Shown piece by piece: positions 1-64,000 of a stretch of DNA of 64,000 bases. The notes beneath the pieces are model-generated. The model did not search any database, was not told where the DNA came from, and saw only the letters and a list, made by a program, of their open reading frames with translations. Source of the DNA: Malonomonas rubra DSM 5091 (GTDB taxonomy: Bacteria > Desulfobacterota > Desulfuromonadia > Desulfuromonadales > Geopsychrobacteraceae); contig NZ_FQZT01000008.1 of assembly GCF_900142125.1 (NCBI RefSeq), forward strand, positions 62,001 to 126,000, read 5' to 3'. The position numbers were made by a program, and so were the translations under genes. Numbering within the stretch: position 1 is the first letter of the stretch; each line of letters begins with the position of its first letter.

Positions 1-803
1 AAAAAGCTCCCTGGCTGCCAACCATATTCATGCAGGGCCTGCCGCAACGGGTTATTAAGAGAGAGAGCATCGATCTGGCTGAACAGGCGCTTCCTGGTGG
101 TATTGATTTTCCTGGCTTCGCCCAGCAGAAGGTCAATCTCGCGCAGTGACTTGCCATACCCCGCCCTGCTCACCATTCTTTCTGCTTCGAGCATCAGCGC
201 CATGAGGTTGTGCATCAACTGAAGTTTTTGCGGATCACCCTCTGCGGCCAACTGCAGGATCTCTTTTTCAACCCCTCCGGTGGCCGTTATCAGTGCCTGG
301 CGAAACCCTTGCCTTTTCTTCTCCTGTTCTACCAGCAGATCGAGGTGCCGCTTCACGGCAAGACTGAGGCGCCCCAGTGCATCGGCAATCTGCCGGTTGA
401 TCTGTGTAAGAATCTGAAATTGACCGGGGTCGAGAAAGCCGCTCGCCTCTTCCAACACTTGTTGCAAACGTTCCGATGCCAAAAGGCCAAACTGGGCCTG
501 CCGTTCCAGTTCTTCCCTGCTCCGGGCCTGGGCCATTTTCCCAGCGAGTCCGGCAAGGCTGTTGCTGGCCATCGCCAGGTTACGTGATTTGGCAACACGG
601 GGAATCAGCTCGGTCGACATCTGCTCCATGTCGGAACCCAGTTCATCGTACGAGAGCCAGGCCAGCAAGCAGATCAACAGGGTCAGGCCGAGCAAAACGC
701 CGAAAGCAAGCGACAGGCCTCGGCGGATCGTCAGGTGCTCGACGGGCCGAGGGGCCTTATTGATTGCCGGAGAAGCTGTTTTTATGCCTTGAGTATCATT
801 CAT
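1..803 (-). CDS. Sensor histidine kinase, TorS-like N-terminal part (cut by window edge)
   Basis: The frame is open from an ATG at 801-803 to the left edge, giving 267 residues without a stop. A basic stretch (IRRGLS) leads into one membrane segment at about residues 28-50 (LAFGVLLGLTLLICLLAWLS), followed by a long, mostly helical region rich in Leu, Gln, Glu and Arg, as in the periplasmic helical sensor of TorS-type kinases and some chemoreceptors. No HAMP or kinase domain lies inside the window, so the kinase call is inference from the sensor layout and context. The start codon overlaps the stop of the upstream periplasmic binding-protein gene (ATGA), implying translational coupling and a joint sensing role like TorT/TorS. 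It could instead be a chemoreceptor. Confidence 0.6.
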   Translation of the reverse strand, partial: MNDTQGIKTASPAINKAPRPVEHLTIRRGLSLAFGVLLGLTLLICLLAWLSYDELGSDMEQMSTELIPRVAKSRNLAMASNSLAGLAGKMAQARSREELERQAQFGLLASERLQQVLEEASGFLDPGQFQILTQINRQIADALGRLSLAVKRHLDLLVEQEKKRQGFRQALITATGGVEKEILQLAAEGDPQKLQLMHNLMALMLEAERMVSRAGYGKSLREIDLLLGEARKINTTRKRLFSQIDALSLNNPLRQALHEYGWQPGSF

Positions 804-2077
804 CGTGGAGAGGCAGCATCCTTTTTCCGGGCACGTAGAACGGGGCCGACCAGAGAATCGGTATTGCGCAGCAACTGCTGATAATTTTGCGGATCAGCGA
901 GAAAGTTAGAAAACAGCATCAGCCCCTGCTCAGCAGCTGGTGGGGTGGTTGCTAGGTCGTAATTGAAGACAAAAGATTCTGCATTTTCTACTTCCGCAGC
1001 CACCTTTCGCAAGACCGGATTATAGATTTCAGCAGAAACCTTTATGTTCGGAGAGAGTGCCCCTTGCGCCAGCGCCCATTGTTGCTGGCTTTCGAGGTCG
1101 GTCAACAGGAATTCAATCAACTGCGCCGCCTCTTCCCTGTGCGGCGCATTCGCCCCCATCACCAGGCCATCAACAGGGCCAACTACGGCTTTTGGCTGTT
1201 GTGGATCGATCACCGGAAAGGGGAAAAAATCGTAGTCAGCCTCCGCCGCCAGACCTTTATCGGCCCAGTAGCCGGAAACCCAGGTTCCCATCAAAACCAT
1301 TCCTGCCCGACCAGCAGCAACCCGGTCGGCGGAGTCCCCCCAATCGTCGACTTTGTAGCCAGATGCAAAGTAGCCCTTCTGCAACAATTCCGCCCATATC
1401 CGCATAACCTTTTCGACTTGCCCTGCAGTATAAAGCTCATCCCCGCTCATCAGCTTTTTTCGGAATTCCGGGCCCGCAGTTCGAAGCAGCAGGTAATCGA
1501 ACCAGAATTGAGCCGGCCAGCGGTTTCGGGCACCGAGGGCCAGAGGAGGGATTCCTGCCTGCTGCAAACGCTGACAGGTCTCGAGGAACTGATCCCAGGT
1601 CTCCGGGGGATGGTCGATTCCCGCTTTTTTAAAAACATGAGGGTTATAAAAGAAACCAGCGGCGTGATAGCCGAAAGGAATCAGGTATCGCTGCCCGTTA
1701 TAGAGGGTGGCCTCGTCTGCCAGAGAAGAATTCACGAGTGCGCTGAAATTGCCCCGCTGCCACAAATCGTCCAGCGGCTCAAGCACGCCGCTATCAACCA
1801 GAAACTGGGTCCGCGCGCCTCCCCAATAGCTGACCACACCGGGCAACTGCCCTTCCGCAGCCATCTGCAAAGAAACAGTCTTAAACTCTTCGTGGCCAAC
1901 AGGGTTATCGACAACTGCAATCTTCCGCTGTTCTGAAAAACGCTCAAAGATCGTCTTGATCCCTGCCCGCCCCATATCGTCGGCAAAGTAGTGTAAAACG
2001 GAAACTTGTTCCTTCTGCGCGAAAGCAACTCCCCCGCCACAGAAACTAAGGAAAACAACCAGCAGAAAAACTTTCAT
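800..2077 (-). CDS. Extracellular solute-binding protein, family 1 (sugar type)
   Basis: Periplasmic binding protein of about 425 residues resembling the MalE/UgpB-like family 1. The ATG at 2075-2077 opens a classic signal peptide (MKVFLLVVFLSF, then GVAFAQ). A TTG four codons upstream (2087-2089) sits 7 bases after GGAGG and may be the true start. Mature-part features include a GMVLMGTW segment, and the protein ends KKDAASPR. No sugar permease or ATPase genes flank it. Instead its stop overlaps the start of the TorS-like sensor gene, so it more likely presents a ligand to that sensor than feeds a transporter. The ligand is unknown. Confidence 0.8.
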   Translation of the reverse strand: MKVFLLVVFLSFCGGGVAFAQKEQVSVLHYFADDMGRAGIKTIFERFSEQRKIAVVDNPVGHEEFKTVSLQMAAEGQLPGVVSYWGGARTQFLVDSGVLEPLDDLWQRGNFSALVNSSLADEATLYNGQRYLIPFGYHAAGFFYNPHVFKKAGIDHPPETWDQFLETCQRLQQAGIPPLALGARNRWPAQFWFDYLLLRTAGPEFRKKLMSGDELYTAGQVEKVMRIWAELLQKGYFASGYKVDDWGDSADRVAAGRAGMVLMGTWVSGYWADKGLAAEADYDFFPFPVIDPQQPKAVVGPVDGLVMGANAPHREEAAQLIEFLLTDLESQQQWALAQGALSPNIKVSAEIYNPVLRKVAAEVENAESFVFNYDLATTPPAAEQGLMLFSNFLADPQNYQQLLRNTDSLVGPVLRARKKDAASPR

Positions 2078-2206
2078 TCCAGATGGCAACGTCAAACCTC
2101 CGTGATTTCGAGAGGGCTTAAATACAGCTGTGTAAGATTTACAGCCGAGCGACAACACTACATTTTAACAGAAGGATTCCGACGCAAATCGCCTGCAGCA
2201 AAAAAA

Positions 2207-2812
2207 TCAGAGTTCTATTCCGGTCAACCGCTGCAGTTCAGCCTTACTGGTGTCGATATCACGATGCCAGATGCCGTGCCAGCCACAGGCGACCGCACCA
2301 CGCACGTTATCCTCGATATCGTCAATGAACACGGTTGTTTCGGGGTGCAGATCGAAACGGTTGCAAGCTGCCGAGAAAATCGCTGGCGCCGGCTTCATCA
2401 CCCCAACCTCAAAGGATGCGAGTCGATCATGACAAACCTTATCCAGGCCAAAAGCATCCTGCAGATACTGCCAGTGCAGTTCGCTGGTATTGGAAAGCAG
2501 GTAAACACCGCAGTGCTTTTTCAGTACGCCAGCGACTGCCAGCATTTCACGGATTGGTGAAAACAGGTTATTCCAGGCGTTTTTAAGTTCGTCGAACGGC
2601 ATGGGTTCAGCAAGAAGGCTGTTGATCTGTTGAAGAAAGGCTTCTGTGCTGATTTCGCCATGTTCGTAAGCGATCAGGTCGACATGTTCCAGAAAATCTT
2701 CCGGGCCTTTGCAGGACAAACCATGCTGGCGCAAGGTCTCTGCAAAATTATCGTAGCTGAAATCGATCAGCACGCGACCGACATCGAAGACCACATCGGA
2801 AACCTGCGCCAT
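2207..2812 (-). CDS. HAD-superfamily hydrolase, YihX-like
   Basis: Cytoplasmic phosphatase of 201 residues. Motif I is FDVGRVLIDF, where the usual second Asp of DxD is replaced by Gly, the pattern of YihX-type sugar phosphatases (DxGxV). Motif II is the LLSNTSELH strand, with a conserved Lys following in GVMKPAP, and motif IV is FIDDIEDNV. The length and all-helical cap region match HAD subfamily IA phosphatases acting on small phosphorylated metabolites. The substrate is not predictable from sequence alone. It is transcribed in the same direction as the DUF1015 gene upstream but separated from it by a strong terminator, so it is probably an independent unit. Confidence 0.85.
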   Translation of the reverse strand: MAQVSDVVFDVGRVLIDFSYDNFAETLRQHGLSCKGPEDFLEHVDLIAYEHGEISTEAFLQQINSLLAEPMPFDELKNAWNNLFSPIREMLAVAGVLKKHCGVYLLSNTSELHWQYLQDAFGLDKVCHDRLASFEVGVMKPAPAIFSAACNRFDLHPETTVFIDDIEDNVRGAVACGWHGIWHRDIDTSKAELQRLTGIEL

Positions 2813-2851
2813 GCGTCACCTCACTTTGCTGGAGCACTTACGGTAAAAAAC

Positions 2852-2890
2852 GAAACCCGCAGAGAAGATTCTAACATCTCTGCGGGTTTC
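2852..2890 (-). terminator. Rho-independent terminator of the DUF1015 gene
   Basis: A perfect 14-bp inverted repeat (arms 2852-2865 and 2877-2890, 11-base loop) lies just after the DUF1015 stop codon. On the minus strand it is followed by a T run (A run at 2845-2850). It separates the DUF1015 gene from the HAD hydrolase gene. Confidence 0.9.
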
Positions 2891-2912
2891 GCGCATTTTA
2901 TGTCAGAAAGAC

Positions 2913-4244
2913 TTACTTGATTGCCCGGCATTCCAGGTAAAAACGTTTCTCGTCCGCTTCGCCCATGGAGAAGGTTTTGCGCGGCAGGGCACCGTCGAAG
3001 ACGATCGTCTTGAACAGATCGTGCTTGGAAATCGACGGCAGATAAAAACCGGCGCCATCAGCTGCGCTGCCGAGGTCGGTAACCGGCTGGGTGCCGTGGA
3101 TGTAGTCAACTTTTGCAGCACTGTTTTCAGCCAGGAACTTATCGAGGAAGGCCTGCAGGGTGGCAACCACCAGGGTGAATTCCGGCTTGGCGACCGAGCA
3201 GACGCCGAACTGGCCGGAAAAAACAACCGGGAAAGCATGGGCATTGTTCGCTTTATCTGCCACCGCTTCAGCTTCCGCCAGGTCGGCACAGGCGGTGAAA
3301 GTCATCGGCGTGCCACGCTCGGCGAAGAAGCTTTCCATTTCGGCTTTAAGCTGTTCGACATCAACATTGAACAGCACCCGGTGGATTGCTTCGAACTCCA
3401 GCCCCGGATCATGCACATTCACCAGTTCGACCAGCGCATAACGGGCCGGATGCTGCATGATCGCCTCTTTGTCTACGGCCTCTTCCTTCAACCGCTCCCA
3501 GATCGCTTTGGCGGTTGCGAAGGAGTGATTACCGTCGCCCATAGCGTAGAGCATGACGGCATCGTCGACATTGTACTTGGCTTTGTAGGCGCCCGGATCT
3601 GCCAGATTTTCCAGCGCAGCGGCGATCTTGTTGATCAGTTCCGGCTGATCGATGCGATAGCCTTTCAGATGCCCGCCGTTCTCCAGCAACTCGAAGTCGT
3701 AAACCGTCTCCAGATCTTCGTTGAACAGCGGCTCGATGACGGTGCGCTGGGGATCATCAATCAGCACCATGATGTGCGGCAGTTCGATCGGCGCATTCTC
3801 GCGCACCTTGATACGCGGCGGCAGACGGTCGAGAATTGTCCCCTCGGTGGCACGAATCAGGCTCTGTGCCCCCTTGTTGTAATCATATTGATCAAGATCA
3901 AGAGCAACGATCAGCCCTTTGCGCGATTCGACTTCGCAGGTTTTTCGATCGATCAGGATAAAACCCTCCTGCTGCTCGACCAGGCTGCCGTCTGCCAGGT
4001 AGGCGTCCATTTGCTGGTTGATCGATTTTATCCGCGCCTCGGCATCATCATCTTCCAGGTAAACCTCAGGGAAGATCAGCGGCAGGGTCGATAGCGAACC
4101 CTTGGTCTGCTCTTCCAGCCGCTGCCAGTAGGTCCGGTCGGAGGTGTACTGATCGCAGGCGATAACCGCCCACTTCTGCATATCAGTCCCGGGTTTCGGC
4201 AACAGAATTTTTGGTACCTGCAGGCCAATCTTCTCAAAATTCAT
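2913..4244 (-). CDS. DUF1015 family protein
   Basis: Protein of 443 residues matching the DUF1015 family, whose biochemical role is not established; members often lie near serine or amino acid metabolism genes. Recognisable blocks are the N-terminal VIACDQYTSD, the central LPPRIKVRENAP and the MGDGNHSFATAKAIWE segment, whose GDGNHSFA is the family hallmark. The ATG at 4242-4244 was chosen because AAAGGA lies 8 bases before it; the frame extends 23 codons further upstream without a better ribosome site. It appears monocistronic, ending at a strong terminator. No truncation is seen. The function remains unknown. Confidence 0.85.
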   Translation of the reverse strand: MNFEKIGLQVPKILLPKPGTDMQKWAVIACDQYTSDRTYWQRLEEQTKGSLSTLPLIFPEVYLEDDDAEARIKSINQQMDAYLADGSLVEQQEGFILIDRKTCEVESRKGLIVALDLDQYDYNKGAQSLIRATEGTILDRLPPRIKVRENAPIELPHIMVLIDDPQRTVIEPLFNEDLETVYDFELLENGGHLKGYRIDQPELINKIAAALENLADPGAYKAKYNVDDAVMLYAMGDGNHSFATAKAIWERLKEEAVDKEAIMQHPARYALVELVNVHDPGLEFEAIHRVLFNVDVEQLKAEMESFFAERGTPMTFTACADLAEAEAVADKANNAHAFPVVFSGQFGVCSVAKPEFTLVVATLQAFLDKFLAENSAAKVDYIHGTQPVTDLGSAADGAGFYLPSISKHDLFKTIVFDGALPRKTFSMGEADEKRFYLECRAIK

Positions 4245-5108
4245 CGCTTTGATCCTTTCAACAGGAAAATAACCAGCGCTAAAAGCAGTTTTTTTCGCGC
4301 ACATTGGTAACATGTTTCAGACAATTTGAGAACCGGGGAAACCGACTGTGCCGGGCATTTTTTCGCCCGTTTGTGTCTGGGTTTTTCCATCTGGCCGGTG
4401 TCGAATTGAACCTGGCGGACAAACAGCAAAGGAGCCGGAAGCTAGATGTAAAAAAAATTCAGCAGCGGATGCGCGAGGAGCTAGCAAAAAAAAGTATCTT
4501 CGAGCAGGCCAAAGATTAGCTTCGACTATATCGATTCGGTCTGCAAACGCCCAATTTAACCGGGCGATGAGGCCCTGAAGCAGCTCCGTTTCCAACGAGC
4601 CGATGCCGCAAAATCTACAAACAGGCAAAGAGATTCTTCACCGTCTGCACAGCTACGGCTTCCCGGCAGAGAACTGCTGAGAAAAACAGCTGAAACGTTT
4701 CGCTGGGCCAAACTTTGTTTTTATTTTTTCAAAACCAATAGCACACCCTCCTTTTCCTGGCTAGTAATCGCGCAACTGCAAACACACACAGCACTCAGGC
4801 ACAACTCCTGTTTGACAAACAGGAGGCTGCTGCCGTATACCTAATTAGTCAGCATTAGATTGTTGAGCAGACAAGTTTTTATTTTTATCAACCCCTCTAA
4901 AATAATGATCTTTCGACGATAACGCGTTCCTCAGGGTTACTGAACGAACGCCTTTACCTGACGTTGCATGCATTTTTCTCAAGATGTATTAAACTTAGTG
5001 CTTGTGCGTCAAACAGATTTGATTTTTCTGCCGGAACGCCGGCTTAAATGATGTACCAATGTTCTATTGCTTCAACCACCAACACTCAAGTCAAGAGGAG
5101 GAAACAGA
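4245..5108. other. Intergenic region with a possible decayed coding remnant
   Basis: 864 bases without a convincing gene. From about 4430 to 4680 on the plus strand, protein-like fragments appear in different frames (for example KKIQQRMREELAKKSIFEQ, then FDYIDSVCK, then EILHRLHSYGFPAENC before a stop), as in a gene decayed by frameshifts. Downstream the sequence becomes AT-rich and must hold the promoter of the aap operon, but I cannot place -35 and -10 elements with confidence. Confidence 0.4.
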
Positions 5109-6128
5109 ATGAAATTTGTCAAATTGATGGCAGTTGCAGTCTGTGCAACCATGCTGATGGTCGGTTTCGCCCATGCGGGTAAGGACCTGGATGCGGTCAA
5201 GAAGAAGGGCTATATTCAAGCCGGTGTTAACGGCGGCGTTTTCGGCTTCGGCATGCCGGATGAAAAAGGTGTCTGGAAAGGTCTGGACGTCGATACCGCC
5301 CGCGCTGTCGCCGCAGCAATCTTCGGCGATGCCGACAAGGTCAAGTACACTCCACTGACCGCTCAGCAGCGCTTCACTGCCCTGCAGTCGGGCGAGATCG
5401 ATCTGCTGACCCGTAACGCCACCCGCACCCTGAGCCGCGAAACCCAGCTCGGTCTCAACTTTGTTCAGGTCAACTACTACGATGGCCAAGGCTTCATGGT
5501 GCCGAAAAATCTCGGCGTCAAGAGTGCAAAAGAGTTGGATGGTGCAACCGTCTGTGTCCTTCCCGGAACCACCACCGAGCAGAATGCTGCCGACTTCTTC
5601 CGCACCAACAACATGAAGATGAACCCGGTTGTCATCGAGTCAACCTCCGAGCTGGCCAAAACCTTCTTTGCCGGCCGCTGCGACGTCATCACCTCCGATG
5701 CTTCCCAGCTGGCAGGTACCCGTGCCATCGCTCCGAAGCCGAGCGATTACGAAATTCTACCTGAACTGATCTCCAAAGAGCCGCTGGCTCCAGCCGTCCG
5801 TCATGGCGACGACCAGTTCTTCGATATCGTCAACTTCACTGTTCTGGCGCTGATCAACGCTGAAGAACTGGGGATCACCTCGAAAAACGTTGATGAGATG
5901 CTCAAGAGCAAGAACCCGGTTATCCAACGCTTCCTCGGTGTCACCGAAGGTAACGGCAAAGCCCTCGGCCTGGACGAGAAGTGGGCTTACAACGTGATCA
6001 AGCAAGTCGGTAACTACGGTGAAGTTTTCGAGCGCAATGTTGGTGTCAACACCAAGCTCGGCCTCGAGCGCGGCCTGAACGCTCTCTGGACCGACGGCGG
6101 CCTGATGTACGCACCGCCTTTCAAGTAA
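5109..6128 (+). CDS. aapJ: Polar amino acid ABC transporter, periplasmic binding protein (AapJ/BztA type)
   Basis: Substrate-binding component of 339 residues for a general L-amino acid ABC importer. Signal peptide is at residues 1-23 (MKFVKLMAVAVCATMLMVGF, cut after AHA). The mature start (KDLDAVKKKGYIQAGVNGG), the DLLTRNATRTLSRE block and the GLMYAPPFK end are typical of the AapJ/BztA branch, which is longer than HisJ/GlnH proteins. AGAGGAGGAAACAG directly precedes the ATG at 5109, fixing the start. It is the first gene of aapJQMP and is followed by a strong hairpin. In characterised homologues the substrates are glutamate, aspartate, glutamine and related amino acids; the specificity here is inferred. 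Confidence 0.93.
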   Translation: MKFVKLMAVAVCATMLMVGFAHAGKDLDAVKKKGYIQAGVNGGVFGFGMPDEKGVWKGLDVDTARAVAAAIFGDADKVKYTPLTAQQRFTALQSGEIDLLTRNATRTLSRETQLGLNFVQVNYYDGQGFMVPKNLGVKSAKELDGATVCVLPGTTTEQNAADFFRTNNMKMNPVVIESTSELAKTFFAGRCDVITSDASQLAGTRAIAPKPSDYEILPELISKEPLAPAVRHGDDQFFDIVNFTVLALINAEELGITSKNVDEMLKSKNPVIQRFLGVTEGNGKALGLDEKWAYNVIKQVGNYGEVFERNVGVNTKLGLERGLNALWTDGGLMYAPPFK

Positions 6129-6144
6129 TCTGAATAAACACTCT

Positions 6145-6176
6145 CGGCCGCCGGAAGCTTGCTCTTCCGGCGGCCG
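6145..6176 (+). terminator. Hairpin after aapJ (partial terminator or mRNA stabiliser)
   Basis: A GC-rich inverted repeat with perfect 12-bp arms (6145-6156 and 6165-6176), followed by AATATTTT, sits between the binding-protein gene and the first permease gene. The weak T tract suggests partial read-through, giving more binding-protein mRNA than permease mRNA. Confidence 0.8.
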
Positions 6177-6197
6177 AATATTTTCAGGATTGTTTTT

Positions 6198-7394
6198 ATG
6201 TCGGATAATTTGCCACCTAGCACAGAAGCACCCATGCCTTCCAAGCCCCCCTTCTGGCGGGATGAGGAAAAGCGCGCCATCGTCTTTCAGGTGGTCGCCC
6301 TGCTGGTTGTCGGCCTGGTAAGCTACTATCTCTATTCCAATACACAGGCCAACCTGGAACGCCAGTCAATCGCAACCGGTTTTGGTTTCCTCGACAAGGA
6401 AGCCTCTTTCGAAATCGGCGAATCGATCATCGAGTATTCGGCGGCCGACACCTACCTGCGCGCCTTAGCCGTTGGTGCCCTGAATACGTTGAAAGTCTCA
6501 CTTATCGGTGTTGTTCTGACCATCATCCTCGGCACCCTGATCGGCATCGCCCGACTCTCCAGCAACTGGCTGATCTCCAGACTTTCCGCGCTCTATATCG
6601 AGGTGATGCAGAACATCCCGGTCCTGCTGCAGCTGTTCTTCTGGTACGCCATCTTCTACGAGGCCTTCCCGCCACCGCGTCAGGCACTTAACCCGATCGA
6701 CGGAGTTTTCCTCTGCAACCGGGGAATGATCTTTGGGGTGCCGGAGGCACATGCAGCCCACCCGGTGATGGGCTGGGTCTTTCTGGTGGTATTGATCGCC
6801 GGCTACTTCCTTAACCGCTGGGGGCACAAACGCCAAGACCTGACAGGCCAGTCGTTCCCGGCATTGCGGATTACAGCTGCTGCCGCGATCCTGTTACCAG
6901 GGCTTGTCTGGCTGCTCTACGGTGCACCAACGGCAATGGACATTCCCGCACTACGTGGTTTCAACTTCCAGGGCGGCGTAACCGTCAGCCCGGAATTCAG
7001 CGCTCTGCTGCTCGGCCTGGTGATCTACACCTCGGCCTTCGTTGCCGAAATCGTCCGCGCCGGTATCCAGTCGGTCGGCAAAGGCCAGATCGAAGCTGCC
7101 ATGGCGATCGGTCTGCGGCCAGGTAAAGTCCTGCAACTGGTGGTCCTGCCGCAGGCGTTGCGGGTCATCATTCCGCCGCTGACCAGTCAGATGCTGAACC
7201 TGACCAAAAACAGTTCCCTGGCGATCGCCATCGGCTACGCCGACTTTGTCGCGGTCACCAATACCATGATCAACCAGACCGGTCAGGCGATCGAAGGGGT
7301 CGCTCTGATCATGCTTGTGTTCCTGTTCTTCAGCCTGTCGACCTCGCTGTTCATGAACTGGTACAACAAGAAGATGAAACTGGTGGAGAGGTGA
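6198..7394 (+). CDS. aapQ: Polar amino acid ABC transporter permease (AapQ/BztB type)
   Basis: Inner-membrane permease of 398 residues. The ATG at 6198 follows TCAGGATTGTTTTT; earlier in-frame codons cross the aapJ hairpin. A cytoplasmic tail precedes the first membrane span (about 32-50). The HisM-type permease domain starts near LNTLKVSLIGVVLTIILGTL and ends with the ABC-contacting EAA loop (EAAMAIGLRPGKVLQLVVLPQA region). The long insert between the first and later spans is a trait of the Aap/Bzt permeases compared with HisM/GlnP. It pairs with AapM to form the membrane heterodimer energised by AapP. Confidence 0.92.
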   Translation: MSDNLPPSTEAPMPSKPPFWRDEEKRAIVFQVVALLVVGLVSYYLYSNTQANLERQSIATGFGFLDKEASFEIGESIIEYSAADTYLRALAVGALNTLKVSLIGVVLTIILGTLIGIARLSSNWLISRLSALYIEVMQNIPVLLQLFFWYAIFYEAFPPPRQALNPIDGVFLCNRGMIFGVPEAHAAHPVMGWVFLVVLIAGYFLNRWGHKRQDLTGQSFPALRITAAAAILLPGLVWLLYGAPTAMDIPALRGFNFQGGVTVSPEFSALLLGLVIYTSAFVAEIVRAGIQSVGKGQIEAAMAIGLRPGKVLQLVVLPQALRVIIPPLTSQMLNLTKNSSLAIAIGYADFVAVTNTMINQTGQAIEGVALIMLVFLFFSLSTSLFMNWYNKKMKLVER

Positions 7395-7398
7395 TGCC

Positions 7399-8490
7399 AT
7401 GAATCAACCTGAAAATCCCACCAGAGAATATCTGGCCGCGCCGGTCAAGAAAGTTGGCGCAGCAGCCTGGTTGAAGGACAACCTGTTCAACAGCTGGTAC
7501 AACTCGCTGCTGACAGTACTGACCCTGCTGGCGCTCGGCTACATTGTGCCGCCCTTTTTCAAGTGGGCCTTTATCGACAGTCTCTGGAACAGCAGCGCCG
7601 ATGCCTGTCGTGATATCGAGGGCGCCTGCTGGTCAATCGTGCCGCAGAACATCAAGTTCATCATCCTCGGCTTCTTCCCTGAAGGGCAGGAGTGGCGACC
7701 GATCCTGGCGATGATCCTGCTGCTGGCGCTGGTCATCTACTCGAAAGAGAAAAGCCGCTGGAACAAACTGCTGGCCTGGATGTGGCCGGTCGGCCTGATC
7801 ATCATGGGCACCCTGATGTACGGCGGGATCTTCGGTATGCCGGTGGTCGAAACAGACCAATGGAGCGGTCTGCCACTGACCATGATGCTCTCCTTCTTCG
7901 GCATGGTCATGGCCTATCCGCTTGGCGTGCTGCTGGCGCTGGGTCGCCAGTCGAAAATGCCGGCGATCAAAACCCTCTGCGTCGTCTATATCGAGATGAT
8001 CCGGGGAGTTCCGCTGATCAGCCTGCTGTTCATGTCGTCGATCATGTTTCCGCTGTTTTTGCCGGATGGCATGACCATCGACAAGGTGCTGCGGGCGCAG
8101 GTGGCAATCATCCTGTTTACTGCCGCCTATATTGCCGAGGTCGTCCGCGGCGGCCTGCAGGCGATGCCACGCGGGCAATACGAAGCTGCCGATTCGCTGG
8201 GCCTGACCTACTCGCAGACGATGCGGCTGATCATTCTGCCACAGGCACTGAAGATCGTCATTCCGCCGACTGTCGGGATTCTGCTCTCCGCCTTCAAGGA
8301 CACCTCGCTGGTCGTCATCATCGCCCTTTACGATGTGCTCAAGACCACCAAGGTCACCCTACAGAACCCGCAGTGGACCGGCTACTCAACTGAGGCCTAC
8401 GTCTTCCTGGCGGTGCTCTACTTCATCTGCTGCTACGCTATGTCGAGTTACAGCCGCCGGCTGGAAAAAGAACTGCACACCGGCCACTGA
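7399..8490 (+). CDS. aapM: Polar amino acid ABC transporter permease (AapM/BztC type)
   Basis: Second inner-membrane permease, 363 residues, starting 4 bases after the aapQ stop, so translation is probably coupled. It has an N-terminal span (SLLTVLTLLALGYIV), a periplasmic Cys-containing segment (ACRDIEGACW), paired spans at about 95-150 and a HisM-type core with the EAA loop EAADSLGLTYSQTMRLIILPQA near residues 258-279. The architecture is collinear with AapM of Rhizobium. No anomalies are visible in length or key motifs. Confidence 0.92.
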   Translation: MNQPENPTREYLAAPVKKVGAAAWLKDNLFNSWYNSLLTVLTLLALGYIVPPFFKWAFIDSLWNSSADACRDIEGACWSIVPQNIKFIILGFFPEGQEWRPILAMILLLALVIYSKEKSRWNKLLAWMWPVGLIIMGTLMYGGIFGMPVVETDQWSGLPLTMMLSFFGMVMAYPLGVLLALGRQSKMPAIKTLCVVYIEMIRGVPLISLLFMSSIMFPLFLPDGMTIDKVLRAQVAIILFTAAYIAEVVRGGLQAMPRGQYEAADSLGLTYSQTMRLIILPQALKIVIPPTVGILLSAFKDTSLVVIIALYDVLKTTKVTLQNPQWTGYSTEAYVFLAVLYFICCYAMSSYSRRLEKELHTGH

Positions 8491-8520
8491 TCCGGTGCCA
8501 TTTATAGATGTGAGACTGAT

Positions 8521-9279
8521 ATGACCGATACACAACCGAACAAATCATCCGAGCCGATCATCAAGATTGTCGGCATGCATAAATGGTACGGCGACTTCCA
8601 CGTACTCAGCGATATCAATCTGGAAGTGCAGGAAGGCGAACGGATCGTTATCTGCGGCCCGTCCGGCTCTGGCAAGTCGACCATGATCCGCTGTATCAAC
8701 CGGCTTGAAGAACATCAGCAAGGACAAATCATCGTCAACGGCACTGAGCTGACCAACGATATCAAAAACATCGAGACGGTCCGCGCTGAAGTCGGCATGG
8801 TCTTCCAGCACTTCAATCTTTTCCCGCACCTGACAATCCTCGAGAACCTGACACTTGGCCAGATCTGGGTCCGCAAAACACCGAAGAAGCAGGCCGAAGA
8901 AACAGCGATGATGTATCTGGAAAAGGTTAAAATTGCTGAGCAGGCCAAAAAGTTTCCGGGCCAACTCTCCGGAGGTCAGCAACAGCGGGTGGCAATCGCG
9001 CGTAGCCTCTGTATGGCACCGGAAGTCATGTTGTTCGACGAGCCGACTTCGGCCCTCGACCCGGAGATGATCAAAGAGGTTCTCGATGTTATGATCGATC
9101 TGGCCGAAGAAGGCATGACCATGCTGGTCGTCACACATGAGATGGGCTTTGCCAAGAGCGTCGCCGACAGGGTCATGTTCATGGACGCCGGCCAGATCGT
9201 CGAGCAGAACAACCCGCACGACTTTTTCGACAACCCGCAACATGAGCGAACCAAGCTGTTTCTCAGTCAAATCTTGTAG
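8521..9279 (+). CDS. aapP: Polar amino acid ABC transporter ATP-binding protein (AapP/GlnQ type)
   Basis: Cytoplasmic ATPase of 252 residues. Walker A is GPSGSGKST (about residues 47-55), the Q-loop lies in [11 protein letters not shown], the signature is [14 protein letters not shown], Walker B is [14 protein letters not shown] and the switch His is in VVTHEMGFA. These are all intact and match the polar amino acid (GlnQ/AapP) class, with [10 protein letters not shown] near the end. It is the last gene of aapJQMP, closed by a bidirectional terminator shared with leuD. Confidence 0.94.
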
Positions 9280-9301
9280 GTTGACGACAGGGAGTTAAAA
9301 C

Positions 9302-9335
9302 AAAAAAGCGGAGTCCGATCGGACCCCGCTTTTTT
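9302..9335. terminator. Bidirectional terminator between aapP and leuD
   Basis: An inverted repeat AAAAAAGCGG...CCGCTTTTTT with an inner GTCCGATCGGAC palindrome. It has a T run on both strands and so can terminate the plus-strand aap operon and the converging leuCD transcript. Confidence 0.92.
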
Positions 9336-9357
9336 GTTTGGTCGCTAAATTTTTGAA

Positions 9358-9999
9358 TCAGCCAGCAAACAACCAGGGTGCCTGTTGCCTGCGCTGCATC
9401 TCGTAGGTCTCAATCTTGTCAGTTTTCTCCAGAGTCAAACCGATATCGTCCAGCCCATTCAATAAACAGTGCTTGCGGAAGGGATCGATCTCAAACGGAA
9501 TCGAGATACCATCCGGCAGACCGATTAATTGCTGTTCCAGATCGATTTGCAGTTGGTAGCTGGGGGCTTTTTCCACCGCGCGGAACAGGCTGTCAACCTG
9601 ACTGCTTTCCAGTTTGATCGGCAGAATACCGTTTTTGAAACAGTTGTTGTAGAAGATGTCGGCGAAGCTGGGTGCGATCAGAACCTTGATGCCGAAATCG
9701 AGCAGCGCCCAGGGCGCGTGTTCGCGCGAGGATCCGCAGCCAAAATTATCGCGCGTCAGCAGAATCTGTGCGCCCTGGTAACGCTCCTGGTTGAGGACGA
9801 ACTCTGTGTTGCGCGGCCGATCGCTGCAATCCATCCCCGGTTCACCGTGATCCAGGTAGCGCCATTCGTCGAACAGATAGGGACCGAAACCGGTCCGTTC
9901 GATCGACTTGAGAAACTGCTTTGGAATGATCGCGTCGGTGTCGACATTGGCACGATCGAGCGGTGCAACCAGGCCGGAAAACGTGATAAACTTTTCCAT
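9358..9999 (-). CDS. leuD: 3-isopropylmalate dehydratase small subunit
   Basis: Small subunit (213 residues) of isopropylmalate isomerase, which converts 2-isopropylmalate to 3-isopropylmalate in leucine synthesis. The N-terminal [27 protein letters not shown] and the [13 protein letters not shown] loop are diagnostic of the bacterial LeuD (aconitase swivel domain). Its ATG overlaps the leuC stop by one base (TAATG), so the two subunits are translated together in stoichiometry. It converges on aapP with a shared terminator. Confidence 0.96.
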
Positions 10000-11408
10000 T
10001 ATTTCACCTCCAGCGAACGAACATCGACAAAATGACCAGTGACAGCAGCCGCAGCTGCCATCGCCGGACTGACCAGATGAGTGCGTCCGCCCTGCCCCTG
10101 GCGGCCTTCAAAGTTGCGGTTGCTGGTCGAGGCACATCGCTCACCCGGCTTGAGCCGGTCATTGTTCATCGCCAGGCACATTGAACATCCCGGCTCGCGC
10201 CATTCGAAACCGGCGTCGATGAAAATCTTGTCCAGCCCTTCCTTTTCAGCCTGCTGCTTCACCAGTCCGGAGCCGGGGACGATCAGTGCTTGTTTGATGT
10301 TATCAGCCACCTTGCGCCCCTTGGCGACAGCGGCGACCGCACGCAGGTCCTCGATCCGACCATTTGTGCAAGAACCGATAAAAACGATATCCGGCTTGAT
10401 CTGGTTGATCGGCGTGCCCGGTTCCAGCCCCATATATTTGAGCGCAGCCTGCATTCCTTCCTGCTTGACCGGATCGGCTTCCTCTGCCGGAGAAGGCACG
10501 CGGTCGGCGATACTGACAACCATCTCCGGCGATGTTCCCCAGGTCACCTGCGGGTTCAGATCGCGGGCATCAATGCGGACAATTTTATCAAATTCGGCAT
10601 CGGGATCACTTTTCAACTGCCTCCAACTCGCGACAGCCAGTTCCCAATCAGCACCTTGGGGTGCAAAAGGGCGCCCTTCAACGTAGTCGATAGTCTTTTG
10701 ATCGACGGCAATCAATCCGGCACGGGCACCCGCTTCGATCGCCATATTGCAAACCGTCATCCGGCCTTCCATCGACAGTGCACGGATAGCATCGCCGCCA
10801 AACTCGACACAGTACCCTGTTCCGCCTGCGGTGCCGATCCGGCCGATGATAGCAAGGACGATATCCTTGGCGGTCAGCCCTGATGGCAACTCACCGTTGA
10901 CCTCGATCAGCATGGTTTTCGATTTTTTCTGAATCAGGCACTGGGTCGCCAGCACATGTTCAACCTCCGAAGTGCCGATACCAAAAGCGAGGGCACCGAA
11001 GGCACCATGTGTGGCGGTGTGCGAATCACCACAAACCACCGTCATCCCCGGCAGGGTCGCGCCCTGTTCCGGGCCAATAACATGGACAATCCCCTGTCGC
11101 GGATCGTTCATAGCGAACATGGTGATGCCGAACTCTTTACAGTTCTTCTCCAGGGTTTCGACCTGCAGACGCGATACCGGATCGGCAATCTCGCTGCTGC
11201 GATCATCAGTCGGCACGTTGTGATCAGGCACCGCCAGGTTGGCGTCGATCCGCCGCGGCTTGCGCCCGGCCAGCCTTAAACCTTCGAAAGCCTGTGGCGA
11301 TGTGACTTCATGCAACAATTGGCGATCAATGTAAAGCAACGCTGTGCCGTCATCATCCTGGTGAACCAGGTGGGCATCCCATAATTTGTCGTAGAGCGTT
11401 TTAGCCAT
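9999..11408 (-). CDS. leuC: 3-isopropylmalate dehydratase large subunit
   Basis: Catalytic subunit (469 residues) with the [4Fe-4S] cluster. The cluster ligands are visible as one Cys in [11 protein letters not shown] and the pair in GCSMCLAMN; the substrate-binding [22 protein letters not shown] and the RNFEGRQG loop are intact. The length fits the bacterial LeuC1 type rather than the shorter archaeal-type HacA/LeuC2. The ATG at 11406-11408 has AGGAG 7 bases upstream; a TTG two codons earlier is less likely. leuA and leuB are not in the window. Confidence 0.96.
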
Positions 11409-11746
11409 TAGCAACTCCTGTAGTTATATTTCCAAGTCAGTGTAAAACAAAAGCACCCACGGAGTCTTTAGCAGAAGAGATTTTTTTACTGTCGTCCCTT
11501 GCCGTTTTGCCTGTTAATATTCCCAGCTGAAAACTCTTCTTCTCAACGATGCAACCACATGGAATTTCGAAGAATATCCTAAAGGGGTAACCAGAAAACA
11601 ATGCAGAGGTGTTTGACTCCACCAAACTTTTGTATACACTTCTTTTATTGTCTTTTTTGATTTTTCAATTTTTATCAGATCGCACATGCGCAGAAATTTT
11701 GCGCCTTCCGGACAGATTCAACGTTGACAAAAAACAAGGAGGAGAG
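11409..11746. other. Divergent regulatory region between leuC and livK1
   Basis: 338 bases separating two divergent operons, both concerned with branched-chain amino acids (leucine synthesis and uptake). It is AT-rich near 11640-11700. I see no convincing T-box, leader peptide or terminator on the leuC side, and no repeat strong enough to call an operator. The promoters must lie here, but I cannot place them. Confidence 0.6.
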
Positions 11747-12958
11747 ATGAAAAGAAGAGCTTTGAGTGTTCTGCTGGCTGTCGCCTTTGTTGCTGTGTCC
11801 GTCCTCGCCGCCAACGCTGCGACCAAGATCGGGTTTACCTACATCATGTCGGGGCCCTTCTCAGCTTATGGTCAGTTTGCCAAACAGGGCGCCGAACTGG
11901 CGATTGACGAAATCAATGCTGCTGGTGGCATCAATGGCCAGCAGGTGGAAGGATTCTTCGAGGACTCCACCGGCAAGGCCGACGTCGCCCTGCGGGCGAT
12001 CCGCAAGTTGGTTTACCAGGATAAGGTCGATATGTTGATCGGCCTCGATTCGAGCGGCGTGGCAAAGACCGTCGTCCCCTCGATCGAGCAAATGAAGACC
12101 CCGCTGATCATCACCCACGCCGCGACTCCTGACGTGACCGGCAGCGTCTGTAACAAGTACACCTTCCGCATCTCGGTCAACATCGCGCAGAACATCAAGG
12201 CCGCCGCACTGCTGGCCCAGGAAACCGGCGCCAAGAAGTGGACCACGGTCGGTCCTGACTACGCATTCGGTCATCAGTCATGGGAGTATTTTGAAAAATA
12301 CCTCTCCAAATTAAACCCCGAGGCGACCTTTATGGCGAAGGATCAGGTCGCCTTCCCGCCGTTTAAAACCACAGATTTCTCAGCCTACATCACCAAGGTG
12401 ATGAGCAGCAAGCCGGACGGCGTGGTTATCTCCCTGTGGGGCGGCAACCTGATCGACTTTATCCGCCAGGCCAGCAGCATGGGCTTTTTTGACGCCGACT
12501 TCGAAGTGCTCTTCACTCTCGGCGCGGCAACTGAAGTCCTGACCGCTTTGGGCGACAAGATGCCGGAAGGTCTCTGGGTTGGTACCCGCTACTGGTTCCT
12601 GGCCAACGACTCAGCAATGAACAAGAAGTTCGCCGCTGACTACGTCAAAAAGTACGGTGCCTACCCCTCCTACAACGCCCACGGTGCTTACAGCGCGGTC
12701 TACGCTTACAAGGCTGCAGTGGAAAAAGCCGGTTCGACTGACAAGGATAAAGTCGCCATGGCGCTCGAAGGTCTGAAGCTGGAGATTCCGACCGGGATGA
12801 TCGAATTCCGCAAGGAAGACCACCAGGCGATTACCGATGCCCATTGGGGTAAAACCGCGGCAGACCCGGCCTATAAGCACCGCATTCTCAAACCGATCAA
12901 GATATTCAAAGGCGTGGACGTCACCCCGCCAGTCGCCGAAACCGGCTGCAGCATGTAA
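11747..12958 (+). CDS. livK: Branched-chain amino acid ABC transporter, periplasmic binding protein (operon 1)
   Basis: Periplasmic Leu/Ile/Val-type binding protein of 403 residues. The ATG at 11747 has a GGAGGAG site just upstream and opens the signal peptide MKRRALSVLLAVAFVAVSVL, ending before ANAA. The mature start (TKIGFTYIMSGPFSAYGQFAKQGAELAIDEINAAGGINGQ) is the hallmark of type I periplasmic proteins of the Peripla_BP_6 family. This family also binds amides, aromatic compounds and other organic acids, so the branched-chain assignment is by operon context. First gene of livKHMGF, followed by a strong hairpin before livH. Confidence 0.9.
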   Translation: MKRRALSVLLAVAFVAVSVLAANAATKIGFTYIMSGPFSAYGQFAKQGAELAIDEINAAGGINGQQVEGFFEDSTGKADVALRAIRKLVYQDKVDMLIGLDSSGVAKTVVPSIEQMKTPLIITHAATPDVTGSVCNKYTFRISVNIAQNIKAAALLAQETGAKKWTTVGPDYAFGHQSWEYFEKYLSKLNPEATFMAKDQVAFPPFKTTDFSAYITKVMSSKPDGVVISLWGGNLIDFIRQASSMGFFDADFEVLFTLGAATEVLTALGDKMPEGLWVGTRYWFLANDSAMNKKFAADYVKKYGAYPSYNAHGAYSAVYAYKAAVEKAGSTDKDKVAMALEGLKLEIPTGMIEFRKEDHQAITDAHWGKTAADPAYKHRILKPIKIFKGVDVTPPVAETGCSM

Positions 12959-12967
12959 TAGCATCTC

Positions 12968-12995
12968 CCCGGCAGCGGTTCACTCCGCTGCCGGG
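12968..12995 (+). terminator. Hairpin after livK1 (read-through or stabiliser)
   Basis: A perfect 11-bp inverted repeat (CCCGGCAGCGG, loop TTCACT, then its complement) directly follows the binding-protein gene. There is no T run, so it more likely protects the upstream livK mRNA from 3' decay than terminates transcription. Confidence 0.75.
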
Positions 12996-13036
12996 CCATT
13001 TATCCGTAAATCAGCTTTTCCACTTACGGAGTTCAC

Positions 13037-13897
13037 ATGGAAATATTTCTTCTGAACACCCTTAACGGTCTCAGTTGGGGAATGTTGTTGTTTTTGATCG
13101 CCGTCGGCCTGACCACTGTCTTCGGCGTGCTCGGCGTGCTCAACTTCGCCCACGGTTCGCTGTTCATGCTCGGCGCCTACCTCTGCATGCAGACGATGCA
13201 GTTCTTCGATTCCTTCTGGCTCGGCCTGCTGATCGGCCCGCTGTGTGCAGTGGTGGTCGGCCTGCTGATCGAGAAGTACCTGTTAAAGAAAGTCTACGAC
13301 CGGGATGTCTCCTACCAGCTGCTATTGACCTTTGCCGTGCTGCTGATCCTGGATGACGCGGTGCGGATGATCTGGGGCTCCGGCTACCATGTCGTTGAAC
13401 CGCCGGAGATTCTCAGCGGCATCGTCGCCATCGCCGGACAGGATTATCCGGTTTACCGGCTGTTCCTGATCCTGATCGGCCCGGTGATTGGCGGCCTGCT
13501 CTGGGCCTTCTTCCATTACACCAAGTGGGGCAAGATTATCCGCGCCGCTTCCTTCGATAACATCATGGCCGAAGGGGTCGGCATCAACGTCCCGCTGATC
13601 TACACCTCCGTTTTCGCCCTCGGTACCTGGCTGGCTGCCGTCGGCGGCGCCCTGGCCGCGCCGCAACAGAGTCTGATCCCGTCGATGGGCGAGAAGATCA
13701 TCATCGAAAGCTTCATTGTCGTCGTGGTCGGCGGCATGGGCAGCTTCCCCGGTGCCTTCGTCGGTGCGCTGCTGCTCGGTCTTCTCGAGTCCTTCGGCAC
13801 CGTCTTCGCCGGGCGGATGCAGATGGCGATCCCCTACATCTTGCTGGCGGTAATCCTACTGGTGAAACCAAACGGCCTGTTCCGGAAGGGGGTGTAG
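13037..13897 (+). CDS. livH: Branched-chain amino acid ABC transporter permease LivH (operon 1)
   Basis: Inner-membrane permease of 286 residues with about eight membrane spans. Typical LivH blocks are LNGLSWGMLLFLIAVGLTTVFGVLGVLNFAHGS at the N-terminus, the VGGMGSFPGAFVGALLLGLLES loop that contacts the ATPases, and the closing VKPNGLFRKGV. It starts after the post-livK hairpin and is separated from livM by a single base, so the permeases are probably coupled. Nothing unusual in length or motifs. Confidence 0.93.
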   Translation: MEIFLLNTLNGLSWGMLLFLIAVGLTTVFGVLGVLNFAHGSLFMLGAYLCMQTMQFFDSFWLGLLIGPLCAVVVGLLIEKYLLKKVYDRDVSYQLLLTFAVLLILDDAVRMIWGSGYHVVEPPEILSGIVAIAGQDYPVYRLFLILIGPVIGGLLWAFFHYTKWGKIIRAASFDNIMAEGVGINVPLIYTSVFALGTWLAAVGGALAAPQQSLIPSMGEKIIIESFIVVVVGGMGSFPGAFVGALLLGLLESFGTVFAGRMQMAIPYILLAVILLVKPNGLFRKGV

Positions 13898-13898
13898 C

Positions 13899-14855
13899 AT
13901 GAAACTCCTGCGTAACAGATGGTTCGGTCCGGCAGTGCTGACAGTTTTGCTGCTGCTTGCGCCCCTGTTGATCTCCACCTACTCGACCATGATTTTGTCC
14001 GAAATCCTGATCATGGGCCTGATGGCGATCAGCTTCAACCTGCTGCTCGGCTACACCGGTTTGCTCTCTTTCGGCCAGGGCGCCTTCTTCGGTCTCGGCG
14101 GTTACTGCGCCGCACTGATGCTGCAAGCCGGTTATCAGAACCTGTTTCTCCTGTTGCTGGTCGGGATGCTGATTTCGCTGCTGGCTGCGCTGGTGGTCGG
14201 TTTCTTTTCCGTGCGGCTGGACGAGATCTTCTTCGCCATGATTACCCTCGGCTTCGGCATGCTGTTCTTCTCAGTCGCTCACAACTGGCTCGACGTCACC
14301 GGGGGCAGCGACGGGCTGCCAGTCTTCGTGCTACCGAGCCTGAACCTGTTCGGCACTGAACTGACCTTTTACGATCCGCTCAACATGTACTACCTGGTGT
14401 TCAGCATTGTGCTGGTCGGCGTGGTGTTGCTCTGGCTGATCGTCCACTCACCCTTCGGCCTGATTCTCAAGGCGATGCGCGAGAATAAGCAACGGGTCTC
14501 CTTCGTCGGCGGCAACGTCCAGTTGTTGCGGATCGTCGCCTTCGCCATTTCCGGCGCCTTTACCGGGCTGGCCGGTGTGCTGTTCTGCTTGTTCAACAGC
14601 ATGGCGACGCCGGAGTTCATGCACTGGAGCTTCTCCGCCAAACCGGTCATCATGTCGATCATCGGCGGCACCGGGGTGTTCCTCGGACCGCTGTTCGGCG
14701 CCGGTATTTTCTTCCTGCTGGAGCAGGTGATTATCCTGTTCACGGAAAACTGGATGCTGTTCCTCGGCATCGTACTGGTACCGATCGTCATCTTCTTCCC
14801 GCAAGGTGTCTTCGGCACTCTGCGTAATAAAATTTTCAGGGAGGGAGCCAAATGA
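13899..14855 (+). CDS. livM: Branched-chain amino acid ABC transporter permease LivM (operon 1)
   Basis: Second inner-membrane permease of 318 residues. It contains the family blocks GLMAISFNLLLGYTGLLSFGQGAFFGLGGY near residues 38-67 and GGTGVFLGPLFGAGIFFLLE near the C-terminus, and it ends with a cytoplasmic basic tail. The stop overlaps the livG start by 4 bases (ATGA). It forms the heterodimeric channel with LivH. Confidence 0.92.
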   Translation: MKLLRNRWFGPAVLTVLLLLAPLLISTYSTMILSEILIMGLMAISFNLLLGYTGLLSFGQGAFFGLGGYCAALMLQAGYQNLFLLLLVGMLISLLAALVVGFFSVRLDEIFFAMITLGFGMLFFSVAHNWLDVTGGSDGLPVFVLPSLNLFGTELTFYDPLNMYYLVFSIVLVGVVLLWLIVHSPFGLILKAMRENKQRVSFVGGNVQLLRIVAFAISGAFTGLAGVLFCLFNSMATPEFMHWSFSAKPVIMSIIGGTGVFLGPLFGAGIFFLLEQVIILFTENWMLFLGIVLVPIVIFFPQGVFGTLRNKIFREGAK

Positions 14856-15610
14856 GCGATGTCCTGAGAATCGAAAATCTGGGCCACTCCTACGGTAAGT
14901 TCAAGGTGATCGAGGATATTTCTTTAAGCATCGGTAAAGGCGAAATGTCGGCGTTGATCGGCCCCAACGGTGCTGGAAAAACCACCTTTTACAATGCCAT
15001 TTCCGGGCATTTTCCACCGACCAAAGGCAAGGTATTCCTCAACGGTGAGGAGATCACCGGCTTGACCTCGCACAAGGTGGTCGATAAAGGGATGTGCCGC
15101 TCTTTCCAGATCACCAATATTTTCTCCGAGCTGACGGTGCTGGAAAACGTCATCGCACCCTTGATCATCCAGCGGGGAAAGCACTTCAAAATCTACGGCA
15201 ACATTTTCAAGGACAAACAGATTGTCGACAGCGCCATGCAAACGCTGGAGCAGGTCGGCCTTAGCGACCGCGCCGATCAGGTGGTGGCCAACCTGGCTTA
15301 CGGCGATAAACGACTTGTGGAGATGGCAATCGTGCTGGCCCGCAAACCGAGCGTGGTGCTCTTGGACGAACCAACCGCCGGGATGAACCCGGAGGAAACC
15401 GAGAACATGATCGCGCTGATCAAAAAGCTGGCGACTGGCTCCGGTACCACCTTCTTCATCACCGAGCACGATATGAAAGTCGTTTTCTCGCTGGCGGAAA
15501 AAATCTATGTGCTGCACCAGGGACACCTTCTGGCTCAGGGCAGCCCGGAACAGATTCGCAGCAACGAGCAGGTGCAGGAAGCCTACCTGGGGAGAAAAGT
15601 CCATGCTTAA
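14852..15610 (+). CDS. livG: Branched-chain amino acid ABC transporter ATPase LivG (operon 1)
   Basis: ATP-binding subunit of 252 residues. Walker A is GPNGAGKTT, the Walker B region is VVLLDEPTAGMNPEE and the switch His is in FITEHDMKVV. The signature loop reads LAYGDKRLVEMA, the LivG-type replacement for LSGGQ. The start overlaps the end of livM, and the end overlaps the start of livF by 8 bases. Confidence 0.93.
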   Translation: MSDVLRIENLGHSYGKFKVIEDISLSIGKGEMSALIGPNGAGKTTFYNAISGHFPPTKGKVFLNGEEITGLTSHKVVDKGMCRSFQITNIFSELTVLENVIAPLIIQRGKHFKIYGNIFKDKQIVDSAMQTLEQVGLSDRADQVVANLAYGDKRLVEMAIVLARKPSVVLLDEPTAGMNPEETENMIALIKKLATGSGTTFFITEHDMKVVFSLAEKIYVLHQGHLLAQGSPEQIRSNEQVQEAYLGRKVHA

Positions 15611-16295
15611 AGTCGACAACATCCACACCTATTACGACGACAGCTACATCCTGCAGGGGGTCGACCTGGCGGTCAATGCTGGCGAGATCGTCTGCCTGCT
15701 GGGACGCAACGGCGCGGGAAAGTCGACCACCATGAAAAGCATCATGGGCTACAACCATCCGCGCAAAGGCACAATTACATTTCTTGAAAAGGACATCTCC
15801 AAACAAGCGGTGTTCAAGAACGTCCGCCTCGGCCTTGGCTATGTGCCAGAGGACCGCCGCATTTTCTCCGAACTGACGGTGCACGAAAACTTTGAAGTTT
15901 CCTTCAACGACAAGACTGAGACCCGCTGGAGCATCGACGACCTGTTCGACACTTTCCCCCTGCTCGACAAGTTCCGCCACCGCAAAGGGGGCGAATTGAG
16001 CGGCGGCGAACAACAGATGGTTGCCATCGCCCGGGCCCTGGCTGGGCAACCAAAGCTATTACTGCTGGATGAACCCTGCGAAGGGCTGGCGCCAGTGATC
16101 GTTGAACAGCTGGGAGAAATTATCCTCAAGCTGAAAAAGCATTTCCCGATCCTGCTGGCCGAGCAGAATGCCCATTTTGCGTTGGAGATTTCTGACCGCG
16201 GCTACGTCATCGACAAGGGACTGATCCGCTTCTCCGGCAGCAGGCAAGAGTTGCAGGAAAATGATGAAATCAAGAAACGTTATTTATCGGTTTGA
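15603..16295 (+). CDS. livF: Branched-chain amino acid ABC transporter ATPase LivF (operon 1)
   Basis: Second ATPase of the complex, 230 residues. Walker A GRNGAGKST, the YVPEDRRIFSELTVHENF block, the LSGGEQQMVAIARAL signature and Walker B LLLLDEPCEGLAP are intact. The ATG at 15603 overlaps the livG tail, and the earlier in-frame ATG lies deep inside livG and is rejected. The next gene, an Old Yellow Enzyme, begins 10 bases after the stop and is likely on the same mRNA. Confidence 0.93.
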   Translation: MLKVDNIHTYYDDSYILQGVDLAVNAGEIVCLLGRNGAGKSTTMKSIMGYNHPRKGTITFLEKDISKQAVFKNVRLGLGYVPEDRRIFSELTVHENFEVSFNDKTETRWSIDDLFDTFPLLDKFRHRKGGELSGGEQQMVAIARALAGQPKLLLLDEPCEGLAPVIVEQLGEIILKLKKHFPILLAEQNAHFALEISDRGYVIDKGLIRFSGSRQELQENDEIKKRYLSV

Positions 16296-16304
16296 GAGGA
16301 CACC

Positions 16305-17369
16305 ATGAGCAAACTGTTCACCCCCATCGCGTTGCGGTCGCTGAAAATCCGCAACCGGATCTTCGTTTCCCCCATGTGCCAATATTCCTGCGTCGACGGC
16401 ATCGCGACCAACTGGCACCTGGTGCATTACGGCAGCCGAGCTGTCGGTGGCTCCGGGATGGTGATGGTGGAGGCAACCGCCGTTCTCCCCGAAGGCAGAA
16501 TCAGCCCGAGCGACTGCGGTTTGTGGAATGATCAGCAGGCTGAAGCGTTCAAACCGATCACCCAATTTATCAGCGAACACGGAGCCATTCCAGGCGTACA
16601 ACTGGCGCATGCCGGACGCAAAGCCTCGACCGAGCCTCCCTGGCTGGGTGGCAAAGTGGTCGCTCTCAAAAATGGTGGTTGGCAACCTGTAGCGCCCAGT
16701 TCGCTCGCCTTTTCTGCCGGCATGCCGAAGCCGAAGGCGTTAGACGAAAAGGATATGGAGAAAATCTGTGCTGCCTTTGTCGCTGCGGCCGAACGCGCGT
16801 TTTGCGCCGGATTTCAAGTTGTTGAAGTGCACATGGCACATGGCTACCTGCTGCATCAATTCCTTTCACCACTGAGCAACCAGCGCTCTGATCAATACGG
16901 TGGTAGTTTGGAAAACCGGATGCGCTTCCCGCTAAAGGTGGCAGAAAAAGTGAGAGATTTCTGGCCGGACGATTTGCCGGTGCTGGTGCGAATTTCAGCG
17001 ACCGACTGGACGGAAAAGGGGTGGGACCTGGAGCAATCGCTTGAGCTGTGCAGCAAATTGAAGGAGATTGGCATCGACCTGATCGACTGCTCGACCGGCG
17101 GGTTGATTCCGGATGCCGTTATTCCGGTAGCACCCGGTTTCCAAGTGCCAATGGCGGCGGAAATCAAAAAAGAAGTGGGAATCCCGACCGGCACTGTTGG
17201 CCTGATCACCAAACCGGAGCAGGCGGAACAGATTATCGTCACCGGGCAGGCGGATGCGGTTTTCCTTGCGCGCGAGCTGCTGCGCGATCCGCAATGGCCA
17301 CTCAAAGCAGCGAAAGCATTGACGTTTGATTACCCCTGGCCGTTACAATACGAGCGGGCAAAGATCTGA
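16305..17369 (+). CDS. NADH:flavin oxidoreductase, Old Yellow Enzyme family (YqjM/NamA type)
   Basis: FMN-dependent ene-reductase of 354 residues with a TIM-barrel fold. SPMCQYSC carries the Cys that tunes FMN in YqjM-type enzymes, HAGRKAS matches the catalytic/FMN His region, and HMAHGYLLHQFLSPLSNQRSDQYGGSLENR is the family signature. These enzymes reduce activated C=C bonds of enals, enones, nitroesters or similar compounds with NAD(P)H. GAGAGGACACC precedes the ATG and the gene lies 10 bases after livF, so it appears co-transcribed with an uptake operon. This raises the possibility that the transporter handles an unsaturated or aromatic acid. The physiological substrate is unknown. Confidence 0.92.
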   Translation: MSKLFTPIALRSLKIRNRIFVSPMCQYSCVDGIATNWHLVHYGSRAVGGSGMVMVEATAVLPEGRISPSDCGLWNDQQAEAFKPITQFISEHGAIPGVQLAHAGRKASTEPPWLGGKVVALKNGGWQPVAPSSLAFSAGMPKPKALDEKDMEKICAAFVAAAERAFCAGFQVVEVHMAHGYLLHQFLSPLSNQRSDQYGGSLENRMRFPLKVAEKVRDFWPDDLPVLVRISATDWTEKGWDLEQSLELCSKLKEIGIDLIDCSTGGLIPDAVIPVAPGFQVPMAAEIKKEVGIPTGTVGLITKPEQAEQIIVTGQADAVFLARELLRDPQWPLKAAKALTFDYPWPLQYERAKI

Positions 17370-17377
17370 ATTTTGAA

Positions 17378-18181
17378 TTAACGTTCGAGCAACTGCCAGC
17401 AGGTCACCTGGGAGATGCTGTGGCGGTAGCTGCGCGCTGTCTCGCGGATAACAAATTCAAGCTCACACGGCTCACCGATCAATTGAAAATGCCTGTTTAA
17501 CCGCTGGCGCAGACCGTTCAACGAATCGACCGGCCTGCCGAAACGGAAGTGCCCACCGAGCCAATATTTTTTTGCCGTGTACTCTTCCAGCCAGTTGTAG
17601 GGTGAAGCAAGCACCAGGATCCCACCGGAAACCAGGTGGCGGTGAATATTGACAAGAAAACGGGCCGGATGAGGCAAACGGTCGATCAGGTTAGCGGCGA
17701 GAATCAAATCGTAAGGACCGAGCTCAGGATCCAGAGCCTGTGCATCTCCCTGGCAAAAGGAGACCCTTTGTGCAGTTTCGGCCAGGCCGAGGTCGGCCAG
17801 ATAGACCTTGTGATCAGAGAGGATGTCCCCCTCTTCCAGCAAGCTGTAACAAACCCGAGCGCGCTTTTGAATACGCCGGGCAACGTCGATGAACCTGCGC
17901 GAGGAATCGATTGCCGTGACCTGCTTGAAAAATCTGGCTAGTTCAAAACTGCTTCGACCGACAGCGCAACCGAGATCAAGAGCGCGAAGCGGCGCTCTGC
18001 CGTCTAATACCTGGCAACAAAGAAAGACCATCTCCCGGGAAAAATTACCAATCCCGAAACGATCAGGGCCATAGTGAGCATCACAATATTGGGCAACAGC
18101 GAGGTCGGTCTGGTAGTAGGGGGCGTTGACAGCTGCAGCGAAGCGCTCAGGATCCTGCTGCGACTTTGTTCGCTCAATCAT
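17378..18181 (-). CDS. SAM methyltransferase resembling the OvoA C-terminal domain (putative 4-mercaptohistidine N1-methyltransferase)
   Basis: Class I SAM methyltransferase of 267 residues. LDLGCAVGRSSFELARFF is the SAM-binding loop, followed by QGDAQAL, LAANLIDRLPHPARFL and SPYNWLEEYTAKKYWLGG. The C-terminal VIRETARSYRHSISQVTCW is, from memory, the run shared with the C-terminal methyltransferase domain of OvoA (TIGR04345), which methylates 5-thiohistidine to ovothiol. Here it is a separate protein, without the DinB/FGE-sulfatase halves that make the sulfoxide. It converges on the Old Yellow Enzyme gene. An ovothiol role requires a partner gene outside the window; otherwise it may act on another imidazole or thiol. 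Confidence 0.75.
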   Translation of the reverse strand: MIERTKSQQDPERFAAAVNAPYYQTDLAVAQYCDAHYGPDRFGIGNFSREMVFLCCQVLDGRAPLRALDLGCAVGRSSFELARFFKQVTAIDSSRRFIDVARRIQKRARVCYSLLEEGDILSDHKVYLADLGLAETAQRVSFCQGDAQALDPELGPYDLILAANLIDRLPHPARFLVNIHRHLVSGGILVLASPYNWLEEYTAKKYWLGGHFRFGRPVDSLNGLRQRLNRHFQLIGEPCELEFVIRETARSYRHSISQVTCWQLLER

Positions 18182-18421
18182 CTCGCGCCCCTCGGTTGAA
18201 GCATTAAATATTGCAGCAGATCCTGTGGTAAAATAAAGCTTAGCAAAACAGCAACAGATTGAAACTGCGGGTATTTTTTAACCAAGATGGGAAATAGCTT
18301 CAGCTTTCAATTAGACGCAATATGGATTACAATGTGTTAAAATTTATCACTTTTAGCACAAACCAGATTCTACAGACTTGCTGCCGGCAGAAACATTTAC
18401 CTCAGTCTGCGAGGGCTCAAA

Positions 18422-21052
18422 ATGCTTCATGCGTTTCCCAGTCACAGGCAAAAAAGTAAATTTGTCACCAGAGGCTCCAGCCTCCTGCGTTATCTCTGTA
18501 TTATCTTCGCATTACTCCTTCTCGTCAGCCTGGCTCACAGTCACCCTGCACCTCCCGTCAAAATAGGCGTTCTCGCCAAACGCAGTATTTTTGCCGACTT
18601 TCAAAAATGGGCTGCCACAGCGTCCTACCTCTCCGGCACAATCCATGATCGGCGCTTTGAAATCATTCCGCTTGACTTCGAAAACGTGCGGCTGGCAGTA
18701 ATGGCCGGCGACATAGATTTCCTGATCACCAACAGCAGCTACTATGTGACTCTGGAGGCAGACCACGGTTTACAGCGTATTGCCACCTTGGTGAACTTGC
18801 ATGACAAAGAGCCACGACAGATGTTTGGCGGGGTTGTTTTTACCCGTGCAGACCGGTCCGACATCAGCACCTTTAAAGATCTGATCGGTAAGCACTTCTG
18901 GGCCGTCGATCAGAACTCTTTAGGTGGCTGGCTCGCAGCCTGGCGCGAATTTCATGCTCAAGGGATAAATCCCGAACGTGATTTCGGCCTGCTCAAATTT
19001 TCCGGTACTCACGATGAGGTGGTTCATGCGGTTTTTAACGGTGAGGCAGACGCCGGAACGGTACGGACCGACACCCTGGAAAGAATGGCCTTTGAAGGGG
19101 AAATCTCGCTCGATGAGGTCAAGGTTCTCAATCAGCAAGCGGGAGATTCAAAATTTGATTACCTGTGCAGCACTCGCTTTTACCCGGAGTGGCCGTTCGC
19201 AGCCCTCAAACACACTCCTAAAAGGCTCGTAGAACAAGTCACCCTCGCCCTGATGGCAATGCCGACATCAAGTCATGCAGCCCAAACAGCGAACATCGCG
19301 GGCTGGACGGCACCGCTCGATTATCAGTCGATTCATGAGCTGCTCAAAGACCGCCACCTGTTCCTGCATGAAAAGTATGTCGGCAAACCAACCCTGAGCA
19401 CTTTTTTAAAGCAGCATTGGCAGGCAGGGGTTCTGGTCATCATTTGCATTTGCCTGCTGTCCTATGTCGCTGTCTACAAATCCCGCTTGAACCGGCAGCT
19501 GGAATCACGCATTGCAAACCGGACGCAAGCCCTGAACCGGCTTGCCTCTGCGGTCGAACAATCCGGAGAAACTATCGTTATCACTGATGCGGAAGCAAAG
19601 ATCGAGTACGTCAATTCAGCCTTCACAACCGTCACCGGCTATCGGCGGGACGAAGTCATCGGTAAGAATCCCAGAATTCTGAACAGCGGTGAGCAGGACG
19701 ATGCGGTTTATGCAGATCTCTGGCAGACAATCAGTCATGGAAAATCGTGGAAAGGGCGATTCGCCAACAAAAAAAAGGACGGGAGCCGCTTTGTCGAAGA
19801 TGTCAATATCTCTCCCATTATCAATTCCGAAGGCGAAATTGTGAACTATGTTGCGGTCAAACGTGACATCACCGAGCAGCTGCAGATTGAAGAACAATAT
19901 CGTCAATCACAAAAGCTTGACGCAATTGGCAAGCTTGCCGGCGGCGTTGCCCATGATTTCAATAACATGCTGGCGATTATTCTCGGGCAGGTCGAGCTTT
20001 TACTGATGAAAACCGAAGCCGACAATCCACTGCGGCAACGCCTTCTGGAAATTAAAAACGCCTCTACCCGTTCATCTGAACTGACACAGCAATTACTCGG
20101 CTTTGCCCGCAAACAACCACACACACCCCGCATTTTGAATCTCAATGAAGCGGTCACAACAACCCTTAATATGCTAAAACGCCTGATCGGAAAACATATT
20201 GATGTCCGCTGGCGAGCGGAAACCGAAAAGGCTTTCGTGAAGATCGACACCGGCCATCTCAACCAGATACTGACCAACCTGATCATTAATGCCAGGGATG
20301 CTATAGATGGCAACGGCAGCATATCGATCAGAACAGCTCATGCTTCGCTGGATGAAAAATTCTGCCAGGAGCACCTCGGGACCAAGCCTGGGGAATTTAT
20401 TTTGGTGGAAATCAGCGACACCGGCTGCGGCATGAATAAAGAGGTCCTGAGCAAAATATTCGATCCCTTCTTTACGACAAAAGATCCAAGCAAAGGAACC
20501 GGTCTGGGATTATCGATGGTTTTTGGTTTAGTCAAACAGAACAACGGTTATATCTACGTTCAAAGCAGCGAGGGGCAAGGAGCAACTTTCAGCCTGTATT
20601 TCCCCGCTGTTGCCTCAGAGATAAAAGATCCGGCCCTGATTGAAAATCATGAATTAGTCCATGGCAGCGAAACGATCCTGGTTGTCGAAGATGAAGCCAG
20701 CATCCTTGAAATCGCCCGTTCCTTTTTGACCGAAGCCGGCTATAACGTTCTATCTGCACAGGTCCCTGAAGAAGCAATCAAGCTGGCAAACAACCATCTG
20801 GGAACCATCGAGCTTCTGTTGACAGACATCATTATGCCGAAAATGAGTGGAGTCGAACTCGGAGAAGCCCTGTTAAAAAAACATCCCCATTTAAAAATTC
20901 TTTATATGTCAGGCTATTCTGGTGAACACCTCATCCCCAAAAGTGATGCTGCCACTGAACCAGATGTTCTGCTGAAACCCTTTTCCGCCCATAGCTTGAC
21001 AAAGAAGATCAGAGCTATCCTTGATTCAAAAACGTCAACAGAGCGAATCTAA
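18422..21052 (+). CDS. Hybrid sensor histidine kinase with PhnD-like periplasmic domain, PAS and receiver
   Basis: Protein of 876 residues. A basic N-terminus and hydrophobic segment (about 21-42) export a periplasmic domain (about 45-315) of the PhnD/phosphonate-binding type (KIGVLAKRS, IDFLITNSSYYV, NGEADAGTVRTD). A membrane span follows (about 333-352), then a PAS domain (about 370-480, ITDAEAKIEYVN), HisKA with the phospho-acceptor His in GGVAHDFNN (near 508), HATPase (N-box LTNLIINARDAI, G-boxes SDTGCGM and GTGLGLSMVFGL) and a C-terminal receiver with Asp in LLLTDIIMPKMSG (near 801). GAGGG precedes the ATG. No response regulator adjoins it. The ligand is unknown; PhnD-type sensors can bind phosphonates or other anions. 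Confidence 0.9.
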   Translation: MLHAFPSHRQKSKFVTRGSSLLRYLCIIFALLLLVSLAHSHPAPPVKIGVLAKRSIFADFQKWAATASYLSGTIHDRRFEIIPLDFENVRLAVMAGDIDFLITNSSYYVTLEADHGLQRIATLVNLHDKEPRQMFGGVVFTRADRSDISTFKDLIGKHFWAVDQNSLGGWLAAWREFHAQGINPERDFGLLKFSGTHDEVVHAVFNGEADAGTVRTDTLERMAFEGEISLDEVKVLNQQAGDSKFDYLCSTRFYPEWPFAALKHTPKRLVEQVTLALMAMPTSSHAAQTANIAGWTAPLDYQSIHELLKDRHLFLHEKYVGKPTLSTFLKQHWQAGVLVIICICLLSYVAVYKSRLNRQLESRIANRTQALNRLASAVEQSGETIVITDAEAKIEYVNSAFTTVTGYRRDEVIGKNPRILNSGEQDDAVYADLWQTISHGKSWKGRFANKKKDGSRFVEDVNISPIINSEGEIVNYVAVKRDITEQLQIEEQYRQSQKLDAIGKLAGGVAHDFNNMLAIILGQVELLLMKTEADNPLRQRLLEIKNASTRSSELTQQLLGFARKQPHTPRILNLNEAVTTTLNMLKRLIGKHIDVRWRAETEKAFVKIDTGHLNQILTNLIINARDAIDGNGSISIRTAHASLDEKFCQEHLGTKPGEFILVEISDTGCGMNKEVLSKIFDPFFTTKDPSKGTGLGLSMVFGLVKQNNGYIYVQSSEGQGATFSLYFPAVASEIKDPALIENHELVHGSETILVVEDEASILEIARSFLTEAGYNVLSAQVPEEAIKLANNHLGTIELLLTDIIMPKMSGVELGEALLKKHPHLKILYMSGYSGEHLIPKSDAATEPDVLLKPFSAHSLTKKIRAILDSKTSTERI

Positions 21053-22878
21053 ATGAAAGTATTCAGAAAAGACTCTGCCGACCGCTGTACGTCCTCGCCG
21101 ATAAAAACCAGGAAGCGCTGACCTGAATCCTCTTCCGGTGCCGGGCTCAGGGTTTGTGAGCCGGGAACATACTGGTAGACCAGCGGATCGCCTTCGTTTT
21201 CGAACTGCAGCACCCCTTTCACCCGCAGCACCTGCTCCGGTAGTTTGGCAGTGGCAGCAAGGAACTGTTCGCGGCCGATCGATTGCGGCAGGTCGAGCAG
21301 CAGGCTGGAAATGCCATGTTCGGCGTGAGTGTGGCCGTGGATACCATGCTTTTCCCTGTCGTTCGGCAGGCGCATCTGTCCGGCGAAATTGACACCGTAA
21401 ATCTGCGCCGGTGAACACTCACCGTGACAGGTTTCATAGATGGATGCGACCGGGTTGAGTAACTGAATTTTCGCTGTCAGTTGCGCCAGTTGTTCCTCGG
21501 AGCTCTGATCAATTTTATTGAGAATAACGGCATCAGCCAGCATCAACTGTTCGCGGGCAACGCCGTATTTCTCAAGCGGTGCAGCCCCTTGGGCTGCATC
21601 GACCAGAGTCGTAATCGAACAGAAGTCGAGCTGATCCTCCAGCTCGCTGATTTCACTCAAAAAATTAGCAGGGTTAGCCAGGCCAGTGGTTTCGACGACG
21701 ACGAAATCTGGCTGAAAGCCGGCAAGGATTTCAGCGAGGGCCAACTTCAGGTTGCCGGAGAGGGTACAGCAAACGCATCCTTCATCCATTTCTGTCACGG
21801 CATAGTGCTGGCCGAGCAGTTTGGTGTCCAACCCCTGCGCGCCGATTTCGTTCTGAATAATGGCGACAAAGGCGTTTTTTCTCGCCTGGTACTCGATAAA
21901 GTGGTTGAGAAAGCTTGTTTTCCCGGCGCCGAGAAAACCGGTCAGGATGATCAACTTCGGCTTCTCGCTGATGCCCATTGTATTTTTATCAACACTGAAA
22001 CGAGCTCCCGGCACCTGTTTCTGCCACCAGGGTTCATCGGCATATTCGCATGGTTTTTCCTCCGGATCACGCCAGTTCAGTTCCAGTTTGGGGAATTCGC
22101 TATCGTCGATACTCAAGCCGCGTTGCTCACCCCAGACCAGTGACAGCAGCCGTTCTTTGCTGTCGTAGCAGAACTCGGACTCAAAACGATTCTGTTGATA
22201 ATAGATAATTTTCCGGCCAGGTCGGCTGAGCTGCAGCAGCGCGTTCGGTGCAGCAGCGAAACAGAAGCTGAAGGACGCTGCAAGCGCGCGGAAAAAGGGG
22301 AACATGACCGTCTGCGCTGCCAGGTCCTGATCAACGCCTCCAGGCTCGACCGCCTGCTGCAGACCATCAATGCCGGAAATCATCACCCCCTCGGCACTGA
22401 TCAGCAACTGACGCTCAGCGGCCATGAAAGAAACAGCGACGGCCCCGGTATTACCGTTGTAGCTCAATTGCAAGGTTGCCAATTTGAAAAGGGCCTGCAG
22501 TTGCTCATCTCCGGCAAATTCACGCACCCGATCGAGAAAATCATCCTGCAGGACGGTAATGCCCGCGGCAATGGAGAAGGATTCCACTAAGTCCTCCTCC
22601 GGGGCGGGAAAATAATACAAATCGAACAGCGCTCGCCCCTGCTCTCCATCCATGTCGGACGCCTGCGGACAGATGGCAAACACACCGGGGGCATCGACAA
22701 CCTTCAGCGTCAGCGCACCGGGGTTGCCGGTGCACTCCTTCACCCCGCGCCAACCGAGCCGTTGCCGCACTCCGGGAATAAAGTTGACCCGCATCAGCAC
22801 CGCACGGGGTAGTTCCAACGCGGTCAGCTGCGGATCAGCGGTGACGGCAGGCGGCAACAAGGCAGAGAAGTCGATCAT
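21049..22878 (-). CDS. CobW/COG0523-family GTPase with an extra N-terminal domain
   Basis: Protein of 609 residues, about 250-300 longer than typical COG0523 metal-insertion GTPases. From about residue 305 it is a standard member: Walker A GFLGAGKTS, the CxCC metal-binding motif in EGCVCCTLSGNL, Walker B VVETTGLANP, the NKID base-recognition motif, and a His-rich loop (HGIHGHTHAEHG) before a CobW_C-like tail. The first 300 residues are unrecognised; they contain many hydrophobic beta-like segments and end in WWQKQVPG. It is downstream of the Tat-exported hydrolase and membrane-protein genes with a hairpin between, so a metal-supply or maturation role for that cluster is inferred. Its stop overlaps the convergent kinase stop by 4 bases. 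Confidence 0.85.
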   Translation of the reverse strand: MIDFSALLPPAVTADPQLTALELPRAVLMRVNFIPGVRQRLGWRGVKECTGNPGALTLKVVDAPGVFAICPQASDMDGEQGRALFDLYYFPAPEEDLVESFSIAAGITVLQDDFLDRVREFAGDEQLQALFKLATLQLSYNGNTGAVAVSFMAAERQLLISAEGVMISGIDGLQQAVEPGGVDQDLAAQTVMFPFFRALAASFSFCFAAAPNALLQLSRPGRKIIYYQQNRFESEFCYDSKERLLSLVWGEQRGLSIDDSEFPKLELNWRDPEEKPCEYADEPWWQKQVPGARFSVDKNTMGISEKPKLIILTGFLGAGKTSFLNHFIEYQARKNAFVAIIQNEIGAQGLDTKLLGQHYAVTEMDEGCVCCTLSGNLKLALAEILAGFQPDFVVVETTGLANPANFLSEISELEDQLDFCSITTLVDAAQGAAPLEKYGVAREQLMLADAVILNKIDQSSEEQLAQLTAKIQLLNPVASIYETCHGECSPAQIYGVNFAGQMRLPNDREKHGIHGHTHAEHGISSLLLDLPQSIGREQFLAATAKLPEQVLRVKGVLQFENEGDPLVYQYVPGSQTLSPAPEEDSGQRFLVFIGEDVQRSAESFLNTFI

Positions 22879-22897
22879 GCGTCCTCCAACGAAATTC

Positions 22898-22922
22898 GGA
22901 GCTGCCCATTACGGGCAGCTCC
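22898..22922 (-). terminator. Intercistronic hairpin between MBL-fold gene and CobW gene
   Basis: A perfect 10-bp inverted repeat with a 5-base loop in the 60-base gap between the two genes. No T run follows, so it probably stabilises mRNA or attenuates rather than fully terminates. Confidence 0.6.
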
Positions 22923-22938
22923 ATCATCACGACAGTGA

Positions 22939-24096
22939 TCAGCCAAAGGAAATCTTGTCCCCGTTACCGAGGTAAACCTTGTCCTTGGAACGGTGCTGGG
23001 CTGTTCCCTCGATAACATTGTAGCCTGCGGCGACAAATTTCTTGGCGCAGAGGACACCGGTGCAGTGGTTGCAGCCAATCTGCTCGAAGCCGTAGTTCTT
23101 CAACGAGATGACCAGGTCATCGTACTTAGGATCCCAGTCGTCGAACGGCGAGATATGCAGGCCGCCGTAAATGCCGTAGAAGTTGTCGTTCTCGTACTTG
23201 ATCTCGTTGTAAGCGGTCTCGGCGAAACGGATGATGCCCTGGTGGCAGCAACCGGTAACGCTGACCAGTCCCTTATCCTTGACGTTGAAATACATCGACT
23301 GCTCACCGTAAACCCGGCAGATGATCGGAATACCGAAGACGTAGGTTGCCATGCCGGGAATATGTGGGTTCAAGCCCTTCGGCACGGTAACAACCTTGCC
23401 TTTGTGGCCGGAATCCTTGATGTACTGCAACCCTTCCGGATAGAAACCTTCTGGGATGTAAATGGTGATGGTCGGGTCATACTTGAGGGTGACCGGCAGT
23501 CCCCAGAAATGATCGAAGTGTTCGTGGGAAAAGAACAGTGCTTCGATCTCACGATTGGCGAGCATTTTGTCGATGCCCTCCCGCTTGAAGCATTCATCAG
23601 TCCAGGCGTAGCCCCAACCGGAATCGAGCAGGAACTTGCGGTGTTTGCCCGACATCTCTTCGACATCGATCAGTGCTGCATAACCGCCAGCGTTTTCCGG
23701 ATGCACGCAGTTCTCGACACAGACCTGCCAGGCTTCATCGATTTTATCCGGCAGCAGATGCTTGATTTTTGCCATCCCGTCATCGTAGCTGCCCTTGCCC
23801 AGCCCCTTGCCGTTGCCGAAGGGGGGCCAGTTATAATCGTACTGGTTAACCAACAACCCACCGGCCCCCTTGATATCGCCCATCAGGGTGGCATTTTCAA
23901 ACCAGCTGGTTTCGCTGATATTGGTGACATTGACGCTTTTACAGACGCCGATATCGGTCATTTTGCGCGCAACTTCTGGAAAGTGCTGCTTGCGCAGTGG
24001 CGAATAGGAGTAGATTCCCATCGCTCCGAGCATCCCCAGACCGACCCCGGTGGTTGCTCCCTTGAGAAAATCGCGGCGCTTCATATTGTCAGACAT
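22939..24096 (-). CDS. Tat-exported metallo-beta-lactamase-fold protein, dihydropterin/RFAP-synthase-like
   Basis: Protein of 385 residues. MKRRDFLKG followed by a Gly/Ala-rich hydrophobic stretch is a twin-arginine signal, so it is exported folded, consistent with a metal cofactor. Metal ligands are SHEHFDH (about 189-195), then VTGCCHQGI, YGGLHIS and the C-terminal GCNHCTG. This spacing matches the MBL subfamily that includes 7,8-dihydropterin-6-methyl-(ribofuranosyl)aminobenzene-phosphate synthase-like proteins, which are usually cytoplasmic. ATG follows GGAGG. Upstream by 14 bases is a polytopic membrane protein; downstream is a CobW GTPase. The substrate is unknown. Confidence 0.85.
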   Translation of the reverse strand: MSDNMKRRDFLKGATTGVGLGMLGAMGIYSYSPLRKQHFPEVARKMTDIGVCKSVNVTNISETSWFENATLMGDIKGAGGLLVNQYDYNWPPFGNGKGLGKGSYDDGMAKIKHLLPDKIDEAWQVCVENCVHPENAGGYAALIDVEEMSGKHRKFLLDSGWGYAWTDECFKREGIDKMLANREIEALFFSHEHFDHFWGLPVTLKYDPTITIYIPEGFYPEGLQYIKDSGHKGKVVTVPKGLNPHIPGMATYVFGIPIICRVYGEQSMYFNVKDKGLVSVTGCCHQGIIRFAETAYNEIKYENDNFYGIYGGLHISPFDDWDPKYDDLVISLKNYGFEQIGCNHCTGVLCAKKFVAAGYNVIEGTAQHRSKDKVYLGNGDKISFG

Positions 24097-24110
24097 ATCA
24101 ACCTCCTCCC

Positions 24111-25523
24111 TTACTTGATCAGGTCAATCGACGCATAGAACAACGGCAGCGCCCAGACGGTGATGAAGAAGAACGCCACCCCCATGACCGCTCCGGCCCC
24201 GAGTCCGATACCGAACTGCGGCGTCGGCTTGATTTCCTCGATCTGTGCCTGGTGAGAGGCATGATCGGCTGCGATCTCTTCTTCGGTCTTGGCGACCAGT
24301 TTCCAGCCGGGCCAGTTGTCCATGAACCAGTGCTGGACCAGCATCAGGTTGACCAGCCAGATCATCGGAATCATCGGGAACTGCTGTGGGTGCGATATGC
24401 CCTTCTGAGTACCGAGGAACAGGTGAGAAGTACGATAGTAGACGATGTAAAGCAGAACTGCCGCAACGATGGTGATCAGGGTGCGAACCATGACGTTGAC
24501 CGGCATGCTGAACTTGCGCGGCCAGTTACCGAAGTAGAAGTTGAGGAACAGAGCCGGCACCAGCAGGAAGATCGCCATCTCGCCGACGTGCAGCCAACGC
24601 CAGTCGGGTGCGAAGCCCCGGCGGGTGCCACGGATCGCTTCACCGAAGGTCAGCTCCTGGGCGAAGTAGAAGAAGAAGTGCATTGCCAGGGCGATGAGGA
24701 TAATGCCGAAGAAACAGGCGAAACGACGACCCCAGTCGTTTTTGATCAGGTTGAAGGGGTAGCGCTCCCATATCGTCTCAACCAGCCAGACCACCACGGT
24801 ACAGCACATGATCCAGCCGACATGGAAGTTGCCGGAGACGGTATCGGCGAACTGCTCCCAGTAAGGCGGTGCGATCGAGGTGAAGTACTGCCAGGGATCG
24901 TAAAGGATACCCATGTGCGGGTGCATGGTGACGAAGTAGACCAGGGTCGAAAGGAAGAAGGTAATCATAAGAATCGAGAAGCCTTTGGCCGGTTGCTTCA
25001 GTTTTTGCCAGGGGGCTTCTTCAAAAGCGACCACCCAGGCCGGTGACAGCCAGGAGGCGATGGCTGCAAACATCAGGATGGCCAGCGAAGCATACTCGAT
25101 CGCAAAAAAGCTGGTGATACCAGGCAGTTTCTCAAGTTGCTCAGGGTTGAAGTAAGCGAGGCCAAAGTTGCCGAGGAAACCCTCGAAGAAGCCTTTAATC
25201 AGGACAAGCAGAATAGCAACTGAAGCCAACGTCAGCACCGCGCCCTTGTAGAGCGGGTTGGCATTTTCCAGCCAGCTGCGTTTAAACGGCCAGTAGTTGA
25301 AGATGTAGACCATCCAGATCATCATGATCAGCCACCAGCGGCAGTACATATAGCCGACATATGGCGTGTACATCCTCATGTAGCCGCGCGGATCCTGGAA
25401 GATCCACCAGGTGGCATAGAAAACGGCAAACAGAACCGCGATGCTGACCAGAGCCGGAACCGGCCCCGACCACCGCTTCTCCAGTTTGCGTTCCTCAAGG
25501 AAACCTGCACCGTACCTTTCCAT
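24111..25523 (-). CDS. Polytopic inner-membrane protein of unknown family, Trp- and His-rich
   Basis: Protein of 470 residues with about eleven predicted membrane spans by eye. The ATG at 25521-25523 sits 5 bases after GGAGG; the open frame upstream has no such site. It is rich in Trp (WWIF, CRWWLIMMIW, DWRWLHVGEMA) and has His in or near spans (MHPHMG, NFHVGWIM, AMHFFFYFAQ, TSHLF, VQHWFMDNW). This suggests possible heme or metal ligands but matches no family I can name. A cytosolic acidic loop (KTEEEIAADHASHQ) precedes the last span. It lies between the small protein and the Tat-exported MBL protein, all likely under the GntR-type regulator. It could be a transporter or a redox membrane anchor. 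Confidence 0.75.
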   Translation of the reverse strand: MERYGAGFLEERKLEKRWSGPVPALVSIAVLFAVFYATWWIFQDPRGYMRMYTPYVGYMYCRWWLIMMIWMVYIFNYWPFKRSWLENANPLYKGAVLTLASVAILLVLIKGFFEGFLGNFGLAYFNPEQLEKLPGITSFFAIEYASLAILMFAAIASWLSPAWVVAFEEAPWQKLKQPAKGFSILMITFFLSTLVYFVTMHPHMGILYDPWQYFTSIAPPYWEQFADTVSGNFHVGWIMCCTVVVWLVETIWERYPFNLIKNDWGRRFACFFGIILIALAMHFFFYFAQELTFGEAIRGTRRGFAPDWRWLHVGEMAIFLLVPALFLNFYFGNWPRKFSMPVNVMVRTLITIVAAVLLYIVYYRTSHLFLGTQKGISHPQQFPMIPMIWLVNLMLVQHWFMDNWPGWKLVAKTEEEIAADHASHQAQIEEIKPTPQFGIGLGAGAVMGVAFFFITVWALPLFYASIDLIK

Positions 25524-25588
25524 ACTGACCTCCTCAAAATTTTGGGTTCCCCTCCCAACAAACAAAAGATCACATGGTCATCGGCATT

Positions 25589-25840
25589 TCAGTATTGTGG
25601 TGGCTGCATCCTTTCCGCGATAGCAGCCATGACGGCAGCCTTGTCTTCGGGGTCAACCCCCAGTCGTTCGGCTTCTGCTGCAAGCAGTTCCGGTGGCAGA
25701 TCGGCGCCAAAGTCGTAATCGGTCGGCGCGAGGCGGGCTTGTCTGGCGGGTTGAAATGCGTCGAGCAATTCGGCTGAGAATCTGGCGCTGTTTACAAACG
25801 CCTGACGGAAAAACTGTTTCCTGCTGATCGGTTCGGCCAT
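25589..25840 (-). CDS. Small protein of unknown function (83 aa) in the GntR-MBL cluster
   Basis: The start is supported by AAGGAG 7 bases before the ATG. The N-terminus SRKQFFRQAF resembles a Tat-type S/R-R-x-F-F motif but has Arg-Lys, and no hydrophobic core follows, so export is unlikely. The rest is acidic and helical (LPPELLAAEAERLGV, AVMAAIAERMQPPQY). It lies 17 bases after the regulator stop and 66 bases before the membrane-protein gene. A chaperone or small subunit for the exported or membrane proteins is conceivable, but there is no direct evidence. Confidence 0.65.
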   Translation of the reverse strand: MAEPISRKQFFRQAFVNSARFSAELLDAFQPARQARLAPTDYDFGADLPPELLAAEAERLGVDPEDKAAVMAAIAERMQPPQY

Positions 25841-25857
25841 GGCTGGCTCCTTCAGCG

Positions 25858-26616
25858 TTAAAGCATTTCCTGTCTCGCCTGCTCAATGGAGAACGGCAAC
25901 GCCACCCCTTTAAGCTCGGAAAAAGCAACACAGGTGTTGATCACTTTTATTTTCACGCAACGGGAAGATTCTTCGCTGTCACGTTTTTTCAAGGCATTGA
26001 AAATCAGGACATAATCTGCAAACAACTTTTGCTGTTGCGCCTCTTCAAAGGAGGAGAATCCGGGAAACATCAGCGACGAGCTGGCACAGAAAGAGGACAC
26101 CATCTCATCAATGATCTGGTTTTTTGTTCCGCCAGCGATGATCTTGAAAAAACGCCGGGCCTGGGCTTTAAACTCACTGATATCTTTGCTGAAAACAGCC
26201 TTGCTCAAATTGGCGGTACATTCTTCCAGCTCAGCCAGTTGAACGTCGGTAATTTTGCAGGCGGCCATTGCAACCACTCCCGGTAAAAACAGGTAAGCTG
26301 CTTCAAGGCGCGCCATGATCCGTTCGTCCGACTCTTCGGCAGGAGAGACATTCGAGCTGGTCATCAGGCAGGTCGACTGCAGATAGTAACCACTTCCCTG
26401 CCGGGCTTCAATCAAACCACGGGCTTCCAGCCGCCGCAACGCACCACGCAGGGTATTGCGACTAACGTCAAGTTCGGCTGCCATCTTGCGTTCCGCCGGC
26501 AATCTTTCACCGACGGCCCAATAGCCGGCAGAAATGCGTCGCAGCAGCAAACTCTCCAACCATTCTTCCTTGCTGTAGACGTATTTTTCAGCACTTTTTG
26601 CTGCTGCGTCACCCAT
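25858..26616 (-). CDS. GntR-family transcriptional regulator, FadR/FCD type
   Basis: Regulator of 252 residues. The N-terminal winged helix has LPAERKMAAELDVSRNTLRGALRRLEARGLIEARQGSGYYLQ, the GntR signature. The C-terminal half (about 95-250) is an all-helical FCD-like effector domain with a hydrophobic LEAAYLFLPGVVAMAAC helix. FCD domains often bind small carboxylic acids through a metal held by Asp/His; the usual His set is not obvious here. The ATG at 26614-26616 follows AGGG; a TTG nine codons earlier is possible. A perfect palindrome of the FadR-operator type lies in the upstream promoter region, suggesting autoregulation of this operon and perhaps control of the divergent gene. Confidence 0.88.
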   Translation of the reverse strand: MGDAAAKSAEKYVYSKEEWLESLLLRRISAGYWAVGERLPAERKMAAELDVSRNTLRGALRRLEARGLIEARQGSGYYLQSTCLMTSSNVSPAEESDERIMARLEAAYLFLPGVVAMAACKITDVQLAELEECTANLSKAVFSKDISEFKAQARRFFKIIAGGTKNQIIDEMVSSFCASSSLMFPGFSSFEEAQQQKLFADYVLIFNALKKRDSEESSRCVKIKVINTCVAFSELKGVALPFSIEQARQEML

Positions 26617-26723
26617 CTCAACCCTGCCAATCTGCTGCTGCAAGCGTTAACACCCTACATTTTGAGTCATATTTATTTTATTTTGGCTCACCAATTTGTC
26701 AACAAAAGGTCAAATTAAACAGT

Positions 26724-26738
26724 TTTGGTTCTACCAAA
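26724..26738. promoter_or_regulatory. Candidate GntR/FadR-type operator
   Basis: A perfect 15-base palindrome, TTTGGT-TCT-ACCAAA, fits the TNGTNNNACNA pattern bound by FadR-subfamily regulators. It lies in the AT-rich divergent region, about 108 bases before the GntR-type gene and about 210 before the PAS/GAF gene. TTTGTcaACAAA at 26695-26706 may be a weaker second half-palindrome. The rest of the 331-base gap shows no gene. Confidence 0.6.
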
Positions 26739-26947
26739 TTTAAAGGCAAGCCACTGTAATGACACCCATTTTGTCACACGAAAAATCGGTAAATATTTCA
26801 AAAAAAAGTAAAAAACCCTACAAAACCATAGAAATTTCAATCAAAATGGAGATAAATAAATGGCAAGGAGAAACTGGACAGAAGGATAAGCAGGAGGTAA
26901 AATTATCGCACTAATTAGGTTGGTTTAAATATCGACGGGAAAGAAGC

Positions 26948-28192
26948 ATGCCCTCACAAGAAGTTAAATCGCTGCTACCGGCACTACAAAAAATGAAGCT
27001 GCTGCTCTGGCAACTTGACCTGGCAAAGCGGACCTTTACCAACCTCAACAGTTGCCCCGAGCTTATCCTCAGCGCCGAAGATTATCGATTTTTCAAGGAT
27101 AAGGATTATCGTTTCAGGCAGCTTCACCCGGATGACCGGGGTGACCTTGAACAGGCGATCAAATGCTTCAAGGAACGCCAGCCGGTGCAGTTGGTCTTTC
27201 GCGTGCAAAACGAGGATAAAATTCACTGGTTCAGGATGTCTGGCTGGCCGGCTGAGGATTTCCGATTATACGAGGGAAGTGTCGAGGAAATAACGGGTCA
27301 GATACATCAGCTGAAAAATATCTTTGAGGACCAGAACCGAATGCTGCTGGAAGATGCTGTTCCCTACCCGGTCGCCCTGTTTCTCTGGCCGTGTCTCACC
27401 CTGCAGAAAGCCAACCTGGCATTTGTTGACCGTCTCGACCTGAATGCGGCTAAAAATCGCAAAACACAGCTGAAAGACCTGCTGATTGGCGACATCAACC
27501 TGCCTCTGCTACTGGAAAGCCTGATGTCCGAGCGCCACCTGACAACCGAGTTGACCCTGACGACAGGTCTGCAGCCGACCCACAAAGTTCTCTGCCGACT
27601 TGAATATTTCAGCCACGCTGGCCAAGCATACCTGCGCCTGGCCATGTTGGACGACAACAGCATCTCAAAACCAGCGGAGCAGAACCCTCAAACCACGACT
27701 CAGGACATCAGCCAACTTTGCAGCAGCTTGGCCGACTGCTGGTCGATCGAAGCGATGCTGGCCCGGATCTACCAATCTCGTGAGCTGTTTCCGGGGCTGG
27801 ATGCTGTCATGTATTCTGATATTTATGCGCGCAAAGACCGGGTCGTTGTCTACTCTCATGGCGAACTGAAAGAACCCCTGACCCCCGGGAGCAGATTCCC
27901 CTACACGGGAACGATTGCCGAGAACATCGCCAAAGAAAATCTTGAATATCTCATCGTTGACAACACTCAAAGCAGCATCAAGGCAATCGACTGGATGTTG
28001 TTCGTGCCGAAAGGGCTGTACTCTTATATTGCCAAAGCTTGCTACGAACGAGGCGCCATGCGCACCGTACTGATCTTCTGTTCACAACAGAAAAACAGCT
28101 TTTCCGAACGCCAGGTCGAGGCAATCACAGCCATTGCAGAGGCATTCCATAAGCAGCTGAAAAAGATCCGCCGGCGAGAAAAAACGGAATAA
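26948..28192 (+). CDS. PAS/GAF sensor protein without output domain
   Basis: Soluble protein of 414 residues. Residues about 10-115 resemble a PAS fold with a PAC-like end (FRQLHPDDRGDLEQAIKCF, YEGSVEEITGQ). A second, weaker PAS-like region spans about 125-235. Residues about 255-405 resemble a GAF domain (CWSIEAMLARIYQSRELFPGLDAVM, ERQVEAITAIAEAFHKQL). No kinase, HTH, GGDEF or EAL domain follows, so any output must be through partners. It is divergent from the GntR-type cluster across a shared regulatory region and may act with it. Its stop abuts the convergent CDGSH gene. Confidence 0.65.
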   Translation: MPSQEVKSLLPALQKMKLLLWQLDLAKRTFTNLNSCPELILSAEDYRFFKDKDYRFRQLHPDDRGDLEQAIKCFKERQPVQLVFRVQNEDKIHWFRMSGWPAEDFRLYEGSVEEITGQIHQLKNIFEDQNRMLLEDAVPYPVALFLWPCLTLQKANLAFVDRLDLNAAKNRKTQLKDLLIGDINLPLLLESLMSERHLTTELTLTTGLQPTHKVLCRLEYFSHAGQAYLRLAMLDDNSISKPAEQNPQTTTQDISQLCSSLADCWSIEAMLARIYQSRELFPGLDAVMYSDIYARKDRVVVYSHGELKEPLTPGSRFPYTGTIAENIAKENLEYLIVDNTQSSIKAIDWMLFVPKGLYSYIAKACYERGAMRTVLIFCSQQKNSFSERQVEAITAIAEAFHKQLKKIRRREKTE

Positions 28193-28432
28193 TCAGAGGT
28201 TCACGCCGCAGGTACCGTCACAAAACGGCTGTTTCCCGCTTTGCCCGCAGCTACAGATGTACACTTTCTTCTTTTCCTTGATTTCAAACCGTAGCGGACA
28301 GCCTTCGCCCGGCTGGTGGCTACCGTCGCAGAACGGCAGGTTCTGCGAGTTGCCGCAGGTGCAGCGGAAATACGTGCCCGGTTCCAGAGTGATGGCGATC
28401 GGCATTCCGGCGTCACTATTCATTTTAGACAT
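28193..28432 (-). CDS. CDGSH iron-sulfur protein with two motifs, the second with Cys replacing His
   Basis: Small protein of 79 residues. The first motif, CTCGNSQNLPFCDGSH, has the canonical 3Cys-1His ligands of a [2Fe-2S] CDGSH cluster. The second, CSCGQSGKQPFCDGTC, is identical in layout but has Cys at the His position, giving four Cys. Basic and acidic residues separate the two. The ATG at 28430-28432 follows GGAGGG with normal spacing. It lies 11 bases after the asparaginase-like gene and is likely co-transcribed. CDGSH proteins of this size act in electron transfer or iron-sulfur handling; the role is not known here. Confidence 0.9.
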   Translation of the reverse strand: MSKMNSDAGMPIAITLEPGTYFRCTCGNSQNLPFCDGSHQPGEGCPLRFEIKEKKKVYICSCGQSGKQPFCDGTCGVNL

Positions 28433-28443
28433 TTTATCCCTCC

Positions 28444-28926
28444 TCAAACGGTTTCGAAGCGGTTCATCTCAACATTTTTGCGCGATCTCAGCGGATCGAA
28501 AATCTGCCCGTTCATGGCGATATAAACGCCGGCCGGCAACGTCTGCGCCGCAGTAATCGCGCTGGCGACGTTGTAGATCGCATCGGTAAAACGGAAACGT
28601 GCCGGTTGCATGGCCCCGGTCATAACGATCGTCTTTCCGGCAAGACCCTGCAGTGCCAGTCCGGTGGAAATCATGGTGTCGGTGCCATGAGTGATAACGA
28701 CATTTCCCGCCTCACTCTTTTCAACTGCTGCACGTATCAGCTGCCTGTCATCATCCGTCAACTCCAGGCTGTCTTTCCGCAACAGAGAGGTTACCTTGTA
28801 ATCAACCGTCAGGTTGGCATCGCGCAGCAGTTCCACAATCTGCGGTTCGCCAATCTCATAATTGCTTTTGGCATCGAAGTAGATTTTATCGATTGTGCCG
28901 CCGGTGGTAAAAATTTCGATCTGCAC
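28444..28926 (-). CDS. Asparaginase-like protein, N-terminal domain only
   Basis: Protein of 160 residues corresponding to the N-terminal catalytic domain of type I/II L-asparaginases, which are normally about 330 residues. The nucleophile loop TTGGTIDK and the second active-site loop VVITHGTDTM are intact, as are VMTGAMQP and a Lys-containing stretch near the C-terminus (RSRKNVEMNRF). The stop is clean, with the CDGSH gene directly downstream, so this looks like a stable single-domain form rather than a broken gene. Amidohydrolase activity would need a different oligomeric arrangement. The substrate is unknown. Confidence 0.85.
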   Translation of the reverse strand: MQIEIFTTGGTIDKIYFDAKSNYEIGEPQIVELLRDANLTVDYKVTSLLRKDSLELTDDDRQLIRAAVEKSEAGNVVITHGTDTMISTGLALQGLAGKTIVMTGAMQPARFRFTDAIYNVASAITAAQTLPAGVYIAMNGQIFDPLRSRKNVEMNRFETV

Positions 28927-28948
28927 AAAAACTCTCCTGCAACAAACC

Positions 28949-29755
28949 TTATGGCCGATAGTCGTTCAAATCCCAATCATAATCAAGATAGTCGAGCGGG
29001 GTATCCCCTGCTTTTATCCGCAGCTGTAACGCCTTATCATCGGTCAGCAGTTCCGCATAATCGCTTAAAAATGCAGAAACTGAAGGATGCCCACGAAAGC
29101 CGATAAAATCATCTCCGTACCAGTCGAAAATCTTTGAGATTTCCAGTTCGTCTGTTGCAGGATTATAGCGGTTGCGCGCCCGGTCGGAAAGGAAACGACG
29201 CATACTATCTTCTAACTGGCCATCGATTTTTTTAGCGACGAAAGCCTCATCTCGAATCCCGGGGCAACCGATCGAGGCGCAGACCACGGCCGCATGAATG
29301 CGCGGATCGCCGAAAACACCCGGCTGACGGATCATATCATGCTCAATTTCATCAAGGTGCCGTTCTTTCCCGAGAAGGCTGAAAAAGCGTTTTTTCCACG
29401 GCGACGTGAAGAGTGACCCAAGATCCTTGATCGATTCCAGGTCGGGATATTTACCGAGTATCAACTTGATGGTAAAGGCGTTGTAAGCATTGATCAGAAA
29501 AGCCAGCTGCTGCTGTTTTTGCCAGTCATTGTAGTCTTCCTCTGTTACAGCTGACAGCCCTGCGAGATACTGATCCAGTTCTGCCTGCCGCTTTGCAAGG
29601 GACTGGTAATCGACTGTCGAGGCGACCCCGCTGCTGTTCCAGTAAACATTTTCACGCAGCAAACGGTTCCAGGCGGTATGCTTGTGATCAAAAGCCTGGG
29701 CGGCAGCAGTCAGCAAAAAACAACAGCCGAGCAGCAAGAAGGTTATTTTCTTCAT
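28949..29755 (-). CDS. DUF547 family exported protein
   Basis: Protein of 268 residues with a signal peptide (MKKITFLLLGCCFLLTAAAQ, ending AQA). The DUF547 domain shows QQLAFLINAYNAFTIKLIL, DPRIHAAVVCASIGCPGIRDEAF and IFDWYGDDF, all family marks. The Cys-containing SIGCPG segment hints at a catalytic Cys, but no activity is established. The ATG at 29753-29755 follows AAGGGGAAAAT. It ends 22 bases before the asparaginase-like start, so all three minus-strand genes may form one transcript. Confidence 0.85.
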   Translation of the reverse strand: MKKITFLLLGCCFLLTAAAQAFDHKHTAWNRLLRENVYWNSSGVASTVDYQSLAKRQAELDQYLAGLSAVTEEDYNDWQKQQQLAFLINAYNAFTIKLILGKYPDLESIKDLGSLFTSPWKKRFFSLLGKERHLDEIEHDMIRQPGVFGDPRIHAAVVCASIGCPGIRDEAFVAKKIDGQLEDSMRRFLSDRARNRYNPATDELEISKIFDWYGDDFIGFRGHPSVSAFLSDYAELLTDDKALQLRIKAGDTPLDYLDYDWDLNDYRP

Positions 29756-29958
29756 ATTTTCCCCTTCGGACACAAAGCCGACAAGAGCCACTCCACCGGC
29801 TATTACAGTCTACACCAGAGGAAGAATTTGCGGTACCTTTCGCTGCCCCAATCCATCTGGTTGAAGTCAGTGCAAAGGTTAAAGACCCATGCGATAAGCG
29901 TCAGAAATCAAGGCGAGAAAGAACTCCTGATTCTCACCTGAGTGAGTTGAAAATAACG

Positions 29959-29987
29959 TTGACATTCGATTTTATGAATAATACGAT
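29959..29987 (+). promoter_or_regulatory. Sigma-70-type promoter for the DUF302/TDT operon
   Basis: TTGACA, a 17-base spacer and TACGAT, about 100 bases upstream of the DUF302-like start. It matches the housekeeping consensus at 10 of 12 positions. The rest of the 331-base gap to the divergent DUF547 gene holds no gene. Confidence 0.65.
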
Positions 29988-30086
29988 ATTATCGCTTTTG
30001 TAACATTTGATGGTTGATTAATCGACAATTTACCAAGAAATGGTTTTTACGCAATCAAAGCGTTAGGCGAATACAAAGGACATATC

Positions 30087-30524
30087 ATGGAAACTGTAAG
30101 TATCTACAGAAATTGCACGGAAAAATCTTTGGCAGATTTTGTTGCTGACCTGAGCAAAGAAGTTGAAAAACGGGGATTCGGCTTCTACCATTTAGACAAA
30201 TCTGATCTTGGCGATTTTTACCGATCCTTTGGTGTTGAGTGGCCGGAAGACTACGAGCACCGGGTCCTGCAGTTATGCAAACCGGAGAATTCCGGCAAGG
30301 CCCTCCAGGTTAACCCTGAGCGCTCCCTGCTGGTACAAAAGTTCTTTTTTATTTTCAATCGGGGCGGCAAAACCGAAATCCGCTTTTTAAGATATTCTCA
30401 GCAACTGATGGCTGACCTGCTGGGACACAATGAATACGAGCAAGGCTTCAGCGATGACGTTTTTGCCGAGCGCATGGCAGGAATTTTTTCGGCCATGCAA
30501 GCCAGCGTCGAAGCTGCCGTTTAA
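30087..30524 (+). CDS. DUF302-like protein
   Basis: Soluble protein of 145 residues. The core pattern KRGFGFYHLDK, VLQLCKPENSGKALQVNPERSLLVQKFFFIFNRGGKTEIRFLRYS matches DUF302 (a compact alpha/beta fold of unknown function), with the conserved Cys-Lys/Asn-Pro-Glu positions. A homologue lies in this window at 40628-41035. It has its own promoter and is followed 30 bases later by a TDT-family anion transporter, suggesting a shared operon. The molecular role is unknown. Confidence 0.8.
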   Translation: METVSIYRNCTEKSLADFVADLSKEVEKRGFGFYHLDKSDLGDFYRSFGVEWPEDYEHRVLQLCKPENSGKALQVNPERSLLVQKFFFIFNRGGKTEIRFLRYSQQLMADLLGHNEYEQGFSDDVFAERMAGIFSAMQASVEAAV

Positions 30525-30554
30525 GTCAGAGTTCAGGAAAAAGGAGAATAAGCC

Positions 30555-31640
30555 GTGTCTGAACAATTCAAAGCAACTCCAAGTGCAATTACAGAGCACT
30601 TTAACCCGGCCTGGTTTGCCTCAGTGATGGGAACTGCTGTTATCCCTCTGGCCATTTCATTTATCAAAGCATCCTGGGTTCAACCGCTGGCGATGGTTTT
30701 CCTGATCTTCTCAGCGATTCTGTTTTTCGCTTTTTTAATGCCCTGGACAGCAAAACTGTTTCTCTACCAGGCGAGTGTTAAAAAAGACCTGAATCATCCG
30801 ATCGCGGCCAACTTTTTCCCGACCATGCCGATTTCGCTGATTCTGTTTTCGCTGAACCTGATGAAGTTTCCGACCATGTTTTTCAGCAAGGAAACCTCTC
30901 TGATCCTGGCTTACTATCTCTGGTTATTCGGATCACTTGGCATTTACCTGATGGGCTTTATCATCCTGACGCATATTTTCCGCCATCAGGAAATCAAGTT
31001 GAATCACGCCAACTTCGGCTGGTACATCCCACCGGTCTCGAAACTGATCATACCGATTGCCGGTTTCGAGCTGGCAGCAAAATTGGCAGATAAAGCAGAA
31101 TTCGCCATTACCCTGTCGATGATCAGCCTCGGTGTCGGTTTCTTCCTGTTTCTGTTTGTCGGAGCGGCCGTTTACCACCGCTACATCTACCATGAGCTGC
31201 CGATGGCGCGATTTGCCGCAACCTTTTTTATCGGCATAGCTCCGACTGCTATTATCTCGGTCATCCTGTTCAAGATGATCCACCTGTTTGAACATCACGC
31301 CTATTTCGGCATCAGCGGCGAAGTTTTTACTCCGATCGCCAAAATCGGCATTTTAACAACCTGGGGGTTTTCCGCCTGGTGGTTCATCATGGCTGTTATC
31401 GTTATCAGCTATTACCTGAAAGTTCTGCAGCTGCCCTATGCCCTTTCCTGGTGGGCTTTCACCTTCCCTTCCGGCGCTCTCTGCGTATCCTCCGGTGTCG
31501 CCTGGAAAATCACCAATGTCGGGCTGATTCAGAACTTCTACTACCTGGCCGTCATTTTCCTGCTGGTTGTCTGGACCCTGGTCCTGCTCCGCACGGCCAA
31601 AGGGGTTATTTCCGGAAAGATTTTTGCGCCGACCCACTAA
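30555..31640 (+). CDS. TDT/SLAC1 family transporter (TehA-like)
   Basis: Inner-membrane protein of 361 residues with about ten spans. The GTG at 30555 is preceded by AAAGGAGAATAAGCC, which decides the start. HFNPAWFASVMGTAVIPLAI at the N-terminus, NLMKFPTMFFSKE and GWYIPPVSKLIIPIAG are typical of the tellurite-resistance/dicarboxylate/SLAC1 anion-channel family. It could move sulfite, nitrate-like anions or C4-dicarboxylates. The substrate is not predictable. It is the last gene of its operon and is followed by a strong terminator. Confidence 0.88.
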   Translation: MSEQFKATPSAITEHFNPAWFASVMGTAVIPLAISFIKASWVQPLAMVFLIFSAILFFAFLMPWTAKLFLYQASVKKDLNHPIAANFFPTMPISLILFSLNLMKFPTMFFSKETSLILAYYLWLFGSLGIYLMGFIILTHIFRHQEIKLNHANFGWYIPPVSKLIIPIAGFELAAKLADKAEFAITLSMISLGVGFFLFLFVGAAVYHRYIYHELPMARFAATFFIGIAPTAIISVILFKMIHLFEHHAYFGISGEVFTPIAKIGILTTWGFSAWWFIMAVIVISYYLKVLQLPYALSWWAFTFPSGALCVSSGVAWKITNVGLIQNFYYLAVIFLLVVWTLVLLRTAKGVISGKIFAPTH

Positions 31641-31659
31641 ACGCAAAAGGTAACCCAAC

Positions 31660-31696
31660 AAAAAGGTCCCGCTCAATATTCTGGCGGGACCTTTTT
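31660..31696 (+). terminator. Rho-independent terminator after the TDT transporter
   Basis: Perfect 13-bp arms (31660-31672 and 31684-31696) that carry A and T runs on either side, so it could work in both directions. Confidence 0.9.
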
Positions 31697-31783
31697 CATT
31701 TCATCTCGGTTGCAAGCTACGGCTTTGGCAACATTTTCTGTAGCGACTCTACTGCCAGGCGTGTGAAAGGAGGATGGGAAGGG

Positions 31784-32284
31784 CTAATACCCACACAGGC
31801 CGCTAAAAATGGCTCGAAGCGTCTCGTCGTCGAGTTTTGAAGAAAGATAGGCTTCATACTCGGCTTCTGCCTGCAAAAGCTCTTCGGGCAGATCCGTTTC
31901 AGCAACTTGGTCTTGATTCACGCACACCGATTTCAAATGTGACCGATTCAGGGTTACCCCTTCGGCCCGACGATTATTCAGCCAACGATCACATGCATCA
32001 TGGGTCCCGACAAAGGCGAAGCATAAACTGTTTTCTTCGCGCAGACTGATCAGTCTGTAACCGCTGCCAAGATCAAATTTTCTGCAGTTGCTCAAACGCA
32101 GCTCACCATTTTTTGTCAGCTTGGAAAGCATCTCTTCTTCGCTTAACTGCCCGCTGGCGATGGAGCTTATCAAACTTTCAGCTCTTATTGCAGCAGCAGC
32201 CCCCTTCTTGTCACTGCGTTGCAGTGTTTTAAGCTGGCGCTCAAACAAAGTGGTCTGAAATATTTTATCGGCGTATAGAGGCAT
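31784..32284 (-). CDS. RelE/ParE-like protein, possible orphan toxin
   Basis: Protein of 166 residues. The central stretch FDLGSGYRLISLREENSLCFAFVGTHDACDRWLNNRR has the pattern of RelE/ParE-fold toxins (a Y-R-I strand followed by VGTHDxYDRWL). N-terminal KTLQRSDKKGAAAAIRAESLI and a C-terminal helix-rich acidic extension (ELLQAEAEYEAYLSS) are additional. No small antitoxin gene is recognisable on either side, so it is either an orphan, has an internal antidote-like tail, or has another function. The ribosome site is weak. Confidence 0.6.
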   Translation of the reverse strand: MPLYADKIFQTTLFERQLKTLQRSDKKGAAAAIRAESLISSIASGQLSEEEMLSKLTKNGELRLSNCRKFDLGSGYRLISLREENSLCFAFVGTHDACDRWLNNRRAEGVTLNRSHLKSVCVNQDQVAETDLPEELLQAEAEYEAYLSSKLDDETLRAIFSGLCGY

Positions 32285-32598
32285 GCTGACCTGTTTCTGA
32301 AAGATGAAGATATATGTCAGGAATAAAGCAGTTGCAGTAACAGGTCAAACAGATATATTCAATTTTACAAATACCTTCCATCGGTAAAATCAATAGCCGT
32401 GGCAATAGAAAAAAACGGCTCTTTCCCGAAAGCTGCTGATGAATCTTCGAACAAATGGACAAACGAAACTAAAATCCCAATATTTACCGGAGACTAATCA
32501 TCTCCAAGTGAGGGGATACCCGCGTTGCCGATTGCCAAACCCGCCTGTTGCCGGTTACAGTTGGCTCAAATATTGTTGAAAATGAAGGGACCTAGGCC
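32285..32598. other. Divergent intergenic region, no gene seen
   Basis: 314 bases between the RelE-like gene and cardiolipin synthase. AGCCGT...ACGGCT at about 32394-32419 could form a weak hairpin. No clear promoter, operator or ORF can be supported. Confidence 0.5.
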
Positions 32599-34029
32599 AT
32601 GAGCTGGTCAATTTGGGGGATACTTCAGCTCCTGCTGCTTCTGCACGCGCTGACAATTCCACTGCTGGTATTTAAAATCGTCCTTCAGCGACGAGAATCG
32701 GGTGCGACACTGGCCTGGATTCTGGTTGTCATTTTTCTGCCTTTTTTGGGGCTGCTGCTTTTCTGGCTGCTCGGGTCGACACGGATCAAGCTGCTGCGTC
32801 GTAAAAGGCACCGCGCAGAAGCACGGCTGACACCATCGCTGGAGAGACTCAGGAGCCAAGAGCAACTGACAGGGGATGACGACCTGGTGGCGGGCTCGCT
32901 CTATTCCCTTGCGACGCGACTGGACGAGTGCGGTCCACAGCCGGGCTGCAGAGTCGAGATGTGCCGTGATGCCGAGCAGATTTTCAACAGCCTGGAGAGC
33001 GCAATCGACGCAGCAGAGCATCACATCCACCTGATGTTTTACATCTGGGAAGCGGATACCACCGGCCAGCGTTTCTGCCAGGCTTTGACCCGGGCAGCCC
33101 AGCGGGGCGTTGAAGTGCGCCTGCTGGTGGACGATGTCGGGTCATATTTAACCAAGACCGATTTCTTCCACGAGCTTGTTGTGGCAGGAGGAGAGGTCGC
33201 CCGTTTTCTGCCGCTGAACCTGCTTAGCCGGCAGGTTTCCGTGAACAATCGCAATCATCGTAAAATTATCGTGATTGATGGCACAACCGCCTTTACCGGC
33301 AGCATGAATATTGGTGACCTGTACGCTGGTCTGTCACATTCCTGGAGTGATCTGCTGATAAAAGTTGAGGGACTGGTGGTCAATGAGCTGCAAAGCGTTT
33401 TCTGCCAGGATTGGCATCACTCTACAGGCAAAGATCTTGCCACTGAACAATATTTCCCCTCGACCCACATCAGCGGAGATGTCTGTGCTCACTTTTTGGC
33501 CAGCGGCCCATCAGATGACGGCTGGCGGGCGATCTACACCTTACTGTTTGTAGCAATCAACAGCGCCCAGGAGCGCGTCTGGATCGAAACGCCCTACTTT
33601 GTCCCTGACCCGCCGATTCTTATGTCATTGCAGTCTGCAGCTCTGCGTGGCCTCGATGTTCGCTTGCTGTTGCCACAACGCTCAGACCATATCTGGGTCG
33701 ACTATGCCGGACGCTCTTTCTTTGATGAACTGCTGCATGCAGGAGTCCGGCTTTTTACTCTGGATGGAACCATTTCCCATGCCAAAACGGTCATTGTCGA
33801 CCGGGTCTTTGCTTCAGCCGGATCGGCGAATATGGATCAGCGCAGCTTTCGCCTGAACTTTGAAGGCAACCTGATGTTCTTCGGCAAGAAGATTGCCACA
33901 GAATTGGCTGACGATTTTCTGAGTCAGAGCCAGCCGGCACAGGAAATTGATCTTGCCAGTCGGGCCGGCCTGTCCCATCGTGAACGCCTGAAGGAAGGGT
34001 TTGCACGCATTCTAGCGCCGCTTCTCTGA
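32599..34029 (+). CDS. cls: Cardiolipin synthase (phospholipase D family)
   Basis: Membrane enzyme of 476 residues that joins two phosphatidylglycerols into cardiolipin and glycerol. Two N-terminal spans (about 5-25 and 38-60) anchor it. The two PLD HKD motifs are intact: NHRKIIVID near residue 220 and SHAKTVIVD near residue 393. IWVDYAGRSFFDELLHAGVRLF and SANMDQRSFRLNFE are typical of ClsA-type enzymes. A weak Shine-Dalgarno (GAAGGGA) lies upstream. A TVP38-family gene follows 134 bases later in the same direction. Confidence 0.93.
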   Translation: MSWSIWGILQLLLLLHALTIPLLVFKIVLQRRESGATLAWILVVIFLPFLGLLLFWLLGSTRIKLLRRKRHRAEARLTPSLERLRSQEQLTGDDDLVAGSLYSLATRLDECGPQPGCRVEMCRDAEQIFNSLESAIDAAEHHIHLMFYIWEADTTGQRFCQALTRAAQRGVEVRLLVDDVGSYLTKTDFFHELVVAGGEVARFLPLNLLSRQVSVNNRNHRKIIVIDGTTAFTGSMNIGDLYAGLSHSWSDLLIKVEGLVVNELQSVFCQDWHHSTGKDLATEQYFPSTHISGDVCAHFLASGPSDDGWRAIYTLLFVAINSAQERVWIETPYFVPDPPILMSLQSAALRGLDVRLLLPQRSDHIWVDYAGRSFFDELLHAGVRLFTLDGTISHAKTVIVDRVFASAGSANMDQRSFRLNFEGNLMFFGKKIATELADDFLSQSQPAQEIDLASRAGLSHRERLKEGFARILAPLL

Positions 34030-34163
34030 GGTTTCTTTTCTTTAGCTGCATTGTAAAAATAATATATTTATATATTTATGTTTAAAAGTCTTCCCTGATG
34101 AGATATAAATGATGCAGTGCCTAACAAGATGGGCGCTCCCGTCCAGAATAGGGGTGGCTTGTT

Positions 34164-34901
34164 ATGAAGCAAACGGGCATCAGGTGGATTTTCCCCTTGG
34201 GAATAGTCCTGCTGATCGGCAGCTTTATTTATTTCGATCTTGCACAGTATCTGTCTCTTGACGAGCTACGGACTCGCCACGCCATCTACCAAGAATTTTG
34301 CCGGCAATATCCCATCCTCTCTCTGCTCATCTATTTTTTCATGTTCCTCACCTTGACGGCTCTTTCGCTTCCCGGGGTATCGATCCTGATTCTGGTTGGT
34401 GGGTCCCTGTTCGGCTTTATCCCCACCCTGCTCGTGACATCCTGCGCCGATGTGCTCGGTTCGACACTGGCTTTTCTCGGCTCCCGTCACCTGTTTGGCA
34501 ACTATTTGCAAGAACGTTACCCTGCCCGTTTTCGAGCTGTTAATGCCGGCATTGACCGCAAGGGATGGTTTTACCTACTCTACCTGCGACTGATGCCGAT
34601 CTTCCCCTGTATCCTCATCAACCTGCTGATGGGATTGACACGAATCCGGGTAACAACCTTTTACTGGGGGACTCAGCTTGGCAAGCTTCCTCATAATATG
34701 ATTTATTCAAATGCAGGGACCCAGCTGAACAAGCTGGATTCAGTTTGGGGGGCGCTGTCCCCCGGTGTTGTTTCTTCATTCCTGCTGATTGCACTGTTTC
34801 CGATGCTGGTAAAGCTTTGGCTGAAGAAGCTGGAAGCACGCCAACCAGAGCCGGTTTTTGAGCAATCCTGCCCGGTCACAGTCATGCAAAGAAGACACTA
34901 G
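34164..34901 (+). CDS. TVP38/TMEM64 (VTT) family membrane protein
   Basis: Protein of 245 residues with about six hydrophobic segments. The VTT core includes TALSLPGVSILILVGGSLFG, LGSTLAFLGSRHLFG and the LRLMPIFPCILINLLMGLT loop. It closely resembles the N-terminal domain of the fused oxidoreductase at 45877-48018, including SNAGTQL...LSPG. VTT-domain proteins in eukaryotes are implicated in lipid scrambling and in bacteria in membrane homeostasis. A position next to cardiolipin synthase fits a lipid role, but this is inference. Confidence 0.88.
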   Translation: MKQTGIRWIFPLGIVLLIGSFIYFDLAQYLSLDELRTRHAIYQEFCRQYPILSLLIYFFMFLTLTALSLPGVSILILVGGSLFGFIPTLLVTSCADVLGSTLAFLGSRHLFGNYLQERYPARFRAVNAGIDRKGWFYLLYLRLMPIFPCILINLLMGLTRIRVTTFYWGTQLGKLPHNMIYSNAGTQLNKLDSVWGALSPGVVSSFLLIALFPMLVKLWLKKLEARQPEPVFEQSCPVTVMQRRH

Positions 34902-35061
34902 GGTGATGTGAACCTGCCCTGCAAGCACACCGACAATGCTCCAGGGGAAGGAAGCGGCTCACAAAAACATACCCTACCCGCGAACCAGTGACTTTGGATG
35001 CTGTAACAACTGGGCTCAAAGAATTAATTACCGAAATCAGAACGTGACAGCCTGGAGCTTC

Positions 35062-35745
35062 CTAAAAATTGAACTGCTCGCCAGGCTTTAAAACTGCAAC
35101 CTTGCTATCGGTCTCAGTCTCCACCCGCGCGGCCCAAGCGCTGGCGTCCTGCTTGATCAGATCAAACGTATTGTAGTGGATGGGAATTACTGTCTGCGGT
35201 TGGAGCATTTTCACCGCCCTCAAAGCGTCGCCAGGTCCCATGGTGTAATTGTCGCCAATGGGGAGCACCGCAACATCTATCCCTTCCTCGCCGATCAATT
35301 TCATGTCACCGAACAACCCGGTATCCTGGGCCAGGTAGATTTTCTTTCCATCGTTGGCCGTCAACAGAAATCCACATGGATTGCCGCCATCTGAACCATC
35401 TGGTAACTGAGAGCCATGCAGGGCCAATGTCAGTTTCAAGTAGCCAAACGTGTGCCTGTAGCCACCGCCAATATGCTGTCCATGAACCTTTTCAAGCCCA
35501 TTTTTTTGCAGCCAGATGGCTATCTCGTGATTACTGATCACGACGGCTCCAGTGCGTTTGGCAATCCTTACCGTGTCACCGATGTGATCACCATGGCCAT
35601 GACTGACAAGGATAAAATCGGCCTCGACCTGATCCGCCGTTGTTGAGGCAACTGGATTTCCCTCGAAGAAGGGGTCTATCACCAAATGGTGCCCATCCGT
35701 TTCCAGGCCAAGGGTTGCGTGGCCGTACCATGTTAGTCTGTTCAT
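35062..35745 (-). CDS. UPF0173 metal-dependent hydrolase (MBL fold)
   Basis: Cytoplasmic metallo-beta-lactamase-fold hydrolase of 227 residues. The metal site is HGHGDH (VSHGHGDHIGD near residue 53). AQDTGLFGDMKLIGE, PIGDNYTMGPGDALRAV and IPIHYNTFDLI are typical of the UPF0173 family. No signal peptide is present. The ATG at 35743-35745 follows GGGAACTGAA. Its native substrate is unknown. Confidence 0.9.
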   Translation of the reverse strand: MNRLTWYGHATLGLETDGHHLVIDPFFEGNPVASTTADQVEADFILVSHGHGDHIGDTVRIAKRTGAVVISNHEIAIWLQKNGLEKVHGQHIGGGYRHTFGYLKLTLALHGSQLPDGSDGGNPCGFLLTANDGKKIYLAQDTGLFGDMKLIGEEGIDVAVLPIGDNYTMGPGDALRAVKMLQPQTVIPIHYNTFDLIKQDASAWAARVETETDSKVAVLKPGEQFNF

Positions 35746-35786
35746 TTCAGTTCCCTTCCAAATCCGATACAAAACGAACCGGCGCG

Positions 35787-37115
35787 CTAAAAGTAATATC
35801 GTAGATAGAGGTAGACCATCGACAGAGCTATGGTCAAAAACATAACGGGCAGCCCGTACTTGAGAAACTGAACAAAGCTGATCTTGTGTCCCGCTTTGTC
35901 ACTCAGCCCGACAACAATGACGTTGGCTGAAGCACCAATCGGCGAGCCGTTACCACCGAGACAGGCACCAAGAGCCAAGGCCCACCAGACCGGCATCATC
36001 GCTGGGTTCTGAATATGATCGATAGTCGCCATTCCTGCCTCGACACCGTAGACCTTGTGAGCCATATCGATCAGCAATGGGTTCATCGTAGCCACAAAAG
36101 GAATATTATCGACTACAGCAGAGCTTATTGCTGAAAACCAGAGCATAACCATGCTGAGTAAAGTCATATCCTGCGGCTGTGGGTTGGTAACGTTGATCAT
36201 AGCGCGGGACATGTCCTCTACCAGTCCAACTTTGACGATTCCTCCGATAATAATGAACAGGCCAATGAAGAAAAAGATCGTTGGCCATTCCACTTCTGCC
36301 AGTATTGTGTGCGGATCCTCGCCAGAAATGAAGAACAGAGTTGTTGCCCCCATCAGCGCAACAGTGGCCGGTTCGTAATGGAAAAGGCCATGGAGGATAA
36401 AGCCGAGGATAGTCAAGCCAAGAACCAGTAGCGATTTTTTTAACAGCCCCGCATCATTGATCTGTTCCCTTTCATCCAGGGACATGATCCGCTCCTTCAA
36501 CTCCGCCTTGACCTTTAGGCGATTACCGAAAAGCAGCTTCCACGCCAGCATCCAACAGAGAAAAATAATGATGATTGCCGGGCTCAGGTTGTAAATAAAA
36601 TCCATGAAGTTGAGGCCGGCTTTGGATGCAATCATGATGTTCGGAGGATCGCCGATCAGTGTTGCGGTGCCACCGATATTGGAGGCCAGCGCTTCGGTGA
36701 TCAGGTAGGGTATCGGATCAATCTCCAGTTGTTCAGCGATCAACAGAGTGACCGGAGCAAGCAAAAGAACCGTGGTGACGTTGTCCAGAAAAGCGGACCC
36801 GATCGCGGTAATGACTGCGAACAAGGCCATGATGCGGAACGGTTCCCCCTTGGCAACCTTGGCACATTTGATCGCCACGTACTGGAATACCCCGGTTTTT
36901 GTCATGATGTTGATGATGACCATCATTGAGATCAGCAGGAAAATAACATTCCAGTCGACCCCCAGTTCGATGTCGTTGAACGCTTCCTCCTGGAGCAGCA
37001 CTTTGGTGATCATCACCAAGGCAGCGCCAAAGAGGGCAACTTTTGTTTTATGGACTTTTTCCGAAATGATCAGCACGTAGGATACAAAGAAAATAGCTGT
37101 GGCGATCCAGAACAT
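35787..37115 (-). CDS. ArsB/NhaD-type ion transporter
   Basis: Membrane protein of 442 residues with about eleven spans. The SNIGGTATLIGDPPNIMIASKAGL signature and the mirrored VDNIPFVATMNPLL plus GGNGSPIGASANVIVVGLS half-motif are marks of the ArsB/NhaD/SLC13-related ion transporter superfamily (Na+/H+, arsenite, or dicarboxylate). The ATG at 37113-37115 follows GGAGACTGTG. It is immediately downstream of a CBS-domain gene, which may act as a nucleotide-sensing regulatory partner. Confidence 0.85.
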   Translation of the reverse strand: MFWIATAIFFVSYVLIISEKVHKTKVALFGAALVMITKVLLQEEAFNDIELGVDWNVIFLLISMMVIINIMTKTGVFQYVAIKCAKVAKGEPFRIMALFAVITAIGSAFLDNVTTVLLLAPVTLLIAEQLEIDPIPYLITEALASNIGGTATLIGDPPNIMIASKAGLNFMDFIYNLSPAIIIIFLCWMLAWKLLFGNRLKVKAELKERIMSLDEREQINDAGLLKKSLLVLGLTILGFILHGLFHYEPATVALMGATTLFFISGEDPHTILAEVEWPTIFFFIGLFIIIGGIVKVGLVEDMSRAMINVTNPQPQDMTLLSMVMLWFSAISSAVVDNIPFVATMNPLLIDMAHKVYGVEAGMATIDHIQNPAMMPVWWALALGACLGGNGSPIGASANVIVVGLSDKAGHKISFVQFLKYGLPVMFLTIALSMVYLYLRYYF

Positions 37116-37164
37116 CACAGTCTCCAAATTGAGAATTGCCAGTGTGGCAGCATGCCGATACCCG

Positions 37165-37656
37165 TTACAACTTAGCCAGATCAACCAATTGATTCTTCTC
37201 TGCCCCCCAGTCGGGGCAAGAATGGACCAGTCGGATTAAAATATCCCGCCGGCTGACCTCACCTAAAAGTCGCCCCTGCGCATCAATGACCGGCAAAGTA
37301 TTACAGCCTTTTTCAGCGATTAACGCATCGGCTTCAAGGAGTTGGTGATGTGGATGAACGTAAACAAACCGCGTGACCATAATCTCTTCGGCCGTTTTGT
37401 TTTTAACCTTCTCAACCCGCTTCAGCAAAAAATCCGCCTCGTCGGTAAAAGAACGCGCCAAGTCCGCGTTCAGGTATGAAGGGATAATCTCCCGTAATAA
37501 ATCCATCGACGTCACCAACCCCAGCAGTTTGTATTTTTCATCAACAACATAAACCTGACGTGGGTTTGAAGAAGTAATCTTGCAAAGCAGCATCTTGAAA
37601 TCACAGTCTTTTCCCGCAAGGAGAACTTCTGTTCTCATGCATTCTGAAACCTTCAT
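37165..37656 (-). CDS. CBS-domain protein
   Basis: Soluble protein of 163 residues with two CBS repeats: the first ends with GLVTSMDLLREI, the second contains VTRFVYVHPHHQLLEADALIAEKGCNTLPVID...GEVSRRDILIRLV. Pairs of CBS repeats usually bind adenine nucleotides or SAM. It precedes the ArsB/NhaD-type transporter gene by about 49 bases, so regulation of transport by energy state is plausible. The start follows a GGAAGGAAATTGG-like site. Confidence 0.88.
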   Translation of the reverse strand: MKVSECMRTEVLLAGKDCDFKMLLCKITSSNPRQVYVVDEKYKLLGLVTSMDLLREIIPSYLNADLARSFTDEADFLLKRVEKVKNKTAEEIMVTRFVYVHPHHQLLEADALIAEKGCNTLPVIDAQGRLLGEVSRRDILIRLVHSCPDWGAEKNQLVDLAKL

Positions 37657-37839
37657 TCCAATTTCCTTCCTCTAGCAACAGGTCCACAATGACACTAAAA
37701 AGCCATCCAGCAGTCAGTTAAAAACTTATCTTAAAAACAGGATAAAACAAGTGATATTAAAAACTTCTAGACTGTCTCTCGTGATAATCGCAACACTGCC
37801 AGAGTGTGTTAAAATTTGCGATTATAGAAGGAGGACTTT

Positions 37840-40053
37840 ATGCAATTCCTGTTGAAGCTTTTCAGAGCGCTCAACTCGGCGCAGACTCCCTGGCAGGTCA
37901 CTCTGGCAATAACACTGGGGATGATTGCAGGTCTCACACCCATCTCGGGAATCCAGTCTATCCTCATCCTTTTCCTCGTTTTTTTGCTTAACATTCATTT
38001 GGGGCTATTCTTTGTCGCTTCGGCGGTATTCGCCGGAGTCGGCTATCTCTTCGACCCCTGGTTCGAGCAGATTGGCTACGCAATCTTGAGCAGTGAAGGG
38101 CTCAAGGGAATCTGGACCACATGGTACAACAGTGGCCTGATGCGCATGACCCACTTCAACAACACCCTGGTCGCCGGGTCCACGGTTGTGGCACTGGCAT
38201 TGGCAGTCCCTCTCTACTTTGCGCTGGGATGGGCGATCAACCATTACCGCACGGCGCTGTCTGCCCTGCTGGAAAAAGCCCCGAAGCTTGGGCTCTTCGG
38301 CATCCTTAAGAGCACTGAAAAGCGCGATCCGTTACTGCGCTGGTGGGGAGCAGCCATCTTCGTCGTGCTGGGAGGGCTGGTTGCTTTTATCGCTATTGTG
38401 CTGGTAGACCCCTTGGCAAAATGGAGCCTCGAGGCAGGAGGCAGCGCCCTGCTGCAGCGCGACCTGCGTGTTGGCGGGGTCAACGTCAGCTTCTCTGAAG
38501 GTTCCGTAACCATCGATCGGCTCGAAATCGCGAGCGAGCAGGAGGGAGTCGATGCGGTTTCGTTTGACCGGGCCGCCATCGATATCGATTTGAACGCCCT
38601 GCTGCTAAACCGCACCCATATCGAGCATATCACCATCAGTGGAATGGGGTTTGAGACTCCGGCAACGATGAAAAAAGATCCTGCCCCGCCTGCGAAAGAA
38701 AAAAATGCCAACGCAGGTTCCGGTGGCTTCGGCTTACCGAGCTTCGAGCTCCCCACTCCCGAATCCCTGCTGGCCAAGGCGGACCTGAAAATAGTCACAG
38801 CCTATAACCAGGCGCAAGAGGAGATCAAAGCGATCATCGCCAAATGGGGAGAGGTTGCCAAGGGCGACGATTTATCGACCGCAAAGCTTGATGAACTAAA
38901 AAACGAGCTAGACGCGCTGAAACAAAACAGCAAGAGCAAAGATCCGGCACAGTTGATCGCGCTGGCGAAAGATGTGAAAGCTTTTCAGGAAAAGGTCAAT
39001 ACCTACAAAACACGGCTCGAAACGGTCAAAACCGATTTCAGCAAAGACCGCAAGCGGATCGAAGAGCTCTACGCGCTCATGCGAAAGGCATCAGCAGAAG
39101 ATTTCAACAAGCTTAAATCGGCCTACGACCTCTCCAGTGGTGGAGCTATGAACATCATCGGGGCGATTTTCGAAGATCAGATCAAGACCTATATCGCGCA
39201 GGCACGGCGTTACTACACGATGGCCGAACCCTATCTGCAAAGTGAACCAAAACCGCCGGTTCCGCCGCGAGGAGAAGGGCGTTGGATGAAATATCCGCTG
39301 ACCCAGCCGGACCCAGATCTCTGGATCGCCAAAATGGTCGTCGACGGGATTTTGAAAGGACAGACCTTCTCAGCGCAGGTCAATGATATCACCGACCAGC
39401 AAAAGCAGCTTGGTCGCCCGCTGACTTTCACAATGAACAGTGATGGGCCGAAGGTCAGCAAGCTGGTCATCAGCGGCGAGGATAATCGCCTGGGCGAGCC
39501 CGTCACCAACCGCATCCGGTTCGCCTCAGCCGGGCTGCCTCTTGAACCGATGAAGTTCGAAACGCTCGAACTCGGCAAAAGTATGCTCGCCTTCAACGGC
39601 GAAGTCTCTCTGGAGGGCATGAAAGCGCTCGCGGGAGCCAGTAGCCTGGCTTTCAGTGACACTGTCATCGACCTCAAAGGCGAAGGCAAGATGATGAATC
39701 TGGCAGCGGGGATACTGAAAGGGATCAACGCCTTTAAAACGAATGTCGATCTCGGGGGGACATTACTGCAGCCGACGGTTTCAGTCGCGACCGACCTCGA
39801 TGGCAAGATCGCCAAAGGCCTTGGCGAGAGCTTCTCCAAAGAAGCGTTGGTCTACAAGCAGCAACTTAAATCAAAGCTCGACGGGCAGATGGGCGACAAG
39901 CTCAGCACTCTCAAGGGAACTGCGGGCAACTTGGTCGATATCGAGGGATTGCTGGGCGACCGCAGCAAGGCGCTCACGGACCTGAGCGGCAGTGCCGGCT
40001 CGTTGGGAAAAACGACCGGAGGATCAAAGATACAAAAGATGTTCGGGTTCTAA
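37840..40053 (+). CDS. TIGR03546/TIGR03545-type fused membrane protein
   Basis: Protein of 737 residues. Residues about 1-150 (RALNSAQTPWQVTLAITLGMIAGLTPISGIQSI..., then several spans) resemble TIGR03546; residues about 165-737 resemble TIGR03545, with a membrane span at about 172-190, an AsmA-like beta region (VGGVNVSFSEGSVTIDRLEI), a coiled-coil region at about 310-440 and a long beta-rich C-terminus. In many bacteria these are two adjacent genes, so this is a fusion. The role is unknown; the AsmA-like look suggests an envelope or lipid function. ATG follows AGAAGGAGGACTTT. Confidence 0.75.
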   Translation: MQFLLKLFRALNSAQTPWQVTLAITLGMIAGLTPISGIQSILILFLVFLLNIHLGLFFVASAVFAGVGYLFDPWFEQIGYAILSSEGLKGIWTTWYNSGLMRMTHFNNTLVAGSTVVALALAVPLYFALGWAINHYRTALSALLEKAPKLGLFGILKSTEKRDPLLRWWGAAIFVVLGGLVAFIAIVLVDPLAKWSLEAGGSALLQRDLRVGGVNVSFSEGSVTIDRLEIASEQEGVDAVSFDRAAIDIDLNALLLNRTHIEHITISGMGFETPATMKKDPAPPAKEKNANAGSGGFGLPSFELPTPESLLAKADLKIVTAYNQAQEEIKAIIAKWGEVAKGDDLSTAKLDELKNELDALKQNSKSKDPAQLIALAKDVKAFQEKVNTYKTRLETVKTDFSKDRKRIEELYALMRKASAEDFNKLKSAYDLSSGGAMNIIGAIFEDQIKTYIAQARRYYTMAEPYLQSEPKPPVPPRGEGRWMKYPLTQPDPDLWIAKMVVDGILKGQTFSAQVNDITDQQKQLGRPLTFTMNSDGPKVSKLVISGEDNRLGEPVTNRIRFASAGLPLEPMKFETLELGKSMLAFNGEVSLEGMKALAGASSLAFSDTVIDLKGEGKMMNLAAGILKGINAFKTNVDLGGTLLQPTVSVATDLDGKIAKGLGESFSKEALVYKQQLKSKLDGQMGDKLSTLKGTAGNLVDIEGLLGDRSKALTDLSGSAGSLGKTTGGSKIQKMFGF

Positions 40054-40084
40054 AGACGGTTCATTCTACAAACAGTCAACACAA

Positions 40085-40132
40085 AACAGCCCTTTTGCCG
40101 TGCGAACATTTCAGCGAGGTAAAAGGGCTGTT
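40085..40132. terminator. Bidirectional terminator between the fusion gene and DUF134 gene
   Basis: 12-bp inverted repeat AACAGCCCTTTT / AAAAGGGCTGTT around a 24-base loop, between two converging genes. Confidence 0.75.
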
Positions 40133-40159
40133 GTTTCGAATCTATTTCGATGTGTCTCT

Positions 40160-40477
40160 TCAGCAGCCTGGTTCCTCGTCCGCGTCAGTTTCGGGAATGT
40201 GAATTTCCAGCGCTTTGCCCTGCAAAATAGCCTCGACGATTTTTCTCCGCCCGTTCGTCACCAGCCGCTGTACGGTCCCCCGGGAGATGCCCATCTTCTC
40301 ACCGGCTTCCTGTTGCGTCAGACCCTCGCCATCACACAGGCTGATCGCTTCCAGCTCATCAACCGCCAGGGATAAAATTTCGAGTTTACTCATCGGGGTC
40401 CCTGCCGGTTTAAAAACCAGATCCTCCGGCTGACGGCTGGGGCAACAGTTGCGAAGTTTTTTAGGACGTGGAGACAT
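40160..40477 (-). CDS. DUF134 family helix-turn-helix protein
   Basis: Small protein of 105 residues. The helix-turn-helix is LTQQEAGEKMGISRGTVQRLVTNGRRKI, preceded by KLEILSLAVDELEAISLCD, the DUF134 pattern. The N-terminus has a pair of Cys in RNCCPS and the C-terminus ends in EEPGC. It lies last in a minus-strand set with a DUF302-like protein and a Gly/Arg-rich protein but is separated from the DUF302-like gene by a terminator. DUF134 genes often neighbour iron-sulfur or NifX/Mrp-like genes; a regulatory role is inferred. Confidence 0.85.
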   Translation of the reverse strand: MSPRPKKLRNCCPSRQPEDLVFKPAGTPMSKLEILSLAVDELEAISLCDGEGLTQQEAGEKMGISRGTVQRLVTNGRRKIVEAILQGKALEIHIPETDADEEPGC

Positions 40478-40575
40478 TTAATCCCTCATGTAAAACAGAA
40501 TGAGCTTTAAAGGTTGGTCAACAGAAAATAACCGAAGAGAGTCGATGAAACAATGGATGATCCGTTTCGGATAAA

Positions 40576-40606
40576 AAAAGCAGCTGTCGGAACAACAGCT
40601 GCTTTT
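40576..40606 (-). terminator. Terminator after the DUF302-like gene
   Basis: A perfect 12-bp inverted repeat (AAAAGCAGCTGT and complement, 40576-40587 and 40595-40606) that on the minus strand runs into a T tract. It closes the DUF302-like transcript. Confidence 0.88.
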
Positions 40607-40627
40607 CATTACACGACAGAATAACGA

Positions 40628-41035
40628 TCAGAGAGCCTCTTCTATCATGGCAATAATCGTGTTGAAACTTTCAACAACCGAATTCGGGAATTCAGCATCA
40701 TCGATCAATTCAGCAACTCGTTCAGCACTGAAACGCAGCATTCGTACAGCGGTGGTTCCGTCCTTGGTGAAAACAAAAACAAATTTCGGCAGCAGAACGC
40801 AGCGTTCCGGGTTTTTGCTCAGGGTCATGGCTGCTTTATTCGGCTTACAAACCTGAACCATGTGCATGTCGAACCCTTCGGCAACTTCGACACCGTGCTT
40901 GCCAAAAGTATGCGCCATTTCCATCTTGTCTTCGTTGTGGATCAGAAAGCCCCGCTTGTCTGCCGCAACCGCAAAATCCTTGATAAATTGATCGACTGGT
41001 TTACTGGTCTCTGCATGATAGATTGATGCTGACAT
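40628..41035 (-). CDS. DUF302-like protein (second copy)
   Basis: Soluble protein of 135 residues, homologous to the one at 30087-30524: ADKRGFLIHNEDK, VQVCKPNKAAMTLSKNPERCVLLPKFVFVFTKDGTTAVRMLRFS align with the other copy, including the Cys-Lys-Pro and Asn-Pro-Glu-Arg positions. GAGGGAATGAAA precedes the ATG. It follows the Gly/Arg-rich gene by 39 bases. Function unknown. Confidence 0.8.
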   Translation of the reverse strand: MSASIYHAETSKPVDQFIKDFAVAADKRGFLIHNEDKMEMAHTFGKHGVEVAEGFDMHMVQVCKPNKAAMTLSKNPERCVLLPKFVFVFTKDGTTAVRMLRFSAERVAELIDDAEFPNSVVESFNTIIAMIEEAL

Positions 41036-41074
41036 TTTTCATTCCCTCAGTTTTATTCAAGTAGAAAGGAGGCC

Positions 41075-41317
41075 TCAGCCTCCGAAACCCATTCCATTAC
41101 GGCCACGGCCCATGCCACGCCCCATACCTGGTTCGGCAATCTCAGATTCTGCGGTCTGCATGCGGAAGCCCTGCCCTTGGCCACGTCCTGCCCCACAAGC
41201 CTGGCCACGACCCTGACCTTGCATACGCCCCAAACCCCGGCCTTGCCCATTAGCACGACAATTCATTCCACGGCCTTGGCCTTTACCTTGTCCCATTCCT
41301 CTACCTTGTCCACGCAT
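41075..41317 (-). CDS. Gly/Arg/Gln-rich small protein
   Basis: An 80-residue protein made almost entirely of GRGQG-type repeats (GQGRGMGQGKGQGRG and similar), with two Cys (MNCRANG, ACGAGRG) and a more ordinary segment MQTAESEIAEPGMG near the end. The ATG has GGAG seven bases upstream. Such Gly-rich short proteins (DUF5320-like) often lie beside DUF134 and NifX-like genes in anaerobes. RNA binding or metal binding is possible but unproven. Low-complexity coding makes the call less certain. Confidence 0.65.
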   Translation of the reverse strand: MRGQGRGMGQGKGQGRGMNCRANGQGRGLGRMQGQGRGQACGAGRGQGQGFRMQTAESEIAEPGMGRGMGRGRNGMGFGG

Positions 41318-41502
41318 ATAAAATCTCCATTTCTGATGGTTTTGAGGGGCTCACGCATTTCAACTCGTTTAAAACGCGGAGCAGCACCCTCCAAGTTTCG
41401 TGCATATGCACAAAATAGAGCAAAGGCATTCAGATGTCAATATGTATAAACAGAAAATTCACACAAAAAAATGTGGATTATGATCACTAGCGGGAAAAGC
41501 TT

Positions 41503-42789
41503 TTATTGTGCAGCAACGACCCGGCAGATCGCTGATGATAAAAAAGCCAGGTCTGAATCTGTCATAACAAAGGGAGGCATCACGTAAACCAGCTTACCAA
41601 AAGGGCGCACCCAGACACCTTCATCAACAAACATCGGTTGGATTCTACGCATATCGACCGGCTGCTTCATTTCGACCACACCAATGGCGCCCAGGACGCG
41701 GACATCGGCCACAGCTGCCAAGCCGCGACAGGGAGCCAGCCCTTTTTCCAGCCCGGCTTCGACACGGGTGACCTGCTTCTGCCAATCGCCCTCCAACAGA
41801 AGTTCAATGCTGGCACAGGCGACAGCACAGGCAAGAGGGTTTCCCATAAAAGTGGGGCCATGCATGAAAACTCCGGGGTCTCCAGAGGAGAGAACTTCGG
41901 CCACGGTTGTCGTCGCCAATGTCGCTGCCAAGGTCATGTAGCCACCGGTGATCGCCTTACCGAGGCAAAGGATATCGGGCGAGATTCCCGCATGTTCACA
42001 GGCAAACAATTTGCCACTCCGGCCGAAACCGGTGGCTATTTCATCGGCAATCAGCAGGATATCGTACCGGTCGCAGAGCTGACGAACTTGCCTCAGATAC
42101 TCCGGTGCGTAAAAACGCATTCCCCCGGCGCCCTGTACAATCGGCTCTAAAATCACCGCGGCAATCTCGCCATGATGCTGTTCGACCAAAGCTTTAAAGC
42201 CAGCAATATCCTCATCCTGCCAGTCGTTATCGGTCCGGCAGGTCGGGGCATCGGCGAACAGGTGCTCCGGCAACAGATGACTGAAAATATGATGCATCCC
42301 GGTCACCGGGTCGCAAACCGACATCGCCCCGAAAGTATCACCGTGATAACCGTTGCGGATGGTTAACAGCCTCGATTTCTCCGGTTTTCCCGAGACGTGC
42401 CAGTACTGAATCGCCATCTTGATCGCAACTTCAACCGACACCGACCCGGAGTCGCAGAAGAAAACATGCTGTAACGGGTCCGGAGTGAGATCAACCAGCA
42501 GCTTGCCCAGCTTGGCAGCAGCAGGATGAGTCAAACCACCGAACATCACATGCGACACTTTTTCCAGCTGTTCTTTCGCTGCAGCATTCAAGCGCGGGTG
42601 ATTGTAGCCGTGGATCGTCGACCACCAGGAGGACATGCCATCGATCAGCTCCCGCCCATCCTCCAGGGTTAAGCGCACCCCGCTGGCTGAGACGACCGGA
42701 AAAACCGGCATCGGATCGGTCATCGAGGTGTACGGGTGCCAGAGGTGGTTGCGGTCGAAATCGATCCAGTTTTCAGCGTTGTCACTCAT
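41503..42789 (-). CDS. bioA: Adenosylmethionine-8-amino-7-oxononanoate aminotransferase
   Basis: PLP enzyme of 428 residues that transfers the SAM amino group to KAPA, giving DAPA in biotin synthesis. The N-terminal HLWHPYTSM, substrate-site [15 protein letters not shown], Asp in [13 protein letters not shown] and the PLP-Lys in [17 protein letters not shown] are all intact. The family is unusually well conserved, so confidence is high. It stands alone here; bioB, bioF and bioD are not in the window. Confidence 0.95.
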
Positions 42790-42952
42790 CAGCAGATCCT
42801 CGCAAAAGCTGCGGCAAAGGGTTTAAAGAAGTGATTGTATAAAGGTTCCGGAAAAAATGAATGGGAAAAAAAAAGAATGTGAGCATGAAAACAGATAAAT
42901 TCAAATCTCGCGAACTGCTGTGATATGTGGAACGAAAATCGCTGGCCAGTAC

Positions 42953-43708
42953 TCAGCGTTTCAGTTCCACCCGGTTGCGTCCACCCTCTTTCGCGCGACA
43001 AAGAGCCTCTTCAGCCCGACCGACAATGGCCCGTTTGTCATCTCCCTGGTGAAATAATGAAATCCCGAAACTGGCCGTTCTCTTCTCGATGGTCGGAAAA
43101 TCGTAGCTTTCGATAATGCCCCTGAGCTTTTCCGCGAATCGCAGCAGTCCCGTTTCCTCAGTTTCCGAGCAAATGATGATGAACTCCTCCCCTCCCCAGC
43201 GACCGGCCGTATCGGTCAGGCGGGTATTGCAAGCGAGCAGTTCAGCGATTTCCTGCAAAACCCGATCACCAACATCGGGCCCATAAGTGTCATTGACCTG
43301 CCTGAATAGATCAATATCGAACAACACCACACCAAACATCAGCTTATAACGCTCAGCTCGATCAAGCTCACTCTGCAGGCTCTCTTCCAGTTTGGGACGA
43401 TTATACAGCCCGGTGAGGAAATCAACGGTGGCAAGCTGCTGCAGTTCCAAAGTTTTCTGTTCCAGTTCTGCTTTAACGACATCCAGTTCTGCGCGTACAT
43501 CTTCAGTACGGGCGCGCTCAACCGAGAGCTTGCGTTGCCAATAAAAACCGGCAGCAAAAACCACCGCCGCTAACAGAAAGACCGACCAGCCCGAAAGATT
43601 CATGGGGCCGGAGGCGAGCACTGTCACCTGATCTCCGTCCTGCTGGGCGAAGATGACCCCGATAAAAAATTGCAATAGCAGCAGAAGAGAAAAAATTATA
43701 GGTTTCAT
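42953..43708 (-). CDS. Diguanylate cyclase (GGDEF) membrane protein
   Basis: Protein of 251 residues. The start at 43706-43708 gives a signal-like segment (MKPIIFSLLLLLQFFIGVIF), a short periplasmic stretch, a span at about 45-60 and a coiled-coil (AELDVVKAELEQKTLELQQL) leading to a GGDEF domain. The active site is RWGGEEF, and the upstream DVGDRVLQEIAELL is normal. No inhibitory RxxD is seen exactly five residues before GGEEF. It should make c-di-GMP from GTP. Earlier ATGs (43753 and 43771) are alternatives because the ribosome site is weak. Confidence 0.88.
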   Translation of the reverse strand: MKPIIFSLLLLLQFFIGVIFAQQDGDQVTVLASGPMNLSGWSVFLLAAVVFAAGFYWQRKLSVERARTEDVRAELDVVKAELEQKTLELQQLATVDFLTGLYNRPKLEESLQSELDRAERYKLMFGVVLFDIDLFRQVNDTYGPDVGDRVLQEIAELLACNTRLTDTAGRWGGEEFIIICSETEETGLLRFAEKLRGIIESYDFPTIEKRTASFGISLFHQGDDKRAIVGRAEEALCRAKEGGRNRVELKR

Positions 43709-43918
43709 AATGTACCGTTGAGCGAGAAGGTGCTTCCAGACATATTGAACCATTCTTAACAGATCGAACAAGCGGCTGTCCTGTCTTTTTCACTTCTGCA
43801 CCAATCGTTGCAGGCCACATGAACTGTCAGCTGCTCTGAAAACGTGAAATCATCTGCCACCCCTGCTATATTGGAGTAAAATAGTTACAGTTACCCAACA
43901 GAAATCAGGAGAAAGCTT

Positions 43919-44236
43919 ATGGCAAAAGTTCTCATCTGGCTCGCTTCCGGCGACCTTGAAAAACTGCAACCTGGCATTCTGTATGGCACCAACGCCCGCA
44001 AATTCGGCTGGCTGGATGATGTGCAGTTTGTCATTTTCGGTGAAAGTGAACGTCTGCTGCTAGAACACCCCGAGACATTTGAGCTGCTGCAGCAGAATGA
44101 GGCCGCCTACTGCAAATTTGTCGCGGACGACATGCAGATTACCGAGGAACTGAAAGCAAAGGGAGCTAACATCATCTACGTTGGCGAATACATTTCGAAC
44201 TTCATCAAGCAGGGTTACGAGGTCATAACCTTCTGA
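43919..44236 (+). CDS. DsrE-like small protein
   Basis: Soluble protein of 105 residues with an alternating beta/alpha pattern (KVLIWLASGDLEKLQPGILYGTNARKFGW, DVQFVIFGESERLLLE, ELKAKGANIIYVGEYISNFIKQGYEVITF) resembling DsrE/DsrF-like sulfur-relay or peroxiredoxin-like small folds. The single Cys (AAYCKF) is not at the usual DsrE position. ATG follows AGGAGAAAGCTT. A stand-alone gene; the role is unknown. Confidence 0.65.
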   Translation: MAKVLIWLASGDLEKLQPGILYGTNARKFGWLDDVQFVIFGESERLLLEHPETFELLQQNEAAYCKFVADDMQITEELKAKGANIIYVGEYISNFIKQGYEVITF

Positions 44237-44478
44237 TCTTTTCAGCCTGGTGACGCACGGCCAAATCACCGCTCGCGTTGCCAGGCACTTCCCACCCAGA
44301 ATGCTGCCCCCACCTTTTATTTTATGGTAATTTTTCACACAACAGTGATAATATTCATTGACAGGCCCCCGCTGGCTTCAACTCTACAATGCTGCTTACT
44401 CCTTTGAAGTTGTAACGCCTGGGTCTGTTTCCAGTGAAACATCAAGTATCAGCTTCAGGTAGAGAAAGGATTTTTCAG
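44237..44478. other. Intergenic region upstream of the aldehyde dehydrogenase
   Basis: 242 bases. An in-frame GTG at 44434 would extend the dehydrogenase by 15 residues but lacks a ribosome site. I see no other feature. Confidence 0.5.
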
Positions 44479-45840
44479 ATGGCAGCACCGACCCAAATTG
44501 AAAAAATGATGAAAAAAGCTCGTATCGCCCAGAGATCATTTGAATCTTTTGATCAGGCAGGTGTCGATGCGATCGTCAAAGTCATCGCAAAAGTTGTTTA
44601 CGACCACGCCCATGAGCTTGCTTACGAGGCCGTCGTAGAAACCGGAATGGGAGTCTACGAAGACAAAGTTGCCAAGTGCCTAGGCAAATCGAAGGTCATC
44701 TGGAATCATTTAAAAGACAAAAAATCGGTCGGCGTCATCGGTCGCGACCTGACCAGCGGTATCGTCTATGTCGCCAAACCGAAGGGGGTTGTCGGTGCGA
44801 TCATGCCGACAACAAACCCGGTCGTCACCCTGATGTGCAATGCAATGTATGCGCTCAAAGGACGCAATTCCATCATTATCGCACCTCACCCCCGGGCCAA
44901 AAAAATTACCGGAAAAACAGCCCGCCTGATGCAGCAAAAACTCGACAAACTGGGCGCCCCCGCCAACCTGCTGCAGTACATTAAAGAGCCCTCCCTAGCA
45001 CTGACCCAGGAATTGATGAAAACAGTCGATGTTCTGGTAGCAACCGGTGGCCCGGAAATGGTGAAGGCAGCGTATAGTAGCGGCAAACCTTCGTACGGTG
45101 TCGGGCCGGGCAATGTACAGGTCTTACTGGATCGAGATATCGACTACAACGATGCGGCGCAGAAAGTGATTTACGGCCGGAAGTTCGACAACGGCATTAT
45201 CTGCTCCGGCGAGCAAACAATCATCGCCCCGAAAGAAAAATATACCGAGGTGATAGAAGCTTTCACGGCCAACGGAGCTTTTTATATTGAAGAACAGGCG
45301 ACCGTCGATAAGTTTCGCCAAGCGCTGTTTGAAGAAGGCCACTTATCACTGAACGCGGTTGGTCAGAGCGTTGCCAGGATCGCCGAACTGGCAGGCGTCG
45401 AGGTTCCGGAAGAGGCCAAAGTGATTCTGCTGCGCTCAAACGACCGGGATGATGACATTCTACGTAAAGAGAAGATGTTTCCTGTCATAACCACCTTCCA
45501 GTACGATTCATTCAGTGAAGCACTCGCCATTGCGAAGAAGAACCTGACCATCGAGGGTGCCGGCCATTCGGCGGCGATCCACTCGAATAACGACGAACAT
45601 ATCGAAAGCGCCGGCATCGAACTGCCGATCAGTCGCCTTGTTGTCAACGAGCCCAGTTCTACCACCGCGGGAGGGAGCCTCTATAACGGTTTCGCGCCGA
45701 CGACAACTCTTGGTTGCGGCTCATGGGGCAACAATTCGATCTCGGAAAACCTCGACTACAAGCATTTGATCAATGTCTCCCAAGTCGGGTACCCACAAAG
45801 AGACAAACTGATCCCGAGCGACGACGAAATCTGGGCATAA
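44479..45840 (+). CDS. Acylating aldehyde dehydrogenase (EutE/SauS-like)
   Basis: NAD(P)-linked dehydrogenase of 453 residues. The catalytic Cys is in FDNGIICSGEQTIIAPKEKY (near residue 248), and the Rossmann-type VGAIMPTTNPVVTLMCNAMYALKGRN and GGPEMVKAAYSSGKPSYGVGPGNVQVLLD are typical of CoA-acylating aldehyde dehydrogenases such as AdhE N-domain, EutE and sulfoacetaldehyde dehydrogenase SauS. AAAGGA lies 8 bases before the ATG at 44479. It converts an aldehyde plus CoA and NAD+ to acyl-CoA or the reverse. No microcompartment or sulfonate genes adjoin it. Confidence 0.88.
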   Translation: MAAPTQIEKMMKKARIAQRSFESFDQAGVDAIVKVIAKVVYDHAHELAYEAVVETGMGVYEDKVAKCLGKSKVIWNHLKDKKSVGVIGRDLTSGIVYVAKPKGVVGAIMPTTNPVVTLMCNAMYALKGRNSIIIAPHPRAKKITGKTARLMQQKLDKLGAPANLLQYIKEPSLALTQELMKTVDVLVATGGPEMVKAAYSSGKPSYGVGPGNVQVLLDRDIDYNDAAQKVIYGRKFDNGIICSGEQTIIAPKEKYTEVIEAFTANGAFYIEEQATVDKFRQALFEEGHLSLNAVGQSVARIAELAGVEVPEEAKVILLRSNDRDDDILRKEKMFPVITTFQYDSFSEALAIAKKNLTIEGAGHSAAIHSNNDEHIESAGIELPISRLVVNEPSSTTAGGSLYNGFAPTTTLGCGSWGNNSISENLDYKHLINVSQVGYPQRDKLIPSDDEIWA

Positions 45841-45858
45841 ACCACGATTCCCTTCTCC

Positions 45859-45895
45859 TGCCTGGCGGCTGCTCCCCTAACCCCGCCGCCAGGCA
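45859..45895. terminator. GC-rich hairpin between converging genes
   Basis: An 11-bp perfect inverted repeat (TGCCTGGCGGC and complement) that overlaps the end of the minus-strand oxidoreductase gene. It lacks a T run, so its terminator function is uncertain. Confidence 0.5.
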
Positions 45896-48018
45896 TGAAA
45901 CTTCTCCACCCACTGCAACAGCTTCTCTGGCGCGTGCTCTTTCTTCCAGATTCCGGCCGTCATCTTGTTCGCCTCTGCCAACGTCGGATAGGTGTGAATA
46001 GTGCCGAGGATTTTGTTCAGGCCCAAGTTGTGCTTCATCGCCAGCACGTACTCGGCCAGTAAGTCACCGGCGTGGGTGCCGACAATCGTCACACCGAGAA
46101 TTTTATCCGTGCCCGGCCTGGTCAACACCTTGACCCAGCCATGGTCCTCGCTGTCGGCGATCGCCCGGTCGAGATCATCAATACCGTAACGGGTGACCTC
46201 AAAAGGAACTTTCTGTTCTGTCGCTTCGAATTCATTCAGCCCGACCCGCGCCACTTCAGCATCGGTGAAGGTTGCCCAGGGGATGACCCGGTAGTCGACC
46301 TTGAAGCTCTTGAAACCGCTGAACAGGGCATTGACAGATGCGTACCAGGCCTGGTGGCTGGCGGTGTGGGTAAACTGGTAAGGTCCGGCGACATCACCGG
46401 CACAATAAATATTCGGGTAGTTGGTCGCCAACAGCAAATCGACGGCAACCGTGCCGTTTTTATTGAGTTCCACCCCCAGCTCTTCCAGTCCAAAACCGGT
46501 CACGTTCGCTTTGCGACCGACCGCGACCAGCAGATGGCTGAACTCGATTTCAACCGTTTCTCCCCGATGCTCGCAAACCAGGACCTGTCTGCCCTCAGCA
46601 ACCTGCACCTCTTTAGCCGCGTGGCCAGTCAGAACGGTTATGCCTTCACTGACAAACTTCTCCTGCACGAACGCGCTAACCTCGGGATCTTCACGGCTCA
46701 AAATCCGTGGCAACATCTCTACCTGGGTCACTTGGCTCCCGAGTCGGGCAAAGGCCTGGGTGAGTTCGCTACCGATCGGGCCACCACCAAGAACAACCAG
46801 TTTTTCCGGCAATTCGCGCAACCCCCAGAGGTTATCGGAGGTCAGATACTCAACCTGATCCAGGCCTTTAATCGGCGGAACAAAAGGGCGCGCCCCGGTG
46901 GCGATGATGATGCTGCGGCTCGTTAACACCTGTCCGTTGACTTCAACCGTCCAGGGCGAGGTGATTTTCGCTTCGCCCGCGATGACCTCAACACCGAGCC
47001 CGGTATAACGCTCCACCGAATCATGTGGCTCAACCTTTTCCACCACCTGCTGCACCCGCTCCATCACGCGGGCAAAATCGAACTCGACCTCGGCTTTTTC
47101 GAAACCGAACTCTTTGGCCCGTTTGGCGTAAGAGAGCATCTTGGCGCTGCGGATCAACGCTTTACTCGGCACACAACCGGTATTCAGGCAATCGCCGCCC
47201 ATCTTGTGTTTTTCAATCAGCGCCACTTTCGCTTTGACTGCTGCGGCAATATAACTGCTCACAAGTCCGGCACTGCCGGCACCAAGCACGACCAGGTTAT
47301 AGTCAAATTTTTGCGGCCGCTGATAACCAGCGTAAACCTTTCGCGCCTGAAAAATGCCGAGAATTTTTTTCGTCACCAGCGGGAAGATCCCGAGCAGAAC
47401 AAAAGAGAAGATGATACCGGGCGATAGAATGCCCGCAGCGCTCTCCAGTTGGCCAAGCTGGGTTCCGGCGTTGACGTAAACCACCGTCCCGGCGAACATG
47501 CCGATCTGACTGACGATGTAGAAAAGAGAGGTTTTAAGCGGCGTCAACCCCATCACCAGGTTGATGACGAAGAACGGGAAGAGCGGCACCAGCCGTAGCG
47601 AAAAGAGATAAAACGCGCCCTCTTTTTCCACCCCCCGGTTGATCGCCTGCAGCTTGTCTCCAAATTTGCCCTGCACCCAGTCCCGCAGTAAAAAACGGGA
47701 AACCAGAAACGCCAATGTCGCACCGATACTGCTGGCGAAACTCACTACGATCAGCGCCGCCCAGAAACCGAACAGCGCACCGCCAGCCAGCGTCATCACA
47801 GCTGCACCCGGCAGAGAGAGGGCTGTCACCGCAACATAAATGAAAAAATAGATACCGAGGGTTAACAGCTTGTTCTGCAGATAAAAATCGTTGAAACCCT
47901 GCTGCTGGCTTTTCAGGTACTCCAGGGTGAAATACTGCCCCAGGTCGAAAAGAAAAAAGGCCATGACCAACAGGCCAATAACAGCAAGCAGGATCATTTT
48001 CATCGTACGATTTTTCAT
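45877..48018 (-). CDS. TVP38 (VTT) domain fused to a pyridine nucleotide-disulfide oxidoreductase
   Basis: Protein of 713 residues. Residues 1-230 are a VTT membrane domain very like the stand-alone protein at 34164-34901 (TALSLPGAAVMTLAGGALFGFW, LRLVPLFPFFVINLVMGLT). Residues about 240-713 are a class I flavin disulfide oxidoreductase (FAD loop VVLGAGSAGLVSSY, redox pair GGDCLNTGCVPSKALIRSAK, NAD loop VLGGGPIGSEL, FAD site IYCAGDVAGP and a C-terminal HTYPTLAEA). This resembles mercuric reductase or lipoamide dehydrogenase, but with no N-terminal HMA domain. The cytosolic enzyme would be tied to the membrane; electron partner and substrate are unknown. GAGGAGAAAA precedes the ATG. Confidence 0.92.
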   Translation of the reverse strand: MKNRTMKMILLAVIGLLVMAFFLFDLGQYFTLEYLKSQQQGFNDFYLQNKLLTLGIYFFIYVAVTALSLPGAAVMTLAGGALFGFWAALIVVSFASSIGATLAFLVSRFLLRDWVQGKFGDKLQAINRGVEKEGAFYLFSLRLVPLFPFFVINLVMGLTPLKTSLFYIVSQIGMFAGTVVYVNAGTQLGQLESAAGILSPGIIFSFVLLGIFPLVTKKILGIFQARKVYAGYQRPQKFDYNLVVLGAGSAGLVSSYIAAAVKAKVALIEKHKMGGDCLNTGCVPSKALIRSAKMLSYAKRAKEFGFEKAEVEFDFARVMERVQQVVEKVEPHDSVERYTGLGVEVIAGEAKITSPWTVEVNGQVLTSRSIIIATGARPFVPPIKGLDQVEYLTSDNLWGLRELPEKLVVLGGGPIGSELTQAFARLGSQVTQVEMLPRILSREDPEVSAFVQEKFVSEGITVLTGHAAKEVQVAEGRQVLVCEHRGETVEIEFSHLLVAVGRKANVTGFGLEELGVELNKNGTVAVDLLLATNYPNIYCAGDVAGPYQFTHTASHQAWYASVNALFSGFKSFKVDYRVIPWATFTDAEVARVGLNEFEATEQKVPFEVTRYGIDDLDRAIADSEDHGWVKVLTRPGTDKILGVTIVGTHAGDLLAEYVLAMKHNLGLNKILGTIHTYPTLAEANKMTAGIWKKEHAPEKLLQWVEKFHAWRRG

Positions 48019-48282
48019 TTTTCTCCTCTATTGGCTCACCATGGCTGTTTTCTTTGCCAAGTATTGTGCTATAAAATTTGTTGAGTAGATTAGTCATCTA
48101 AAGGATAGCTGTTTTTTTCCTTTTGTGGGATGTCTTAGCGTGAATTTTATTCCGCAGCATCGCTGTAGCTCCTTTAAAAAACAAAGTTCATCGCGGCTAA
48201 ACTAATTTTCACAAAATTTGTTGCATTTTTTCCAAAGATGAAAAATGATACGTCTTCATGACATAGAGTTTTACTCGACTTT

Positions 48283-48374
48283 ACACAGGAGGAGCCAACG
48301 CCGGTTATCCGGGTGTGCAACGATGCCGCCAAAAGTCTGGACAGAAAGAGCCGACTGGGCGGCTTTTTATTTTT
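48283..48374 (+). promoter_or_regulatory. Structured leader of livK2 with terminator-like hairpin (candidate riboswitch or attenuator)
   Basis: In the 412-base gap before livK2, ACAC (48283-48286) can pair with GTGT (48313-48316), enclosing a CCGG-TTAT-CCGG hairpin (48301-48312). Then GCCGCC (48325-48330) pairs with GGCGGC (48358-48363), around an inner AGTC/GACT stem, followed by TTTTTATTTTT. This looks like an intrinsic terminator 60 bases before the ATG, preceded by another folded element. An alternative pairing of AAAGAGCCG with CGGCTTTTT overlaps it. I cannot match it to a named riboswitch class; GGACAGA recalls glycine aptamers but other hallmarks are absent. Confidence 0.55.
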
Positions 48375-48430
48375 GCTGCGTTTGCATCTGCAACTGCGGT
48401 TTTCATCACCACTTGATACGGAGGAATTTT

Positions 48431-49597
48431 ATGAGAAGAGTTCTGACTACACTGCTGATGACCACTATCGCCATGATGCTGGCTATTCCGGCAATGGCAG
48501 CCGACACCATCAAAATCGGCTTCAACATCCCGATGACCGGTGATATCCCGGAAGTCGGTGAAGGCTCCAAAAACGCTGCCGAAATGTACCTGGCCGATAT
48601 CAACGGTGCCGGCGGCGTCGAAGTCGGTGGCAAAAAATACATGCTCGAGTTCGTCTACATGGACAACGAGTCGAAAGCCGAATCTGCTGTTACCGCAGCC
48701 CTGAAGCTGATCGAGCAGGAAGAAGTTGTTGCCATTATTGGCCCGAACTCTTCCAAGCAGGCTGTTCCAGGCGGTGGTACCGCCAACGACAACCGCGTTC
48801 CGATGATCAGCCCCTGGTCGACCAACCCGAACACCACCCTGGATCGTCCCTGGGTTTTCCGCGCTGCTTTCCTCGACCCCTTCCAAGGCCCAGTTGCAGC
48901 CAACTTTGCAGCAAAAAAATATAACGCTAAAACTGCTGCGGTTCTCTTCGACATTTCCAACGATTATTCCGTCGGCCTGGCAGAAGCGTTCAAAGCTGCC
49001 TGGGACGCAAAAGGTCTCGGTCCGGTTGTCGCTTACGAATCTCACGGCACCAAGGACCAGGACTTCTCGGCTCAACTGACCACCATTATCAAAGCAAACC
49101 CGGACTTCATCTTTGTCCCGGACAACTACAACCAGGTTGCCCTGATCATCCCGCAGGCACGTGACCTCGGCTACAAGGGCCCCTTCATGGGCGGTGATGC
49201 CTGGGGTACTCCTGACCTGGTCAAGCTTTGTGGCGAAGAGTGCTACGGCCAATATTTCTCCACCCATTATGCTGCCGCTGGTGCCACCGGCGCCACCAAG
49301 GTTTTCATCGACCGCTACAAGGCAAAGTATGGTGCTGAGCCGGCTGATTACGCTGCTCTGACCTGGGATTCCATCGGCTTGCTGGTTGAAGGCATCAAGA
49401 ATGCCGGCAAGGTTGAGAAGAACCCACGTAAAATGCGCCAAGCAATCCGCGACGGTCTGGCCGCCATCAAGTCGTTTGACGGCATCACCGGTTCGTCAAA
49501 ATTCGACGAGCAGGGAGACCCGATCAAGTGCGCTGTCGTTGTTAAGGTGGCCAACGACGGTAGCTTCCAGTTTGAGGAATCTGTCTGCCCCGAGTAA
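48431..49597 (+). CDS. livK: Branched-chain amino acid ABC transporter, periplasmic binding protein (operon 2)
   Basis: Periplasmic binding protein of 388 residues. The ATG at 48431 follows ACGGAGGAATTTT and starts the signal peptide MRRVLTTLLMTTIAMMLAIP, cut after AMA. The mature start DTIKIGFNIPMTGDIPEVGEGSKNAAEMYL belongs to the Peripla_BP_6 family. It is clearly distinct from the operon 1 protein and includes a C-terminal pair of Cys (KCAVVV, ESVCPE). The gene is preceded by a structured leader and followed by a UUCG hairpin. Confidence 0.92.
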   Translation: MRRVLTTLLMTTIAMMLAIPAMAADTIKIGFNIPMTGDIPEVGEGSKNAAEMYLADINGAGGVEVGGKKYMLEFVYMDNESKAESAVTAALKLIEQEEVVAIIGPNSSKQAVPGGGTANDNRVPMISPWSTNPNTTLDRPWVFRAAFLDPFQGPVAANFAAKKYNAKTAAVLFDISNDYSVGLAEAFKAAWDAKGLGPVVAYESHGTKDQDFSAQLTTIIKANPDFIFVPDNYNQVALIIPQARDLGYKGPFMGGDAWGTPDLVKLCGEECYGQYFSTHYAAAGATGATKVFIDRYKAKYGAEPADYAALTWDSIGLLVEGIKNAGKVEKNPRKMRQAIRDGLAAIKSFDGITGSSKFDEQGDPIKCAVVVKVANDGSFQFEESVCPE

Positions 49598-49625
49598 TAA
49601 AAAAAGAACATAAGTATTGTACTGT

Positions 49626-49647
49626 GCGGGGGTCTTCGGACCCCCGC
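49626..49647 (+). terminator. UUCG hairpin after livK2
   Basis: A perfect 9-bp GC-rich stem (GCGGGGGTC and complement) capped by TTCG, 28 bases after the binding-protein stop. TTTACTG follows, too short for a strong terminator, so it is likely a mRNA stabiliser or partial terminator. Confidence 0.8.
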
Positions 49648-49706
49648 TTTACTGCGTCAATTATGGCCGTTGCACGCTTTAAAGAATTACCCAAGGAAAA
49701 AGTTCA

Positions 49707-50618
49707 GTGGATTTTATTTTTCAGAATGTCTTGAACGCCTTGCAGTGGGGGAGCTTTTACGCTCTCATTGCCCTCGGCTACACCCTGGTCTACGGGGTTC
49801 TGCGTCTGATCAACTTCGCCCATGGCGATATTTTCATGGTCGGCGCCTACATTTCTTTTTTTGTCGCCGGGTTCCTGCTCGGCCCGCTCGCCGGGCTCTC
49901 GCCGATGATGACCTTCCTGCTCACCGTGCCGCTGACCATGATTTTAACAGCCTGCGTCGGCGTCACCCTGGAGCGGATCGCCTATCGCCCGCTGCGAAGG
50001 AAAGGCGCTCACCGGCTGTACGTGGTCATCACGGCCCTGATGTGCGGACTGATCCTCGAATACTCCAACCTGGCGGTCTTGGGTGCCAGTCGGTTGAAAT
50101 TTCCGGAACTGGTTGACAAGCAGATCTGGAACGTCGGCGGAGTCGCCATCACCAACCTGAAGGTACTGGTTATCGTCGCTGCCATAGCCGTTTTCCTGTT
50201 CCTGCAGTGGGTGGTCACCCGCACCCGGGTCGGCATGGCAATGCGAGCCATCTCCTACGACAAGTTCGCCATCCCGCTAATGGGCATTCCGATGGATAAC
50301 ATCATCGTTATTACTTTTATCCTCGGATCCGGATTTGCCGGACTGGCCGGTCTACTGTTTGCCATGAGCTACCCGGTGTTGGAGCCGTTCATGGGCATGC
50401 TGATTGGCTGGAAGGCCTTTATCGCCGCCGTCGTCGGTGGTATCGGCGATATCAAAGGCGCGTTCGTCGGCGGCTTTCTACTCGGCGCGATCGAGGTAGC
50501 GGTGGTCACGGTTTTCCCGTCTACATACCGCGACCTGTTCGCCTTTACCATTCTGCTGTTGATCCTGTGGATGAAACCGACCGGTCTGTTCGGTATCCCG
50601 CAGTCGACCAAGATTTAG
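49707..50618 (+). CDS. livH: Branched-chain amino acid ABC transporter permease LivH (operon 2)
   Basis: Inner-membrane permease of 303 residues with a GTG start at 49707; AAGGAAAAAGTTCA lies just before it. LNALQWGSFYALIALGYTLVYGVLRLINFAHGD and VVGGIGDIKGAFVGGFLLGAIE are the family marks. It differs from operon 1 LivH. It is followed directly by livM2. Confidence 0.92.
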   Translation: MDFIFQNVLNALQWGSFYALIALGYTLVYGVLRLINFAHGDIFMVGAYISFFVAGFLLGPLAGLSPMMTFLLTVPLTMILTACVGVTLERIAYRPLRRKGAHRLYVVITALMCGLILEYSNLAVLGASRLKFPELVDKQIWNVGGVAITNLKVLVIVAAIAVFLFLQWVVTRTRVGMAMRAISYDKFAIPLMGIPMDNIIVITFILGSGFAGLAGLLFAMSYPVLEPFMGMLIGWKAFIAAVVGGIGDIKGAFVGGFLLGAIEVAVVTVFPSTYRDLFAFTILLLILWMKPTGLFGIPQSTKI

Positions 50619-50633
50619 TTGGGAGAGATATCT

Positions 50634-51704
50634 ATGAGACAGTATTCTCTCAACGTTCTGATGGCCTTCGTTGCCATGCTGCTATTGGTCGCGGCCCATT
50701 TCGGCTGGATCGACAACTACATCCAGATTGTCGTTATGACCATCGGCATCAACATCATCATGTCGACCAGTTTGAACCTGGTCAACGGCAACATGGGCGA
50801 ATTTACCTGCGGCCACGCTGGTTTCATGTGCGTCGGCGCTTACGTTTCGTCGGTCATTTCGGTCTTTTGTTTCGGCACCAAGCTCGGCGATCCGATGCTG
50901 CCCGCCAGCTCGGTGCTGCTTGTTTTCCCGTTCATTCTGCTGATCGGTGGTGCAGTCGCTGCCGTCTCCTCGCTGCTGGTGTCGATCCCATCGTTTAAAA
51001 CCCGCGATGACTATCTGGCGATCATCTCGATTGCTGTCAACTACATGATCATCTCGGCGCTGGAGAACATGGATTTCATCGGCGGCTCACGCGGTTTCCA
51101 GGGGATGAAAGACACCTACTGGGCGATGATCGATATCTTCGACGGTCCCTGGATGCTGTTCTGGGTGATCCTGTTCACCGCCTTCAACGTCTGGGTGATC
51201 CGACGCTTCATCAGCTCGACCTACGGCAAAGGCGTCAACGCCATCTGCCAGGACGAAGTCGCCGCCGAGATCATGAGCGTCAACACCAACAAGATCAAAA
51301 TCATCAATTTTATGGTCGCTGCCGGCCTTGCTGGCTGCGCTGGCGGCCTTTACGCGCACATCATCGGTTACGTCAACCCGCAGTCGTTCAACATCCTCAA
51401 ATCGACTGAAGCGATGGTCATGGTCTACCTCGGCGGTATGGGCTCGCTCTCCGGCGCCATCATCTCGGCGATCCTGTTCACCGGACTGATGGAGATCCTG
51501 CGCTCACAAGCGATCATCGACGGCCTGGTGTCACCGATAACCTTCATGTTCCCCGACTGGGAACCCTCTGCAGGTGTCATCAAGTGGGTGATGATCCCGC
51601 TGCTGCTGGTCATCGTTATGCAGTTCCGCCCGGAAGGGATCATGGGTAACCGCGAGCTGAGCGACGTGTTCCCGAAGTTGAAGAAGTTTTACAGGTTTAA
51701 ATGA
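50634..51704 (+). CDS. livM: Branched-chain amino acid ABC transporter permease LivM (operon 2)
   Basis: Second permease of 356 residues, about 38 longer than the operon 1 LivM. The ATG at 50634 has GGGAGAG upstream; a TTG at 50619 is less likely. INIIMSTSLNLVNGNMGEFTCGHAGFM and YLGGMGSLSGAIISAILFTGLME are recognisable LivM blocks. The stop overlaps the livG2 start by 4 bases. Confidence 0.92.
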   Translation: MRQYSLNVLMAFVAMLLLVAAHFGWIDNYIQIVVMTIGINIIMSTSLNLVNGNMGEFTCGHAGFMCVGAYVSSVISVFCFGTKLGDPMLPASSVLLVFPFILLIGGAVAAVSSLLVSIPSFKTRDDYLAIISIAVNYMIISALENMDFIGGSRGFQGMKDTYWAMIDIFDGPWMLFWVILFTAFNVWVIRRFISSTYGKGVNAICQDEVAAEIMSVNTNKIKIINFMVAAGLAGCAGGLYAHIIGYVNPQSFNILKSTEAMVMVYLGGMGSLSGAIISAILFTGLMEILRSQAIIDGLVSPITFMFPDWEPSAGVIKWVMIPLLLVIVMQFRPEGIMGNRELSDVFPKLKKFYRFK

Positions 51705-52501
51705 TGGCACAGACACAAATACAAACAGACACCACACCGGTTCTCGAAGTCCGCGGCATGACCCAGCAGTTCGGCGGCTTGCGCGCCGTGTCCGACTTCA
51801 ACGTCAAGCTGATGCCGGGAGAGTTGACCGGACTAATCGGCCCGAACGGTGCCGGCAAGACCACCGTCTTCAACCTGGTCAGCGGCTTTTACCAGCCGAC
51901 CGTCGGCGAGATCTTCATCAACGGCCAGCCAACGGCGGGCCTCAAGCCACACAAGGTCACTTCGCTCGGTGTCGCCCGGACGTTTCAGAACATTCGCCTC
52001 TGGAACGACATGACGGTGCTCGACAACATCCGCGTGGCCCAACACTACTGGCTCAACTACGGCTTTTTCAGCAGCGTCTTCCGCACCAAACAGTACAAGC
52101 AGCGCGAGGCACAGATTTCCGAAGAAGCCTATGAGCTGCTGGAAGTCTTCGACCTGATGCAATTCGCCGACGAGTTCCCGAAGAACCTGCCCTACGGAAC
52201 CCAGCGCAAACTGGAGATCGCTCGCGCTCTGTCAACCCACCCGAAGCTGCTCCTGCTGGATGAGCCGGCTGCCGGGCTCAACTCGGCCGATGCGAAAGAC
52301 CTGATCCGACTGGTGCGCTGGATCCATGAGAAGTTCGACGTCACCATCTGGATGATTGAGCACCATATGGACGTCATGATGGAACTCTGCGAACAGATCA
52401 AGGTCATTGATTTCGGTGAAACCATCGCCGAGGGCGATCCCGAAGAAATCCGCAACCACCCCGCGGTTATCACCGCGTACCTGGGAGATGATAATATCTG
52501 A
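51701..52501 (+). CDS. livG: Branched-chain amino acid ABC transporter ATPase LivG (operon 2)
   Basis: ATPase of 266 residues. Walker A GPNGAGKTT, signature-replacing loop LPYGTQRKLEIARAL, Walker B LLLLDEPAAGLN and switch His in MIEHHMDVMM are intact. ATGA overlap with livM2 and a one-base overlap with livF2 (TGATG) indicate coupled translation. Confidence 0.94.
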   Translation: MMAQTQIQTDTTPVLEVRGMTQQFGGLRAVSDFNVKLMPGELTGLIGPNGAGKTTVFNLVSGFYQPTVGEIFINGQPTAGLKPHKVTSLGVARTFQNIRLWNDMTVLDNIRVAQHYWLNYGFFSSVFRTKQYKQREAQISEEAYELLEVFDLMQFADEFPKNLPYGTQRKLEIARALSTHPKLLLLDEPAAGLNSADAKDLIRLVRWIHEKFDVTIWMIEHHMDVMMELCEQIKVIDFGETIAEGDPEEIRNHPAVITAYLGDDNI

Positions 52502-53226
52502 TGCTGCTGCAAGTCGAAAATCTCGAAGTCAAGTACGGTAATATTCAGGCGCTGCACGGGATCAGCTTTCATGTTAACGAAGGCGAGATCGTCACCCTGA
52601 TCGGTGCCAACGGTGCCGGCAAGACCACCAGCCTCTATACCATCACCCGTCTGCCGCCGCCGGAAGCACCGCGCGTTGTCGGTGGCGATATCAAGTTTAT
52701 GGGCGAATCGATCCTCAAAACCCGCCCGAGCGACGTGGTGAAAAAACTGCACCTCGCCCTCTCCCCCGAGGGACGGCGGATCTTCGGTAATCTGACGGTC
52801 ATGGAAAACCTGAAGCTGGCGACCTACGCCCGCGAAAAAGGTGCCGATCTGGATTCTGAGTACGAGCGAATATTCGAGCTGTTCCCTCGCCTGAAAGAAC
52901 GTCGAAACCAGCGCAGCGAATCTCTCTCCGGTGGTGAACAGCAGATGCTCGCCGTCGGCCGCGCCCTGATGACCGGCTGTAAAATCCTGCTGCTCGACGA
53001 GCCCTCAATGGGTCTGGCGCCGGTGCTCAAATACGAGCTGTTTCGCAAACTGAAGCAACTCAATGAAGAAGGGATGACCATACTGCTGGTTGAGCAAAAT
53101 GCGAATCTGGCACTCCACCTGGCACATCGGGGTTATGTACTCGACACCGGCAATATTGTCGCCGAGGGGACTAGCGAGGAATTGCTGGGGAACCCGGAGG
53201 TGAAAAAAGCTTACTTGGGGGGATAA
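52501..53226 (+). CDS. livF: Branched-chain amino acid ABC transporter ATPase LivF (operon 2)
   Basis: ATPase of 241 residues. Walker A GANGAGKTT, LSPEGRRIFGNLTVMENL, signature LSGGEQQMLAVGRAL and Walker B LLLLDEPSMGLAP are intact. The last codons (VKKAYLGG) and the terminator beyond recur 1.3 kb downstream as part of a degenerate repeat (54489-54595). It is the last gene of livKHMGF operon 2. Confidence 0.94.
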   Translation: MLLQVENLEVKYGNIQALHGISFHVNEGEIVTLIGANGAGKTTSLYTITRLPPPEAPRVVGGDIKFMGESILKTRPSDVVKKLHLALSPEGRRIFGNLTVMENLKLATYAREKGADLDSEYERIFELFPRLKERRNQRSESLSGGEQQMLAVGRALMTGCKILLLDEPSMGLAPVLKYELFRKLKQLNEEGMTILLVEQNANLALHLAHRGYVLDTGNIVAEGTSEELLGNPEVKKAYLGG

Positions 53227-53301
53227 AATTTACACTTCTGATTTTGGTTCTATTCTGACAAAAAGCCACTGTTGTTAGTTACAGCAGTGGCTTTTTGTCA
53301 G
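53201..53301 (+). repeat. Copy A of livF-tail/terminator direct repeat
   Basis: Contains the last codons of livF2 (TGAAAAAAGCTTACTTGGGG) and its terminator. The first 20 bases match copy B at 54489-54508 in 19 of 20 positions, and a second matching block surrounds the left terminator arm. The segment between these blocks has diverged. Confidence 0.7.
53255..53301 (+). terminator. Rho-independent terminator of liv operon 2
   Basis: Perfect 17-bp arms (53255-53271 and 53285-53301) around GGCTTTTTGTCAG, with the T run in the right arm. A strong operon terminator; a related but weaker form occurs in copy B of the repeat. Confidence 0.92.
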
Positions 53302-53307
53302 AAAGAA

Positions 53308-53406
53308 TTAAAAGAGAGGAACATGAAAGGTCAAATACAGATCTCTTTGCGAACTGTCATCATCTTGAATTGCTTGCTGGAGCACCTGTCCCATCGAACT
53401 TGTCAT
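53308..53406 (-). pseudogene. Truncated cheW-like N-terminus (32 codons)
   Basis: AAGGAG stands 6 bases before an ATG at 53404-53406, and the frame runs 32 codons to a TAA at 53308-53310. The peptide MTSSMGQVLQQAIQDDDSSQ then RDLYLTFHV resembles the beginning of CheW proteins, where a hydrophilic tail leads to a LTFxLGxE strand, but it stops right after LTFHV. The stop lies 7 bases from the liv terminator repeat, so the gene seems to have been cut at a rearrangement point. Confidence is limited by the short length. Confidence 0.35.
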
Positions 53407-53505
53407 CACCATCTCCTTCTGGAAAACAACGCGAACGACAGAAAAAATCGCCCCTCTAAAAATGGGTGGTTATGAAAGTTCGACAAAACGCATTCTGCTG
53501 GAACA

Positions 53506-53718
53506 TCAACTCTGCCACAGGGTCCAGGCCAGATCATTTTTATTGTTACTTTGGGTAAATTTAGCTGCGCAAGTCTGACACTGGTAATCCTGCTCTTCAA
53601 ACCTTCTGGACTTAACACCTTTGAATATCCGCTGTTCACCAACTTTGCTCAATTGTTCATGCGGTTTGCTCCTGCTGTTTTTCTTGCCCTGTTCTTTACA
53701 TTGCTCACAAATACTCAT
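53506..53718 (-). CDS. Small zinc-ribbon protein
   Basis: A 70-residue protein with two CxxC knuckles: MSICEQCKEQG at the N-terminus and YQCQTCAAKFTQ near residue 45, typical of a zinc ribbon. The intervening region is basic. AAGAGAA lies upstream. It follows the larger zinc-ribbon gene by 53 bases and lies within the repeat-flanked segment. Function unknown. Confidence 0.65.
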   Translation of the reverse strand: MSICEQCKEQGKKNSRSKPHEQLSKVGEQRIFKGVKSRRFEEQDYQCQTCAAKFTQSNNKNDLAWTLWQS

Positions 53719-53771
53719 TATGTTCTCTTTTCATGGGTTAGTTTCCGGTATGACACAATCGCGCAGAGGGT

Positions 53772-54176
53772 TTATTTACAACGCATGATTTTTCTGCCTG
53801 TTGAGAAAAGTACCTCAATTTTTCGCGAACCGGCATTACCCTGTACCAATCCGAGACCGAAAACCGGGTGACTGATCAGGGCATTAGGCTTATAAGGTGC
53901 GGCCATTGAATACTCAATGACTTTACTTTGATCAGCGACAGCAAGCTGATTCTCCCACTTCTTCTGCTCGCTTTCGACCTTTCGCGGCGCTTGTTTGGTG
54001 TAGGCCCTTTTGGGCGCAATAGGCGGCCTGTACTTATGCTTGCGGCTACAAAGGGTGCACTCGACTTTTTCCGGCACATTGTCCACAAGACTAACAATTA
54101 TCGATTCGGTATTCAGTTTGCACTTGGTACAACGGGCCTGAATCTGGTCACCAGGGGCGAGGATCGTATCGGGCAT
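53772..54176 (-). CDS. Zinc-ribbon protein with SH3-like tail
   Basis: Protein of 134 residues. Two CxxC pairs (ARCTKCKLN, VECTLCSRKHKY) form a zinc ribbon; a basic linker with RAYTKQAPRKVESEQKKW follows; the C-terminal HPVFGLGLVQGN...IEVLFSTGRKIMRC resembles the small SH3/Tudor-like nucleic-acid-binding tail found on some helicases and RNA-polymerase-associated proteins. It precedes the small zinc-ribbon gene in the same direction. Nucleic-acid binding is inferred. Confidence 0.75.
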   Translation of the reverse strand: MPDTILAPGDQIQARCTKCKLNTESIIVSLVDNVPEKVECTLCSRKHKYRPPIAPKRAYTKQAPRKVESEQKKWENQLAVADQSKVIEYSMAAPYKPNALISHPVFGLGLVQGNAGSRKIEVLFSTGRKIMRCK

Positions 54177-54488
54177 TATAAACTCCCATTGGCTGAGCCA
54201 AGTTATGGCCTCTAAAGCCCAGGGAGACAGCTGGAATAAAAGAGTCGCTTGACAGGTTAATTCTATACAGACAGCGTATTGTTCTTTTCAGTCCTTATCG
54301 TACATCTCCATACGGATGGAAGGGTTGGCGTCGTATTAGAAAGGAACGGCTGTCAGCAGATTTTTAAGCTTACTCCTTTAGACACAATAAAGATAGTCAG
54401 GAGAAAAAAAGGGGCAGGCACCTTTTACGCCTGCACTTTCCCACTAACTATCCTGTTAAGAAGCCTCCATCACATCAGCCGCCAAGGG
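54177..54488. other. Non-coding segment with a palindromic short repeat
   Basis: 312 bases between the zinc-ribbon gene and repeat copy B. AAAAAAAGGGGCAGGCACCTTTT near 54403-54425 resembles REP-type elements seen in related genomes; the short ORFs that cross it look non-coding. Confidence 0.4.
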
Positions 54489-54595
54489 TGAAGAAAGCTT
54501 ACTTGGGGTTGCAGGTTTGCCCTTATGCTCTCGATTCGTTAGGATGTTTGATTGAGACAAAAAGTCACTGTTAGTTTAAACTACGGTGACTTTTT
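54489..54595 (+). repeat. Copy B of livF-tail/terminator direct repeat
   Basis: TGAAGAAAGCTTACTTGGGG at 54489-54508 repeats the livF2 3' end with one mismatch, and GACAAAAAGTCACTGTTAGTT (54556 onward) matches the left arm of the livF2 terminator. The hairpin arms AAAAAGTCAC / GTGACTTTTT at 54559-54568 and 54586-54595 can still act as a terminator. No complete livF precedes it, so it is a remnant or a duplicated junction. Confidence 0.65.
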
Positions 54596-54655
54596 AATTC
54601 ACAGGTTGTTTCATTGCTGCTAGATAGCAAAAATTGTGCGTGAAAGGAAAAGTAT

Positions 54656-54937
54656 ATGAGCGAAAAAATTACTGAGAAAGAACTGTTTGATATGGCCGAT
54701 AAGTTTATCTCTGTCGCAAACCAATTAGTTCAAAATAACGACCAAAACCTGCCGAAAGTCGGGGCGGCGTTTCGCTATGCCGCTGCAAGGTTCAGTGCCC
54801 ACGAAGCATCCCTTAGCACTGCGAATCTGGCTGAAGAGAGAGTAAACGCATTGGCCTGGTTTACAGAGCAGTACAACACTATGCTGCAAAAAAATTTGGA
54901 CCAGTACGTTGCCCTTCAGCAAAAGGAAAATAAATAA
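54656..54937 (+). CDS. DUF3144 family protein
   Basis: Soluble helical protein of 93 residues. DMADKFISVANQLVQ, VGAAFRYAAARFSAHEAS and FTEQYNTMLQKNLDQYVAL fit the DUF3144 family, whose function is unknown. AAAGGAAAAGTAT precedes the ATG. It is the first gene after the livF-tail repeat. Confidence 0.82.
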   Translation: MSEKITEKELFDMADKFISVANQLVQNNDQNLPKVGAAFRYAAARFSAHEASLSTANLAEERVNALAWFTEQYNTMLQKNLDQYVALQQKENK

Positions 54938-54968
54938 ACAGGGTTCATGACTCGTTAAGCATTAAAGG

Positions 54969-55382
54969 ATGGAGCCAGAAAAGGTGAATTCAATAGTTAC
55001 AATAATTCTTTCGCTAATTCCATTTGTCGTGGTGGGAGGCTGGCTTGTCTACAAAGCAACAAAATCGAAGCATTCTTTCCTGGCAAAGCCTGGAGGCTCA
55101 CCGCAAAAGATAAGAGTCGGGGATAAAAACTACATTGTCAGAAAAAAGTCCAGGATTCTGGCGGTTGAAAAGAAAACAGGAAAAGAAGTCATTGTCACGA
55201 CCTGCGGGTTTGAAAACGAACAGACTCAGCTGGATGAAGAGCTCAAAACCCTGCCTGAAGGGGTAAAAATTCGCTACAAGCTGGACAACGGAATTTTCTC
55301 TCCAGAGGAATCTGACTGGTTAGCGGGCGAAGACTTTAGTTTTTCAGGGGTAACCCAGGTTGAAGAATATGAACAGGAATAA
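54969..55382 (+). CDS. Membrane-anchored protein of unknown function
   Basis: Protein of 137 residues. One N-terminal membrane span (about 9-28, IVTIILSLIPFVVVGGWLVY) is followed by a basic linker and a soluble beta-rich domain (VGDKNYIVRKKSRILAVEKKTGKEVIVTTCGF) with an acidic C-terminus. Not a family I recognise. A start at the ATG (54969) or at a GTG 5 codons later is possible. It lies 31 bases after DUF3144. Confidence 0.6.
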   Translation: MEPEKVNSIVTIILSLIPFVVVGGWLVYKATKSKHSFLAKPGGSPQKIRVGDKNYIVRKKSRILAVEKKTGKEVIVTTCGFENEQTQLDEELKTLPEGVKIRYKLDNGIFSPEESDWLAGEDFSFSGVTQVEEYEQE

Positions 55383-55455
55383 AAACTAGCAGACTATCGC
55401 AGCCGGCAAACTCATCGTCTCCCCTCACAGCAAACACCACAAGCAAAGGGCAACA

Positions 55456-56112
55456 ATGGAAACCAACGTCTTCGAACGCACTCACACCACTGCAACTGAA
55501 ATCAGTGCACACCTTTACAACGCCATTATCGGCATCACCCTGCTGGTCGGTTTCGCCATCAATTACGCGATGGTTAAATACATCCCGGTTGAAGCGATCC
55601 TGTCGATCAACACCTGGGTGTTTTTCATCGGCTACTTTGTCTGCTGCATGGCCGGAGTAGCCCTGTTCTCGAGATCAGACAACCCTGCGGTCAGTTTTCT
55701 CGGCTACCTGCTGGTAGTCACACCGTTCGGACTGGTGATCAACCTGGTGGTCAGCCGCTATAATCCAGCCATCGTGATCGATGCGATCCAGGCGACAGCG
55801 TTGATTACCACCATCATGATGATCCTCGGCACCATGTACCCGGCTTTTTTCCGCGGCATCGCCCGTGGGCTCTTCGTAGCGCTGCTCTGCACCATCGTTG
55901 TCGAGCTGGTGGCGATCTTTATTTTCAAAACCCATCACACCATCATCGACTGGATCGTGGTGCTGATCTTCAGTGGTTATATCGGCGTTGACTGGGGTCG
56001 CGCCAACAGTATCCCGCGCACCGTCGATAACGCTATCGATTCGGCAGCAGCGCTTTACATGGATATCATCAACCTGTTCCTGCGCCTGGTGAGAATTCTG
56101 GGACGGCGCTAG
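55456..56112 (+). CDS. Bax inhibitor-1/YccA family membrane protein
   Basis: Protein of 218 residues with seven membrane spans. HLYNAIIGITLLVGFAINYAMVKY at the N-terminus and a C-terminal IVVLIFSGYIGVDWGRA, with a conserved Asp, match the YccA/YbhL/BI-1 family, whose bacterial members affect protease control or act as proton-driven calcium leaks. GGCAACA precedes the ATG. The role here is not evident from context. Confidence 0.85.
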   Translation: METNVFERTHTTATEISAHLYNAIIGITLLVGFAINYAMVKYIPVEAILSINTWVFFIGYFVCCMAGVALFSRSDNPAVSFLGYLLVVTPFGLVINLVVSRYNPAIVIDAIQATALITTIMMILGTMYPAFFRGIARGLFVALLCTIVVELVAIFIFKTHHTIIDWIVVLIFSGYIGVDWGRANSIPRTVDNAIDSAAALYMDIINLFLRLVRILGRR

Positions 56113-56204
56113 GTTCAGCAAAAACACCGAGGAAGGCCAACTCAATCATCTGCATTGCGCTTTCGCTTGGCCCTTTTATTCAGATTGAAGAGCGCTGATC
56201 GCTA

Positions 56205-57332
56205 CTACCACTTCTCTTTTTTTGGTTCCAGCTTTACCAGTTCGTATGTGCGGCTTCCCAAACCGACCTTTTCTGCGTGTTCCAAGGTCACCTCCCAATC
56301 GATGGCTGGATGCACGCCGCGGAACTTGTCACCACCCGGCTCATGACCAGTGGCGAGGGCGGTTCCCGGTAAACCCTGCGCCTGGTTGACCAGGTCGGCG
56401 CAAGCCTGATCAATGGCAACCGGGTCCTGGCTGACGAGGATGCCGATATCGGCAACAATCGCGGCATCGGAATGACCGTAGCAGTCGCAGGCCGGGCTGA
56501 CCTGGGTGATGAAATTGACATAGAGCTGCTTACCCTGCTTTCCGGTTACCGCGCCGAGTGCGTATTCGGCCATTTTGCGCATGACGTTATCGGCCGCTTC
56601 GTTCCACTGAATCTGGATGGCCTGTTGCTCGCAAACAGTGATGCAGCGGCTGCAACCGGCGCAGCGCTCCGGGTCGATGACAGCGGTGGTGTTACTGAAA
56701 CTGATAGCACCATGAGCGCAGGAGCGCAGGCAGGCGCGACAGAGATTGCAGCGTTTTCCATCAACAACCGGGGCAACGCTCGAGTGCTGCTCCAGTTTTC
56801 CTTCCCGGCTGGAGCAACCCATCCCCAGATTTTTGATCGCGCCGCCGAAACCGGTCAGTTCGTGGCATTTGAAATGGCTGACTGTCAGCAGCATATCAGC
56901 TTCAAGAATTTCCAGACCGATATCGGTCGACTGCAACACCTCACCCGAAATCGGCACCCGCTTTGCCGAAGAGCCACGTAAACCGTCAGACATGATCAGC
57001 GGAGCATCAACCACGGCATAAGCGAAGCCGTTCTGGATACCGCATGCCAGCGCCGAAACGGCCTCTTTACGCTGCCCCGGGTAAAGGGTGTTGGAATCGG
57101 TCAAAAATGGCTTGCCGCCAGCGGCCTTGACCCGCTCAACGATTTCCCGGATAAAAACCGGCCGGACATAAGCGTGTCCGCCCTTTTCTCCGAAATGCAA
57201 CTTGATAGCGCTCAGGTCGCCCTCGGCAACCAGTTCCTGTAAACCAGCAGCCTCAAGCAAGCGACGGAGTTTAACAAACAGGTTTTCCCGGCTTCCGGCA
57301 CGCAAATCAGCAAACCAAACGGGTACTGACAT
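56205..57332 (-). CDS. DUF362 protein with two 4Fe-4S ferredoxin motifs
   Basis: Protein of 375 residues. The DUF362 part (LFVKLRRLLEAAGLQELV, AIKLHFGEKGGHAYVRP, HFKCHELTGFGGAIKNLGMGCSS) is followed at about 195-240 by two Cys clusters, CNLCRACLRSCAHGAI and CAGCSRCITVCEQQAI, each ready to bind [4Fe-4S]. A later CDCYGHSDAAIVADIG is also characteristic. The family role is unknown, though electron transfer is implied. ATG follows AGGAGGAAAGAAG. Stand-alone on the minus strand. Confidence 0.9.
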   Translation of the reverse strand: MSVPVWFADLRAGSRENLFVKLRRLLEAAGLQELVAEGDLSAIKLHFGEKGGHAYVRPVFIREIVERVKAAGGKPFLTDSNTLYPGQRKEAVSALACGIQNGFAYAVVDAPLIMSDGLRGSSAKRVPISGEVLQSTDIGLEILEADMLLTVSHFKCHELTGFGGAIKNLGMGCSSREGKLEQHSSVAPVVDGKRCNLCRACLRSCAHGAISFSNTTAVIDPERCAGCSRCITVCEQQAIQIQWNEAADNVMRKMAEYALGAVTGKQGKQLYVNFITQVSPACDCYGHSDAAIVADIGILVSQDPVAIDQACADLVNQAQGLPGTALATGHEPGGDKFRGVHPAIDWEVTLEHAEKVGLGSRTYELVKLEPKKEKW

Positions 57333-57390
57333 CTTCTTTCCTCCTGGAAAATAGAATATTTATTCGCGTAATCTGGCAAGCTGGCCATGA

Positions 57391-58773
57391 TCAGCGCTTA
57401 CTTTTTTCTCCAAACACAGCCGCATCCATCGCCCGGCTCAATCGATTCTGCCGATCCTCTTTGTCGGGTTCCGGCTCTTTCGTTTCCGGCAATTCACGCT
57501 CTTCAAAAACAATCGATGCCGGCTTTGTGACCCTCGGTGCAGCCAGTTCTTCTTCGACATTTCCAATCGTGACCCGTTCTTTTGCCGGAAAAATTTCGTC
57601 AGCTTGCCCTGCAAGAGGAACCTCTGCACTTCCGTCCGATTCTCGTGCCAGCAGTTCTGAAGCATCACTCACGCAGGGTTCTATTGCTTCCAGTGTTTCG
57701 ATTGTCTCTTCTTCAGTGATCGCCGCACTTGAAGCATCAAGCTGATCAATGCCCGTTTCAGCGTTCTCTGGCGAAACCGGATCCTCGCTGATGACCTGCT
57801 GTTCGAAATTCTCTACTTTTTTCTTTTTTAAAGTACGGATGCAAAGTAACGCACCAAGGAGCAGCAAGAGCGAGGCAAAAGCGATGGTCAGGCTGGATGG
57901 TAAAAAGTTGTCGACATCAATTTTTTTTCCGGCAACGGCCGTTGCAATTTCAGGTGGCTTTGTCCGCTCCGGCTGTTCTGCGTGTTCAATTGCAGGCATC
58001 TTTTCCGTAGCCTCGATCTCGACCGGCAGTGCAGTCTCCGTTTCTGCACTTGCCGATTGATCCACATCTGCAACGGGCAAAGCTGCTTCTACAGAACTGA
58101 CCGGAACAGAGTTCATCGCTTCCGCGTCGGCCTCAACGGGTACAGACTGCTCAGGCGCAACAGTCACCTCTTCAGGGACGTCCACAGGCTCACTGCTCAA
58201 ATCGATATCTTGAGCGGTTACAGAGGGCTCTTCGACAGGCACAACATTCGCCGCCGTCACCTCTGGCGCAGCAACTGCAGTCTCTTCGACGCTGTCGGAT
58301 ATGACCGCCGACGCAGCAAGCTCGTCAGAAACAGGTTCGGCCTGCTCGAGCATCGGGGCCTCTTCCAACTCGACCGCAGTTGGAAGGGCAGCCGTTTCAA
58401 CCTCTTCAGGCTGGTACATTTTGACCAGCCGGTTGCGGCTGATGTAGACATTCATCATCATCGCATCGGGATAGACCTGCCGAACTCTGGCCAACAGCTC
58501 TTCAGCTGTTGCAAGATCCGCAAATCCCCCAACCCGCACGACGTAATAATCATCGAGATTCTCGATCCGCAGGTTCTCCAAGTCTGCGTCTTGGAGCTTA
58601 GAGCGAACCTGATCAAACTGCCGCAAAGCCCGTTCTTCGGTCAGGTGGCTGCCAATCTGGACAGAGTTGACCAGGTCTGCCGCAAGTACAGATCCTGCAA
58701 AAGCGATCAGGAACAGGACAATCCAGACCATTAGTCCTTTGTGTAAAACTGGCATTTTTTTACGCTTCCACAT
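57391..58773 (-). CDS. SPOR-like/FimV-like membrane protein
   Basis: Protein of 460 residues. A signal sequence (about 10-31) leads to a periplasmic SPOR-like repeat (LVNSVQIGSHLTEERALRQFDQV, YYVVRVGGFADLATAEELLARVRQVYPDA) at about 35-110. A low-complexity region rich in Pro, Glu, Val and Ala covers about 115-290. A membrane span near 293-312 is followed by KKKK and an acidic cytosolic tail. This periplasmic-domain/span/acidic-tail layout recalls FimV, which uses LysM instead of SPOR. GGGGGAGTT precedes the ATG. Peptidoglycan binding is inferred. Confidence 0.7.
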   Translation of the reverse strand: MWKRKKMPVLHKGLMVWIVLFLIAFAGSVLAADLVNSVQIGSHLTEERALRQFDQVRSKLQDADLENLRIENLDDYYVVRVGGFADLATAEELLARVRQVYPDAMMMNVYISRNRLVKMYQPEEVETAALPTAVELEEAPMLEQAEPVSDELAASAVISDSVEETAVAAPEVTAANVVPVEEPSVTAQDIDLSSEPVDVPEEVTVAPEQSVPVEADAEAMNSVPVSSVEAALPVADVDQSASAETETALPVEIEATEKMPAIEHAEQPERTKPPEIATAVAGKKIDVDNFLPSSLTIAFASLLLLLGALLCIRTLKKKKVENFEQQVISEDPVSPENAETGIDQLDASSAAITEEETIETLEAIEPCVSDASELLARESDGSAEVPLAGQADEIFPAKERVTIGNVEEELAAPRVTKPASIVFEERELPETKEPEPDKEDRQNRLSRAMDAAVFGEKSKR

Positions 58774-58969
58774 AACTCCCCCCGATTCCGTTTCGCATTA
58801 TCTCCAGATGCGAGCAGGATTCTAAATTTCCAAAGTATGTGAAAGTATCAAGTATTCTCTCTCCGTTCAACCAAGAGACAACAGTACTCGCAAATTCAGG
58901 GGCAAATTTGTTAAGGTTGGCAAATAGACTGAAGTCCTGCGTCCAAACGAAGAACAAAGGTTCACTGCC

Positions 58970-59485
58970 ATGCCAGTTACAATCATCCACAGTTACCAAT
59001 TAACCAAAGACCTCTGGCGCCAGTTTTACGAGGCCCATTACAGCTGCGACCGCGGGTTGAAAATGCGTTACCTGTGGGGAGCGGTCTGTATTTTCATCGG
59101 CTCGCTCGGATTCGGTGGTTATTACGAATCGAAGCTTGTCGCCGGGCTGCTGCTGGCAACCGGTTTCTTCGGTGTTTTGTCAAAGCACCTGCTGATCTAT
59201 AAATCGCTGCGGGCTGCCAGCGAGCACCCTTTTTTCGGCAAAGAGCTGACCGTTTCCGTATCCCCGGAAGAACTTTCGGTCCGCAGTGAAAACTCAGGCT
59301 ACAGCCAGCCGTGGGACAACTTTATCGGCTATCGCAGGCTGAACCCCGGCTTTCTGCTTTACCACGACCGCAACTCTTTCTTTTTCATCCCGACAGCCGA
59401 ACTGACCGCTGGTGATATCAACCGGATTCTACGAATTTTAACTGACTCCCAAGTGCCTGAGGTTCAGGATTTCAGGCGTAAATAA
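58970..59485 (+). CDS. YcxB-like membrane protein
   Basis: Protein of 171 residues. Two spans at about 33-50 and 55-72 (YLWGAVCIFIGSLGF, GLLLATGFFGVLSK) precede a soluble beta-rich domain with KELTVSVSPEELSVRSENSGYSQPWDNFIGYRR, the YcxB-like C-terminal pattern. Divergent from the SPOR-like gene across about 196 bases with no other gene. Function unknown. Confidence 0.75.
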   Translation: MPVTIIHSYQLTKDLWRQFYEAHYSCDRGLKMRYLWGAVCIFIGSLGFGGYYESKLVAGLLLATGFFGVLSKHLLIYKSLRAASEHPFFGKELTVSVSPEELSVRSENSGYSQPWDNFIGYRRLNPGFLLYHDRNSFFFIPTAELTAGDINRILRILTDSQVPEVQDFRRK

Positions 59486-59534
59486 AGGCGCAAAGAATTT
59501 CTTTGAAATGCAATCCAATCAAAAGGACGAGAAC

Positions 59535-59789
59535 ATGAACAACACGGAAAAAGGAAAACAGATGCTGGAAGAAGTTGCGCTTCGTTACGCCGAAGGTCAC
59601 GGCCTGCGCCCCACAGTTGAGTGGGTTGACCAGGGCTACGAATGGCTGTTGCGGCTCAACACCGATGAGCACACGGTACGGGTCGGTTTTTCCATCGACG
59701 AAATCGAGTTTTTTGTCGATGGCAGCGCGGAAGAGAACAGAGATACCAAGATGAAAATACGCAACGCTTTTGCCAGCTTGTCGATGTAG
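59535..59789 (+). CDS. Small protein of unknown function (84 aa)
   Basis: AGGA stands 7 bases before the ATG at 59535. The protein is beta-rich (HGLRPTVEWVDQGYEWLLRLNTDEHTVRVGFSIDEIEFFVDG) with a helical N-terminus (GKQMLEEVALRYAEG). No family recognised. It is collinear with the YcxB-like gene, 49 bases after it. Confidence 0.65.
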   Translation: MNNTEKGKQMLEEVALRYAEGHGLRPTVEWVDQGYEWLLRLNTDEHTVRVGFSIDEIEFFVDGSAEENRDTKMKIRNAFASLSM

Positions 59790-59833
59790 CAACCGGCCCG
59801 GGTGACGCTAAGTCCGGCTCAATTCTTTCACGT

Positions 59834-60181
59834 TCAACATTTTGCCAAGCGTCGAACGAGATCAACCTCGGCATAGCGACCGAGCGTTTCCAACGCATCC
59901 ACCCCACTGTCGAGATGCTCTTTTGCGTCACCGGAAAGATATGCGGACAAAAAAGCGGCCAGCTCGGCTTGTGCTGCGGCCTGCTTTTCCTCCGGCGTAC
60001 GCTTCTTCCCAGCTTCCAGCCACAAGTTCTCGGAGCGATTCTGGTGAAAGCTGCGGGCCTCCGCAAGCAGGCTCAGCCGTGTTTCCAATGACTCATCGCC
60101 GCCGGTCCGAAAAGCCTCCAGCAAATCATCGCTGAAACCATCCTGAATCAATTCCACGAGTCTGATCAGTTTATTCTTCAT
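59834..60181 (-). CDS. Small helical protein of unknown function (115 aa)
   Basis: All-helical, acidic protein (RLVELIQDGFSDDLLEAFRTGGDES, EEKQAAAQAELAAFLSAYLSG, LETLGRYAEVDLVRRLAKC). It starts one base after the end of the GIY-YIG gene, so the two are probably coupled. No family recognised. Confidence 0.7.
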   Translation of the reverse strand: MKNKLIRLVELIQDGFSDDLLEAFRTGGDESLETRLSLLAEARSFHQNRSENLWLEAGKKRTPEEKQAAAQAELAAFLSAYLSGDAKEHLDSGVDALETLGRYAEVDLVRRLAKC

Positions 60182-60182
60182 A

Positions 60183-60476
60183 TCACCTCAATTTCGCTCC
60201 ATCCCTGGAAAGAGAGACACCGGCCGCTGCTGCAAAAGCAGCAACCAATTGCCGTTTTTCAGTCGCCGGCATCCGTTTGATTTCAATCTCCCTGCGGCTT
60301 GCGCTGCTGCGATCATGACCATCTTCACGGTAAACGACGCGCAAGGGCAAACGACCGCGAAAATATTTGGCTCCGCCGCCGTCCCGGTGCTGCCGAAACC
60401 TGCGTTCAACATCGGTGCTGATGCCTGTATAAAGGGAATCATCGGAGCAAAGAATTATGTAGACCTGCCAATTCAT
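60183..60476 (-). CDS. GIY-YIG nuclease family protein
   Basis: Protein of 97 residues. The motif is W-x-V-Y-I-I-L-C ... LYTGISTDVERRFRQHRDG, the YhbQ-like stand-alone GIY-YIG form, with the catalytic Tyr and Arg present and a GGAKYFRGR segment. ATG lacks a strong ribosome site. It is likely a structure-specific DNA nuclease of repair or unknown role. Confidence 0.88.
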   Translation of the reverse strand: MNWQVYIILCSDDSLYTGISTDVERRFRQHRDGGGAKYFRGRLPLRVVYREDGHDRSSASRREIEIKRMPATEKRQLVAAFAAAAGVSLSRDGAKLR

Positions 60477-60651
60477 ATCGCCCTTCTTTCGAGATCGTTA
60501 CGGTAGCACAGCACTCATGGACAGGCCAGCCGCCAAGGGACAAAATCTTTTGCATCAGCGTATTGAATTTTGAAGAGAAATGGCTATTATTAAGTGTTGC
60601 TTAAGAAAAGGAAGCTAATTTTTCTCTTCTGCATTGTGCTAAGGATGTCCG

Positions 60652-62562
60652 ATGAAAAATTTATCCCTGAGAACAAAACTGGTTGCCGGAGGCGTTCTGC
60701 TGCCGGCCATGCTCCTTTGTGCCCTGTTCATCTCTTTTGCCGTCCATGAGAAAAACCGGGTGCTGGAAGACTATGTCGGCAAGTCTCGAATTCTGGCCAC
60801 AACTGTAGAATCGACCAGAATGGAAGAGGAGCTTAAGTGGGAAACAGGGATGTTCAACGTTTCCATGCTCAAAGAATGGGGCAATAATGGCGAGCTGAAC
60901 AAAGTACTGGCCGCAGTTCCGGTCGTGACTGCCTGGAATTCTGCGATGCGCAAGGCAGAAGAAGGCGGTTACACTTTCAAGGTTCCAAAGTTCAACCCTC
61001 GCAACAGCAGTAATACTCCAGACGCACTGGAAAGTGAAATCCTCAAAAAAATGAAACGTGAGCGGCTGGATGAGTATCACGTTATCGATAAGGAAGGGAA
61101 CAACGTTCACTATTTCCGCGCAGTCTATCTGACTGAATCCTGCCTCTACTGCCATGGCGATCCGGCCAAATCAGAAGAATATTGGGGGAACTCGCGCGGG
61201 GTCGATCCAACAGGCGCCCAGATGGAGAACTGGAAAGTTGGCGAAATGCATGGTGCTTTCGAAATCATTCATTCCCTCGATGCCGCTGATGCCGCCCTCG
61301 CCTCTTCCCTCGGTTGGGCCAGCGGGCTCTTTATTGTCCTGCTGATTCTTGTTGGCGTTGCGATCTCTTGGTTTGCCACTCGCGCAGTCGTTAATCCTGT
61401 CCGCGAGTCGATGGAGATGATCGAAGGTTTGGAACGGGGTGAGCTGGACCGGCGTATCAGGACGAACAGGCAGGATGAACTGGGCCGATTGGCGACCGCC
61501 ATGAACGGTTTCGCCGACAACCTCAAAGACGAGGTTCTGGAAGCTTTCAACCGACTGGCTGCTGGTGATTTCACTTTCCAGGCCAAAGGTCTGATCTCGG
61601 CACCGCTGCGTAAAGCCTGCCTGGGCCTGACCGAAGTCATGCATACCGTTCAATGTGCCGGCGAACAGATTACAACAGGATCACAACAGGTTGCCGAGCA
61701 GGGCGCAGATTTGGCAAACGGTGCGACCAAGCAGGCTGCGGCGTTGGAAGAAATCGCCGCTTCCATGACCGAAATGAATGAACAGACCCGGAACAACGCC
61801 GAAAATGCGGCAGAGGTCAACAAAATCTCGAACGTAGCAAAATCGGCCGCGGATGAAGGCAGTCGCCAGATGCAGGGGATGATCAGCGCAATGGAAGAGA
61901 TCAACGCCTCGGCGCAGGACATCAGCAAGATCATCAAGGTCATTGACGAGATCGCTTTCCAGACCAACCTGCTGGCGCTGAACGCTGCTGTCGAAGCAGC
62001 ACGAGCCGGGCAGCACGGCAAAGGCTTTGCCGTTGTCGCCGAAGAGGTGCGCAACCTCGCCAGCCGCAGCGCCAAGGCGGCCCAGGAGACCTCCACCCTG
62101 ATCGCCGGCTCGGTGGAAAAAGCAGACAACGGAGCGCAAATTGCCAACCAGACCGCCGAATCACTGGCACGCATTGTCGAAAATGTGACCAAGGTCTCCG
62201 ACCTAGTTGAAGAAATCGCCGCTGCCAGCCACGAGCAATCGATGGGCATTTCGCAGGTCAACGAAGGCCTGCAGCAGCTGGATGACGTCAACCAGAACAC
62301 CACCTCGACGGCCGAAGAAAGCGCCTCAATTGCCGAAGAGCTGTCGGCACAGACCGCCGACATGCATCGCATGCTGCAACAGTTCAAACTGGCGAATATG
62401 GCGGCTCCGGCGCAGCCGCTACCGCGTCCTCCAGTATCTTCTCCAGCGAGCAGGGCTCCAAAACCCTCGGCTCCGCCAACAAATTCGGCAACAGGGGGTT
62501 GGGGAGATATCGAGTCGACGCAACAGATCAAACTGGATGATGACGATTTCGGCAGATACTGA
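60652..62562 (+). CDS. Methyl-accepting chemotaxis protein with c-type heme Tll0287-like sensor domain
   Basis: Chemoreceptor of 636 residues. An N-terminal span (about 10-28) leads to a periplasmic domain (about 30-205) with CLYCH near residues 164-168, a CxxCH c-heme attachment site, surrounded by [18 protein letters not shown] and the GEMHGAFEI end typical of Tll0287-like domains. A second span (about 218-240), HAMP (about 242-295) and the MCP signalling domain follow (hairpin tip [23 protein letters not shown]-like region). The tail lacks a CheR-binding pentapeptide. Geobacter has known heme-c PAS receptors of this kind; redox or gas sensing is inferred. Confidence 0.9.
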
Positions 62563-62585
62563 TCCAACAACGCACCCTGTACCTC

Positions 62586-62615
62586 AAAGACGCCGGGAAG
62601 TTTTCCGGCGTCTTT
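62586..62615 (+). terminator. Rho-independent terminator after the chemoreceptor gene
   Basis: 11-bp perfect arms (62586-62596 and 62605-62615), followed by a T run. Confidence 0.9.
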
Positions 62616-62662
62616 TTTGTTCGCCTTGACCGCAACCGTGATTTCAGCTACATCAGGCAACC

Positions 62663-63646
62663 ATGCACAGTGACTTCCCCGACATCATCAGAGCCGCGGG
62701 CAAGGCGGAAAAGATTGAACTGCTCGAAGTGATTCAAGAGCTCTGGAGCGGCTACGGAACAATCCGGCGCTATCGTTTGCATGGCTCTGAGCTGCCATCT
62801 CTGGTGGTCAAGCATGTCGACTTCGGCGGCGATCGGGAGCATCCACGTGGCTGGAACAGCAATCTCTCCCATCAGCGCAAGCTTCGCTCCTACCAGGTCG
62901 AAACCACATGGTACGAAAGCTGGAGTACAGCATGTGACGACACCTGCCCTGTTCCACATTGCCTGGCATTAGAGAGCCGGGAGCAAGAGGTTCTGATCGT
63001 GCTGGAAGATCTGGACGCCAGTGGTTTCCCTGCCCGGCGCGAGAGCGTCAGCTGGCAAGAGATCAGAGTCTGTCTGCGCTGGCTAGCCAACTTTCACGCC
63101 ACGTTTTTCGGCCGCAACCCGCAAGGACTCTGGCCGCAAGGCACCTACTGGCACCTTGCCACCCGACCGGATGAACTGGCGGCGCTCGAAGATATCCCAC
63201 TGAAAAACGCGGCGGCGAAGATTGATCAGCGGCTGGATCAGTCACCCTTTCAGACCATCGTCCATGGCGACGCCAAACTTGCGAATTTCTGCTTTTCCCC
63301 GACTGGTGACCGTGTTGCAGCTGTCGATTTTCAGTATGTCGGCGGCGGATGCGGCATGAAAGATGTTGCGTATTTCATCGGCAGCTGCCTGCATGAAGAG
63401 GATTGCCGTCGTTATGAAGACAAGCTGCTCGACTGCTATTTCGCCGAGTTAAAAAAAAGCCTGCAGAAACATCATCCGACCGTCGACAGAAAAACATTGG
63501 AAGCTGACTGGCGACAGCTCTATCCATTTGCCTGGGCTGATTTCCACCGTTTCCTTAAAGGCTGGAGCCCCGGTCACTGGAAATTGAGCGATTACAGTGA
63601 ACAGATGACCTGCAAAGTGATTGCCCAGCTGGCAGCTAAAAATTAA
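62663..63646 (+). CDS. Phosphotransferase of the APH/choline kinase family
   Basis: Protein of 327 residues with a protein-kinase-like fold. LVVKHVD matches the ATP-binding Lys, [40 protein letters not shown] contains the catalytic Brenner-type HGDxxxxN motif and the metal-binding DFQ. It lacks a signal peptide. Small-molecule phosphorylation is likely, but not necessarily aminoglycoside; similarity to ecdysteroid-kinase-like and choline kinases is also possible. Confidence 0.85.
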
Positions 63647-63726
63647 TTTTCTTCCCCTGCAATCTGCAAGCTGTTAAACTCAACACCCGTTAACCAAAAC
63701 TAATCTTCAATTGATAACGGACTCAG

Positions 63727-64000
63727 ATGCAACTAAACAACGACACCGACTGGAAGCTGGCCACCGCTGAAGATATCGATAAAGCCGTCAACGGTTCGAT
63801 CTCTTCCGGCAAGCTGGTAAAAACTGCCGCGACCAAGGCGATCCTCAATCGCCTGCTGTTCGCCCTTGACCGGTCCTGGCAGATAAATGAAGCCAATTCC
63901 CTGATCTGCGAAATCATCTACAACCTGCACCGGGAAATGGATGGGCAGCCCCCCGTTCAGCCTGATAGCAATCACAAGGTTCAGGTTTTCAACATTTTTG
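63727..64000 (+). CDS. Unrecognised protein, N-terminal part (cut by window edge)
   Basis: The frame is open from ATG 63727 to the right edge (91 codons). The N-terminus MQLNNDTDWKLATAEDIDKAV then SSGKLVKTAATKAILNRLLFALDRSWQINEANSLICEIIYNLHREMDG is helical and acidic/basic mixed, with no domain I can name. ATG follows GATAACGGACTCAG. Direction and spacing (81 bases) match the preceding kinase gene. Confidence 0.6.
   Translation, partial: MQLNNDTDWKLATAEDIDKAVNGSISSGKLVKTAATKAILNRLLFALDRSWQINEANSLICEIIYNLHREMDGQPPVQPDSNHKVQVFNIF

Follow-up and report, generated by a model that had tools for sequence, protein, structure and literature searches.

Rearrangements are known to leave junctions whose short flanks are duplicated or templated: short copies of nearby sequence lie at the breakpoint, in order, together with unrelated filler. 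Integrative elements at gene 3' ends leave a comparable picture, a direct repeat of the gene end (attL and attR) flanking foreign DNA. The locus described here lies in a 64,000-nucleotide stretch of Malonomonas rubra DSM 5091 (the window), taken from contig C33 of a genome of 42 contigs and 3.96 Mb. Like the former, it combines ordered copies of nearby sequence with unrelated filler and, like the latter, a directly repeated gene 3' end with foreign-looking DNA. It differs from the rearrangement junctions in having two islands with fillers of unequal length and no sister genome with the prior state, and from integrative elements in lacking an integrase, in spanning only 1.3 kb, and in repeats that are imperfect and discontinuous (21/22 and 16/17). 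We put at roughly even the chance that this is a scar left by a lineage-specific rearrangement, one that would have placed a zinc-ribbon gene pair behind livF.

The locus comprises, in order, livF with terminator 1, a cheW stub, the zinc-ribbon pair, a REP-like hairpin, copy 2 of the repeat, terminator 2 and a DUF3144 gene. The gene livF (52501-53226, plus strand) encodes the ABC ATPase of a branched-chain amino acid transporter (Pfam ABC_tran, 8e-25; BCA_ABC_TP_C, 1.7e-6) and ends VKKAYLGG-stop (GTG AAA AAA GCT TAC TTG GGG GGA TAA). It belongs to a complete livJHMGF operon (48245-53226); another liv gene pair is found near 15 kb of the window, and further liv loci are located on other contigs. 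Among the 80 matches listed, the closest livF is that of Desulfuromonas sp. BM304, a MAG (95% amino acid identity).

Repeat comparison and a genome-wide pattern search distinguished two repeat islands, both on the plus strand. The last livF codons (GGTGAARAAAGCTTACTTGGGG; 53199-53220) are repeated 1,288 bp further on (54487-54508) with 21 of 22 bases identical; the 22-mer GGTGAAAAAAGCTTACTTGGGG recurs at 54487 with a single, synonymous difference (AAA/AAG), and its second copy lacks livF sequence on either side as well as a stop codon. A 17-nt island in the arm of terminator 1 (GACAAAAAGYCACTGTT; 53257-53273) is repeated with 16 of 17 bases identical at 54556-54572, i.e., GACAAAAAGCCACTGTT of terminator 1 is found again at 54556 with one difference. 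The spacing of 1,288 bases that the sequence-only reading had given for both islands holds for the 22-mer; that of the terminator arm is 1,299 bp.

Allowing up to two mismatches, the 22-mer has only these two sites in the whole 3.96 Mb genome, and the 17-mer has the same number plus the reverse arm of terminator 1 itself. Among 208 loci outside the own genome (partly overlapping), neither pattern was found within two mismatches, and a single livF-type site with three to five mismatches was found in 18. Three pairs of 22-mers matching at 21/22 and at most 3 kb apart occur in the window: one is the livF repeat, and those at 15119 and 51843 fall within neighboring liv ABC-ATPase genes and represent coding paralogy. 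The window holds one near-collinear double 16/17 match, the livF/terminator repeat. Neither a 21/22 pair nor such a double match appeared in any of 30 Markov resamples of the window, a result that bears out the earlier claim of a livF end and terminator repeated with order and direction kept, and speaks against the objection, raised along with it, that the matches might be no better than chance.

The repeat is not continuous. Its islands are separated by 36 nt in copy 1 and 47 nt in copy 2, and these spacers align at chance level (604 of 1000 shuffles score equal or better). With just 2 differences over the 39 bases of both islands, this does not fit a single simple duplication. From the terminator arm onward, 29 of 40 bases match ungapped, a figure that, judged by eye, a few small gaps would raise. 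After GGGG, copy 2 continues TTG CAG where relatives have the livF stop, and its first in-frame stop falls inside terminator 2; copy 2 encodes nothing. The filler flanking it contains no further local copies (the longest exact match, 11 nt, is like that of random stretches).

Terminator 1 (53253-53303, plus strand) consists of a nearly perfect inverted repeat of 23 bp, bordered on both sides by A and T runs (fold of -38.0 kcal/mol, z -10.6), and the related terminator 2 (54556-54595, plus strand) folds at -18.6 kcal/mol (z -3.9). Both hairpins show the stable stem and following T run of intrinsic terminators (T5 at the 3' arm), although a simple terminator scan listed neither terminator 2 nor, on the plus strand, terminator 1. 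A stem pair that is C-G in the first terminator is T-A in the second, and both sequences fold, so that the hairpin was kept while the sequence moved. Transcription probably still ends at both hairpins, of which terminator 1 stands between the convergent livF and zinc-ribbon genes and terminator 2 ahead of DUF3144, and the symmetrical terminator 1 probably acts on both strands. In a search of Rfam that admitted E-values up to 1, each of the 10 matches fell far short of its gathering score, and nine were to microRNA models, placed on terminator 1. The position of terminator 1 is well suited to ending livF as well as the minus-strand genes that converge on it.

Beside terminator 1, the minus strand of 53314-53412 encodes MVMTSSMGQVLQQAIQDDDSSQRDLYLTFHVPL, corresponding to approximately the first 30 codons of a cheW gene cut off near the terminator; the remainder of cheW is missing at the locus. 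The stub matches the starts of ORFs in two of the nine other genomes of the genus, G006 and G008 (E-values of 0.008 and 0.0099, which are weak), in the frame DSQRDLFLTFH, and the G006 ORF encodes CheW (Pfam, 9.9e-42). The stub recognized in the sequence-only reading thus proved real, on weak E-values. Its 33 residues alone gave no match to the CheW profile, and no ORF of at least 60 aa similar to the CheW of G006 was found in the 17 zr134 loci of relatives or in positions 48001-60000 of the window.

Two zinc-ribbon-like genes follow on the minus strand: one for a 70-aa protein with two CxxC pairs (53506-53718; homologues in relatives, no Pfam family) and zr134 (53772-54176), for a 134-aa protein that carries two CxxC pairs and, at its C terminus, a conserved domain. 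The 134-aa protein has no significant Pfam family; its homologues are encoded in 38 of the 44 genomes of the family (own included). Of the 17 zr134 loci inspected in relatives, 12 also carry the 70-aa partner next to it, one of these being truncated at a contig end. The two form a conserved pair, found in other contexts in relatives. Apart from the zinc-ribbon genes, no neighbor in the other four own-genus loci (G003, G009, G005 and G008) belongs to a family that occurs in at least three loci, save an overlapping antisense frame; zinc-ribbon loci within a different genus of the family share several neighbors.

The region upstream of zr134 (54177-54374, minus strand) resembles the leaders of its relatives. 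An alignment of 16 leaders, comprising that of the window and 15 of 29 listed upstream regions picked by eye for likeness (L137, L146 and more distant upstream regions were left out), was folded with RNAalifold. In the predicted structure CUCCCU, which may pair with the AGGGAG ribosome-binding site, does so within 11 pairs; with one both-sided change and a covariation term of +0.2, the fold has no covariation support. The resemblance to the leaders of relatives lies in the pattern GATTCCAG..TCTCCCTGG..GGCCA..TTGGCT..AAGGGAG-ATG.

To the right of the repeat lies the DUF3144 gene (54656-54937, plus strand; Pfam DUF3144, 2.2e-21), present in 5 of 60 relatives, own included, and located near a contig start in G001. 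A gene for a 137-aa protein has a homologue in G009 in a different context, and a gene at 55456 (Bax1-I, Pfam) has weak matches only, in two of the nine other genomes of the genus. Judged by this comparison, the stretch is a mosaic of genes unlinked in relatives. In another genus of the same family (G011, contig C95, 1762-4929), DUF3144 lies about 1.7 kb upstream of an orthologous livJ, i.e., at the opposite end of the operon; the proximity of DUF3144 to liv genes in that genome and in the window may be due to chance or to an old link.

The end of livF could be read in four relatives (G001, G005, G003 and BM304). Neither the zinc-ribbon pair behind livF nor the livF-end repeat was present in any of them, and the DNA behind livF differs in each, for which reason no empty site was found; nor did any relative have livF adjoining DUF3144. 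The DNA behind livF is thus a variable junction in the genus, differing among the window genome and the four relatives read. The insertion at a gene end proposed earlier, or a rearrangement, fits these data: the pair is conserved, lies in other contexts, and is not behind livF in these four; the empty site looked for at their livF ends was not found. Relatives with the segment and without the repeat, named as the opposing case, speak neither way, as no relative has the segment at this place.

In the preferred reading, a rearrangement scar, the segment would have been inserted, or left behind by a deletion, and the livF end with its terminator would have been partly duplicated at the right junction, either through a target or tandem duplication with later replacement of its interior or through template switching in two short pieces. 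The reading draws on islands that have no further copies in the genome, keep their order and are absent from the simulations, and on the lower G+C content of the segment parts right of terminator 1 (0.38-0.47) than of the liv operon (0.555). It also draws on the other contexts of the zinc-ribbon pair and the unrelated places of DUF3144 and the 137-aa gene in relatives, on a cheW broken beside terminator 1, and on terminators that differ by a paired change and both still fold. Against it count the unalignable spacer, which a simple single duplication does not fit, a filler without the further local copies that template switching might leave, and the lack of an empty site or of a relative with livF beside DUF3144. 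A striking direct repeat round a gene end would on this reading be explicable by ordinary rearrangement, and nothing at the locus points to a new mechanism or a new kind of system.

The earlier suggestion that most of a third liv operon was lost here is not supported. Copy 2 would then be the remnant of another diverged liv operon ahead of DUF3144, its livF tail kept by coding constraint, its terminator diverged with compensation, and all but the last 22 bases deleted. Such a history accounts jointly for the conserved coding island, the unalignable spacer and the compensated terminator, and the sole mismatch in the 22-mer is synonymous, with AAG also used in G005 and G003. However, when 53 open frames of three orthologous liv loci were compared with 53227-54655 (tblastn), a YLG-type tail and otherwise scattered weak matches were obtained, with no other liv fragment; moreover, copy 2 lacks the stop, and no similar liv tail or terminator exists elsewhere in the genome. 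We regard this history as unlikely. Still less probable is a decayed integrative element that targeted the livF 3' end, with the copies as attL and attR. The direct repeat of a gene 3' end around foreign-looking DNA and the different DNA behind livF in each of the four relatives suit it, but the Pfam scan detected no recombinase domain and no transposase in any of the 10 listed ORFs of at least 50 aa inside the segment. The element would also be no more than 1.3 kb long, the 22-mer, with just two occurrences genome-wide, frames no larger island, and the terminators would need a separate duplication.

The conserved island, variable linker and kept hairpin are also the pattern of paralogous terminator-ended RNAs, and the copies could be a pair of related small RNAs, one formed by the livF 3' end and terminator 1, the other free-standing and ending at terminator 2, with a common 22-mer seed and a free linker. 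This is quite improbable, given that no sigma-70-like promoter precedes copy 2 (plus strand, scan of 53100-54700), that no Rfam family was assigned and that the pair was not found in relatives. The narrower proposal, in which copy 2 is a putative free-standing RNA gene derived from the livF 3' end, with a 22-nt seed kept that has the same sense as the last livF codons, the terminator compensated and the linker drifted, strikes us as highly doubtful; were it true, the RNA could serve as a decoy, drawing off whatever binds the livF 3' end. That two short matches coincide by chance is a similarly slim prospect. The window is one of very many read for oddities, the islands are short and terminators share a grammar of A run, stem and T run, yet no resample reached either match and the genome has neither pattern anywhere else.

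Several readings of the right edge were tried and dropped. As a plus-strand coding tail (31 aa), the copy 2 region gave no more than weak matches (E-values of 0.037 to 0.52), in five of the 43 other family genomes, with DNA unlike by eye. As a minus-strand tail (32 or 30 aa), it was found in the own genome only, both among 136 genomes of the order and among 395 genomes of the phylum (an evenly drawn sample). A transposase tail was not supported by genome, plasmid or phage searches: the peptide had no match in plasmids at an E-value of 1 (a longer query gave six weak matches, E-values of 2-6) and two weak matches in phages (E-value of 6). Viral contigs matched neither of two patterns nor the exact 19-mer, and the right-edge DNA was not found in plasmids (54330-54650) or in phages and E. 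coli genomes (54259-54655).

The REP-like hairpin stretch (about 54402-54457, plus strand) includes a hairpin with a T run on the minus strand (54434-54414). Of the REP-like repeat described in the sequence-only reading, the hairpin stands, with a 57-nt, 77% match at one locus in G008, and the repetition does not, as the genome holds a single copy at the pattern searched; the pattern is matched in 13 of the 44 genomes of the family, own included. Compared with REP sequences and their tyrosine transposases, the hairpin resembles a GGGGACAGGCACC repeat of relatives, one copy of which adjoins a Y1-transposase-like ORF recognized by eye, and differs in being single and in having no transposase in the segment. 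The names Y1 transposase and rhomboid for ORFs of relatives were likewise assigned by eye. At L211 (G025, contig C147, 306-3721), several GGGGACAGGCACC repeats surround a Y1-transposase-like ORF together with small ORF pairs resembling, by eye, nucleotidyltransferase/HEPN toxin-antitoxin pairs.
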